In this document: positions 1 through 64,000 of the stretch, in pieces | Position numbering within the stretch: the stretch's first letter is position 1 | How the letters are laid out: each line of letters opens with the position of its first letter | Source: Paramacrobiotus metropolitanus | Taxonomy: Eukaryota; Tardigrada; Eutardigrada; Parachela; Macrobiotidae | Reading direction: 5' to 3' | Length of the DNA stretch: 64,000 bases | Assembly: GCF_019649055.1 (NCBI RefSeq) | Contig: NW_026570338.1 | Span: forward strand, 186,001-250,000 | Program-made: the position numbers and the translations under genes | Notes under the pieces: generated by a model | The model's input: only the letters and a program-made list of their open reading frames with translations | Told to the model about the DNA's origin: nothing | The model's database searches: none

Positions 1-958
1 TTATGCACTGACCATAACAACTCAAATGCATACGGGCTTTTTGCAAGCTGGTTGGACATTAGTATGTACATGGAGATTGGAGACCATGACAGTTTCGATC
101 CCAGCTTTCGAATCTGCAGTCATCTAATCAGCCTCTTTTTGATTTTCCTGAAAAGCCGCGCTAAAGCAGACAATGTTCCGGCATCATTTTGCTGACCGCT
201 GAGCAATCACAATAATAATAAAATTCATATCACTGCGTTGCTTCAGATGTATATGCAGTTGATTTTTGTAAAATAACTGGCGACACCAAACTCGATCGTC
301 GGCAATTCAATGAAAGTTTTATTTTCGCATAAAACATGCTTGTCGCGGTTGTAATTGTTTTTTACTGTCTTATGTCGGGTTTGTAGTCAGGAACTTACAG
401 TATATAATCCCCAACCCGTACAACCAAGCTAGATTTTAGCAGAAATTCATATTATTGCCTGCAGTGATTAGTCGACCAGCTATATGGCTAGTACCTGTCT
501 ATAATGCTTAATTAGTGGCTTTTGCGAAAATGTTAACCGAAAAATAAAACTATTATTTTTAATACTCTTTGGCCGGTTAATCGCGGTTATCTACAAACAA
601 AATAATATAAGGGCAGAAAACTTCGACAATGATACCGTAGTTTTGTCCCGAGTTCGAACTACTCCTACTTAACAGCGCAAGGAAATCTTCGTCGTCTGAT
701 TCAACGGAATGGAATGGGAGTTTATCGAAAATTCTTATCCACATCAACAACAAAAGATGCAATGGTCTGCATGCTGCCGACAAAATATTTTACTTTTAAA
801 TTTCTGCAGTTACCCAACCGCAAGCAATGCAGCTGCAACAGGCAAAAGGTGACAGAAGTACGTAATAAAATAATGAACTTTTTTTTTCTAAACGTCTAAG
901 TTAGAATATCTTATGGATTAACTTAGAATCAATAATTATATGGATTCTTTGATAAATT
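1..958. other. Non-coding 3' flank of the cotransporter gene
   Basis: No supported gene in this AT-rich stretch. Short open frames on either strand carry no recognisable domain or splice-linked continuation. It lies downstream of the stop codon of the minus-strand cotransporter and probably includes its 3' UTR. Confidence 0.5.
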
Positions 959-3900
959 TTAACAATAATAAGTGAGCACATTTTCCTGAGTGCCGCGAAC
1001 GAGAAGAGTCGGCGGGAGGTCAGCGGTGAGGGTCTCCAGGGTGGCCATGTACAAGGGCGCTGTTTGGTCCTTCTTGGGAAGCGGCAATGTCACCACGTTC
1101 AAGGCCGACTTGGCTGAGTGCTCCAGGAGCAAATCGCGTAGACTGTATTACAGCGCATGTATATTAGATAACAGCTGGATAACTCCTGTTATTTTTGCAA
1201 CGATACGCGAGCCGTGCGAACGTGCACGCATAAGTACTTTATACTGTAGATATGTGAAATTGTCAATGAGCACTCACCGTATATGTCGCTTGGTTTTTTC
1301 CTTAAGGTCAACCATGCTGAAGTGCTTATTGAGAGGATCTCGGCGGTCATGGATAATGCTGTGGACGCTCTTCCTTCTTTCACGTGTGTTCTCTTCGATT
1401 ATCTTCTGGAACCACTGCATACTGTAACGGCAAACGTACCGTATTTACTCAGTATTAATTTTACCCCATGATTAACTTATTTCTTATCCCTTTTAAAGTT
1501 ATTCTTTATATTATGAACTATTGCCAGGTATTTACACGGCCGGCATATTGTGTTACACTGTCTAACATAATCTACAGTATGTAGGTACTCAAGTAAATCG
1601 CAGAGATAATAAATGATGGAACGTACTTAGCAGCACTTGGCGCAATGTCCAGATCCACCGGCACAACATCCAACGCTTCAATGCGGAACTTATCCAACAA
1701 TGCCCGCATATTGCTCTTAATTTGCTCCTCCGTGGGAGCTTCCGAAGCATCCTCCTTCGGCTTGGCCGGCAGGCAGAAGACCTTTAGCTTACAGCCGCGC
1801 CACGGCGACGACTGGGTTAACAGATACGGCAGCAGCAATCCCAACCCTAAGGTCAACGGTTTACGTGCATGACTACAAGCTCGCAGAACTACCGACGGCC
1901 AAAGGTCAGCGTGCACTCACCTCCGTCGTCGTACAGCCACCACACATGGATCTCCCCGAGAATGATTTTTTTCTTGCCAGCTTCAAAGCGCTTGGACAGC
2001 TCAATCCGGGCCAGCATCTCGGGATTCTTTACGTCTTTCACCTCCACCGTTACGTTGTCGATGGTGCGCTCGGCCGCTTTTCCGCTTCGATCCAGAACGT
2101 TGTCCTCTATGTTAAGAAAATAATTCCAGTAACTTCTTTAATAGGCAATAGCCATCAAAATAACAACAAATGGAGGCGCGAGCATACAATTTACAGTAAT
2201 AAATAAATTCCAATAAAATTAATGATAACTAAAGTAGTAAAAAATTAATTAATTTATTAAATTATTATAGCAGCTACATGATAAATTTAGTAAAATAATT
2301 TGAACAGTATAAAACGATTCCAGCCGGCGAAGATTATTTTTTTGTCAGCTGTACCGGTAGCCACCCGGGTCAAGGCGTTCTGCAGCACCAACTGGTCGAA
2401 ATTCACCGCTTCCGAGATGCCAAAGCCCTCTTTGGCGCACAAAATCATCACAGCCAGCCGGTTCTCGAAGGCACTGCGGATCACCGAGACGTACTCTTCG
2501 GTCAGCCCTTCCGCGTACTTCGTCGCCCACTGCCGGTAGTATCCCATGAAGAGGATATTCGGCTTCATCTTGCCCAACCCCGATGTCTGGATCAGCGCTT
2601 TAGCGCCGTCCGCGAAACTCGCCGCCACGATACTATCGTAGAAGGACTTGACGTGGGTACGCCGCAGCCATTTGTAGGTTTCCTGCTGCACCGTGCGGCG
2701 CTGTTGCGGGGATTCATCCTACAAATAATAAGCATCACGGAAGCTGCCTACAGAATCGATGCATCGGTGCGTACGATTAAGACGTGACCGCAGATTAGAA
2801 GTCCGGTAGAATGGCAGATACTGTTGGCGAAGTACACCAGCGCCGGCCGCACGGGCGGCAGTCCGGTCAGCGCCAGGATCTGCGGACGGTAGTTCTTGAT
2901 GTGTTCCTGGACGTGGAGGAGTTTTAGGGCGTCCACCAGGGCGTTGCGGAAGATACCGGCTTCTAAGGAGGTTCCCCAGTTGGCCGCTGGTTTTAGGTAA
3001 TACACGCAGATCCATACAATCACTGCAATCGTATGCGAGACAGGTATTTAATAATAAGTTTCCAGCATTTAATTGCAGACGGGCTGAAAATTATTTAAAT
3101 TAAACATAGCCTAGAAACGCTTTAAATCAAGTAGGACATTTTTCGCCCTCGCGAATACCGATTAAGGCAATGGATAAAATGGCCGATATCCAGTGAATGA
3201 GGAACATGATGACCAAGCAGGCGATGCCGGTAGCCAGACTGAGCCACAGATTGTAATATTTAAACGTGGGTCGCCAGCCTAAACAGTTCTGTAAATTTAT
3301 CAAGACTGCTAATATCAGTACGTATATTTACGGCAAAACAGAATCGGAGGATACCTGGTTGTCGTGAGAAGGATGCATTAAACGTGGCATAATTGACCAG
3401 TGCGTAAGTCAGTAGGAAGAAATTGGACACAATCGCTGAGATAAAGTTCAGATCCGCTGCAACATGTTAGTACATTAATAATTATACAAACACAAAGGAA
3501 TTATGATGAGAACAGATGCGGAGCGTACAAGGCATGAGGAAAGCCACAGCAATCACCGTTCCCAGCGCGTACGCCCGGTACGGCTCATCATTACGGCCGT
3601 AACCTTTGGCGAAAAATTTAAAACCCGGGAGAATTTTATCCCGGCAGACAGCTTGGAAGATCTTTGGTGCAAAAACGATACATCCCAGGGAAGTACTCAG
3701 TGTCGCCGCAAAAATGCCGCACACGATAATCCACCGGAAGTGCGCCACAACCTGCATAATCTAAACGCAAAAAAATCAAATCGTCAAACTACCACAACAA
3801 GAAAAATTACAAAAAGCTTATTAAATGTGTATTTAAAATGCATGATTTGACTGCATTTAAACTGCAAATAGGCGCAATTATTCGTAAAATTACAGTAACC

Positions 3901-6900
3901 TTGTAGGTACATATAAAAATATACGTACATGTGTACATATACGAGCATACGCACATGTATTATATTCTATATAATTATGTACACAAATATTAACGAGAGA
4001 CGTAAATATTTGTGTATAACACACCAGCGTATGCTCGTACACTGTAAAGAGACGCAATCATTTGCAAAATTAACGTTGTACGTAAATAAGTAAACATGTG
4101 TACGTATATGTGTACAACTGCGTACGTAGATATACAGTATATATAGTTTATATGTACGGATGTGTTCATATACAGTACGTATATAGTCTATATATATATT
4201 TTTATTACGATACATTTGTTGCGCAAACTTGTAACAGTTATAATATATTTACTTACATCGTAGTTGTCAATGTTTCCTTCTGTACAAGTCGCGCTCGCTT
4301 CGCACGGGAAATGCGGACTGGAGTGGTTGAGATAGATCAAATCCGAGATATTGCCACTGGCGTGACGTAGCGTCACCGCCACCGTAGGCCAGCCCACAAA
4401 AATATAGCTAATAGACGTAAAGATAATGGCATAAATGGTGCCCTTGGGAATGGCGCCCGAGGGATCGCGCAGATCCCCGGTGATGGAGGTGCCGGCCAGG
4501 ATGCCGGTCACCGAGGGGAAGAACACCCCGAAGACGCTCATGAACGTCTCGTTCTTCTGGAATGCCGGTTTGAAGTTGTCGGCGAACAGCTGACTGGACG
4601 GCCCGACAAAGCCCCGCGCCCGTTCGGCATCGTTGGGCGGGATCCAGCAGCCGATGAAGATGTTGAGGATGGCGGCTAGAAGAATGACGAAGAAGACCGA
4701 TTGCAGCTGCAATAATAAATACAATCTGCATATAGGATACGACGCACTTTCACCCCTTTTTACTGCTTTTTGACGCTTTCTGGATAGAAGTGTATTGTGT
4801 CTGTACGAGTATGTTTGTACAACTTTTTATTATGAGGCCCAGCAGAATAGTGTGAAAATCAGTGTATAAATAAAAATATTTTATGCGGATATTTAACTGG
4901 TAAAACAGGTAAATTTTACCTTGCAACGTGCTCTCACACCCAGAAAATGTAAGGTACTTCCGCGTTAAAAAAATTCGTAAAATTTATGAAATAAATTATA
5001 TATGTACATTACTAAATTTTATAAATAAAGTTAAAACAAGAAAAAAAAAGCAAATGTTGCAAAAATACTGTATATATTTTGCTACCATCAGAATATTACG
5101 CTGTTTTAAAAAATGTTAAGATGTCTGCATTCTCGCGATCGGCACACAGACGGCCAAGTTGCCAACCACAAAAATTGTTATAATTTACTTTGGAAGCCAG
5201 CTCCATTCCGCAAAATGTAAACAGTGTCAGAGCAATCAGCGCGATCACACCGATAATCCGCATATCATTAGCCCGGTCCACCATGTACAGGCCGTTCTCC
5301 TGCGCAAATATTTGCATCGAGCAATTTTTATACATGCAGAATTCATGCGTCCGCAGGGATTTTACTGCGTGCTACGTCGGTGTACGTACGCCCAGCAGGT
5401 TAGCGACCGTCTCCGCGAATCCCTGCAGATTCAGCGAGACATTGACGGTGTTGGCCAATGTGAAAATAATTCCTTCAAAAAAAAGCAATTTTTTCTTATA
5501 AACATTATTATGATTGTGTTTTCTTCATTTAAAACATGTTTACCAATGGCGGTGCCGAATTCCGGGCCTAAACTCCTGGAAATCATATAATACGTTCCAC
5601 CACCTACATGCAGACGTCACGTGTATCAGTTTCGGCAGATGTAGTGACAGACTGATTTTAACGCAGGATTAATTTCCGTTGTGAAGATGTGCATTTTTAC
5701 TTCCGATTTCTCCGTTAGTGCTGATGGCTGACGTGGACAGGGACGTCAGAATGGCGATAGTCGAGCCGATTAGCACGATCACGAGGAATAATCCTAAGGA
5801 AAACACGCCAAGACATATACAGCGTTTTAAGATGCCTCGTGCAAACAGTAAATCGCGGATATTTTTAATGGCTTTACGATGATATTGGCTACTGTGGCAA
5901 AACACGGTAAAACATACAAATTATATTTGTGCTCAGTGCTCACCCATGCCGGCTTGTGCGTTCATCCATGCGATCCGCAGAAAGAGCATGACACCCCATA
6001 AATTCAAAATGGACCATAACTGCCGAATAAACACATAAACATGTAACGACCGCCGATAAACGGGCAAAACCGGCGCTGCAAACTGCATGATCATATTCCG
6101 ATACGTACAAAAACACCGCGTATCCATCCGAGTTGGCCCCGTTTCTTGGCGGCCACCGGCGCCGACTCGGCTTCTTCCGGTTTTACCTACGTATACAAAG
6201 TTTACCAAATTTCTGCACAAAATTGTTTTGGGTCTTTAATTTTCATACAAAAGTGTTTGACGGTTTCCGTGCATTGATGCAATTTACAGTGGACTGCAAA
6301 ATGGTGTTGCACTTATGTAACTGTAACCACAAACGCGCGAAACCAGACACTTTTCTGTATCTAACAGGCAAATTGGGAACTGACCATCGGTCTGCTGGTA
6401 TTAACAAATGCACGGTTGCACCTTGCGCTTGTCCCAACGAAAACCATCACCCGATATCTCAAACGAAAGAGAAAAAATTTCAAGAATTTTGATACCAAAC
6501 AAGTTGTTCTTTATGAGATCTAACAGAAAATCGACACTCCTAATTAGTGTCTCGTAGACATAGCATAGGATGTGAATCCACGGTTTGGTTCCAGTTTTTC
6601 AACAGAAATCGTATGCTTTGTCTACGACAAGCTAAATGGCTTGATTTTCTCTTAGATCTCATAAAGGATGACCTGTTTGGTATCGAAATTCTTTAAATTT
6701 TTTTTCTTTCGTTTGAGATATCGGTTGATGGTTTTCGTCGGGAAAGAGCAAGCGGTGCAAGTGTTCAAATTCTTGCGCGTTTCCTGTTTAGTGGTCATTT
6801 GGTCCTGGCCAATCACATTAATTGGTAATTTGGGCGTGGGCCGAATGTAATAGGTTTTTGCAGTCCACTGTACAAGTATCATGTACCGCATTTATCGAAT

Positions 6901-9900
6901 TATCAGCTCTCCCAAAATACAGGCTCCCTTATAACTGAAGCTCACTCCAGGAGGCGTTCAAGTACTGATGACCCAAGTAATAAAACTAGTGATTTAAGCT
7001 TTTGGAGCTGCTTTACACTAAGGCTCACCTCGCCGCTGATGAGCTCCTCGATCGTAGGCCGCACCCGGGTGGTGTGGAGCTGGTCGTAGTTGACGACGGT
7101 GGGGATGGCCTCGGTGGGGTCGAAGCCGATACTGATCTTGCGCGTGCGCACCTCCCCATCGCCGACGGTGCTGACACGGTGATTGGTAATGGTCGGTAAC
7201 GGACCCAGATCGTCCGTCTCGGCTTCCTACGCAATGTAGGACGAACAAAAAATGGAAAGTGATCAGTAGGTCCGCGGGACAGACACTTAAAAATCAAATC
7301 ATCAAGCAGCATGCAACAGGAGCACATTCGGTTAGGATGAAGTGGCAGCAAGGCGTTCGAACAGCGAGCCGCTTGTTTATGCCATCATCAATCGGGGCAG
7401 TGTGCATTAAAACATATCCTTTATACGTAGCAGCAAAATACACTGCCACTGGGGTCACTTGCAGAAATTTCAGTGTCGAAACCTCGCAGCTTAAAGTTTA
7501 GATTCAGGACGTAATACAAAGTCATAAAACCAGCTGAAAAAATCTTAATAAACCCGAGACTTTTTTATGCTTAGGTTAGCTCGTAATCTTGGCACTCGTA
7601 TTCCTGTTTAACATACTAATAGCACTTGCAGTTTCCTTACTATCTATCGTTGCCTACGAAGATTACAACCAAAACTATCCCAGGCGATATACCCATTTGC
7701 GCTTATGCAAATATTTTCACCGAGAAACTGCCATCACGTGTAGTCTCGTACGTATTACGTGTGCTTTATTTGCCTCTTTCGATATTTAATTGCGACCTTT
7801 ACGGATTACTGCGCGCGGGAAAAGATGATAACGGATGTTATTTTAGCTGCTCTCATGATCGTGATGTACAGTGAACGACGGGAAGGTGCGTCAATGGTAG
7901 ATGGTCAAATTACTTTCTCCCTGACATATTTGCACACCGAGAATGTTGACAACATACGTTTATGACAGGCAGTTACCGCTACGGATCAAACCGTAACCAA
8001 CCCGTGAAACTTTACCGGGATAAAACTGCTGACAGCAATGGTTTAAGGTGTAATCAATGCGCATTACCTGCATTACGCGCATCAAACAGTATTGTTTTGC
8101 TAAGCCTAAAACTACAGTGAGTATTACTGGCCCTTTTTACACAAGATTGTACTCCCCATTTCCCTCCTTCGAAAAAGCTAAAAACGGACGTGTGAATACC
8201 CAAAGCTGTTCTGATAAAAGCCATTCTCCTGCACTCCATACTTGCACATAAACAAGTGAGAATGTTAAAGCATTTTCCAATGATTATTTATTTTCGGAAA
8301 GAAACTTACTACAACGACGAGAGTTTCGGTCCACTTGCTTTTTGGTATTCACAAATTTTTAACCTGGTCGCCGTTTCATTAGACAGCAGGTGTAGGCTAC
8401 ATACAGACTGTATACAATACAACCGTACAACTGTTGCAGCCACCTGTCACTGGTATCCCGTAGTCGACAGCTACCGAAAGCGGTTATTACATCTGCAATA
8501 CTACGTAGTACTAATATTTTACGGAAGCTTAGGTTCGATGGCACATTCGCTCATTCTTAGAACAAACCTTTAATAAAATTCACACCTTTCTAAGACTTTT
8601 GAGCAAATGTTGTAAATATTTAGAAATATAACCTGCGAACCAAAACCATATATAGACTCCAGTGTGTCACAATATCTGGCTGTCATAAAATCATCTGGCT
8701 GAAAAATATCATAAAACAAAGCAGAAAAGTGCTTAGGAGTTGGGAATGCGCAAAAGTGAAAGTTTTCGCGCATGTACACGACTTGGTACATGTACTGCAC
8801 TTTCACTTATAGCGTAACTATCGTCCCACAATCGGCAACTTAGTTGAAAGTGAAGGACTTTTATGTAAGTATTATAAAATAGTCCCCCTTAAATGAACAG
8901 AAAATACATTACTTTCGCAGTATCACTGTTACCTGAAATGTAAAGGGGGCTGAGATACGATATATTATGCCGGTAGGCCGGGGTGTGCTGCGCTCATGCC
9001 GCTTCGCGCTATAATTATCCTCACTCCCCATCGTAGCATAGAAACAGACAGATGTGCCAAGTTACGTATGAACATTAAAATCACAGGCATTAATCCTTGG
9101 GTAAATTAACGACTGTACTAATATCCCCGATGCGTATAACCCTGACTGACTCCAATCCGGGAATGATTATTTATACTTTGTACATCCTACGATTATTGAT
9201 TCGTTGTAACACGAAAGCAAAAATCAGCGTCTTCGATTAACCAAGAAAATGCTGGCTTATACTGAGTTATACTGAATGAAAAAGATGCATACTTCTCAAA
9301 AACACTCTTAAAACTGACAAGTTGTCAAGAGCGTGCTTCTTTCTTGTAGGATGTTACGGTTACACAACATTCCGGCATATTATTTGCCATTGACCATGGA
9401 CTCCTGCTTAATGCTCATTTTTTGATGGCGCGGGCGGTTTTTCCGTAGCGTATCTGTCGACATTTCAAGTGGGCCGCATAGTTTCGCAGACGCCTTCGTT
9501 TAGCACGGCGTATTTGTACAACACACACCATGACACTTTTGGCTTACTCAGCCTGAAAACTAGCCGGCAACGACAGTAGCCGGCCTTGTCCCGCTGCGAC
9601 AATTGCCACACATTAAAACAAATTCCAAACCTCGATTTCGTTGTGAAAATTCTGCTACATTTTAAAAACCATTGACCAATGACAATACTACAAAAGTGTC
9701 TGTATAGATTTCGAAAGAAATTCTTGAAGAAGAAATATCTCGCTTACCGTATCGTTTTCCATGATATCGAACGTGACTTCACTCTTCACCGGCTCTCCGC
9801 GTTCCTCCTGGCGTTCTTCTTTCCGAGCTTCATCGCGGCGTTCGGAGAGCCGGTCTACCGCTTGCAGATGCGAGGCCGCCTGCATATGAATGGAGACTTT

Positions 9901-10083
9901 CGGGGAGCGAATGGGCGTCCGCCGCACCCCGTTGGGAATGGCCTCGGCGATGCGATGCGCACTGAGCGCCATGGCCTCCGAATCCGTCCAGGGCCGGGCG
10001 GCGTGACCCCGTGCGGCCTGTTTCGGCGACGGAACCGGTGTGATTTTGAGCGTGGCATCCATTTGTCGGATTACGAAGTGCAA
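959..10083 (-). CDS. NKCC: Na-K-Cl / Na-Cl cotransporter (SLC12 family, NKCC/NCC type)
   Basis: Electroneutral cation-chloride cotransporter of the plasma membrane, about a dozen or more exons. Seen: exon 1 at 9748-10083 (start at 10083, or Met at 10062); exon 2 at 7029-7226 with an N-terminal segment ending RPTIEELISGE, resembling the SPAK/OSR1-phosphorylated region; exon 3 at 6109-6186; exon 4 at 5944-6019 with NLWGVMLFLRIAW (TM1); exon 5 at 5701-5793 with LSTSAISTNG; exon 6 at 5544-5603 with YYMISRSLGPEFG; exon 7 from 5472 with QGFAETVANLLG; exon 8 at 5189-5299; 4262-4708 with TGILAGTSITGDL; 3483-3757 with APKIFQAVC. The cytosolic tail follows at 2290-3010, then IHVWWLYDDGG near 1920 (family motif DVWWLFDDGG) and the end LLVRGTQENVLTYYC at 959-1005. 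Phases of the exons I traced join in frame. I see no RFxV kinase-docking motif in the exons read. The 2.5-kb intron 7227-9747 holds no other gene. NKCC versus NCC is not decided. Confidence 0.93.
3895..4215. repeat. Alternating purine-pyrimidine simple-sequence tract
   Basis: About 320 bp inside a cotransporter intron, dominated by short TA, TG/CA and CG steps (tacgtata, gtacatata, tatatata). It is low complexity and rich in small GTAC palindromes. It explains the open but meaningless frames here on both strands. Confidence 0.6.
6287..6870. mobile_element. Palindromic Tc1/mariner-type MITE (584 bp)
   Basis: The ends are perfect inverted copies of CAGTGGACTGCAAAA (6287-6301 and 6856-6870), flanked on both sides by TA (6285-6286, 6871-6872), the Tc1/mariner target duplication. 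The arms stay inverted-repeat related almost to the centre near 6595. For example 6453-6522 and the reverse complement of 6655-6725 share ATATCTCAAACGAAAGA, GATACCAAACA and TTATGAGATCTAA. There is no transposase, so it is non-autonomous. It sits in the intron between exons 2 and 3 of the cotransporter gene. Arm divergence shows it is not a very recent insertion. Confidence 0.85.
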
Positions 10084-10967
10084 TCCGAATATGCATACCC
10101 GATAGTTTCGCGAATTGTTGTGCTTGCGATCAAGAATACAGCAGCTTGAAAGTTGATAATAAGCTGCTTTACAAGAACGCGGATCTGAAGCTAAATGAAA
10201 GTTTTTGATGAGGTGATACTGTGCAGCATGCAGCAGGATGGTAATGTCTTGAAAGATTGATCGTGGTCGGCAAGAACGACTGCTCTTTATGGCCCTCGCC
10301 GCAGGACACCTTCTTGTGTCTACTGTCTACTAATATGGCTTTATGGCGCGGGTTTTCTTCATGTGGAACGTATAGCTGGTTGTTTTATTTCGGAGATATA
10401 AAAGCGTCCAAGAATACTCTTCTGTCATACATCATTCTAGAATACTTGCACAATAAAACGATTTGTTAATAGCAGACGAATAAAGTTACTGCATGCTGTA
10501 CATTATTCATAGTGTTACTTCATGCTGCATAGTTAGACAGTAGATACAGAAAGCAAAACGAAGTAGCGATACTTGAGCTACACAAGCGGCATAATATACA
10601 TGTAAGTCTACAAATCCGTATGTCCAGCTAGCTAATCTGTCTCCCGGCAATCATCATTTGGCTGCTCTTTAGACAGGAAATCCGGAGTCGTTCATTAAGC
10701 ACCCTTTGTCAGGAATAATGGAGGCAAAAAGCCGGTTTTTAATTAAGGTGTGGTCAATCAAACTCCTTTCGATGCAGTTGTACTGGAGAACTTGGAAATC
10801 ATCTCGGAACTGCTGGATCAAGGAAAACCTACCAAGTCCTGTCTTGCAGGATTTTTAAGGGTGCGGTTATTAAACCCACGTAAAATTTAAACCAGCGCAA
10901 TTACTGGTTAGAAATTAATGTGTTTGGAAAATTCTCATTTTGGGAGGCGAACACTGTGTGCGGTCAA

Positions 10968-11012
10968 CCTCGATTCCCTCGATTCCCTCGATTCCTCGAT
11001 TCCCTCGATTCT
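10968..11012. repeat. CTCGATTCC tandem repeat
   Basis: About five head-to-tail copies of a 9-bp unit CTCGATTCC, one of them shortened to 8 bp, ending in CTGGATTC. It is a small minisatellite without a visible coding role. Confidence 0.85.
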
Positions 11013-11250
11013 GGATTCACTCTCGGAACAGGTGCTTCTCGTTTCTACCGCTGTCTAACATCTAACATGCAGATGCGGTGTTGCGATAGTATACTGTAAA
11101 TCTACGAAAACAATCGGCAGTTGTAAAAATCATTAGCAGAACACCGGGTACAAGTAGAGCGCTACAACATAGTCACATACCCTCGGAGTCCATACGGCCA
11201 CTCATGCATGATATTTCCAAACATAAAGTTTTTCATGTAAAGCCTGTTCA

Positions 11251-11354
11251 AGCTTGTCCCGTAATTTGTATCGCAAAGGTACAGCTACATCACGTAATTA
11301 GCTGGTCAAATACTTAATCTCTGTATTAGTGCGATAGAAATTACGGGACAAGCT
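11251..11354. repeat. 25-bp inverted repeat, possible hairpin
   Basis: AGCTTGTCCCGTAATTTGTA... at 11251-11275 is repeated inverted at 11330-11354 with one mismatch; the loop is about 54 bp. The arms are long and well matched for chance. It may be a foldback remnant or the ends of a very small MITE; no clear target duplication was found. Confidence 0.6.
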
Positions 11355-12231
11355 GGTGCGTACGTCATTTTCTCAACGGCGCGAAACATAATGTCCCAAA
11401 AATAACGGGATTTTCTTTTGCAGTAAAATCTCTGCGAACACATCCAAATAATCCCATGCGCTGCACCAATAATTATCAAGCAAACAGCCTGTAACGGCAG
11501 AGTTATTCCTTGGCACATAAATGCTGACAGCATGCACTGATGACACTCCTGTCGTTCGTCGCGATATTTAGATTGTTATTGTTATTATTACACGAGTACA
11601 TTCATTTTAATTGTTGCTTTGGCTTCATGATAAATTTCGTTAGAGTAATTGGTTGTGCACAGGCTTAATACGTACTTTCAATTAAAGGCTTTAATTTTTC
11701 CTTTGACAGACACATTTTATCAGCGGTAATAATGTCACCGCAAGTTCGTATTACTGTATCATCCCCGGCCATGTTAAACCATGGCGCTAAAGTGTTGTAC
11801 TTACGTTAGTACTTTCCGTGCAGTTCGCGATTCTGTATGCATGTCGTAAGCAAATTCAGCTCGGATAAATCAGCAGTATCTTAATTAACTGTCATCGATT
11901 ACCGGGCATATTTCGGTTATTATAAGGATAATAACGTGGCGAGCGTAATAAGCTGCTAGCTCACGTAACGCCACAGATAACCTTTGCGATGCACGCATTT
12001 GTAATTGAAGTACTTATCGGGCCTTATCACCACCAGCAAGCCATGCTTTCATTAATGACTAGATAGTACATACACTAACGCGGAAGCACCTTATCAGCGG
12101 AGAACAATATGTCCATTTCAACAAACATTTGGCTTCGTTGCTCAATGAACGTTTCCGCACAAACTGTTCATCTACAGTGTTTGTGCAGAGTTCGTTCTTG
12201 TTGCCGGCAAGGCGCTGTATAATACGCTACC

Positions 12232-14910
12232 ATGCTCCGTAAGGGGGCTCTTTTTCTTGCGGTTTATGTGGTTTTTTCCGTCTATCTGGAAAATGTACAT
12301 GGGCAGAGCAGTGACACTCCGGCCACGGGAGGTAGTAATACCAATACCCCGCCGACAACGACTCCGCAGCCAGATACCGGTAAAATACTAAAATTCCTCG
12401 TAAACCACTCTGTAGTTATATGTTTTTATAATATTGCTGCATAAAATAATGATAGGTGCTTTGATTGCTGTGTACTTGTGATGACTTTGCGAAAAAAATT
12501 AAAAAATGCTTTTCTGAACTTTTAAAGAGTTATTAGTTTTATTTACCATATATATTTATACTACTTGGCGAAACACTCGTAATGTTTTTGGATTTGTCAA
12601 AAAATATTATTTTTAATCATGCGATACGTTGCTATGTATTCTATTCTCGCACCATTACTGAAATGTTTCCTTATTACTAGCAAAAATGGAAATATTCTAA
12701 TTAAACCAATAAATTGCAGTGGAATCATACTGGCTATGGACGGCCATCGGCATAGGTGGTGGGTTGGTCCTCATTCTCCTCATCGCATTGATTTACTTCG
12801 TGTGCCAGTAAGTTACCTATACTAACTAAACCCCGTACGACATACATGTATACATACCTATCTGTTATTTTCTAACAGATATAACAATAAACAATATTTT
12901 ACTACAATAAACAATATTTTATATTTTTTTATGTTATTCGTACTAACTTCCTGGTAAGTTTTCGGGTAACATCAATTCGTTGTCTTGAAAAATAAACTTA
13001 AGCATAATAATAAAATAGTCAAAAATACATAAAAGGTTGTGGTTAGTGGTGGTAGCAGCAGCTGCGGTAAGCGCGAGTAATTTTGTACTGGTTTTTAAAT
13101 TATGCTATAAGATTAAATCATCCCTCCTTGTCGCGTACTCCTTGTCGTGAACTCTCCTTGTCGTGCACTCTCCTCATAATAAGTAGTAAACTCTCCTTGT
13201 CGTGCTGAACTAATTATGTATGTCATTTCAAGCCGTGTTGATTGATCAGGTTTTTGTTAGGTCTCTAATTTCGTTTCAAAAAATTTCCATACTTCGCTAT
13301 TTCCATTTGCAGATTGATATATTTTACCGAATACACTTGGACAGTGTAAAATGATTTGTTGGTATTTAGGTATCAGAAAGAGCACAAGCAAGTGCGCAAA
13401 CTGCGCAGTGAACATGCTCCTATCATTGAAATGGACGTTGAGAAAGCCGTTGTCAATGATGCATTCACCACCGAAGATGAAGGCAGTTTTGTGGATGACA
13501 TCCCCACACGTTCCCCAACGGTAATTTTTATTATTTTCGGATTTCACCGTTCTTATCAAACCTTTGTGCGAGAATTAAGCGAAGTAATGATCGATAATGT
13601 TACTATTACTTAATTTTTATTATAACAAAATTTAAAAGCAAAATTTATTTAAAATATCTGAAATTAATGCGCCCTGTGTACCGCTTAGATTGCCGTCCAA
13701 ACCAGCCGGAAACAACAGCAGCAACAAGCCCAGCTGCCCAACGGCTACCCGGCCGCTCCCGAACTGACCAACGTCCGCGTGCCCACGGACCGTCACAGCC
13801 GGGTGCTGAATGACGACCGCCCGCGCCGCGGGCCCTCCTCCATGAACGGCGACGACCGGCGGCGTGTTCGGTCCCCCTCCGGCCGCCTCGATGATCGGCG
13901 CTACCCGGAGGAGGAGGACCGGCGGGGTAGTGCCAACCTGGAATCCCGTCCGCGACGCTCGCAGTACGACGAGGAAGTGGGCCGGTACAAATCACCCCGC
14001 CGACGAGGGGAGGATGATTTTGAGACGATGAGCTCGCAAATGCCCCGGTATCGGGATCGGGATTACCGGCCGCCGAAGAAGACGCGCTCGATCCCGGATT
14101 TGGACAGGATCGATGAGGTACACATATGGATATCACAAAAAAAATTCCCGTGTAAAAAGTTTTTGGCAATATGAATATAGGTAAATAAACTTCTTTTATA
14201 GGGATGTGCCAACAGCAAATAATTAAAAATTGGTTTATCAAGAAAGTTGCACAGCAGACACTACAGTAGTGCAGTTATACGTAATTTCAAAAGTGTCTCC
14301 TTAATTTCGAAAGCTGTTTTTGTTTATTGCCAAAGGGTAATTTGTTATGTGCTTAGAGATATTTGCTAGCCAGAATATATGCACATACTTGGCAGATTAA
14401 ATTAAAATAATAATTATGCCGGAATATTTTTATAACTTGACTTCCGGAATATGTTTATAACTTAATAATTATTAATAATTAACTTAACAATAATAATTTA
14501 TAACTTAATAATTACTATTAGTTTATAACTTATTAATTATAAATAACAACATTGATCGGTAGATTGAGCGCACACCTTCCAAACGGATTCCCGCCGGTGG
14601 CTGGTCGTATTTGCCGGGCGCCGTCGATGTATACCGCGGAATCCCCAAAGCCAGCGTCGACCCCAAAACCGAGGAGCGACGCGACAGGAAGACGTCCGGC
14701 CAGCGCAATGACGGCTTCATCCTGAAGCCCAACCGCAGCGTCGATGATCTGGATGACCGGCGCCTCAAGGCGGAACGTTCCCGCAGTCCGCCGGGCGACG
14801 AACGGCAGTGGTCGCGGGATGCCGGCAACCGGCGGTCGCGCTCATCGGATGTCGGCGGGAGACGCACAGGAGACCAGAAGCGGGATGCCTATGGACGGCC
14901 GTATTATTAA
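12232..14910 (+). CDS. Single-pass membrane protein with Arg/Asp/Ser-rich cytoplasmic tail
   Basis: Five exons (12232-12379, 12720-12807, 13370-13520, 13689-14117, 14563-14910) join in frame to 387 aa. There is an N-terminal signal peptide (LFLAVYVVFSVYLENVHG), then a short Thr/Pro-rich ectodomain. Exon 2 encodes one membrane helix (AIGIGGGLVLILLIALIYFV). The remaining ~310 aa are cytoplasmic: acidic and polyglutamine-containing at first (QQQQQ), then very rich in DDRR, RRRSPSG, RSRS and DRDYR-like runs, ending GRPYY. The tail is probably disordered and phosphorylated. I recognise no domain and no family. The tail exons are noticeably GC-rich compared with the AT-rich introns. Confidence 0.85.
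13124..13205. repeat. CTCCTTGTCGTG tandem repeat in an intron
   Basis: Five irregular copies of a 14-16 bp unit (CTCCTTGTCGTGNA, some with an extra CT), one of them truncated to CTCTCCT. They lie in the intron between the transmembrane exon and exon 3 of the membrane-protein gene. Confidence 0.75.
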
Positions 14911-15930
14911 TTATTAACGCGGTTGGATTTATACATAAATTTTTACGTTTATTAAATAATACTATCTAATGCCTATTAAACATATAATTATCACGATAGC
15001 GGCTTCGGCATGCTCAGACAATGTCTGCAAAATGGTGTACTGAAAAAGGGGATGAGTGCTTCTAGTCCGACTGTTTTCATTGTTTTTGTTAGTGTTGTTC
15101 TTCTCGATAATACAGGAGTGTGATTTCTTTTTTTGTGATCCTTTGTATTCAAAATTTTTATTATTTCGTTGACTTTTCCGATACATGCAAGATTAATAAA
15201 TTTAACAACTAAATAATATTATTTTGATCGGTCGCAGCGGTGAACACTTATTACAATACACGTACACCGCCATTGAGAATAAGTTTTATATAGTATAAAA
15301 TTAAATTGGCTGCGTAAACCGGTAGAACTACACACAGTGTCGGCCTGCTTATCTTCGCACATCCACGCGGACCACGCCCGTATTATCTACTTAATTTTTC
15401 TAGTACACACGAATGAAAAATATTATGTTTCGGTTTTATCGCTTGCGGTGTTAGTGGAAATAACCGTTTTCTTTGGCATGAGGAAATTACTGTGGAAACA
15501 AGGTTAATACACGTACTTATTAACGATAAGAAAGACAAGACCGTGTCTAGTTTGCATCGTACTGTACAGTACGGTACGGAATACAACTGACTGGTGAGCA
15601 GTGAGCACGCACTACCAGAACAGCTGAGAACACCGGCACTAATACACCGCATTTATAAAAGTGCAATACTTGCTGCTCGTATGTACGTACGTTTGTATCA
15701 AAGTGCTGAGCCTCGATGTATTGATCCGTGTGTTTATCTGATGCGCCAGTCGGGTCCCATAGGCACTTAGGCAGCCTTGTTTAACGTTTAACGTTAAACC
15801 GCAAAACGCGAAAGCGATAGAGCAGTTGGAAGTTTGTTTTTCATGGAAGAAAACCACAACAAAACGCATTCATTGGAATCACAGACCGGTGGGAACGCCA
15901 GCTCCAGGATCAAATTCCTTCGGATGTAAC
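14911..15930. other. Intergenic region between membrane-protein and PPOX genes
   Basis: About 1 kb without a supported gene. A run of overlapping GTAC palindromes (actgtacagtacggtacgg, near 15560) lies about 370 bp upstream of the PPOX start. The region should contain the PPOX promoter, but no clear TATA box can be assigned. Confidence 0.5.
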
Positions 15931-18824
15931 ATGGCCGTTGTCGGAGTGATTGGCGCGGGAATATCGGGATTATCCGCTGCGCATTTCTTATCCAAGCTAG
16001 CACGCTCAAATGTTAAAAAGGTACGCTAACAAATTTTCGAGTAACGTTTTCACCTAAGTCTAGAAAAACTAACCCACAACTTAAAGCGTAAAATGATATT
16101 ATGACAGTGCATACTTTTTCGCTAATACTGTAGTACAGATGCTTAGCTATTGCAAATACTGATGGTTAAAGTTGCAAATGAAGAAAAACCAAAATGTTGC
16201 AAACTGTTGCAGGTGATAGTGTACGAAGCCAGCGATCGCGTCGGCGGTTGGATCCAGACGACGCGCTTCCCCGACGGCACCCTCTTCGAGCACGGACCAC
16301 GCACCGTGCGGCCGATTGGCATAGCTGCGCAGACCGCTTTACGATTGGTAGTTACCCACAATATTTTATCCATAGAGTGCGCCGTGGTCCATCGTAATGC
16401 GAAAATAATCTTGCAGGTGGAAGATGTCGGGTTATCCATGCAGGTCTTATTCCTGACCGGATCGCATCCGGCCGCCGCCCGCCGCATGATCTACGCCAAG
16501 GGCCAACTGCACTACCTACCCAGCCAGATATCCGATCTCCTTAAGGTCCGTCCGCCCTTCTCCAAGGCGATGATTAAATACCTGACTAAAGAGATGGTGA
16601 CGAAACGCGGTCGGTTGGAGGATGAGAGTGTGTATGATTTCGTCAGCCGACGATTTGGCGACGAGGTGGGGTGGGTGGCAAAAAGCGCCATGGGTACAGA
16701 AAATTGTGGAGGGTGAATTAATGTTGTGGAAGTTTAGTTAGCGCGTTACGCGGCGGATGCCATGTGCCTGGGGATATTTGCCGGGGATTCCCGCAAGCTC
16801 AGTGCGAAGTCCTGCTTTCCGTTGTTGTGGGATAAGGAGAAGGATAGGGGGTCGGTAGTTCGCGGGTTCCTGGCGCCGACTTTTGGTGCGAAAGAGGTGA
16901 GCATTGCGATTTACGTTTCAGACGTTCTAAACATTTTTATACACTTCGCAGAACGCCGAAAAAAGGCAAAACCTTTATTTTTCCGTGTATTTTTCTAGTT
17001 ATTATCCAGGGTAACAGCAGAAGAATTAACGCATGTATGGAAGTCGTCACTTCGTAACAGCCTAACGGTTTATTTATCGACACATATGTGAACTTCAGTA
17101 AAGGCTAAACAGCAGCGAAAATTTAGAGGACATTGATTTCGGGAGTCCGACGAGTAAAAGATGCTTCGCATATTTGGTATTGCTAATTTTCGTTTTCATA
17201 ACGCAGTAAACACCCGAAGGATCATTATAGTAGATCCCGAGATAGTGGTTACACCACCAGCGAATCCGCAAAATACAAATGGTTCATGAAACCGAGAAAT
17301 GCAAAAAATTTATGTTTTAAGCGCACATTTTTTAAATTTTTTCAGTCAGAATCGGCAATGCACAGCAAATTATCCACCGTCGCCAGATCCGGCCGTTGGT
17401 TCGCCTGGTCCCTGCAGGAAGGGTTAGAAACGTTACCCCGTGCCGTGGAAACGGAACTATTGAGTGACAATTTTGTGGAAATTCGAAGAAACGATCCGGT
17501 GACGAAGCTGGGATTTCTGCAATCTGGAAAAGTTGAGGTAGGCGCGGCGAAATATTTTCGCTGAATTTAATTCAGCAGTAAAAAAATGAAAACATTTCAT
17601 ATTGCAGATTGACAGCGCTTCCGGTCGGTCGACCGTGGACCATGTCGTGTCCAGTGTCTTCGCTCCGCAGCTGTCGCAAATGCTGCCGCCGGATATGGCC
17701 CCACTGGCGGCGGATTTACGGAGCATCTCAGCTGTTACAGTCGCCGTACTGAATCTCCAGTTTCCGGGTGATATTCTCCAGCATTTACCGGTCAGTCGAA
17801 CCGCTTCCGGTCAATCGCAGCATTACCGGTTTTGTAACAATTTTTTTATAATTTTTCTAATTAGGCATTTGGATATTTGGTGCCTTCGGTCGAACAGTCA
17901 CCGCTCCTGGGTGTGATTTTCGATTCGTGGATATTTCCTCAGCATGCGAAGAGCAGTGATGAACAACCGATTACACAGTTGACGGTACAGATTTTACGCA
18001 CTACAAATCTGTTATACAGTTTTACAAATACAATATTAAATGTTACAAATAAAAAAAACAACATTTATAACGAGATATAATAAATGTAATTAAAATATTA
18101 TACCACCGTAAATCGTAAGTACAAAACAAATACATTTGTAGTACTTAACAATTTGTATTGGATTGCTAAGTATTAGTTTGTTTTTAAAAATTGAATATTT
18201 ATTTTTGTTTATTTATGCTTATGCTGAATATTTGTTCCTCTGCAGTCTTTATTTTTGCTTATTAATTTCGTAAAAGATGTTGTTGACTATCTGTAAACTG
18301 AATTTGGCGAAAAATGATTAAATGCTTGCCGGTGGCTTTAACGAACACGACTGCACAGTACAACCTACGAAAACATTTTTATTATATATATTTTTGCAGT
18401 GCATGCTGGGTGGTGCATATTTCGATCATTATTTCGGCCCACTGAACGCCACGACCGAGCAGCGCATCCTGGAAGCGGCGCGGATGTGCCTGGAACAGCA
18501 ACTGAATATTACGGGAACGCCGCTCCGATACAGTTTACGGGTTCACCAGGTAGCGACTCGACTGTGCGAAGTGATTTTCCTGTTTTATCGGGTAAAATTT
18601 CACCGTCTGACTGATTTTTGCAGAACTGCATTCCACAGTACCATGTGGGCCATGCCGAGAAGCTGGCCCGAATTAAAGGATTTATTGCTCATAATAAATT
18701 GGAGATGAGTCTGATTGGATCGTCGTACGGAGGGGTCAGTGTCAATGATTGTATTCATGGCGGGAAGAAGGTGGCGGAGAAGTTGGCGCAGTTCGGGACG
18801 GCGTCCTACGCTTCCTACCAATGA
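15931..18824 (+). CDS. PPOX: Protoporphyrinogen oxidase (haem biosynthesis)
   Basis: FAD-dependent mitochondrial enzyme oxidising protoporphyrinogen IX to protoporphyrin IX, the penultimate step of haem synthesis. Nine exons (15931-16020, 16213-16347, 16417-16665, 16738-16896, 17346-17537, 17608-17790, 17865-17984, 18400-18549, 18624-18824) join in frame to about 492 aa, close to the animal length of about 477. The N-terminal Rossmann motif VIGAGISGLSAAH binds FAD, followed by VYEASDRVGGWIQT. Further family matches are FEHGPRTVRP, LGIFAGDSRKLS, SAVTVAVLNLQFPG, the C-terminal CIPQYHVGHAEKL and SYGGVSVNDCIHGGK, the FAD-contacting end. The start was chosen at the Met directly before VVGVIGAG. 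The exon 3-4 junction is least certain: one residue shorter than relatives. Introns and sequence show an ordinary animal gene, not a recent bacterial transfer. Confidence 0.95.
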
Positions 18825-20207
18825 AGCGGCCTTCCAGCGGATAACGGCTGCCGTGATTAATTCACTAGGGCCCTCCATGAAAAGAGCATTTTTACTTGTA
18901 TTCCGCGCTGTTTTTGACGCTTTATTGAATTGTATCTGTCGGAGATTTTAATTCGTTTCGTTGTTAATTTATTCGTTTCTAATTTAATTTCCAATAACTC
19001 AATAAGGAAAATTTAAGACACACAAGAAAAACTCATACCTTGAAATTTGGCTCAGCTAGCAAGTTAGGAATTTTTTTTTACCTATAACAACAAAGGCAAA
19101 GCAAATACAACTAATTTCAAGAGGCTGTAGCAAAATAGAAAAATCTAAATCGTAAAAATTTAAAAGCATTCTTCTAGATTTTAAAGATTGGCTTTTATTG
19201 GTATATCTTATGTACAGTATATCTATATTTTATTTTCTTCTATATTTGGTATAAAACAATTGTATTACGTGCATAATTTTTTACCGTGTTATATCGATAG
19301 AAGTATGGTTAAAAATTATTAATTTTTGAACCGGAATTCCGCTCTTGATGGGTTGCTGCTATGCGTACGCAGACAAGTAACGAGGTTTAATTACAGCAAA
19401 AACAGAATAGGAATATGCCGGTAGATTAAGTATTTCAACTGCGCTACTGCTGTGTTTCCGGTAGATCTTTCTTAACATTGATGAGACTTGCATTGAGGCG
19501 GGCTTATGGCTGCGTTTTTCTCAGACGGCTTTATGCCGGGAATGTGCAGAAGTTTGGATATTCTTTTGATAAGGTGTGTAACAAGTCAAACTGGTTACGC
19601 TTTTAAAATACAGTAATTACCGGAAGCGATAGCGCACCCGAAATATTTTTTTTAGTCTATAGCAGGTTACCGACGCTCTCTGACAGCGTTTTTACCGGTT
19701 AGTATGTATTGATGCTTTTAAAAAATGCATGGAGTTTGAACTGGCAGCACAATGCTGCTTATTTTTTTACAAAAATTTCATTCTACAGTACATATAACTA
19801 TGTAGTTTCGCTAACCATAAGTTTTCCAATCGTGTGCAGTAAATCCGCGTTAGTGGCTTTGAATGAAACAGAAATTTAGAAATTTTATTTAAGATTTTTT
19901 TTTACGTACTGTAATTCCGCATCGAGGAGGCAATTCTTAGCCTTTCCCGAATCCCGAAAAAAAAACAGTTCTGCAGTTGTGTGTCTTTATTAATGTTATT
20001 TTAGCCATAATTGCATGCAACATGTGAAGCACGTCTATCGCAAGCACAACAGGATTAGATTGCTCTTAGTAAATTAAACAGTACCCATACCGGCAAAATT
20101 TCATCCGGTTTTTAGCCCGCTTAAAAAACACAAAGCTGCAGCCAGCTGCTGCTGCAAATTTGTTTCATGCATTTCCGCACTCGTTTTTGATGCATAAAGC
20201 AGCTGTT
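18825..20207. other. Intergenic, AT-rich, no gene seen
   Basis: 1.4 kb between the convergent ends of PPOX (plus) and the cysteine-rich secreted gene (minus). Several homopolymeric T/A runs, no coherent open frame and no repeat structure that I can support. Confidence 0.5.
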
Positions 20208-20679
20208 TTACATGGGGGAAGAAGCGCCTTCGCCTCGCCATGTGCGACTGTCGCCACAGGTCATTTCAATCTGGCAGTCGTCGTCGCTCATGCAGCCGGC
20301 CCAGTTGTGGTTACCAGAGGCCACGCCCATCGGCTGGGTGAAGCACCAGGGAGCGCCGGACTTCATGTTTTCCCAGCTGGCATACGCCCAGCACCAGCCA
20401 TGATGGCAGCCGCATTTCTTGTGGCTGGAGCAGGAAGCATCCACTTGGCTAAGCGCCACTATAATACACAGAATTTTGCGCATAAATTTAATTTAAAAAG
20501 CGCAAAAAAAGGTACGCAGCTGTTGAGGTCTTATTTTATCGAAAGCAATCGAGCAAAAACCATAAAAAATTAACCGAACGTTTACAGAAAGAAAACTAGT
20601 AAATAAAATGCACAGTAGGATGAATTACTAACTTACCGCACAGGACAACGGCAAGGCAGAGTAACCACAGCTTGGACAT
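20208..20679 (-). CDS. Small secreted cysteine-rich protein, copy 1
   Basis: Two exons: 20637-20679 and 20208-20458. Exon 1 encodes most of a signal peptide (MSKLWLLCLAVVLCG), split at phase 1; the mature part begins near DASCSS. The mature ~80 aa contain eight cysteines (spacing C-x5-C-x-C-x4-C, then WC, GC, DC, TC), consistent with four disulfides. They also carry many aromatic residues (HHGWCWAYASWEN, PWCFTQ). No family recognised; secretion is inferred from the signal peptide. The gene has a TATA box upstream and a close paralogue 3 kb further on the same strand, so it is a tandem duplicate. The intact frame and proper splice sites suggest it is functional. Confidence 0.82.
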
Positions 20680-20774
20680 TGTGAAGGGTACGGAAGACGG
20701 AACGCTGAATAGAGTTGGCGGAATGGAGAAAAGTAAACTGATTTGCTGATGCTTCCAAATAGACGAAGCTCCGG

Positions 20775-20781
20775 TTTTATA
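20775..20781 (-). promoter_or_regulatory. TATA box of cysteine-rich copy 1
   Basis: TATAAAA on the minus strand, 96 bp upstream of the start codon at 20679. The downstream paralogue has the same heptamer at nearly the same distance, which supports a real core promoter. Confidence 0.65.
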
Positions 20782-23353
20782 CGTCCGACGACGGCGCCAT
20801 GCCGCCTCTCATTATCCATTTAATGGTTTTTTTGGCATGGCGAACACACCTCCAAAATGTTTACTGCAACATCACAGTCCGGTCTTCTCCATGATAAAGA
20901 AATTATATAACAAAATTAATGAGAGACGCCTTGTGTATTGCATTACTAGTAGATCTTGTAGGTGTGTCTGCAAGGCGGAAAAAAAACCGGATTGTAGGAT
21001 TTTCTTTGCAATCAATATCATCAAAGCTATAAAGGTGCAGCGCTGCGGGTTGTTGATCTCGCTAACTTATCTGCTAACGAGCCCGTATAAAAATTCGGAT
21101 TGGCTACGGTAAGGCTAATTACTGTCAGGAATGATATGTAGTGATTGACATACCATAATTCTGTAGCGTATGTTTACTGTGAAACTCCTTTAATATAACT
21201 TCTGAGCGATCTCCCGATCAATCACCCGCAAGCTGCAGGTAGAACGTGTTCTGTGCGTTTGCCAAACGAATTAAAAGAAGGAAAATTTTTTGCTTGGTAC
21301 AGACACGTCGCCGAAGAAAATTGCTTTAATGTAGGAGCTGTATGGCTTCTTGGACTGCACTACTGCAACGCGATCAAAATTGCAACCCAACTCTTCAAAA
21401 TGGTCAGTTACAATTTACACACATTAACTCCCCGTCTTAAATAAGAGATAGCAGCATCAGTGTATTTATTACATGTATAATACGCGTATAATATAAAATG
21501 CAACAAGAGAAAAATTTCACGCCGTTAATTATACGGTTTTTTTCAACAGTAAAACTTGAAAACTGTCTTCAGCTTTTGGAAACTAAATAGGTACACCTAC
21601 ATAGTTCATCACCGGTGCGTCTCGTAGACTACAATTCCTCTTCTGAGCAAAAGATCCACAGACGAACTGAACACATTTACTTGTTAGAGGCAAGCAACGC
21701 TTTTTTAAATCTACGTTAATGACGATACTGCACAGTATACTGTAGTACAGTACATAATTTGGTTGACAGTTGATGGTGAGATGCTGCCGTGCGTGCTTTA
21801 ACTTGCTGACCGCTAGTCCGCTGCCATAAACAATGATCAACCATGAGTCCATGACACTTCCAGCAAGCGAAAATCTTGTGTGGTATCGAGACTGCCGACA
21901 TTACCCAGTAAGCACTGGCGATCATTTTCATGTCGCTTTTGCCATAAGTTTTATTCTCCGTCAGAGTCTGGACCACCGTAGTTGGTTATAGTTTATGTCT
22001 ACCTGAGCACAGAAGAGTATTCGTGATATCTACTTTTGCTGTACATAGAAGAAGAAACCTATGAAAATGAACGACGTAGTAGTCAAAACTTCCACGGAAA
22101 AGGGCATTATTTTTTTCTTGTGGTATGCAGATGCGAGTATCGATTCATGAATACTAGGCTGGGTGTGGCAAGGGTGAAAGTTATTACCTGCCGTTTTTTA
22201 TTGGCATAATTGTGCATCGTCCATACGATGAAATAGCAGCTCAAAACAAGAGTAAGGATGCACTAACTTAAGCTGCCACCTGGTCAAGCATCGTGAGAAA
22301 ACAACACCAAAAGAACTCTCAATTCTTTGCCACACGTTATTGCCTGTCAGGGATCTGAATAATAGTCACATAATGCAAGCAGATTCAACACGACTGGGAA
22401 GGTGGAGAGCGTCGTTTATCCTGGTAGAGAGCTGCACGTTCCCAAACATAGCGGCTGCATATCGGGAGGTACCTACATCTGCATTCTGCAAACGTTCTCT
22501 CGAAACAGATTTCTATCTTTGCTGAGGCCAAGATATTTCTGAATAAAACACAAGCAAAAGCGATGATGAGGCAGCAACATGCCACGAATTGCCTTAACTA
22601 CCAGGAAGTGAACCGATCCCGTTAATCAAGACAGCAACGCAGTTCGTTGGCGATCGAAATACTCGGCTACGTATGCTGCCCCATGCGCTGTGTAGTGGCG
22701 CGAATATCCTCACAATTTACCATCCCATTCCATCGCTTAAAAAAGCCAATCGAAAAATTTAAAAACTTTCTGATTTGCCTTTTCGAAGTGTACGAATTCA
22801 TTGTTTACCTGTTTGCCTAGCGAAACATAGCGGTTATTAAAGGTTACGGACGCTCGTCGCAGCGGTTGCGAGTGCACCCGTTTTGTGCAACTGTTAGCCG
22901 TTTATTTGATCTATGATTTTTGTCACACGTCTGACACACGATCACACTTTTAGCCGGTAGACTGTGCATGGAAGGACATGATAGCCTTTCTCCACGGCGC
23001 CACAGCATAGATCCTTGAATTTTTACTATTACAAATGTTTGATGAGGTAGTTTACAGATGGATATCTGGTTTGAGCCTTTAGACGCATCGCCCGTTGCAC
23101 GAGCGTATAAGTTCTTTTTTTGTTGGGTAGAATACTACCATTTTTTTCTGCTGCACAAGAAATTAGACGGAAGAGTAATCATGTAGATGGAACAGTGCAC
23201 GTGCTAGTAAAACTTGAACTAGACTAAATTATCATACCGACAACTTTGAAACCGGTTTCGGCCCGCTCAAAATTTATGAGTATAATACCGGCGCCGCTTT
23301 CTCTTTTCTTTCGTTACAACGCCTTTTAACTGCTGAATAACAAGTGGATCAGC
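20782..23353. other. Spacer between the two cysteine-rich copies
   Basis: 2.6 kb with no supported gene. Short open frames such as 20837-21112 and 22340-22525 lack domains and splice partners. The duplication that made the flanking pair is not visible as a long direct repeat here, so the spacer has diverged or was inserted. Confidence 0.5.
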
Positions 23354-23824
23354 TTAAAAAGGACTGGAAGCTCCTTCATCTTTCCAAATGCGGCTGTCGC
23401 CACAAGTCGTTTCAGCCTGAGGATCATTGTCAACCTTGCAGCTGGCCCACTGCACCTTACCGAAGACGGTGCCCAGTTTCTGTGTGAAGCACCAAGGATC
23501 GTTGGTTTCGAAATTTTCCCACTTGGCGTACGCCCAGCACTAGCCGTGGTGGCAGCCGCATTTCTTGTGCGTCGAACAGGCAGCATCTACGTGGAGCTGG
23601 CTTATGACCACTGAAATACAGAAAGGTCATCATATTGCTTCGGTATTACGCCGTGTTCACGTTATTTAATAAAGATGGAGGAGCGCTTTCTACTCGAAGG
23701 GTAACTTATGTTATATTCTACGAAGATCATCATCTGTATTTAGAAATAAAGAGAGTAAAGGTCACATATAAAAGTACTTACCACAAAGAGCGAAAGCCCA
23801 CAGCAGTGCCGACAATTTTTCCAT
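23354..23824 (-). pseudogene. Small secreted cysteine-rich protein, copy 2, in-frame stop
   Basis: Same two-exon layout as copy 1: exon 1 at 23782-23824 (MEKLSALLWAFALCG, phase-1 donor) and exon 2 at 23354-23610. The two align throughout (KKCGCHHG, CWAYA, PWCFTQ, TCGDSR, GASSPF/M). At 23540-23542 a TAG replaces the TGG Trp codon of copy 1, just before a conserved Cys, so the product would stop after about 30 residues. In addition the seventh Cys of copy 1 (DDDC) is Pro here (DNDP). The rest of the frame is open to the natural stop at 23354. A young pseudogene is the simplest reading; an assembly error or stop readthrough cannot be excluded. Confidence 0.8.
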
Positions 23825-23924
23825 TTTCTCCTGGTCGATGCTAACGCTGATTAAAAAACCACATCAATAAAATACTACGTTATGAATATTATCTTTGTAA
23901 AACGCATGGGTCCGGTGGCCCATC

Positions 23925-23931
23925 TTTTATA
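23925..23931 (-). promoter_or_regulatory. TATA box of cysteine-rich copy 2
   Basis: TATAAAA on the minus strand, 101 bp upstream of the start codon at 23824, matching the position of the TATA box in copy 1 (96 bp). Confidence 0.6.
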
Positions 23932-25217
23932 TGTTAGAGATCTGCAGCACCGGAGACGCCATTCACCCATTTTTCCTTACATAACCGGCAAAATAAAATT
24001 AACTGTTCGAAATTTTGACATTTTGTGGGTTTTTCAAAGAGTTAATTGGATAAAAATAAGTGACTGCCAAAATATGCTAGTGAAATTCCTAGTAGATTTT
24101 TTAATTGCGCGCCGTGGTTAATGGGTTAACGCGGTTAGTGTTTCTTTATTCCTTCTGGCACTAGTGATCCATATTTCTTATTAATTAATGTTTTTAAAGA
24201 CTTTCTTGGAATGCTTTTACAATGGCTTCTAGAATTGCATCTCTAATTGAAATTAGTTTGGCGTTTTTGCGGATTTCACCGAAGTACTGCAATGGCTTAC
24301 GATGATTTTTTTGCCAACTTGCCGCAGTAACCTACTAGCTAGTGATTACTCGTAATTGTCGATCAGTTTAAAATATAAAAATTTTCTCTGTGATTAATGT
24401 TCGGTATAGTTGTGTTGCCACGATTGCTTTGGCAGCCAAGATGCAGTTTTATCACAAGCGTTTCAAGCTTCCTTGGCTGTCCTACTTGTGGTAAACCAAA
24501 GTACATCTTCAGGCATCAATTATGACAGTTTTTTGTGGTATTCACGATTCTGCAAAAAAGACTCTTTTATTTCACGGGTAAACCGCCCGCACTTTGACGA
24601 TCGAGCCGAGACCAGACCGGTTTTCCCATGCAATAAAATTATAGGGATATACGTACTGTAAACTGCATCGCGGACAGACATAATCATGATCATGTGGATA
24701 AAACCATATTCTTCCTGCAGCAGTTTGAACTTTAATCATAGTAATACGAGTTATCATAACATCTGTTGCATAAACTTTTTCATTAAATGAAACGGCACCA
24801 TGGGATTATTTAGGAAACACCAAACAAAACTCTGTCTACTGTATCATTATGTGGCGCAAAATTAATCCCAAACAACCGACTAACATTTTTCTTCCATAAA
24901 ATACGAAACACGACATAAATTCAATTTAATTATTTTTTACATTCAGAATAATGTAGTTTGCGCTTCAGGACACTGCGCCAGGAAAGCCCCGACAAGCGAG
25001 CTGCCACACATCTTCCAATAGATTGTCCAGGCACAAAAAATTACTTTTGTGCAGATCGTACGGTTTTTATTTGTCTGATTTGGCTGTATGTGTACACTGT
25101 ACATTTACATGGTAACTGTTGCGGTTAATACAAGCATTAACCGGCATCCCTGCACATGTATGTACTTCAGTAACATGCAGCACACATGCAGCAAGTCTTT
25201 TTTGTTTTTTATCATAG
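23932..25217. other. Intergenic, no gene seen
   Basis: 1.3 kb of AT-rich sequence. A plus-strand frame at 24410-24661 starting MCCHDCFG shows no domain and no splice continuation, and I do not support it. Confidence 0.45.
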
Positions 25218-25679
25218 TTATTTGTTAAGCTCTCTTTTATTGGTCTGCTTTGTTTGCTTATAGTTATACCGTAGGAAATCATACCAGGTACCGGCTGCTT
25301 TGCTATACGGCTTACGAACAAGAGATTTAGCGGTTTTTTGGCACTTTACTTGCTTAACAGCTACTTCAATCTGCACCGCATTTAACGCCGCTAGACAGTT
25401 GCTGTGTAAAGGCAAATTAAACAAATTATTAATCAGTGTTTGAAACAATTCGCGTAAAGAATTTTGAATTAACGCCGCGCAAGTCTTTTCGTCAATTCCG
25501 TAGCGCTTCGCGTCATTCCATTCTTTCATTGATTCAGTAGGGAAGTAGATCGATAGGTCAGAGAGATTGATCAAGCAGCAAACACAGAGAACGAGAATTT
25601 CTGGAGTCAGCAGTGCAGTTTCTAAACCGGCAGTATCGAGTCCGGGCGCTCCACCATAAGCCGGTAATATCTCCACCAT
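25218..25679 (-). CDS. Uncharacterised 153-aa single-exon protein
   Basis: An uninterrupted 153-codon frame with an ATG start at 25679, the longest unexplained frame in an otherwise AT-rich region. The protein is not recognised. It has a hydrophobic, Cys-containing helix near residues 28-45 (LVLCVCCLINLSDLS), a predicted helical middle (LIQNSLRELFQTLINNLFN) and a Lys/Asn-rich C-terminus. It starts 77 bp from, and divergent to, receptor guanylate cyclase 1, so the two would share a bidirectional promoter. It could instead be the terminal exon of an unseen gene or a decayed remnant. Confidence 0.45.
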   Translation of the reverse strand: MVEILPAYGGAPGLDTAGLETALLTPEILVLCVCCLINLSDLSIYFPTESMKEWNDAKRYGIDEKTCAALIQNSLRELFQTLINNLFNLPLHSNCLAALNAVQIEVAVKQVKCQKTAKSLVRKPYSKAAGTWYDFLRYNYKQTKQTNKRELNK

Positions 25680-25756
25680 CCGTTGATGCGTCGATCTACG
25701 TTAACCCATTTTGTTTTAATGCTCCTTTCCCAATGTTCTGCCGGTAGAAATAAACA

Positions 25757-28700
25757 ATGCGATTATTAGTCGCTGCTCACCGTAGTAAAAATATTATTAC
25801 TCTGGTGTATTTCATATTTTTATTGCGTATTTCTTACTGTGATGCCAAACTGCCGCGGTTGGTTATCCCCACGGTATTCGCTTATGACAGTGTGCAGCAC
25901 CAGATACCATGGCATATTCGCGGATTCATCCTGGGCGTGGAGGAGCTGCGCGCCAGATTAGCCGGGCGGCTGGAGATTACCCACAAGATCATCTTCGCCA
26001 AGAATGTATCGCAGTGCGCGGACGTTATGGCCCGCGTGGTTACCTGGGCGTCGCAGGTGTTTTATCCGGAAAGGAGTAAAAACAACTCCGTTATTTTCTG
26101 CAGTCCAGGTGAGCCAAGAAATTATTTGGCTAACTGTTGACATGCACGCATTTCTTAAGCCGCAATGTAGTTTTTACAATATCGTCTCTATATATTTCTT
26201 GTTTAAATTTTCTGAAATCTTTAGTACAGTACATACACGTAGCTTTATATGCGTACTATTAATTTTGAATTTTTAGCTTTAGTGCAGTAGTCGTCCATTA
26301 TGGCCGCTTGGCGATGATAACGTCATATTTGCGACCTTGTAAAATTATGTAACATAATGAGTGTTATATTACTAATTAACAGATTTTGGTTTTTGGATTA
26401 ATGTAAGTCACCTTTTACTTTAAAAGCTTTTTTAATAAATTCATAAACATCCACCCTTTATGCAGATATTTCATCTCACACAATTGTGAAAAGCAGGCAT
26501 CCTCCATAATTTTCAATAAAATTTTTCGAAGTTTTAACAGAATATTTTGAAATTTTGTGCGTGCTTTTATGGTCATGTGATACGTACATATAATAATGCG
26601 GCCGTATTATAATTACATTGCGTAAATTCAGGTTGCTTTCAAGAGATATTACAGCTGGGAGCCGTTGCACGAGGTAGGTCGAATTATAAAATCGCTTGTA
26701 CAGTCATTTATCCGGAAACCCCATTCTGATTGTTCTTTCGTTGCGCACCACCAGAATGGAACGCATTGTTCGTAACCACGTAAGTTTTTATTACGTGCAC
26801 TCCCATATTTCCCCTTCCGTGACGAATCTCACATCTTCATCGGCCGCTCCTTAATTAAACAGGCTGGGCAGCAACTACGTGGTGACCCCGACCACCTATC
26901 CGACCATCGTCTCCATGTCCTACCGCCAGCAGCGCTCCTTCGCCGAGTTCCTCATGCGGCTCTTCCACAAGTACGCCTGGCGCACCAGTATGTGGCTGTG
27001 CGACCAGGACCAGACCGTGTCGGCCTTCACCTCCTCCACGTGCTCCAACGCCGGCAAGATGATGCAGGAGAACCACGCCTACGTCACCAATATGATCGAC
27101 TTCAATTCCCGCATGAAGTGGGACGCAGGGGAACTGCTGCAGAAGGTGACGACACTGGCCAGAGGTAAACATGTTGACTAACATACTGAGCAAATATAAA
27201 TAATCCGTTGAATGAACAAATAAGCGGCGCTCTATGGGAAACCAATATCAACAAAACGCGTGTCGATCAATTATATTGGGCCCCGTGCGTTTGTAAATGA
27301 CAGCGTTTATTGACTTTTGCGTACGGTCTTTATTGAACCTGTTGACCTCTAACTGTAACGTCCCTCATTTTTTTTAGTGATTATTTTATCTGCCACGGCT
27401 GATATTGTGAGGAAATTCATGGTAATGACTAATGAGCGTCACGCGATCGTTACACGGACAAGCAACGCATTCGTTACAATAAGAATTTATGGCTTTTCAG
27501 TTGGCGGCTGCCAAGCTCGACATGATTTCCGGTGATTATGTTAGTAACCTTATGATTATCGCTATGTACACATTAAAGTGATTAAACTAAAAGCCAAACA
27601 TGGGAACATTGTATTCGAGAAGGCTTTAAAACGATCTGTTTTTGTATTAATCAGAGGGTATCTACAGATTTTTATTACCGTACAAGAGCTCTCTGAATCT
27701 TTCCTGGAATGGCGATTAAACGATGCCGATGACGCGGTACACAAGTCTGTCAAAACTGCGGTGGAAAAATTAAGAGTTAGCTGTTTTAATCAGGCGTTAA
27801 TCGCGGCGTACCGGGCGTTATTCGTCGTCACCATCCAGAATCCCTTCAACGCCACACAACTAGCCATCTTTAACGAGCGTCTGGCCGCCGTGGAACAATC
27901 CGATTACATACAGGAACTGCTGCGTAACGGCACCATCCGTCCACAAGAACTGCATGACGACACGGTAAACCGGCTTATTAGCGTAATGCGATACCACCCC
28001 GGTAAACACGACCCTGACTCGAGGTGTTTATGCAGAAACCGTACAATATCGTCGGATACGAGGCAATCATCGCGTTAAGCACGGTATGAACGTGGTTTAC
28101 TTTCTTCACATTACGTCATTTCGATTCTGGAAAGTGATGATCAGCAGGTGCTATCCGAAGCGGTGGATGCCGGTGTGTCGCTTAATGATGGGAGGAGTTT
28201 GGCGCGCATGTTCTACAACCGTTATTTTCAAAGCAATTACTCCACGTTCTATGTGGATGCGACGGCGTTACGGGTTTCGCCGATGATTGTGCGGGATTTT
28301 GACATAAACTCCACTTTATTTAAGGTAAAAGCTTAATTTTGCGCTGCTGCTTCTGTGTTATATAATTTTTCTCTGAATTACTCGTAATTAATATCTGAAT
28401 GTTTACAGACGGTTTTAATTGGAGAAGTGCATCCGGAAGGATACAACTTGGTGCCCCTCAACGGAACCACGATCGACTGGGGACCGGCGTTTACGCAGTC
28501 ACCACCCGATGAACCACGCTGTGGATTTCTCAACACACGGGCAATATGTTTCGATAACAGTAGGTGCTGTCTGTTCTCTGTTTAATGAAAAATTTAAAGC
28601 ATTCGGAATGAAACCCCTGAAACGGTGAAAAATGTTACTGCGTATATGGATTTCACGGTCTCGTGTTACCGGCAACAGAAAATTGTAATTATTCCGGTGT

Positions 28701-31519
28701 TTTTCTAGGTCAAAGCCGAACAGCCACAATCGCCGGGGCAGCCGCGGGCGTGAGCGTAACCGTGATTTTAATCGGTGCCGGCGTGGCGATCTGGATTTAC
28801 GGAAGGTGCAACTTTAACCCAGGATTAATTTCCTCCTACTGCAGTATTAAGTGTTAACACTTCCACATTTCGCAGAAGGAAAGAGCTCGACGACAAGTGG
28901 TGGGGGCTGGATCCGGTGCTCTTGAGCGCGGACGATGGAAACAGTTACGACTACATTGAAGAAACGGTCCGGGTCAAGCATGTTTCCAACGTCATTAATG
29001 CTGGATTTAATAACTACGCTGTATGTTTACAGGTAAAAGCGATATCTTTTCGTCCAGGGAGGACATACTTTTACGCCGGAAATAAAGTGTTTCTCCACAT
29101 TGTCCGTGATCCAATTCACCACAGCGGGTCAAAGAGTCACTTGACAATCCTCAACCAAGTGCGCTTATCGTTTATCGACTTTTTCTGATCATTAAAATAT
29201 TAATCGCATCGATATTATTAACAATAATATTTCCTCAACTGCGACTTATGCAGTCTTCGCGCAGTCTCGCATAATAAATTGTGCAGAACTATATGAATAT
29301 TTTAATAAGTACGTAACGCTTATGCGTAATTTTAACTGCTTCTCGCTGAATTCTTATGCTGACTTGTCATAGATGCGAGAACTGAATAATCACGCTAATA
29401 TCAACGCCTTTCTCGGAATCTGGGAGTGTAATCCGGAAAAGACACTCTTAGTGAGCAAGTGTTGCGAAAAAGGAACGCTAGAAAATCTCCTGCAGAATCC
29501 CAGCATCGATATCGACTTATCGATGCAGAAATCCCTCATTTGGGACTTGCTAAAGGTGACGCAACTAGAACGTAATCCATTTATTGGAAGACTGCCTTTC
29601 TTGTAACCCGCGTTTTTGTAGGGTGTGGCTGCTATCCATGCATCGCGTCTGCTGTTCCACGGATCGCTAACGGGTCAAAAATGCTGTATCGATAAGCATT
29701 TTGCCTTAAAGATTTGTGAACTTGGGTATGATCGACTGTACGGCAACATTCAAGCCCTTTCCCGACCGGAGACGACAACCGTTGACGCAGTGTACAGTGC
29801 GCCGGAACTGCAGAGTCGGATGCCGGTTTTCTCGCCCAAAGTCGATATCTTCAGTGTTGGTGTGATTATGGGGGAAATACTGCTGCATCATGATCGGAGC
29901 CAACAGGAATCGCTGGGTCTGCACAGTACAACAGGCAAGTAACTCTTTGGAGCTTGATCTGTGTGCGGGATATCACCAATTTTGATTCTGTTGTAGAGCT
30001 TATTGGTTTAATGATTTCCGGCAAAATTAAAAGCGCCTTAAAGATCTCTTTTCCCGGTCATGACGATCTGCTACAGACCTGCTGGAAGACGGATCCGACC
30101 ATGCGGCCCACTATTCAAAAGGTCATGGCCGCGTATAAGCACTTAGCCGGTCCGGCGCCCACTAATCTCGCCAACATCATTATGCACCGTCTGCAGCGGT
30201 ACAGCGACAACCTGGAAAACGCCGTTGCCGAGCGGATACACGATCTGCGCCGGCAACAAACTATTGTCGATGAACTGCTGTGCCAAGTGATGCCTGAGTA
30301 AGTCACTTTGACTTTGGTTCAAACCAAAGTTTATTTAGATGTAATATATTTTGTCTAAAGAATGATTGTCCGCGAGCTCCGAGCCGGACACACCGTGCAC
30401 CCAGAGTCCTTCGATCTGGTGACCTTGTGCTTCACATCCTTTGATGGATTTGCTCAATTTGTCCAAACGGCGCGACCGCAAAACGTCCTGGAATTCCTGA
30501 ACGAAATGGTGGTGACGTTTGATCGCGCCGTGACGGCGCATGATGTGTACAGGGTGGAGATCACGGGAGACTCCCATGTTGTATGTATTACCGTTGCTAT
30601 TAAAGCTGGCACAACACACTGAATTTACTCGTGACCTTTGGTAGCTTGCCAGCGGAGTGCCTTACCGTAATGGAACCAGCCATGCCGCACAAATCTGTGA
30701 TATTGCTGTGAAGCTCCTGCGTGTGTATTGGGACGGAGCGAAGAATGCTAGCGAACTCCGAGTCCGTGCTGGAGCGCATAGTGGTCCCGTTGTCACCGCT
30801 GTTGTTGGTACCAAGCTTCCAAAATATTCATTGTACGTCCTACGTCTAATGCCGTAGTGCTACATTCTACTTATTTTAATTTTTGGCTTTTTTACAGACT
30901 ATCATTAATTTTTAACGATTCTCTTCGCGTATATGTATTGTAGGGTCATGCAAGTACCTAACACGGCTTATTCTTAATAGGGAACGAATAAATAGGTCTT
31001 TATTACTAGTATAATTTTCCCGTGACTGATTTTCAGAGTCGGAGATACGATTAACACGGCATCGCGGATGATGTCTTCCGGTGCCGGTAAGCAAATGCTT
31101 TGTCCTCATTTGACTGAGGTAGTGCTCTCCAGTAACTAATTCAATTTGCTGGAATTCTACCAAAATGCTTTTGCTCGCAAATGTTTTTCAAGGAACCACT
31201 TCCTTATCAGCTTAAAGTAGAAAATGACGCTGTGGCAAGCGATCGAAACAATATGATCCAGGAATATGTATAACGTGCCGTTATGCATTTCGTTTGATTA
31301 TGTGCTTGTTTCTACAGCGTCCAAACTGCAAATATCGGAAGCTACACATAAAGTTCTGCAGAATTCCAAACACGACGATTATGTTTTGGAACAACGTGGT
31401 ACCACAGAAATCAAGGTTTGATTCGATGCCGGGATTATAACGCAGTCTGTTTTATTAGTTGGTATGTGTTTCAGGGAAAGGGAAGCATGATGACGTATTG
31501 GATATGCCCAGTGCTGTGA
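25757..31519 (+). CDS. Receptor guanylate cyclase 1 with altered cyclase metal site
   Basis: Membrane guanylate cyclase-like receptor with many exons. Order: signal peptide (residues ~1-28); ligand-binding ectodomain of the ANF-receptor type (FAYDSVQHQIPWHIRG, PTIVSMSYRQQRSFAEF, MIDFNSR) to about 28560; membrane helix AGAAAGVSVTVILIGAGVAI at 28728-28800; kinase homology domain at 28900-30100; dimerisation linker DLRRQQTIVDELLCQVMPE near 30240-30300; cyclase domain 30360-31519, ending KGSMMTYWICPVL. The kinase homology domain is a pseudokinase, as in all such receptors (LLFHGSL for HRD, KICELGY for DFG). In the cyclase domain the usual FSDIVGF reads FTSFDGF, so the first metal-binding Asp is Ser. 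The second Asp (EITGDSH), the guanine-recognising Glu before it and the transition-state Asn/Arg (GDTINTASRM) remain. Catalytic output is therefore uncertain. Paralogue at 52703-57916. Confidence 0.9.
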
Positions 31520-31747
31520 CCAGAAAGGATGACAGGACTTAACATAAGATTTCAGAAATTCTTGCCGGCAGCATCGGCTTGTCGCTATACCTTGCTTTGC
31601 ATGGTCTCGTTCGCTGTATTTACAGTAAACTCAAAGTTCTTACGTCAGTTAGGTAGATCGCTTTTTATACAATGCAGAACCGTTAACAAAAACACAATGA
31701 CTGAAGCAGTTGTGGAGGCGCGAAACGTTCACACCAGTAGCAGTGCC

Positions 31748-33060
31748 TTAATTAACCTGGGTGAAATAGTCGTCAATCTGCAGTTCCGCAGCTGTTTTGC
31801 GACTGTCCATATCGAAATATAGACATGATTTGATAAAGCTAAGCAGCAGTTGGTCGAGTTTGTCGTCTCCCAAATCTGGTAGCTTTGGTTTGGCTTTCAG
31901 TCTCGCCACTTGGTAGAGGATATTTTCTTTCGTCTTCAGTTGCTTTCCAAAAGAATACGATCCCTCCCATTCGTTCGTAGCATCTTTGGCTTTCTGCCAC
32001 TGACAAACGACTGGTGCAGCGCCCGTACACAACTGTATCGCCACACAGCCCACACTCCAGATGTCAGTTTTACAGGAAATCGGCGGGGCTTTGGCGATGC
32101 CCTCTAGTGCTGTACAGTCAATCAGCTCGGGAGCTGCATAGCACGGCGTGCAACATGCGTTGTCTGTCTCGCTCTGTTCACCCCCAACGTCATTCAGCAC
32201 GGCGTCGTCTAGGTCGATAATGATGACTTGACGGTGGCCTTCCTGTTTCAGCATCAAATTTGCGGGTTTAATGTCGCAGTGCACCAGTTTAACAGAGGTG
32301 TGTAAAAAATCTAAGCCGGTTAAAAGATCTCGAAGGAACGCTCCAACAGCATCATGCCGAACATGCAATTCTCCATGGTTTCCCGATCCAGTCATCGGTG
32401 GTGTGACGTTCTTTTCCGCCCACATTTTCAGGTCGCCGCCTAAACGAGATAAATCAATGGATTCACTGATGCCACGTCCTGGCACATGTATTCATTGTGC
32501 CACTCTGGCCGGATAGATACTAAAATAATAATATGAGAAGAATACCACAGAACATCCCGTCCCCTGTAGGTCACAAAATATACAAATGTTGCTAAGCGTT
32601 AAGGATCGTAGCCACGGCAGTTGCACTACATTACACAGTACATAAACGTTTAAAATACAGTCTGTACAACGTTAGCTTGTCAGTAAATATTATATTATTC
32701 AGACTAACTGAAATAATGTTTACCTGTATAGTACGGGCTAGCAATACGATAAATCAGTTTGCTATCGAATAGCACCTTGACCTGCTGCAACTCCAGCCCA
32801 AAATATTTTATAACGTTGGAATGATTCCACTGCATCAAGTGCTCAAATTTCTTAGCCATGGTTTCTTTAAAAGTGATCGCATCGATTTTGGAATAACATT
32901 CTTTGATCACAAATTTTTCATCCTGTTTTGGATCATCGTAAGTCACGAAAATTTCCGTATGCGGTCTTGTGGCTGATCTGCGCTTGCAGTCTAATTTTGC
33001 CATTACCGTGCGGGAAAAGGCATCATGTGGGAAAAGCGGCTCCCAGTGTGTTGAGCTCAT
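31748..33060 (-). CDS. Atypical protein kinase, single domain
   Basis: Two exons, 32724-33060 and 31748-32478 (acceptor inferred: it is the only in-frame choice after an upstream stop). Visible kinase landmarks are FVIKECY (ATP-binding Lys), LVHCDIKPANLML (catalytic Asp and Asn kept, HRD changed to HCD), IIIDLDDAV (DFG changed to DLD), CYAAPEL (APE) and KTDIWSVGC (subdomain IX). A Gly-rich loop is not clear. It may be an active Ser/Thr kinase with a non-standard DFG. The same DLD is found in the second domain of the kinase gene at 46744-49315, which suggests a common local origin. Substrate unknown. It lies tail-to-tail with guanylate cyclase 1, 229 bp away. Confidence 0.85.
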
Positions 33061-33417
33061 TTCGCAGTGTTAAACGATGCAGAACTTCGACACTGCTTTT
33101 TTTCTACCAGTAGGCTGAGGAATGTATTAGCTTAGCTTCTACTCAGCTGTAGAAGACTCGAATGTGCAGAAATTTGCATTGTAAGCGAAATGCGAGCACG
33201 TACGATTGTACTCAAAGTAACTATAACCGATTTGAACATGTCACTGTCCGTATACCGGAAGGCACTTTGCTACGACTATCTTCTGATCTTTCCTTGTTTG
33301 CTTATGCATAAAAGCTTCTACGGATTAGAGTATTATCTAATCACCGAATGTTTAGTTAGTCCAACGTCCGCCGGCAGAAGAATTAAATGCCGGTACGGCA
33401 TGCAATTATTACAGTTC

Positions 33418-33740
33418 GTCAGCTACTGACCGCCTCGGCAAAACACTGACGCGCCACTTCGGGGAGCTTTGGTGAAAAAAGTAAAAGGCCTGTATTCATT
33501 CTGCAAACAGGGCAATGTGCTTTCCCAAAGGCCAGATTTCAACACCGGATGAAGAAATTTCGCCGGTTTCCGAAAGGATGTCACCTGGTCTTCCAGAGCA
33601 AAATACCGCGCGTCATAAACTTGGGCCATTTCCAGCAGAATTTGCCCGGGATGCCAGATGTTGCCCATCGGCAGGAATGCGTTTGAATACTCAGCTACTT
33701 CGGGAACAAACCAATACCGAGGATGCTGACTCACATTATC
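33418..33740 (-). pseudogene. Kinase-domain fragment with frameshift
   Basis: A fragment related to the fourth pseudokinase domain of the gene at 39981-46249. Compare HPRYWFVPE with HPPYWFAPE, FLPMGNIWHPGQILLEMAQVY with FLPMTNIWHFGHILLEMAQVY, then LPCLQNEYRPF with LPFMEKGYKPY. After the T run near 33474 the frame shifts: the homologous SPKL..QCFAE continues in another frame to about 33418. There is no upstream N-lobe and no start. It is a partial, decayed duplicate lying between the single-domain kinase and a retrotransposon remnant. Confidence 0.75.
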
Positions 33741-33984
33741 CCAACGAAAAGTTTATCCAGTTTTACCTAAACCAAGGCGCGACAAAAGTTGAGTACGTCG
33801 TCGGCACAAGCTCTTTTTCCGTTAACGCATGTCGCGGCACTGTTGCAACTCACGTGGTTTACCAGTGTACCAATTGTCTGCTCCGTACCACAGATTTCAG
33901 AAACGGGAACTCGCCGTCTCACTCCTCAAACCGATAATGTACGTATTTTAATTGTAATATACAAAACCGGCAACATCGAAGCAA

Positions 33985-34290
33985 GCGGGAGCAGCCGCGG
34001 CGCGCGCAGAGCAGGATAAAGTGGCGAAGTATCGGGAACCCACCCGAGATTACCTGTTCCGTGCATTTGGCGTCGAAACACTCGGACCACTCGGACCGGA
34101 CGCATCTCATTTGGTCACCGAAGTCGGGAAGATGATACATCAGGAAACAGGCGAGGTACGGGCGACGGAGTTTTTGCGCCAACGGATCAGCATTGACGGA
34201 ACGCGGCCTCTGTCATGGGAACAGCACCAGCATCGGCCAACTTAGACGAAATATTCTGTGTGATTAGGCCGCCCATTTCCGTAGTCGGCT
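33985..34290 (+). mobile_element. 3' remnant of a non-LTR retrotransposon ORF2
   Basis: The frame from about 33985 reads ARAEQDKVAKY, FRAFGVETLGPLGPDA, TGEVRATEFLRQRIS; after a frame slip near 34198 it continues NAASVMGTAPAS. This order is typical of the extreme C-terminus of reverse-transcriptase polyproteins of RTE/Jockey-like elements (AVETLGVWGPEA..FLRQRLS..QRGNAAS). Recognition rests on recalled pattern, not a search. No reverse transcriptase or endonuclease domain is present, so it is a 5'-truncated dead copy. Confidence 0.55.
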
Positions 34291-35506
34291 GAGGCTGTGT
34301 ATTCAGTACAATTCTTTCACTTTTATGGAAACTTGTGACTGTATTGTAGCGCCAAGTTTTCGTGCATGTACAGTGCAGGGTAGCAGTACATTACTTGAAG
34401 GTAATGGTAGGTTAGATGAAATCGCGGTTGAGTTTATGTTTAAATAATGAAGATTTAGCTGCAGTAGTTAGATAGAACCTTTTAAAACGGTCTACTACAA
34501 AACCGAAGCTACGTACGCTCTAACCAGGTAGATGGGTAACCGAAAAAGAATAGCCATGCAAAATCTTCCGACAGGTGGAATTTTTTTATTACAACTTTCA
34601 ACGATCGAGATCCTAGTATCGCCTGTAGCGTGCACCCTTTCCGTATGTACACGTAAAAATAATTACGTCATCGCAATTTGCTGTTTACCGAATCTGGCCC
34701 GAAAATCGATACTTTATTATTAATTTGAAAAAGATTCCAAGTTGAAGTCGATATGGGTATTGTTGTTAAACATATCCGGTTTCCGGGCGGTGACACTGTC
34801 AGTCTTGATGTTCTGGCACCCGCCGTTACGGCACGATCTCCTGCACGTACCGCGGTGTGTACTTACGCTGCGCGTTTGTAGTAAGTAGTACGTGTTGGTG
34901 TGACCGCACCCGCTTGATGCGCCATTAAATTTCATATTGATGCCTGCGCTGTGACTCACGCACATCCATTACTGTTCTCGCTAGATTGGCTGCGGTTTGC
35001 GCCACGTGGTGCGCGTGGCGTGATTCGGAACCATCTCATACAGGATTTGCGGCCTGCATTCTGCGATCGCTGACCAGTTATTTATGTTCAGGCCCTTCAT
35101 GCTTTAGCCCGCTGGGGACTGCAGCAATACATTCTTCTTGCGACGAGGAATTCTGATACTGTAGCTTATAATAGTAAGTACTAAGTATTTGCGATGAGAG
35201 TGGACTTGAATGTTGTAGCTGTTGAATGTGCTAGACAAACTAAGTACTGGTTTTAATTCTGGCCGTGGATTAGGAAGTTTGGGGCCTAAAGTTACGATTC
35301 CCAAAGTGAATGTACTAAAGTACTTGACGACAGAACGTTGATTGTACGATGGTTAGGCAGTTAATATGTTTTAAGTGTTCATATTAGTTATAACACTCCT
35401 TAAAGCGTATTTTTACCCATTTATTTTTAATTAGATCTAAAGCATTGTGTTTCTCGAATTCATAGGTTCGGTAGGAAAATACGCGTAAAGTTCGAAGCTG
35501 TCCATA
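34291..35506. other. Intergenic upstream of the F-box gene
   Basis: 1.2 kb without a supported gene. Small frames (34532-34723, 35104-35304) show no domain. It should contain the F-box gene promoter; no TATA box could be assigned. Confidence 0.5.
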
Positions 35507-37630
35507 ATGGCCCCAGGAACCCACCTATGGAACAGTGTAGACGTGATGGGCGACGACGGTCTTTTGCATTGTGGACGTGTGGTAGACGTGACGGATGAAG
35601 GCTTATTCATCGACTTTCTCTGCTCAAATCGCCGACGTGAATTCACCCCTTTTGACCGGGCTTTCCTTCATGATGGTCGGCTGTACCTGAACCGAAACGA
35701 TTTGGCCCAGACACATGCCACGTTTGGGCGCACTGTAGAAGTCCTGCTGCGTGACAGTGCATCTGGCGCCTGGACGTGGTTCCCCGGCGAACTTGTCGAT
35801 CGGCCTCGCGACAAAACACACACCGACTACCGTGTGGTCCTTCTCCACCGCGGCACACCGCAGGAGTATATGGATGTGGTTCCCGTTCCGCGTATTCGTC
35901 GGAAGGTGTCCGCTGAGGGACGAAAGAAGGTCGGGAGCAAATATCGCAAAACAACCGTGGATTTGACCAAGAAGATCGTGGACAGATGGACGTTTGTTAA
36001 ACGGCGGTCGGAAGATCTTTCCGCAGCATGGATTACAACGCAGCGGAATACAGTGATGCATTTCCGTCCCCAGAACTCTGCCCGTGCGGTGTGCGTGGGC
36101 GTTGAGGACGGCTGTGCGGTCTACATTCAACGTCGATCCGACGCTGGAGATGAATCCGACGATATTCATGCGCGAAAAGAACTGGTAAGAAGCATTGAAA
36201 GTGGCAATACAATATAGCCATCAAATAAAATATAATATAGTCATCAAAATTGCAAACTCCGACACACTCCGACATAGTTTACAATTAAATTTTGTGATTA
36301 TTTATTATTTGTATTATTGCAACTACAGTAACCACTTAAACTTAAATACTGTGAAGAAACAGAATATCTGTCCTTCAACGTGGGTTAAAATGTAATGTAT
36401 TTAACTGAGCCGCAGCATTTCCCTTAGTAACAACCAACCTAAAACGTTTGAGCGATAGAATGCTCTTTTGCGGTGATTCATGTTTACCACTGTCGATATG
36501 TTGTGTTGTTATTTTGCAGAACAGTCTTAGGAAATTTCACACCGCGCTGTTGCGCTCCCTTAAGCCAGAGCCGTTAGTCCCCATTTCCATTTCAGCCATA
36601 GATGAACGCGCTCTGTTGCTGCCGGAGTTGTGGACGGACGTTTTCTCGAATCTGGACACTGTAACGCAAACCCGACTGCGTCCCGTGTGCGCCATGTGGG
36701 AAGTCATCCTGAGTTCTGTGGATCTGAGGCCCAACGTTGTTTTCGACACAGCGGCATTGAGTAAGGCGGATATGGATGGGTGTCCAACATCAGCGTATTT
36801 TATGGCCTCAGTTCTGTTCAAGTGTCTCTCGGCATCCACTAAGCACGTTGCCGTGGTTGACCGACGACGTCAGACCAGCAGAATTCAGAATTTGCAGATT
36901 ATGGAAGTGTTTGATCTTCTGAGCTACTTGACTGCACAGCTCCATCCCGGCATCCAGTTAAAATGCGTCCATTTGTTCGGATTGAAGCACTGTTTGCAGA
37001 GTTGTGCGTGTTACGCTCATCCGAATTCCGAATGCGGACTTCATCAGCCCAGTAACATTTCCAGCAGTTTCGTCAATAAAGCTTCTGCCAACATTATCCT
37101 GGCTTGTCGGAATCTTCCATGTGATAATATTCAGCTGATTAAATGCACCATCACACTGGAATGCCATGTTTTCCCTGCGTTGTACGGGCCGTGTGTTCCA
37201 CTAAGCTGGAGGTGTCTTCGCAGCTATCGACAACGCTTTACTGGCGATCTCGGCGGCGCTCTGTGGAGCGCGTTGGAAGCAGGCTTGACAGTGCCCAGTG
37301 GCACGGAATTAGCCCGCTTGGCCAACTGGTTAGATCCCCTTCGAGCACACGTCCAGTCAACGGGTCGAGATAAAGAGTATTCAGCCATCGTTGGCAAGGT
37401 AAGCAAGCCTGCGCCGACCGACGCTCCAGGCGAGCACAGAAATCCTTCACGGAAACATGGTCATTGTGTTGCAGGTATTGTGTGCGATGCAGACGGCGGA
37501 TCCACGTCCATCGCTGCATTACCGCGGGCAGAAGTGGTGTGTGGATGGTCTACAGGGTCTGGAGCTGGAGAAACTGTCACGGGTGGCGCTGCGTTCCTTG
37601 ATTAAGCTGATGAACGGTCTGCCCAGCTGA
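35507..37630 (+). CDS. F-box protein with N-terminal Tudor/Agenet-like region
   Basis: Three exons (35507-36184, 36520-37398, 37475-37630), all in phase 0, giving 570 aa. Residues ~5-125 (WNSVDVMGDDGLLHCGRVVD, FIDFLC, WFPGELVDRP, YRVVLLHRG) look like one or two small beta-barrel repeats of the Tudor/Agenet kind; this is a resemblance, not a proven domain. An F-box follows at ~260-300 (LLLPELWTDVFSNLDTVTQT), which would bind SKP1 in an SCF ubiquitin ligase. The C-terminal ~280 aa presumably bind the substrate and carry the block RQRFTGDLGGALWSALE. Exon 3 (VLCAMQTADPRP..., ending LMNGLPS) is recognisably shared with a broken copy at 63409-64000, so the family is multi-copy. Confidence 0.8.
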
Positions 37631-38567
37631 AACAGGGTTTTACTTTGTTCTGATCGGACGACGGCATACTGGGCAGCCATATGGTGTTTTAGTGGATAAC
37701 TCTGTCGGTAGTCCATCCAAGATACATTTGATCTGTCGCTTTTGTATCGTACTAATAGTTTGGTTAATTAGTTATACTTCGCCCAGAGTCTGTTAATTCC
37801 AGGAAGAAAAGGAATTGTGCGTCAAACTTTTGTTAAGAATTCGACCGCTTCTTTCTAACGGTTCCGTATAAACATATGGTCAATTTGTGCTTTAGTTTTC
37901 GATCAGTGAATGAATTATGCAATTTTGGTGGAACATTGTTGTCGGCTTATCCATAAAAAACATCCCTGATCCATATTAATTACAAGACCAGTTACTTTGC
38001 GAATCGTACCTGATCGTATCACGCACATACCGCCACAGCAGCAGCGACAACAAGAGTGTCGGCACCGACTGCTCCAGCTACAGCTGCCACGTGAATTTGC
38101 GGCAATCCGGCGGTAGACGTTGTTAGTAGTGCTGATCAGACCTGGCTAAACATTTGGCAGATGTTTTTGCTGAAGTAGGGCACAACGCTCTCTTGCGCGC
38201 CCGTGAAAGATAACGCGAGTTAGTCACCACAACATTCTCAAGCCGAAAGCTAACGGCTGCGCTCATTGGTCCGCTACGTGATCCACAGATGAATTACAAA
38301 ACGCAGCTTCGAAGCTGCGTTTTCTATTTCACATACACATTCACCTCCGTTGTCCCTGCTGTGTACAATTCGTTTGTGTGTACGCAGCACGATTCATTTA
38401 ACAGTCAGTGCTTGCGTTTTCTGTGGTGATCCACTGCTTATTACTGGTCCAACGCATTTGTATTTTTGCTGTGTGTCATCCATCGGTGACGCATTCTGCT
38501 TTCACATTTTATTTCGCGATATCTTTCTTGAGAAGATTAGCTAGGATTGATCGGGCCTAGTGTTCCA
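37631..38567. other. Intergenic with a perfect 26-bp palindrome
   Basis: 0.9 kb without a supported gene. The only clear structure is the palindrome at 38298-38323, listed separately. Confidence 0.5.
38298..38323. repeat. Perfect 26-bp palindrome
   Basis: AAAACGCAGCTTC is followed directly by its exact reverse complement GAAGCTGCGTTTT, centred at 38310/38311 with no spacer. It could form a cruciform or bind a dimeric factor. The function is unknown. Confidence 0.85.
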
Positions 38568-38774
38568 ATGGCTCAAGCTGCAATTTCAACGCGGAATAAA
38601 AACCGGTTTAGGAAAAACTATGAAGTGGCAAAACTTGAGATAGAAGTATGGATAATAACGCACAAATGCAATATCTGCCCGACATTTGTCGACAACAACG
38701 GCAATTATAGTCCAAGTAGGTGTGGTCTCATATGTCACCGGAAATGCGAGAGGGAAACCCTTACCTGCAGATAA
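38568..38774 (+). CDS. Short ORF with a C1-like zinc-finger pattern
   Basis: A 68-codon frame beginning MAQAAIS. Its C-terminal half reads CNIC, then CGLICHRKC and a final C six residues later. This resembles the latter part of a C1 (diacylglycerol/phorbol-ester type) finger (CxxC...CGxxxHxKC), but one zinc ligand and the correctly spaced first His are missing. No further exon could be joined. It could be a fragment of a kinase- or cyclase-associated gene, or chance. Confidence 0.3.
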   Translation: MAQAAISTRNKNRFRKNYEVAKLEIEVWIITHKCNICPTFVDNNGNYSPSRCGLICHRKCERETLTCR

Positions 38775-38835
38775 GTGTATAACATTTCTTTGACAGCTTT
38801 AACAATTCTTTGATAGAAGTAAGAGTATTCCTCAC

Positions 38836-38989
38836 CGTCGTTCGGCGCGTTTCACGGAAGCCGCACGGCGGTTCATCCAGTGGTGCTTTACTTGGACTTC
38901 GAGCCGACTTCGAGCCCTGTGTCTGTGCCGGTGTCTTTCGTGCAGACCAGCCTGTAACCGTTAGGCTGGACGTCGTCAAACAGGGCCAT
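38836..38989 (-). pseudogene. Relic exon of a receptor guanylate cyclase ectodomain
   Basis: On the minus strand the acceptor TTCAG is followed by MALFDDVQPNGYRLVCTKD, matching MAMFGDVQPNGYVLVRTKD in guanylate cyclase 2 (exon 55102-55252). After a frameshift SKAPLDEPPCGFR matches SKAPPDEPHCGFR, and a GTGAG donor follows. The shift lies at an 11-bp tandem duplication (GGCTCGAAGTC twice). Both splice sites survive, but no neighbouring exons of a third cyclase are visible. It is a solitary antisense remnant of a duplicated gene. Confidence 0.78.
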
Positions 38990-39587
38990 CTGAAGTATAT
39001 TATTATAAAGTGGTAATTTACGGGACAAATCTCTGCTTATCACTTTTTATTAGCAACAGCCAATACAAATACGTAATGCTTGTGTTATTGGTCAAGAATA
39101 GCGCTCAACAACCGTTCCGCGGCTCCCAGGTGGCCGAGATACATTACGCAAAGCCGATCTCAGTTACGGTAACGGTAAAGCGGAAGCACGTTTTGATTTA
39201 TACTTAAGTCAGTTTTCCGGCAATTTCTGGTTACGCGTCTGAATGAAACAGACGAATGGACAAGAGAGGCAACGAGGTTCCCGGTATATAAAATTATTTC
39301 AAAGTGTACAGTAAGAGTGACAAGTTGTGGGAAAACTAATATCGAAGTGTATTCTTATATCGGCGTTCGTTCCCAATTCCCAACAGTAAATTAATGTTTA
39401 GCAAGTTAATGCGTCAAGGCAAACAAAAATTATTAATTTTGATTTTGTAGTAGCAAGTTTATTTCAACAACAATACAATTCTGCAGCTTCTTGCCGAATT
39501 TGCTTGGAAAGTGGAAACCGTCGCATATCAAAACTACGAGATTGCTTGTTTATGCCTGCAAATCTTCTCTAATCACAGCGCTACAGG
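38990..39587. other. Intergenic, no gene seen
   Basis: 0.6 kb. A plus-strand frame at 39010-39207 lacks any recognisable feature. Confidence 0.4.
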
Positions 39588-39980
39588 CTAACTAAAAATC
39601 AAAGACTCAAAATGTCCACAGTTTCGAGCACTATAGTGGTCATAATAAGCCCACATGGATCTCTTGGGCTTCGCACGAACTAATGCGCGCTTGCTCCGGC
39701 CGATATCACGAACTGCTGCAAACGAGGCACAATTCAAAAGTCGCTGGATATACTCGTACGTAGGCATTTCATATGTAAGTGGAAAATGCAAATAGCCGGT
39801 AAGGTCGAGATTTTCTAAGCTGTGAAGGCAGTCCAGGGATGCAGCATCAAAACAGTCGATGGTGCTACGCTCAAACTCCAAACTTCTTAGCTTTGGGAAT
39901 CCCGTAAAATCATCTTTGGAAACCTTAATGTTTAGGCAGTCCTCGAATCGCAGCGTCAGTAAATTATACAGATGTAGTTC
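39588..39980 (-). pseudogene. LRR-like tail beyond an in-frame TGA
   Basis: This is the direct continuation of the last exon of the four-pseudokinase gene, same frame, 131 codons open to a stop at 39588. The sequence (ELHLYNLLTLRFEDC, FPKLRSLEFERS, LHSLENLDLTGYLHF) aligns with the C-terminal leucine-rich part of the upstream half of the same gene (ELSLPNLLTLRLERC, FSKLRCLEISNWTFERF, LPYLEMLML). It is cut off by TGA at 39981-39983, where the other repeat has AGG. Either the protein is truncated, or the stop is read through, or the assembly is wrong. The frame stayed open over 131 codons, so the loss would be recent. Confidence 0.7.
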
Positions 39981-42900
39981 TCAAAGGAATCTGCAATCAA
40001 AGCCACTGATCCCGGTGATAAGGAGCTCGATGACCAGGTCAGACACTGGAGAAAACTGCACTCGTTTAAGGTCAGCGGCGCTCTTAACAATTAACTGCAT
40101 TGGTCGATCTCGATCGGCATCGCGTGTCGCCAGAAATACCACTCGTTCACCTTTTTTCTCAGCATCTGGCAGAACATGCATCTGGATTTTCGTTGCTGAC
40201 ATGTGATGTGGCTGCGGTTCCGTGTAGCGTAAGGCGCCTTGCCACTCTACGACTTCATTTATAGTTAGCGCTCGCATCGCGAACCTTGGTAACTCATGAC
40301 TGATGATCTTTCGTTGGATTCCATCCGAACAACGAAAGAACGACTGAGGACCACTTTGCGCTAACAGTTCGTTGACCGTTGGGCGATTTATCGGCTCAGC
40401 AAAACACTGCTGAAGGACTTCGCGGAGTTTAGGTGACAGGTACGACGGAATGTACGGTTTATAACCCTTTTCCATAAAGGGGAGCACACTTTGCGTACTG
40501 CCAATTTTGACGGCACCGGACGGAGGAACCTCGCCAGTTGCCGGAAGGTTGACGTGGTTTTCCTGAACGAAATATCGCTCAGTATACACTTGTGCCATTT
40601 CCAGCAGGATATGTCCGAAATGCCAGATATTAGTCATCGGCAAGAATGTGTGTGAAAACCCAGTTAACTCTTCTGGAGCAAACCAGTACGGAGGATGCCG
40701 GCACAGTATATCTAGACGTCCTTGGGCACCGACGAGATCCAATAACGACGGTGTGATAAGTATCTTGGCTTTCTGATATACTCCGCAACTGTGCTGGTCA
40801 CAGAGGTGTATAGACCAGATTGTAATGGGTTCGCTGCGGATTTCATTTTCTTTCAGATAGTTTAGTCCGTTCAGGATGTCCAGCGAGTATGACCGAATCT
40901 CCGTCCACGATAAATGCGCGTTATCCATGTGCCAAGGCAGAGCAATATCACCTGTTAATATTGTTCATGTCAACCCGAAAATACGAGACGCAATATTACA
41001 TACCTGGATCGGAGAAATATGTTGCTGTAAGCTTTAGTACTTCCGTGGCTTGAATGTCCAACGTGAGGAACTGCATCACCGCTTCGTGATTAATGGTAGG
41101 GTAGTGCTCCAGGGATTTTCGTTGTGTTAGACCGATCTCGGTTGAAGTGATTGCCCAAGATTTCGCTAAAGTGAATTCTCTGATAACTTCTCGGTAGTTT
41201 ATGCTTCCTGCTCGCTGTTCGTCCTCCACCACATCTGACAGCGGACTGGATGGACCGATGTACGCAGTCAGGTTTGGTTTTCTGTCCGTGCGAACTAACC
41301 GAAAGGTCAACGAGTCTATGTTTCCGGTACTGTTGTAAATGATATGACGAAGCAGCATATCAGCCGTCGGTCGATTTTCTGGGTCTTCGTAAAATATAAG
41401 ATACAGTAAATCAAGAAATGACGGTGGAACGGCATCGGACAGTAAGGAGAACCACCCTCGCCGATGGTCGTGAGGATACAACGCATTCTCTTTAATGTCA
41501 AAATGTTCAGTGGGTATTCCCTGCTCTTTAGCGACCTCGGCACGCTGAGTTAATATGAAAGTGACAACCCTTCCAAATGACCAAATATCGGTCTTGCAGG
41601 TTACTGCGCTGAAGTCTGCTTTGGCTGTGCATTCCGCCATTTCTGGTGACATGTACCAACGGGCGTACCGCGAGTAGGTACGACGGCGTTCGCGAACACT
41701 TCGCGGTAGATGCAGCTTTTGCAAGTAATTATCCATATCGCTGAGCTTCGCCGTGTAGAAATCGCCATGCGGCTCTAGAAGGATATTCCAGGGATGTATT
41801 GCACCATGCAAGGCATGTGCGATACTTCGGTCCACTGAGTGCAGATACTGCAGTCCCAACAGAATCCCTCGTGTCAGGTCAGTGACGTTCTGCAGTGTCG
41901 GTACTACATCGCGACGCTCAAAGAAATCTCCCACAGACCCAGCTAAGAAAAGGTTCACATTAACGCGCAGTACTTCATCCTACTTTTAATCCGCTACGCG
42001 AGCGCCTCGTACCGTATGCATCTATGCAGGATCTTAAATGTTTACAAGTGCATCCGTCATAAGGCTCATACTTGTAATAAATTAATGGTTCATTGTCAAA
42101 AGAGCTCGTTGTTGACTGCCGGCAATGGTAGAAGACGTACACCTTAATTGTGTAGTAATGTCGATCTTACCCGCATAATAATCCATCCTCAACACCAGAT
42201 TGTGGATTGACGATGTTACCGAAAAGGCAGCTAAATTTGGGTGCTGCAGTTTACACAGCTCCTTCAGTTCGTCTTTATATGGAGTGGTCTGCAGTTCGTC
42301 AGTTTGAATGATCTTGTGAATGTTGTCACCGATTAGCCGGAATTCTCCATGTAAACCAATCTGGATACATCGTTCCGGCTGCCTAAGTAACGAACGACCT
42401 TCAGGTTACATAATTACCACGTTCCAATTTAAAATAGACTTTCGACAATGCCCCCAACACTAACGAAATTTCGGGAGCTAGTAGTACCTGACAGGAGGTA
42501 ATCCGCTATTGCGCCTGCTTATCAGACTTTGGTACTTCCAGATATCGCCTGCCGCACGCGACTGTATCAAATACGGATGGATCTGTAGATACTGCCATAA
42601 GCCAGGCAATGATATCTGTAAGTTTTCCAAGATAACTGGTATATCTGCGATGTTGCCTTCGTGGAGCATCAACATCTCAAGGTAAGGTAGCTCTTGTAGC
42701 ACATTGTCCTCAAATCGCTCAAACGTCCAATTGGAAATTTCCAGACAGCGGAGTTTAGAGAAATTTACAAGATCGCCTGGCGCCAGAACAACCTTTGTGC
42801 ATCGCTCCAAACGAAGAGTAAGGAGATTGGGCAGACTGAGCTCCCTGAAGACATCGCACTTCAGTCCCGCGACATTGCTAATCGTCAGGTCCACAATCAG

Positions 42901-45900
42901 ATCACAGGCGGCTGCGAAGACGCTGGCATTCATGCCCTCTATACTCAGCATTTCCGCGGCTATCGGTCGATCCGCATCCAGATTGCGGTAGACCCATAGG
43001 TTACACGCAGCTCTCGCCCCATCGGGAAAGGTCAACGCAATTTCTTGCGCTTCACATGAATCCTCCCCAGAAGGAGCGTCTGTGATGGCTGAACGGATTT
43101 GCGAGATGGTTACGTGTCGCATGCAAAATACTGGTTTTTCTTTTCCATCCACCACAGATTCCAGTGACATTGCCGTGCGAAAGAATTCATCAGCGGCTAG
43201 TTGTTCTAATGATGGACGCTCATGCTCGTCCCTAAAACACGCACTGATAACCCGTTTGGCATCCCAGGAGAGCTCCTTTGGGACAGCTGGACGCCAACCG
43301 TCGCGCAAAAGCGTCATGACCTCAGTATTCAACCTATTCGGTCCCACTTCCATAGTTTCTCTTTGGAACTGCAGCTCGGTCGCCGAAACCATCTTCAGTA
43401 GGAGATGTCCCATTCCCCAGACGTGCTGCTTCCCCGAAGCACCCAGTAAACTGGCCAAAGATTTCACGCTAATCGCTTCCGGAGACATGAAGCGCGCGGT
43501 GGATATGAAACTGCGGTTGGTCCAGTTCTCCCCTGCGTGCTTAGCAAAGGCCTCGGTCAATTCGGCGTCGCTGCGGTACGTTGTTTGGATTTTGGCTTGG
43601 AGAAAGGTGCCAGTACGATGCTTTCTGCACAGTATTACCATAATTATAATGGCAGATACCGTGAATGGGCACTTTTCGTTCTTGTAGGAACAAGAGCCCA
43701 TCTATTAGCTGCCGGCAGGAAATCTTAATGTAGTTCCACGGCAAAGTTTTCTGTTCGAGGTACCACTGAAGACAATAACTCTCTGGAACAAACAACACAT
43801 CATAATCCAGTAAATAACTGATGACAGGAAATGCACTGACAGTTTACCTGGCTCAAATTCCAGCTGGTATACAACGCTAATAAAATGTCGCGACAAGCGG
43901 AAATGATAATCAAGCAACGTAAAAATTGAGCTGTGGGTCAGCTGAAGTAGAGGCTGAAATTGCTTTTCACTCAGTTCTCGCATATCGTCGAGAAAATCTT
44001 CATCCAGTAAACGGAAATCACTGTCCAGTGTACATGGGTAAATATTTTCCCATAGTAACATTTTATCGGTGACGGCAACAGCATGGTCGACGGTTGTCAC
44101 AAAGAAGCCTTGTTCAAAGCGCTCGGTGCGGTTGAATTTTGTGTAGTAATAAATCTTGGACGGTTCGAACATGGAGCAGTAGTACTCCGTTCCCAGATAC
44201 AGTTGTACGCGTTCTATACACGTCACTTCTCTCGCGTGAACTGAAACATCCGTTGCAAAGATATAATGCTGCAGCAACGCTGCGGCAGTTGGACGATCGC
44301 AAATGTGAGTGCGGAAACACAGATGGAGCAAATCGTATACACCCGGTGGAATTCTCCCCGATACCGTCTCGAGGACCGAGGCATCGTCAGCTAATCTCGG
44401 TAAGGTGTCGTTCGAGTAATACGGATTTTTTGCCATATCCCTGGCGACCAACGCCGCATCGACATCAGTTATATATTCGAGCATGTAAAGGATAACACGA
44501 CCGAAGCCAGCTATGTCCTCGGCCCTTAACCTTTTGTCGCTGACGCATGCACGGGCACTGTTGCTAATACGATTTGCCGTATGCGGTGCCTGAATTTTGT
44601 CGCACGTTTCGGGTTTAGGCTCTATTCCGGCGATCTTTGGAGAAGGAAAATCTCCGTTTCCAGCTTCAGTCAGCAAAATCTTTTCTGGTTGTAGGTGACC
44701 GTGCACTATACCATTTTGGTGCAGGAAAGCCACACCTTGAAGAAGTTCGTGCGCAAAGCGCAAAGTCTGGAACATTGTTGCCCTTTCTCTGAACTGCGCA
44801 AGATCACGATCTGTAAAGAATAATCGATTACATATTTTCGAGTCATGTAAAGCGTAAAACTAACCTCAATAACGTATACACTGTATATAATATAAAAAGT
44901 CAACGGGGCAACGTGGTGTCCGTTCTTGGAACCATGGATGTTACGGAAAACTTACGAGAAATGTTTTTGTTATAATTAATTTTGCTTTAACCTGCTAATA
45001 ATCCTGCTAATAAGTAAAAAACCGAAGTACTGTTGGAGGCACGACAGCCTGCGTGGTAGATACGCCACTTTGCGTATGCGTACCAACGCACACATGCTGA
45101 TTCGCCCTCTCTCGTACGTACGTGAGTGGCTGCACTGCACTCTCCGCCTAGCGGATCTACCGCGGGCGCACTCACTGAGCATACTTGCTCTCTCGTTCCT
45201 CTCACTCGCAGTATGACTCAGCGCCTATACGCTCGCGTTGGATACGAGCCCAGTCTGCGCAGCACATTCCACATGTCTGGACGCACGACGTTGCCGCCAG
45301 CGCTCTTTCTCTCTCTACATTTCATTACGCGCTAGAACTCGCTCGCAGCAACATGACTTGCTGATTTTCATGCCAGACATTGGCGTCTTTGTTCTTTCTC
45401 CCGCAATCACGCGGTATTTTGCTCCCCTTTATTTGTCAATAAAGATCACTGTGAGCTCCCTGCGCTTGCCTGTTATATGGTCGCAGATCGCGGTTTCGAG
45501 CCAGGCCGTGCGCGCTGCCCGCGCGCACGGCTCCTCTGATTATTTGAGCCAATTTAACCCCCATGTGTGGAGCTACAAATGCCCCCCATTCCCGCGGAAC
45601 GTGATGGATTCCTCTCCCAACTGACGGAGATGGACGCCTCCCCGCGACGGATGCCTCCCAAACTGGACGGAGATGCCGCGGAGCGAGAAACGCCTCCTGC
45701 GATGCCGTGGAGCGAGAATTGCCTCCTGCGATGCCGACGGCGAACGCACTAGAACTCGCTCGCAGCAACATGACTTGCTGATTTTCATGCCAGACATTGG
45801 CGTCTTTGTTCTTTCTCCCGCAATCACGCGGTATTTTGCTCCCCTTTATTTGTCAATAAAGATCACTGTGAGCTCCCTGCGCTTGCCTGTTATAGTACAT

Positions 45901-46249
45901 AAAAAAAATATATAAAAATACCAGTTAAAGATGATTTTTGTTTTATACTGTACATACTGTGGCAGTATTCCATCAGTACTCCCGTACGTGCGCGCAGAAG
46001 TTCCCCGACGTAGTAATACTGTACTATGTATGGATGCTCCAGTTCTCGCAAGCGTATCCTATCGTTGTGGGAAAGTCCTCCGTCTTGTTGTCCAGCTGTG
46101 AAGTATTTTGCCGCTAGCCGCTTCTGATGATCTTCGCTACCCAACCGCATAATTTCGCTATTGGCGCCAGAATGAATTTTCTCTTTTTCAAAAAATGATT
46201 TCCCCTCGACATCTACTCTGTTGCGAAATATTTGTACCAAATGAGACAT
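39981..46249 (-). CDS. Four-pseudokinase protein with leucine-rich segments
   Basis: Seven exons join in frame: 45958-46249, 43848-44810, 43639-43782, 42488-43595, 42171-42382, 41004-41942, 39981-40951; about 1540 aa. Start at MSHLVQIF. It has two halves of the same plan, kinase-kinase-LRR. Domain 1 has LAAKYF and VLMEYCH but IVHGHLQPEKILL; domain 2 VPIHGICHYN and RFMSPEA; then LLTLRLERC-type leucine repeats. Domain 3 has LHGAIHPWNILL, DMDN, WYMSPEM and KTDIWSFG; domain 4 YWFAPEE and NIWHFGHILLEM. None keeps the HRD catalytic Asp, so all four look like pseudokinases, presumably scaffolds or allosteric modules. A 43-bp intron (43596-43638) and a 105-bp intron (42383-42487) are inferred because they restore frame; without the latter there would be two genes, the downstream one lacking a start. 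The gene ends at a TGA that cuts the second LRR segment. It is divergent from the kinase gene at 46744. Confidence 0.75.
45332..45894 (+). mobile_element. Small LTR-type element (TRIM-like)
   Basis: Two identical 146-bp direct repeats (45332-45477, 45749-45894) flank 271 bp. Immediately after the first repeat comes TGGTCGCAGATCGCGGTTTC (45478-45497), the complement of a tRNA 3' end (...GCGACCA with a T-arm-like GAAACC before it), as expected for a reverse-transcription primer-binding site. The repeats contain AATAAAG, a possible polyadenylation signal. The interior has no protein, only a 29-bp tandem repeat. Missing are a clear TG...CA boundary, a polypurine tract and a target-site duplication. 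Identical repeats indicate recent insertion. It lies in intron 1 of the four-pseudokinase gene, antisense to it. Confidence 0.65.
45672..45729 (+). repeat. 29-bp tandem repeat inside the LTR-type element
   Basis: Two 29-bp units beginning GATGCCG and ending GCCTCCTGC (45672-45700, 45701-45729) differ at three positions. A third partial unit (GATGCCGACGG) runs on to 45740. The repeat is GC-rich compared with its surroundings. Confidence 0.8.
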
Positions 46250-46743
46250 TTCTCCTTTTTCGGTATCACGTATCTGCAGATGCTTCGTTACTAGTAAAAC
46301 AAAATGGATTAGCAATACTTTACAGACAAACGAAGTGTTTACGTTAGGCTGTCGTATAGATCAGGGTATGCGATCAGCAAAACTGTACCGAACAACGCCT
46401 CCAACTGTTTGCTTCTCCTGACATAATTTTGGTAATGCGCTCACTATACTGTCGAGTCTTCCATACCGCTGAACTCAGCACTGAGAAAATTTCTGATTGC
46501 ATCTTTGCCGGCTGTTTTAAATGCAGCGTGGCAGCTTCTTCAGTTGACTTTGCTTACAGTAGGTTCAGTAACCGTACGCCAAGCGAAGCTTATACAATAC
46601 TAGTTTATTATTATCAATATTATGTGCTTGTACTTCACCCTTCTCCTACGGTAATGGTTGCAGAAACGATCATGTTATTTAGTCTGGCGCATTTCCCCAT
46701 ATTTTGCGCTGAAATATAAAGCTTCCCCGCTGTAGATCAGGAA
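46250..46743. promoter_or_regulatory. Divergent promoter region of two kinase genes
   Basis: 494 bp between the start of the four-pseudokinase gene (minus, 46249) and the start of the tandem kinase gene (plus, 46744). No gene inside and no clear TATA box. Head-to-head spacing suggests shared regulation; this is inference. Confidence 0.45.
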
Positions 46744-49315
46744 ATGAGTACCGTTGAGATTGGCTCAGGTTGCACTTACACTTATGACAAAGACAACTTT
46801 ATAAAGAAGGGCGTCTACAAAGCGCAGACCACTGCCCGCTGGGATGCTGATCCAGGCGGGCCGTCGACGCTTGCCATCAAGGTGGTGAGATGGCCGAAAC
46901 AAGCATTTGCAAATCAAGATCTCGTGGACCACTGCCAGCGCCTTATAAATCTGAATGACGCTAACGTGGCGGTATACCGAAAAGTAACGTTGCGCGTAAC
47001 CAGTATCGGAGCAACCTATCTCGAATTTGCAATGGATTACTATGCAGGTAACACACATACATTCTCCGTGGTTAAAATAAGTACCCAACAGGTAGTGAGG
47101 CGAAAAAAGATACCATAATTCAAAAACAAAAGTTTAGGTACTTTGAGGAGTATTATAACAGTGAGAAAAATATGAAGACAACATAGGATCAGCAGTTGCA
47201 CTCATAGAGAGGCGGGAAGCGGTAAATTAAACTCATTATCTCACACGCTGCATGTGTTTAGGAGGCAATTTGAAAGATTTCATATCTAGTTACGAAAACA
47301 ACGATAGCAGCCTACCGGCGAAAGCCCTGTATGACTGGTCCAAGCAGATGGCTAGCGGACTCAAATACCTTCACCAAAGAGGAATCATTCATGGCAGTTT
47401 GAAGCCAGGATGTATCCTTTTGGATCGGTCACCGGATCGTGGGATCACCTTGCGTATCGCGCGCTTAGACCGGCATATTGCCTTGCAGGCCGAAAAGACC
47501 ATGTCCTCCGATGTAAAGCGAATGCGAAATCTGATTCGTATCTGCACCAGATCATCCACGAGCACGTTCATGTCCCCGGAAATGCTGACCAATCTGGATC
47601 TGGAAACAAGGGACATTGTAGGCCGCAAAACGGACGTATGGAGTTTGGGAGAAATTGCCGTTGAACTGGGTCGGTGTTGTTTCCGAGAAAAGGAGAAAGT
47701 TTTGTACAACACAGAAACGAAAGCTAGGATTGACGTCCGCGACATGTCTTCTGTATGGAGGTCAATGCGAACAGTACAGGGCTATTCCCCGGAGATTCCT
47801 GACACGGTCCCCGGTGATTTTGCTCGAAGGATATTGCAGTTTTGCATAGCTAGAAATCCTGCGAATCGATACGGGACTGAAAAACTGCATACAGAGTTAC
47901 TTAAGGCTGAGCACAACGTATTCGGCAAAACCTGGAAGCACCATCCAGAGAATCAAAATGAATATGATCACCACGAGGCCCCAAGGGAAACGGAAAGTGA
48001 ACGCGACGTTTCTTACCCCATAGTAGAAGAAGTTGGCTATTACTGTGAATACGAGATAAATTTCCCGGATGGCTTTCTCGGACAGGGAAACTTTGGTGCG
48101 GTATTCAAAGCGACCATAACGCAGCGAAGCAACGGGAAGGGTGATAACGATAACGTTTACACCGGCCCCAGAGAAGTAGCCGTTAAGACGGTGTATGTTG
48201 TGGACCGGTCAACACGAGACAGACTGAGAAATGAGCACACGTTGCGGAAGGAAAAAGAACGCTGGGGAAAACTGGTCAAGTTGCGACATCCACATTTGAT
48301 GGCTTATTACAAGTTTGTTCTCAGCATGTGGCGTGACAATGCCAAGATGGACATTGTCATGAATTATTGCCAAGGTAAGTTTGACAAAAGTTCCAAAATC
48401 CTTTGGTAACTTTGAAGCTAGAGCCATCAATGTATAAAGTTCCAAACAGCGTTTTTAAGCGGCAAAGTGGTAAGCAGTTGCAAAAAATTACTATAGCTGT
48501 GTTTACACTCACTCACACTACAGTAGGAGTACAGATATTTGGTAGTTATCACCAGTGTGGTATTTTTGAAAATTGTTTGAGCGATAAGTTCAACTTGACT
48601 TACATTTACAGCTGGTGACCTTAGTCTTCTCATCGAAGAATATAAGAGTCGTGGGAATGCACTAACTGTGCCTAAAATGATCACTATGACAGCACACATA
48701 TCCAGTGGACTGCAGTATCTTCATGAAAACAATTTCATTCATGCCGATCTAAAGCCCGCCAACGTTTTCTTTAGCGGGCAAAGCGGACCTGGTGGATGCC
48801 TGTTACTGGTCATCGGGGACCTGGACAATAGTGTGCTCATTCGCAACGGCTACGTCGACCCGGTGGATTTTAAAATGATTCAGTTCACAGTTGGTTACAT
48901 GTCACCGGAACTGGCGCAGGCCTTATGCTTCCAACTCGATGATCAGTACCTGGAGCGGACCGATATCTGGAGTCTGGGATGCGTAATGCTCGATTTGGCC
49001 AACTGCTGTTGTATGATCAAAGAAACCCATTTTAGCCGGGGAGATAATGACACGGATTTCATACGACAATCAGACGATCCCCAGGAAGAAGTCTTCCTGA
49101 ATAGGATAGCAATCGGTGGTTATAAACGACACATCTCCAAAGAGATTGGTCAAGAAGAAGCCGACATCATTCGCGCTTGCCTTACTGTGGACAGCAGGCA
49201 GCGGATAACGGCACGGGCCGTGTTTGATAAGCTGCGTTTGATGATGGGCAATTTTAGCCAAGAAACGCGAGAAAAAACATTCGGTCGTGGTGTTGTAAAC
49301 TTCAATTTTCTCTAA
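46744..49315 (+). CDS. Tandem pseudokinase-kinase protein
   Basis: Three exons (46744-47047, 47262-48374, 48612-49315) join in frame to 706 aa. Domain 1 (residues ~1-395): LAIKVVRW, MDYYAGGNLKDF, GIIHGSLKPGCILL (HGS instead of HRD), no DFG, TFMSPEM, KTDVWSLG; a pseudokinase. Domain 2 (~430-700): LGQGNFGAVFKA (intact Gly-rich loop), EVAVKTV (Lys), FIHADLKPANVFF (catalytic Asp and Asn kept), IGDLDNS (DLD for DFG), GYMSPEL, RTDIWSLGC; probably able to bind ATP and perhaps active. The pseudokinase-kinase order recalls the JAK and GCN2 arrangement, where the first domain regulates the second, but no sequence kinship to those is claimed. No signal peptide or membrane helix, so cytosolic. Confidence 0.85.
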
Positions 49316-50313
49316 AATGTTATTATGGCTACATTAGTCCGGAATTTGACACCTGCGAACACTGATTAAGGTTCGGCTAACAAGTTAGATTCTTACTAAT
49401 GTATTTGTTTTCGGCCGCCGTTTTTGGGCATGAAAACGATCGACCGTGCGTAATATATGCACAGATACTAACGGTGCAAACGCTTTCGAAATTATTGGTT
49501 AGCAGATTCTCTCACGATTACGAGGAATAGGCCATATACTACGGCCTGTTTTTCGATATGGTCACAGCGAATGCACAAATTGTACTTTAACTACTGTAAT
49601 AGCGGCTTGCGCTTGCGTTTCTGAACTGATGAAAAATACCACGTCTATAAAATCATAATGATTGTGTTTTCGTGTTCAGATATTTCTGCAGACGTATATT
49701 AACACACAACAATGGCTTTGTTAAATCCGCATGCAACTGATTAAAATTACCAACCCATCCATAACTTTGTCCGCTAATACGTATATTATATATGTAGTTT
49801 CTTTCTGTCAGTTTTTATTAACGTCGGAACCTAATTTTATAATACCGTTATTTGCACGAAGCGCCAGCATTTCCCACAAATGCAGTAAAGCAGTAGTGTA
49901 ACTACTTTAAAACCAGTAGATGTAGAAATGCGATTACAAATTTGCAACCATCGAAGTGTACGACTGCATTGCAAAGACGATCGCTGGCGAAGATTACACG
50001 GTCCGATATCACATACCTCGCACTTTGTTTTTACAGAAGAAACAGTGCATACGTATACTTCGAAGTACTGCATGTCTTGCGGCGCTAGTCCCTGGCAAGA
50101 TGTTTATGTAATCTTCGCTGCTGCCGATTCAGCCGGCAAAAGTTTACGACGGTGAAATGAAAATTCTACAGCTATAGTCTTACAGAGACTGTAGACTTTC
50201 CTTGGCTCGGACAGACGAGAGCCGGTAACTTTGCGTTTTAAATTGTTATTTACGGCACAGTCTACTAAACTGCCGTGTTTTGTTGCAAGCTAGTCGCGGC
50301 CCTGTTGTCCATC
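49316..50313. other. Intergenic between two kinase genes
   Basis: 1 kb with no supported gene; AT-rich. It contains the promoter of the single-domain kinase at 50314. Confidence 0.5.
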
Positions 50314-51431
50314 ATGGCGTTAGGCAACGACGTGATTCAGGTTAATCTCCACGAAATTGTAGGAAGTGGGCGGCAGGGCGTAGTGTGCAGAGCTACCAGA
50401 ATGGATACTAACGAAATTGTAGCGGTAAAACTGGTAAATCTTTCCAACATCCAACCCGAAGCAAGGCTGCTGGAATGCCAGGAACTGACTGTAAGACTGG
50501 ATGGATTTTTAAGTATCAGTCACCGGCATTTACTAAGCCACATTAAGCATCAGACTATCCTGACAGATTCGCCGACTCTTAACCCTATCGAGTATCAAAT
50601 TCTTATGGAATACTGCTCTGGTATGTGCGCACGAGAATCGTCTTTTTTCCTTAAAAAGATTATATTTACAAGCACATGGGCATTTTATATTGATTAGCAC
50701 ATTGCGGGTGGAGTTCCAAGTAATTAAGATGTTGTATTGATGCCAGCTCTGTATTATATCCGATTGTCGCGCTGCAGAAATTGATTCGGTCATTTTTTTC
50801 AGGTGGTGCGTTAAATAATTATGTACGATTCAACGTGTTGCCATATTCTTTGCTACCAAAATGGACAAAACAAATTCTCAGTGGACTGGTATATCTTCAC
50901 GAGCAGAACTGGGCCCACCGCGATATTAAGGGTGGCAACATCTTCCTCAGCAGTCCGAATATCGACAGCTGTGATCTGAAAATCGGTGACCTACAGGATA
51001 TGAAGCGCATGGTGGAAAGAACGACACATATCGCCGGTGCAGCGAGCGGGCAAGGTACTTGTGCGTTTATGTCGCCGGAAATAGCCCACCCCGACGGAAT
51101 GCGCATTGGCCGGCGAACGGACATTTGGAGTCTGGGCTGTGTGGTTATTCAGATGGTTACGGGTGAAGCGCCCCGCCTTTACCGAGGCACAACGCTGTTG
51201 AACACCGCGCAATCTATGATGTATTTTCTGGGCACAGGAGGAATGCCAGCGCTACCAGCTGGTCTGCCACCGCTACTTCGGCAATTCATCGAACGCTGCC
51301 TACAACGAGATGTCGCCGACCGACCGCACGCAACGGATTTAGAAAACGACGCGTTTTTGGCTGACTACAACAATGCCAATTTACCAAATCGAGCGACGTT
51401 TTACCAAGCATACGAGCCTATCCAGCCATAA
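50314..51431 (+). CDS. Single-domain protein kinase, MEKK/STE-like
   Basis: Two exons (50314-50620, 50803-51431) join in frame to 311 aa. The start is the Met of MALGNDVIQ; there is no in-frame ATG shortly upstream. All main landmarks are present: VGSGRQGVVCRA (Gly-rich loop), EIVAVKLV (Lys), MEYCSGGALNNYV (hinge), WAHRDIKGGNIFL (HRD, intact), KIGDLQD (DFG changed to DLQ, Asp kept), GTCAFMSPEI, RRTDIWSLGCVVIQM, and a C-lobe ending DRPHATDLENDAFL. It is the best candidate for an active enzyme in the cluster. The GTDIWSLG/DIKGGN style resembles MAP kinase kinase kinases; the target is unknown. Confidence 0.87.
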
Positions 51432-52702
51432 ATGCAGTTGCTATCGCTAACTTTTACAAACCGTTTTATATTTATGAGCAGCAGTGACTGCTCCAAACTT
51501 GATATCCAGTAATGCGTAACACATGCATCTAACGGAAATATGGAATCGGAAAAGTGTAACATTACTCTCTTCGGGGCTACCGGTAATTTTGGCGGCGAAG
51601 ATATACGAGTACTTACTACCGACGAAGGCTTGTAGCATCTCACATTCGGCTCAAATTATACTATTAATCGGTACAGCCCCTTAAGTGGATAATGACCTCT
51701 TCATTCACTTTTACAATACTTCATCGCCAATAATGCCGGGCTGCGACGTATATCATCACTTTACCCTTTTGTCTGATTTGCTGTTTCCCGATCGTTTTCC
51801 GCACGAGTAGCAAAGCTTACGTCAGCAAAAACACTCAAGCCCAAACAAATGAAGCAATATGGGTAAAAAAGGTAATTATTACGCCCAGTATGGTACTCCA
51901 GTACGGACAAACATCCGATCTCGTGCCGTTTTTATTAATGGCCACTGAATATGTGCTTGAACAGTCTGCAAGGCAGCGTGACGACGCTTTGTCGTTTTGC
52001 TCAAAATATTATCGCAAAACAAGTGCAATTTATTCCGTTTATTTGAACTTGCTGCTTGCGTTTCATTTGTTTCAAATAGCACGAACAAGTATATTCCGTA
52101 AATTTCCATAACGTTCTAACTGGAAGCAATGCAGAAACCTGGTGCCGGGTCAAAATCGAAGATGAACCAGGAACAACAATAATAATGTTGATACAATGAC
52201 ATCAACAAAATTTTGATACGTAGTTTCCATATTTCTAACACAATAATATTGTTGGACACTTCATTACAACGCTGTAACTCTGTGCGTACTGCAACCATGG
52301 ACTGCGCCATCAGGACCATCGATCAGTTTTGCGTTGCGTACAGTGTTCAATGCTGTATGACAACCTCCAATCGATATACCATTCGCATTACGACATTGAC
52401 CCGGAAAGCGCAATAATAAGGACAAATGTATTTTTCATCATGTTTTGCACGTTCAACAACATCGCTCAGTTGTGTGCACGCAGTATTAATCGGAGCAAAC
52501 CGTCACAAATGTCGCATTAGTTTTCGTTGCAAAAATATTTTCTTGCGAAACTGGATTAGAAATGCACCTTGTCCGGTATCGATATGATGGAAACGTTTTC
52601 CGTCACCGACAAACTGCACATGCGTGATATGCAAACCAGAAAGCGCACATAACACAACGCTATCAAGCACCGTTCGTCCGCTGATCTGTACATTTTGTAG
52701 TA
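51432..52702. other. Intergenic upstream of guanylate cyclase 2
   Basis: 1.3 kb, no supported gene. Short open frames on both strands have no recognisable domain. Confidence 0.5.
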
Positions 52703-55700
52703 ATGACAATCTTCATTGTGGCTGCGATTTTTCTGTGCCTTATGATCAACGCTTGTGATGCAGTCGGTGATAATGTTCCTCAGTTGACAATCGCCTCGGT
52801 CGTGGCGTACGATAGCGTCCAGAACCAGATTTCCTGGCATATTCGTGGACTGCTTGTGGGAACTGAGGAACTGAAGATGAAGTTTGCCGGACGCTTGACT
52901 ATTGAGCATAAAATTATCTGGGTGACAAATATGTCGCAGGGACCGGATATCGCCGCTAATATTGTCAAACTGGCGTCGGATTTGTATTATCGGGAACGGG
53001 AAAAAAACCATTCCGTAATTTTCTGTCATCCAGGTATGCCATGATAGCTTGCTGTGTTTAAAACAAATTCTACATATTCTGGACAAAATTGAGTGCAATC
53101 GTGCAGTTTACGGGCTAATCTTGTATTTTTTGGAAAAGTTTTTCAGTTTAACTATGGTTGTGTTATTAAAGCTAGCGTCGTACCTTGTGCAGTATAACTG
53201 CACATTTACCAACGAATAACATGTTTCTGGACGTTCTAATGAGTGTATTTTAATGAATAGCTTCATTTTTTCATATGTGCTAACAAATTACTTGGTTGGG
53301 TGTTTTAGGTTCGTTTGAAGATATTTATCAACTCGGATCGATTGCGCAAGGTAAACACAGCGTTGCTAAATCGACATCTTTTGCAGATTGTAATTTCACT
53401 CTTTTTTACAGAATGGAACGTTTTGCTGCTGACAACGTAAAAATGCCCTCTTGTTTAAAACAAGATTAATTATTCGCCCGTTGCACGCGTAACTGATTTT
53501 TGTGGCACTAGGGTAGGAAGCAGTTACGTGATTACCCCCAAAAGCTTCCCCACCGTGGTATCCATGACCTACCGGCAACAGCGCTCCTTCGCCGAGTTTA
53601 TGATGGTGGTGTTTGATGAGTTCAATTGGAAGACCAATCTGTGGTTGTGCGATCAGGAAACCAGCACCGGTGTCTACGCTCCATCAGTGTGCTTCAATGC
53701 CGGCAAGATTCTGGCCGATCATCCCAAGTTCGTAACCAACATGATCGATTTCAACTCCAAGAAGGCCTGGGATCCCGTTCAATTATTGGAGAGTGCCAAG
53801 AAGCAGTCGCGCAGTAAGATCATCAATAATCCAACGCTTTTCTGAGATGTCTCTGCAGCGCTTAATAATTTACGGTGTTTTGTTTTGTAGTTATTGTTAT
53901 GATGACCAAACCGGCCGTGGTACGGACAATCATGGTAATGAGATTATGAGCGTCAACGTCATAAAAACGTGGTTTCATGTGTTGTGGTGTTGCAGTTGGC
54001 AGCTGCTCAATTAGGCATGATTTCGGGAGATTACGTGAGTTATTCATGCAATGTTTGTTATCACATTCTCGGTTACATGTTCTTACAAAGACAGTAACAT
54101 CATTAATTATATCCTGTTCTTATTTATTCACTTATTGCAGATATTTCTTGTATCTGAAAATATTCTACAGGTTTTTTTAACAATCGCCGAATTCTGGACC
54201 GATTTTGCAAGTTGGAGGCTGAATAATTCGGACGACGAGGTATTATAGCTTTTCTTTCTTTTCCGTTTTAACATCTTTCATGTAACTGTTCAAGCATATT
54301 ATAGATTTTAACGGAAGCATACCGCGTCCTTTTTGTTGTATCGATTCGCAATCCGTTGACGAAAGTGCAACTGGATTCCTTTAATCAATACCTGACCAGA
54401 ATCGAGGAGCACACGTTTATCCAAGGAATGCTGCGCAACGGCAGTATGCAGCCTAACAATCTCCGTGATAACACTGTACACATGAAAATCTGTTAAACGA
54501 TTAGAGCGTAATAACAGCTGATTGTGCTGTTACAGAAACCGTATAATTTTGTCGATTACGAAACGGTCACGGCGCTGGGAAAGGTACTTACAGCTTTTCT
54601 GCGTCATTTACGTGGTATTTTAACTGTATTCTGAAGGTCATCGATGAAGCGTTGGAAGTTGGTATTCCTCCATCGAATGGAGTATCCTTGGCAAGGATGT
54701 TCTATGGACGCCATTTTAGAGGAAATTATTCGGAGTTTTATGTTGATGACAACGCGTTGCGAGTAACGCATATGGAAGTGAAGGATTTCAATCGAAATAC
54801 TAGCGCATTTAAGGTAACTCCGCTTTGCAGAATTAGCGCAACCATTTTACAAGAGAAACTTGGTTTCAATTAAGAAAACATATTTTCACCTAAAGCTAAG
54901 TAAAAAAGTTTTCGATTTTGTACAAATGAACTGCCACGTTCGGTTTTATTAAACTTGCATGATTATCAAATGCGCTGAAGAATTTCATAAATGACGTAAT
55001 TAAGTTCGGGTATCGCCAGAAATCGCCTGCTAACTTCTCCTAAATTATGGCCTCATTTAAAAGGTGCCTACGAGTCGAGTTTAACTTCATCATAATTTCA
55101 GATGGCCATGTTTGGCGACGTCCAGCCTAACGGCTACGTGCTAGTCCGTACAAAAGACTCCGCAATCGACTGGGGTCCAAACTACAGTAAAGCTCCACCG
55201 GATGAGCCTCATTGCGGTTTCCGTGGCAACAAGCCACCGTGTGATCACGTTGGTAAGCAACATTCTTACTTTGGTCAGGGAAATGTTCAAGTTACGTTGA
55301 TCTCTCCGGATACAGGATTCCCAGTGGCTGCTGTCGCTGGAGCAGTCGGTGCCGGCACTTTGATTGTTGTTGCTGCTGTGGCGGTATTTGCAGTCATCAC
55401 GATCAGGTAGCGTTTGCACAGAAGCGTGAGATGACTTTGAAGAATTACCCGTAAAAAGCTACTAGTACGTGATAGAAATCATTCACAAAGATAATTTTTG
55501 AACGCACGCGTACTCAAAAGTCAAACATTAGTAAGCTGACGTTCAGCAGTTTTACCATTTCTGTTTAACAGGCGAAAGACGGTCATCGGTAAATGGTGGG
55601 AGCTTGATCCAACATTGTTTCTGCGTGAGGAAACCAGAACCCGTGAAGTGTTAGCACCATCAACGGTATGCATCAGATATCTCCGGTTTAATTAAAAGAT

Positions 55701-57916
55701 CATTGGTTATAGATATGCACCGTAGTTGTGGCAAACCATTTTTGCAGACGTCCACTTGTTATGAACATTGCTGCACGTATGCCGGCTCCAAAGTACAGGT
55801 CTACATTGTTCCCGCGTCCATCCACTCTGTCATGAGGAAATCGGATTTTTTGCTACTTCATCAGGTACACTGCATTTGGAGCCTTAGCAATGATCCACAT
55901 GTGTTTCATCTCGTACGCCGCATCTAACAAATTGCAGATAAGAGATCTGAACAATCATAACAACATCAACGCGCTGACCGGTTTCCTGATAATCGGGCAT
56001 AAGTTGCTGTTCCTCAGTCCGTACTGCGATCGCGGGACGCTGCGGGATCTGTTGCAGAATTCGGCACTGGATATGGATCTTACCATGCAGACATCCCTGA
56101 TCTGGGACCTTTTCAGAGTATGATGCAATGCACTTAATGTTGATTATGCATCCATTATTAGCTTTGATCAAAACATTTTTAGGGCGTTTCCGTGATCCAC
56201 AATTCGGGGATTAAATACCACGGATTGCTGAGTTCCTTCACATGCTGTGTGGATAAACACTTTACATTGAAAATTTGCGAACTGGCTTACGAGCGCTTCT
56301 CGATGAACGAGGAAGGCACAAAGCCCAGCCAGGAAATCTGGACAGCGCCAGAGTTAATCAAATCGGCAAAAACCGATATTTTCAGCATTGCTGTCATTAT
56401 GGTGGAGATTTACACGCAGCACGAACGCGTGCGGAGCGAAGTACCCACTTCAAAGTCAATCGCAGGTTCGACCGACATTTCACTCTATAGCTACTCTAGT
56501 AACCGTTTTTGCCGGCTGCGTGGCTTGCACAACGCAGTTGCAAGTACTGTAATTATCTTACAGTTAGTTCTCTTTTTTTAGACACTATGCATTTGGTCAA
56601 AACGGGTCAGCGCGCCTCGACCAAATTAATCCCGAAGCAGCAGCACGATGACCTTCTGGCATCGTGCTGGGAGCTGGAGCCCGAAGCCCGTCCCACCATC
56701 CAGAAAATGGTGACAACCTACAGGAAGGTCGTGGGTGCTCCGCCCAGTAATCTTGCTAATGTCATCCTGCACCGACTAGAGCGGTACAGCACCAATCTGG
56801 AGAATGCCGTTGCCGAAAGAATATTTGATTTGCGACGGCAGCAAGCGATTGTCGATGAGCTTCTATGTCAAGTCATTCCTCAGTGCGCGAAACTCAGCAG
56901 ATGGTTCTGATCACTTTAGGAACGGAATATGTATAGTCTCCCTTTATTTGTAGAGTCGTTGTACGGGAGCTACGCGCTGGTCGCCCCGTTTACCCCGAAA
57001 CATACGACTGCGTGACAATCTGTTTCACATCTTTTGACGGCTTTGCTCAACTAGTCCAGACAGCGCCTCCTGTTAGTGTTTTGGAGTTTCTCAACGAAAT
57101 GGTCACAACCTTTGATAAGAGCCTGCATTCCCTGGATGTGTACCGGGTAGAGATAACCGGGGATTCTCACGTGGTGTGTAATACATTTTTCCCATATAAA
57201 GAAATATATGTGTTATTTGAGACTTGAGTACCTTGCAGCTGGCAAGCGGAGTGCCTTATAGAAACGATAACCGTCACGCTGGACATATTTGTGATCTTGC
57301 CTGGACATTACTGCAGTTTTACGCTGGAGAAGCATCCCGAACCCAGAACGTTGTGATGCGGGCAGGAGCCCACAGTGGTCCGGTTGTTAGTGCTATTGTT
57401 GGAACCAAGCTTCCAAAATATTCATTGTAAGAAACACAAACCTTTGTCGAATGTTCCACAGAACAACTGACGAAATGCAGAGGTGTGTTGCAGAGTTGGA
57501 GACACGATTAATACCGCATCCCGCATGATGTCTTTCGGTGGTGGTACGTCCAGGATCGTTCTCTTCTGAAATATTATACGGAATGTCTTTGCTTTATTTT
57601 CTATTCCGTAAATGTCAACTTGAAGAATCCACACAGTATGACTCGTTGTCGATGTCTGTACGATTGTATATTCGTCGAATTATGTGCGTCGTAATGTTAA
57701 TCCTGTTCTAGCTTCCCGATTGCACGTTTCGGCGGCAACGCAGGAGATCCTGCAAGAGTCTTATTCTACCGAATATAATTTTGAAAAAAGAACCGTCGAT
57801 GTCAAGGTACTTTTATTTTTAAGCAGGCTTTTCATTGTGAAGTATTCAGGGTGACGTGGAACATGTTCTAGGGCAAAGGAAGCATGGTGACCTATTGGTT
57901 AACAAAAACCAAATAA
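52703..57916 (+). CDS. Receptor guanylate cyclase 2 with altered cyclase metal site
   Basis: Close paralogue of the gene at 25757-31519 with the same exon order and phases. Signal peptide (IFIVAAIFLCLMINACDA), ANF-receptor-type ectodomain (AYDSVQNQISWHIRG, PTVVSMTYRQQRSFAEF, NMIDFNS), the exon 55102-55252 (FGDVQPNGYVL) that also exists as a relic at 38836, and a membrane helix at ~55330-55405 (AVAGAVGAGTLIVVAAVAVF). Then come the kinase homology domain (KYHGLLS, KICELAYERF; a pseudokinase), linker DLRRQQAIVDELLCQVIP, and the cyclase domain from ~56955 to the end KGSMVTYWLTKTK. As in copy 1, FSDIVGF is FTSFDGF, losing the first metal Asp, while EITGDSH and GDTINTASRM are kept. All exons I compared are open, so the gene looks functional as a protein. 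Confidence 0.9.
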
Positions 57917-59100
57917 AGCTTGGCTGCGCCAAACTTTTGCAAGGTTGCATTGGTCAGGAATTTGCTGGGACCGATAGCAACTACTGGAGCACTCGCTTCA
58001 ACACTAAGAATTGTTTTTAATGTACTGCATTTGCGGATTTTGTTGGTTACATCCAGATAATTTTTATCTGAAAAGACAGTATACCGGCAAAATCATTACG
58101 GTGGTGCATGCGCTTTGATGGTGGGACAGCAGTGTTCATGCAATATACATGTGCCTGTCGCAATAAGATGGAGTTCGAGGCGATTGTTGCACAAAGGTGT
58201 ACTTTCAATGTGTAGTGTACCTCAAGTAATGCAATTTTTTATTCGAATAATGTGGACGGTTACGGTTACAACAACTAAGAGTTAAATTCATGATAAGTTT
58301 GAAACATTAGCTAACTTGGTTTGGCAGCGAACTATAGCAAACTTCAACAATAATTTGATGCCCAATTTGACGTTTACTGACCAGAGCACCATCGCGCGAG
58401 ACGAGTCAGTTGCGCAAGTGCGCTGCTGTCGCTGCACGGCATAAAAGAATGTACACAACTTGTGTGTGAAAGTAAACCAATATAAATACCGTCTACATAC
58501 AGTATACAGATACAGTATACAGTTTTGATGACCCATAAACTGGAGTTGAGCACTTTACGTAAAAATTCCGGTATGAAAGTCCGATTTCCCACTCCAGTTT
58601 ATGATTCAACGCCGCCATTTTGTTCACGAATTATACTACTGTTTTCGTCTGATACTATTTGTACAAAGGTGATACCCTTCTTGTGAAGTGGACGGTAATT
58701 CCAGTGGCGCCACGGATAACGACTTTACCATGACGTTCAAGCCGAAATTTCGGTAATTCGTCAGATCAAACACCGTAAAACTGGCACGTGAACGCAAAAA
58801 CCAGGAATTATCCACGCACAGCGAAAGCCCAGAAAAATAACGACTAGCAGCGTTTTACAAGCGCAGCAATTTTACGGATGTTTTGCTGTAAAATATGGAA
58901 TGCAGCTGCTTAATGGTAATACGATAGTTTGCGTTCGTAAAACCGCAAATAAGAAACAGCATAATATTAGGTAATAAAGAAGCTGGAATGGCATCTATAT
59001 TACGAACTGTTTCTTCTGTCATCTGCAGCTTCCATGCTTCAGCAGATCACATACACGTAACTGGACGGTATAATCATATAATACAAAATACCTACTAACA
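57917..59100. other. Intergenic, small inverted repeat only
   Basis: 1.2 kb without a supported gene. It contains a 13-bp inverted repeat (listed separately) and a doubled AGATACAGTATACAG-like motif near 58495-58522. Confidence 0.5.
58534..58603. repeat. 13-bp inverted repeat, 70-bp foldback
   Basis: CATAAACTGGAGT (58534-58546) is repeated inverted as ACTCCAGTTTATG (58591-58603) around a 44-bp loop. It could be a small hairpin or a miniature element remnant; no target duplication is evident. Confidence 0.55.
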
Positions 59101-62100
59101 ATGAATTTATTTACGGTGACCTTTATCTGCAGCCTGCTGTGCTGTACAATAAACTGTCAATACCCACTGGTAGATAACAACTTCTATCCCGGATATCCGG
59201 GATACGGAGGGGGCTACGGAAGCGGGGTATCTGGAGGATGTAGCGGGTTTGCAGGAATGTTTTCCTATCTGATGGGTGGCAATCGATGTTGTGGTGGCGG
59301 TTGTGGAAGCGGTTCGCCGATTGTTTACTACCCTGTTCCCGTTCCACCACCCCCTAATCCACCGTGTCCACCAACGACGACTACCGCGCCGGTTCCGAGC
59401 TGCAGCGGTAGGTAGTCACACACAGTGCTAAACACTTTGAGAAATAATTTTGAAGAATTTAGTCTGGCTAGATTTTTATTTAGCAATAGCCAATGCGCAG
59501 CCCATAAGCCTGTGCTGGCTTACACTAATTAAAACGATCAAATTTTAAGCGTTGAAAAAAATCCAAAATCATTAGTGCCATTCGTGAACAATTCGGGCAT
59601 GCATTCGGTGTAGAAGCGCCCAAAACTGCCGCTGTATTTCAGCTGACTGCTGCTAGACTTAATTGTTGCTTCAAAAAGGGCGCACGGTAGATCGAGGGTT
59701 TTATTGCGGTTGAATTACATAATCATTCTTATGTCGCTACGTGCTGAGTTTTGTTTTTGCTGTAGTAACTATTGACCACGGACCATTCTATCCTTGGATG
59801 TGCGACCAAACTCTCACCCCCGCCACCGTATCGGTAAGAAATCATTTTGCGTAACAGAACACACGATTGTATACGTTCAACTTCCGGCATCCTATTATTT
59901 GCCTGTTTCAGGGATGCCCAACATACAGAGTGACCTTTCAGCTGTTGGGAGGTGTACCTTGTACCTACCTGGAAAGCAACGGCGTGATCCGGTACAGTAC
60001 CCTTGGCGGCAGCTGCGCTGTTGGTCCTGGATACGTTTACACACCAACCCTGACCGCGACGGACAGTTTGACTGGTGCGATTTTAGCTACCAGTCAAATC
60101 CAGGTGAGCATTGATGGTATCCACAGTTTTACTTCCACAAACATAACTATCTTCATGAACTTCATACTATACTCCCATGTAACAAGATTTAATAAAATTC
60201 TTAAAAAGTTCTTGATTCTGCTCACGTTTTGTGGGTACATACAGAGTAAGCATATTGTATGAATGTATGTATGTTATTTAGATAAACACCCAGTCGCTGA
60301 GTTTCTGCACTACAACAACAACCACTGGAGCACCTGCTTGCAACGGTGCGTAAATAATTGCTGTGAAATGTTAACTCAGACTCAGGGGTGCACCGTGCCG
60401 TAATTTTGTCCAGTTTCCCAAAACATTAAATAATTTTAATACTAGTGGAAGTGCAGACGCTATAATTATATACTTCGCTTTGGTTGCTTGCAGTTCATAT
60501 TGACGCGGGACCGCTTCCTGTCTGGTTATGCAGTCCAATGCTTCTTTCGCCAGTCCAGATATCCGTAAGAAATCGGTGAAAAATTCCACCACAGAAAATA
60601 CAGACTGCCATGATTTTGTATGTAGTGAAGTGTCCTGTATGATCCAGATTGTCTTCTTTAGGGATGTCCGGCTTCCAGAGTGTCTGTTCAACTTTCGGGA
60701 ATGCCGTGTACGTACCTACAGAGCAACGGTACAATACTGTTTGATTCACAAAGCGGCGGCTGTGCCGTGGGACCCGGCTACGTATACAGCGGCATCATAA
60801 CGGCGACAGACAACTGGACGGGGGCGACTCTAGCCACCAGTCAATTCCAGGTTAGCACTATATTCAATCCTCCGCTGCATTAAACAGCATTAAGTTGTCG
60901 TTCTTACTCCAAAAGAGAAAATTAATCCCGTTTCGCTGTTTTTCGCATTTGGAACACTTCTGGTTTGCAACCGTTTTGCACATAACACGTAATGTCTTTG
61001 TACTGTGGGCACGCTAGGCAGGAAATTGTATGCGTTGTTCCTCATGGAAAAATTTGTCTTTTTTAACAGAAACCCATGTGCAAGCTTGTACTGTATCACG
61101 GCGGCAGTAGTTAGTAGCTTGATCAATTTCTGAAAGATTTTCATGCGAAACAAAGCGGAAAGTCCGTGTCTTGGGTGGGAGAATGCGAAGATATTTGTGC
61201 AAGAGTCCCGAATGCGAAAAACATCGGTGTATGATAAAATAACGTCTGCACTTTAATAAGACAGTCACATCGATCATTCTACATAAACATAAATAAACAA
61301 GCTGTAACTTTGTTACAGATAGACACCGCAGAGATGGGCTACTGTGCTGGAACAACGACCACGACCGCAGGACCGCCTGCTTGTAACGGTACGAACTTGA
61401 TAAGTTTCGAAAAAATGACTGTAGTTACATCGCCAACTGTATCAGTAGTCTGCTACGTTTTTTTCCGCACTTCCATACTAACGGTAATCGTGTCGCTGGT
61501 GTCTATATTGCAGTTACGTATTCGCTATCGCAAACATGGAATAGTGGAATATACTTCCCGACCAGCTGCCAGCAACAGCTATTTTCTCCCACTTACATCG
61601 TAAGCAAATAGCAAACTTTTAACCTTACCATTCCTGTATGTAAGAAACGTATACTTTCGCAGAGAATAAACAAATTTTTTTTGGTATGTCGGGTAGGCTG
61701 TTTTGACAGTTCTGCACTATATGTGCTGAGTATGGACATTTATACGTGTGCACCTTAATGGTGTGAAACACCACATTTTCTAACGGCAGAAGCAACTGCA
61801 TTGTTTTAGAATTGTTATCCTCCGAGAATATCCTGGTCCTTCGGTGATATATGGTGTTTGCAAGCCCTCCCTAACGGCACAATCATGTTCAACGCCGACG
61901 CATGGGGATGCGAGATCGATGGCAGTCGGCATCTGGGAACAATGATAATCATAGACGAAGACACTCCCCCTCATCCCCTTGGAGGGCCATTTGGAACGAC
62001 GTGGTACATACAGGTACGTGTAAACCCCACCATTTAATTAGTTTAATTTAATTTGAGTCAGTGCAGGTAGCCCATATCCGGCTAGGATGACCTCTAACAT

Positions 62101-62394
62101 GGGATTTTAAACTTGGCTGTAGAAACGCTGAACAGAAAACACTAACGAGTGTTTTATCCATAACAATCGAACAGATGAGCGCATTCAGACTAATAATAAA
62201 TTAATAGTGACATACGTACAATATAGGTAACATTCTAGAATTATACAAGAAAGGATACCCGTCAGATCAACTGTATGTTATTAGCTTATAACTGCAATCA
62301 CGTTCTGCTGCAGTTGTACACGGCGGGCCTGGAATACTGCAAGGCGACAACAACCACAGCCACTTCGACGACAACCACTATTGGAGGTGGTTAG
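59101..62394 (+). CDS. Secreted modular Thr-rich repeat protein
   Basis: Signal peptide (MNLFTVTFICSLLCCTINC), then a Gly/Tyr/Cys-rich head (YPGYPGYGGGYG, RCCGGGCG) and a Pro/Thr stretch. Three copies of a module follow, each split into three exons. Exon A holds a single Cys (59766-59833 GPFYPWMC; about 60490-60553; about 61513-61602 YFPTSCQQQL). Exon B has the consensus GC...C.YL.SNG.I followed by GGCAVGPGYVY and ATSQ.Q (59912-60103; about 60662-60850; about 61811-62013). Exon C is Thr-rich (60282-60345; 61319-61389; 62328-62394). The modules start and end in phase 1, so they can duplicate without frameshift. Exon 3B is the most diverged. The mucin-like linkers suggest glycosylation. No family is recognised; an extracellular or cuticle-associated role is a guess. 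Confidence 0.8.
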
Positions 62395-63408
62395 CGTGAT
62401 TGATTGGATGGAGCGTTAGATTGATTACCACATATTTCGACAAATTCGAGTACAACAAATATCCGAAAAAAAAGCCATCTTTCACATAATTATATAAGCC
62501 GCTATTAATATACTGTACGTATATTCCTGCTTACTCGTCAGCCCATATTGCGTGCGACGTCACGGTTACCGTTATCAAAGCAAAATAAACTGCAAGAGCG
62601 GTTAAAGTGCATGCAGATTATGATATGCAAATTTTCTTCCCTCGTATCTGTCTTCCGTTTCGAAAACAATAAAATTACTGCTTCAAAGACGATGCAAACA
62701 GTACATCTGAATTAGTGACCTTCGAGCTGTTTCGTACAAGTTACAATCAAAACTGATAGTCCAGTTAACATATGGAACTGAAACACGAGGAATCTTAATG
62801 CAAAGTAAAATGCTGCTGTATTTGGTAGTTTGTCGATTAAAAAAGGAACCTCAGCAGCATTCAAGCACCCTCACTGATACGTGCGGCGCGATGGCGGAAC
62901 AGTGTATGGAAAGCGGGCCGACCGCAATAAAGGGGAGGGACCGGACGGGTGCCCGCGATTGTGCAAGCAGGAATTGCCACCTAATGCTGTATGGTGGTAC
63001 ATGCCTTCTTTTGATTAAAGTAACGGCAGAAAGTGGGACTGACATTAAGGCTACAATTTGTCTTGTCAATCACAGGGAAGTTGAGTTTTAGCGGCATGTC
63101 AACAACAATTTCACAAGCAAACTTGCATATCACTTATTGAAAACCACTAAACGAGCTTGTTGCAAAACAAAGTGCAATAACGGCTTTTCATAGGAAACCG
63201 TCAGAAAACAGAGTAGCATCTTTTGGCGACGTAAATCACAAGTTTGGATCTAATGCTGATGATAAAACTAGACGGTAGACGGAGCATAACGAAATTAGAA
63301 TAACATCAGCGACATACAAAATCTATTGACACATTTTCGCTACACGTCGGTTAATCCAATTACACAGTGCGGAAGGACAGAATGTCGTAGCCAAAGCAAA
63401 GTAGAAAC
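62395..63408. other. Intergenic between secreted repeat gene and F-box pseudogene
   Basis: 1 kb. AATAAA occurs near 62580 and 62667, possible polyadenylation signals for the secreted repeat gene. A 97-codon frame at 62798-63091 has no recognisable content. Confidence 0.45.
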
Positions 63409-64000
63409 CTACTTGAGCAAGACCTTCATCAGCTTGATGAGGGAATGCAGCGCCACCCGTGACAGTTTCTCCAGCTCCAGATCATGCTAACACAACACTT
63501 CTTTCCGCGTTAATGCAGCCATGGACGCGGATCCGCCGTCTGCATCGCACACAACGCCTGCAAACACGAGAACCGCTTCCACAAAGCAATCCGGATTTCG
63601 TTCTGTCAGTCGCCTTCTAACTTACCTTGCAGTCTGCAGACCAAGACCGAACAGTTTTTACGCCGACTCGATAACCGGCCGCGTGCATGGAGTGGGCTTA
63701 ACCAATTGGCCAGGCGAGTTAAATCCGTGTTTGTACTTTGTCGGCAGTGACAACTCCGTTTCCAAGGGGTTCCACAGCAAACCGCCCAGATCGCCAGTGA
63801 AGCGCTGTCGGTAGATGGGATCACGGACACGGGTCCAGAACCCAGTGACGATCCTCCAAGCGAGTGATACTCGGTGGAAACTTGTTTCATAGTGATGATG
63901 CATTCAATCAGCCGAATGTTCTCACACGGAAGATTCCGACATGCGAAGATGGTACTCGTGAACTTACGCTCGCGTTCGGATAGCCTTTGACAGACGCACA
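63409..64000 (-). pseudogene. Broken copy of the F-box gene 3' half, continues off the window
   Basis: Homologous to exons 2 and 3 of the F-box gene at 35507-37630. IFACRNLPCENIRLIEC matches ILACRNLPCDNIQLIKC, and RQRFTGDLGGLLWNPLE matches RQRFTGDLGGALWSALE. A frame change follows before LTRLANWLSPLHA (matching LARLANWLDPLRA), then an intact GTAAG donor at the exon end. Exon 3 (ALCAMQTADPRPWLH) hits TAA at 63510-63512 where the intact gene has TAC, and shifts frame again before LELEKLSRVAL. The frame also changes near 63890. It is clearly non-functional; the 5' part lies beyond 64000. Confidence 0.8.

Follow-up and report, generated by a model that had tools for sequence, protein, structure and literature searches.

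Does the minus strand of this tardigrade contig encode a single protein that carries four catalytically dead kinase folds, and is the copy which suggests this still a working gene? The question concerns positions 39981 to 46249 of a 64,000-nucleotide window of Paramacrobiotus metropolitanus DNA (contig NW_026570338.1, positions 186,001 to 250,000; all coordinates below are counted within this window). The original prediction saw there one gene for four pseudokinase domains, arranged in two kinase-kinase-LRR halves. Our answer differs for the family and for the copy. For the family, the one-gene claim is supported by open paralogues, by a conserved junction intron and by a collinear duplication. 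If the window copy is taken for an intact gene, the claim fails, on a frame change within K2, a stop within LRR2, the number of exons and an extension of the homology to 39588. We are highly confident in the architecture itself, that is, in a single protein with four pseudokinase domains and two LRR units in the order K1-K2-LRR1-K3-K4-LRR2. Further, we hold it to be fairly probable that this locus belongs, as a damaged copy, to a small family encoding one protein of about 1700 residues, the intact members of which would scaffold or sense.

Parts of the gene served as queries in four protein searches for relatives in the window's own genome (169.8 Mb, 533 contigs). Among the matches listed, those outside the locus with E < 1e-20 lie only on contigs C143 and C205, so that family members are present on three contigs of the genome; further distant members are possible. 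Two paralogues on C143 (L001 and L002) display the complete order, kinase-kinase-LRR twice, under predicted splicing. When their splice sites are set by homology, each of them has six exons and zero stops, and the proteins are 1706 and 1701 residues long. The evidence for the architecture is thereby independent of the window copy. All splice sites reported here are predictions. The six-exon plan of the family has intron phases 1-1-2-1-1, and all five intron positions are kept in the window copy.

The members on C205 are arranged differently. One stretch (L003) contains K1-K2-LRR1-K3, and an exon with K4-LRR2 (L004) is found about 25 kb further on; the interval harbors a dispersed-repeat copy towards each of its ends. 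From a reading of both end stretches, we take L003 and L004 to be one gene with a presumed, very large intron. The same contig carries a half-length gene. Its N-lobe is nearest to K1 (alignment score 82-133, versus 41-56 for K3), whereas its C-lobe exon is nearest to K3 (296-309, versus 74-107 for K1). Such a combination of a K1-type N-lobe with a K3-type C-lobe is what one would expect if a single gene had lost the sequence between two equivalent introns.

A relic of another copy, K4-like and more decayed, is located on the minus strand about 6 kb from the window gene (33428-33770). This second copy is broken in frame: positions 33480-33770 show 43% identity over 98 residues with one TAA (E 6.7e-17), and over 33428-33746 the homology is spread over two frames. 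The window copy also has a dual-kinase neighbour in head-to-head orientation. As a conserved partner this neighbour is unsupported, since no match to it occurs in the 3.0-3.1 kb upstream of both C143 genes. Trehalose-synthase matches (PF00982) were noticed at three loci of the genome, and a lipocalin-type frame was read as well; trehalose-synthesis (TPS-TPP) genes are described for Paramacrobiotus sp. TYO (PMC8277472). Rfam and tRNA scans of the 64-kb window gave no matches.

With the paralogues as a guide, the window copy can be read along the minus strand as follows. Exon 1 (45958-46249) contains the start ATG and the K1 N-lobe; its 292 nt equal the length in L001, and its identity to L001 and L002 is 37% and 40%, respectively. 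Intron 1 (44811-45957, phase 1, donor CACA/GTATGT, acceptor TTTACAG/ATCG) is enlarged by a dispersed repeat. Exon 2 (43848-44810, 963 nt, again the length in L001) encodes the K1 C-lobe, in which HGHLQPEKILL is devoid of the HRD Asp, and the K2 N-lobe, and exon 3 (42488-43782) encodes the K2 C-lobe and LRR1 with its cap. The junction intron between the halves (42383-42487) is followed by exon 4 with the K3 N-lobe (42171-42382), by exon 5 with the K3 C-lobe (HGAIHPWN, SDMD, SPEM) and the K4 N-lobe (41004-41942), and by exon 6 (39588-40951), which carries the K4 C-lobe and LRR2 and reaches the C-terminus of the family at a TAG (39588-39590).

The gene looks like the product of an internal duplication of a three-exon kinase-kinase-LRR unit, which would have occurred before the paralogues split. 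We propose this because of three features. Firstly, the halves are collinear over 727 columns with 25% identity (hhalign probability 100, E 6.4e-42), as compared between three first halves and two second halves, the window copy being left out. Secondly, in a tree of C-lobes every domain type forms its own group, K1 pairs with K3 (96/94), and a branch (98/97) sets K2 and K4 jointly apart from the rest. This tree is midpoint-rooted and comprises 19 C-lobes (4 K1, 5 K3, 3 K2, 2 K4 and 5 other kinases); it omits K2 and K4 of the window copy as well as the K4 sequences from L004, and three neighbour kinases in it are long-branched. Thirdly, both halves have phase-1 introns inside their kinases, at hinge positions that correspond to each other.

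A tandem of halves might also be two adjacent kinase-kinase-LRR genes or an operon, in which the first gene stops at the LRR1 stop and the second begins with K3. If the donor at the junction were left unused, translation would indeed meet an in-frame stop 1 to 5 residues later in all four loci that have both LRR1 and K3 (the window copy, the two C143 genes and L003 on C205). The original prediction had joined the halves across the apparent stop at 42478, and this join holds: a donor (CAG/GTACTA, after 42488) and an acceptor (before 42382) enclose an intron of 105 nt, in phase 2 and in frame. At the same four loci the phase-2 donor lies exactly 16 residues and 2 nt past the cap tryptophan of LRR1, the acceptors are matched in phase, and reading then continues without a stop into K3. 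The intron measures 105 nt in the window copy, 59 and 62 nt in the C143 genes and 1548 nt in L003. The downstream exon had further been said to have no start of its own, and exon 4 of the window copy contains no in-frame ATG before residue 65; the same absence, before residue 65-79, is found in three of the four loci. Only L003, with its long gap and an in-frame ATG at residue 10 of exon 4, would permit a separate start. The chimeric half-length gene is also consistent with one gene. Given the conserved position and phase of the donor, the short gaps of the three other loci and the missing ATG, we regard two genes or an operon as extremely unlikely and retain the single gene. The window copy of this single gene carries two lesions that the original prediction missed. 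The K2 anchors are separated by 58 nt in the window copy versus 54 nt in each of L001, L002 and L003, and the 4 extra nt amount to a frame change near 43640 (approximately 43630-43660, minus strand, in exon 3). It falls into the K2 catalytic loop, where HGICHYN is read in one frame and MVILCRK in the next; all three paralogues stay in one frame. Seven exons had been predicted to keep phase from 46249 to 39981, but the paralogue-guided models have six. The seventh was rejected: among GT-AG intervals between 10 and 180 nt long we counted 23 able to mask the frame change, and every one of them removes residues encoded by the paralogues (a 43-nt interval, for example, removes VILCRKHRTGTFLQ). The second lesion had been taken for the end of the gene. 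Position 39981 belongs to an in-frame TGA (39981-39983) inside LRR2, past which the same frame continues for 130 codons more, homologous to LRR2 and to the family C-terminus. The position of the TGA is a sense codon in all four other LRR2 copies read.

We suggest that the window copy is probably a recent pseudogene, with an assembly error or a null allele as alternatives. Its pN is 0.34-0.39 after the TGA versus 0.36-0.39 in the rest of the copy; as divergence is alike before and after the stop, either the copy was lost recently or its lesions are errors. The copy could accordingly still be functional, if the lesions were assembly errors or a null allele, or if they were bypassed by an unusual small intron together with stop readthrough. 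It otherwise reads cleanly, and the available part of the report on the matching published Paramacrobiotus assembly (Paramacrobiotus sp. TYO) describes it as Nanopore-based, polished with Nanopore and Illumina (PMC8277472). Against this stand two independent lesions in one copy, when the exons read from other members of the family showed none, the loss of encoded residues that any masking interval would entail, and the relic of another copy in the neighbourhood. A functional window copy is therefore, in our opinion, rather unlikely, and we continue to treat it as a damaged one.

Between L001 and L002, the intact pair, dN is 0.24 and dS 1.27 over 1697 codons, a ratio of about 0.19, and both values are similar across all four segments; the whole length thus looks to be under purifying selection. 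For the window copy, dN/dS says little, its synonymous sites being near saturation.

Pfam matches recover all four kinase-like domains of the window copy and the LRRs that follow the second and the fourth, some of them below the cut-offs (31.7 bits for PF00069, 23.1 for PF07714 and 27 for LRR_8). K1 and K2, with 27.7 and 29.7 bits, are both slightly under the PF00069 cut-off; the kinase match of K3 has 50.2 bits, and K4 reaches 28.6 bits on PF07714. In the intact paralogues the K1 and K3 exons pass the kinase cut-offs. For K4, Pfam finds no kinase in L001 at E 0.1, and the half-length gene scores under both kinase cut-offs. Structure prediction, which had been proposed as a check, yielded two poor AlphaFold models (mean pLDDT 50.2 and 45.7) that lend weak support at most, and for this reason the folds rest on sequence profiles. 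In a Foldseek search with the first model, the best 50 of 1831 matches were all kinases, with low TM-scores by query (0.12-0.15); the 799-residue frame used for this model runs through the predicted intron 2 of L001, in which the reading frame stays open.

VAIK, HRD and DFG are the names of the catalytic motifs of kinases. The HRD Asp had been predicted to be missing from all four domains, and inspection by eye of the window copy and of the other copies read agrees. The loop Asn and a DFG-type Asp of K3 are present in all five aligned copies, in which SPEM is kept too, and a VAIK-type Lys was seen by eye in all four copies of exon 4. The corresponding Lys of K1 is kept in the window copy, L001 and L002 and absent in L003 (by eye). 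Neither an HRD nor a DFG motif is recognisable by eye in K2 and K4, where the VAIK position is ambiguous. The domains unite a kinase fold with the loss of at least one catalytic motif, two features by which a pseudokinase is recognised, besides a lack of phosphotransfer activity.

As for the LRR units, the window copy has LRR_8 matches of 15.0 bits in LRR1 and 25.9 bits in LRR2, both below 27, and no LRR match reaches its curated Pfam cut-off in the exons scanned from the window and the paralogues. A profile built from 15 LRR modules finds its best matches in Toll-like and LGR-type receptor ectodomains, over its own LRR part. A module on C49, used as query, gave at least 153 genome matches (150 of 423 candidates scored), which may include general LRRs. 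Judged by these matches, the kinase-linked LRR module is one of a very large predicted family in this genome. Five LRR places, picked from the matches of one protein search, were examined. They comprise an astacin-type protease joined to an LRR, paired LRR frames of 290-348 residues on two contigs plus one more LRR frame, and, on C88, a gene (L007) in which three LRR modules come after a kinase. When the 15 modules are aligned, two non-kinase members (L005 and L008) are seen to have a cap with cysteines, of the HCxCDYxWLR type, which is missing from the kinase-linked modules. We infer that a secreted-type LRR module may have been captured by intracellular kinases. A module shared across such a large family looks like the work of domain shuffling.

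No described family with this architecture had been known to the original prediction, and none was found among the open-licence literature searched. Among the matches listed for tardigrade kinase expansions, for tandem kinases with LRRs and for multi-pseudokinase proteins, the available portions of the open-licence texts do not contain it, and an open-licence search that combined tardigrades with pseudokinases found no paper. A genome comparison reports 27 tardigrade-only kinase clusters, and in its available part this architecture is not named (PMC5531438).

Several known systems share single features with the family. Plant tandem kinase proteins (WTK1/Yr15, Pm24, Sr62, Pm57), as described in the available parts of their reports, likewise possess at least two kinase-like folds per chain, pseudokinases included. 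They are kinase-pseudokinase proteins with at least one putatively active domain, whereas here the HRD Asp is missing from all four domains, to which two LRR units are fused; the likeness consists in the kinase fold, with no further homology shown. JAK proteins consist of a JH2 pseudokinase followed by a JH1 kinase, hence also of tandem kinase folds of which one is non-catalytic. The family shows weak sequence and fold matches to the JH2 of JAK3 and JAK2, among many kinases. In contrast to JAK, none of the exons scanned matches FERM or SH2, no domain has the HRD Asp, and LRRs are present instead. LRR receptor kinases and LRRK proteins combine LRR and kinase in one chain, as the family does. 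An LRR receptor kinase is composed of a signal peptide, an LRR ectodomain, a transmembrane helix and then the kinase. The order in our family is different: the LRRs come after the kinases, the unit is duplicated, the catalytic Asp is missing, and hydropathy indicates no clear transmembrane segment. NACHT and NB-ARC, by which NLR proteins are recognised, have no match among the exons scanned. A similar arrangement in the same genome is that of L007, where three LRR modules of this family come after a kinase, with the kinase and the first LRR in one frame of 578 residues. It differs in having one active-like kinase (HTDIKSLN, GDLDN; 110 bits in Pfam), three LRR modules and no duplicated kinase-kinase unit.

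From the anatomy of the family and the general behaviour of pseudokinases, we tentatively propose a role as a non-catalytic scaffold or sensor in the cytosol. Intact members would be cytosolic and catalytically dead. Hydropathy averaged over 19 residues stays below 1.6 throughout L001 (maximum mean 1.26) and passes this value once in L002, at the N-terminus (1.63). The kinase folds might serve as docking or allosteric surfaces, and nucleotide binding may persist in K3, with its Lys, Asn and Asp kept. The two LRR units would bind ligands or partner proteins, and the protein as a whole could act as a scaffold or sensor that perhaps regulates active kinases from the same genomic expansion. The family would evolve by birth and death, with the window copy as a casualty. 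The residues retained in K3 might also be taken to mean that the domains are atypical active kinases and not pseudokinases at all, the more so as some kinases without HRD are active. With the HRD Asp replaced in all four domain types among the copies read, and K2 and K4 having no recognisable DFG, we find this highly unlikely. Another possibility is an animal immune sensor, whose LRRs would detect a non-self or modified-self ligand and whose pseudokinase array would act as decoy or signalling platform. Clustered, divergent, decaying and chimeric copies are in line with it, as is an LRR module that comes from a very large genomic family and is closest in profile to Toll-like and LGR ectodomains. 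In addition, the available part of a homology study states that intracellular components of the Toll pathway were not detected in tardigrades (PMC7056985). The intact pair, however, shows ordinary purifying selection with LRR-bearing segments that evolve no faster than the others, and LRRs have many other roles, so that an immune sensor appears unlikely to us and the general scaffold or sensor role is preferred. In its boldest form, the idea would be that tardigrades duplicated a kinase-kinase-LRR unit within one gene and thereby obtained a cytosolic dead-kinase immune sensor or decoy, in which LRRs from a receptor-type family read the ligand and four dead kinases present or gate active ones. 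We give this version only a small chance. If it were true, the immune platform would represent an independent animal counterpart of plant tandem-kinase receptors.

Taken together, four kinase folds without predicted catalysis in one chain have no precedent among the matches listed from open-licence literature. That the copy which drew attention is the broken one illustrates a limit of reading raw sequence. The conservation of the intact pair over its full length suggests that the dead kinase folds are kept for some purpose, and because intact, chimeric and decaying members coexist in one genome, the use of kinase folds purely as scaffolds becomes testable in this family.

Intron 1 of the quad gene, the damaged K1-K2-LRR1-K3-K4-LRR2 copy in the window, harbors a dispersed repeat (window 45020-45894), within which two direct copies of 151 nt each lie 417 nt apart. 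At least 41 matches to this repeat were listed in the genome to which the window belongs (G000), 2 of them being those at 45020-45894, and certain contigs carry two copies spaced 11-19 kb. The large interval that separates the K4-LRR2 exon from the rest of the family member on contig C205 contains, near each of its ends, sequence about 74% identical to the repeat. A half-length family member is present on the same contig (C205:37000-46900); its order is an N-lobe exon of K1 type, then a C-lobe of K3 type, K4 and LRR2.

A frame-broken relic of a K4-like segment lies at 33428-33770 on the minus strand; across 98 residues it shares 43% identity with K4 of the quad gene. On the other side of the quad gene, about 500 bp from its ATG, starts a divergent neighbor (46744-49312, plus strand) with what look like two kinase domains. 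The HRD Asp is absent from the first (HGSLKPG) and present in the second (HADLKPAN), a predicted pseudokinase-kinase order that is JAK-like.

Among the loci examined, the sole further kinase-LRR fusion was found on C88 (36500-45000), where a kinase that looks active by sequence is followed by three LRR modules. An LRR module of the same kind shares a single frame with an astacin-type protease on C49 (598500-605500).

Numerous kinase frames occur in G000, and a single contig often carries several of them; examples are C16, C41, C105, C220 and C232. This suggests that kinases have expanded greatly in G000.
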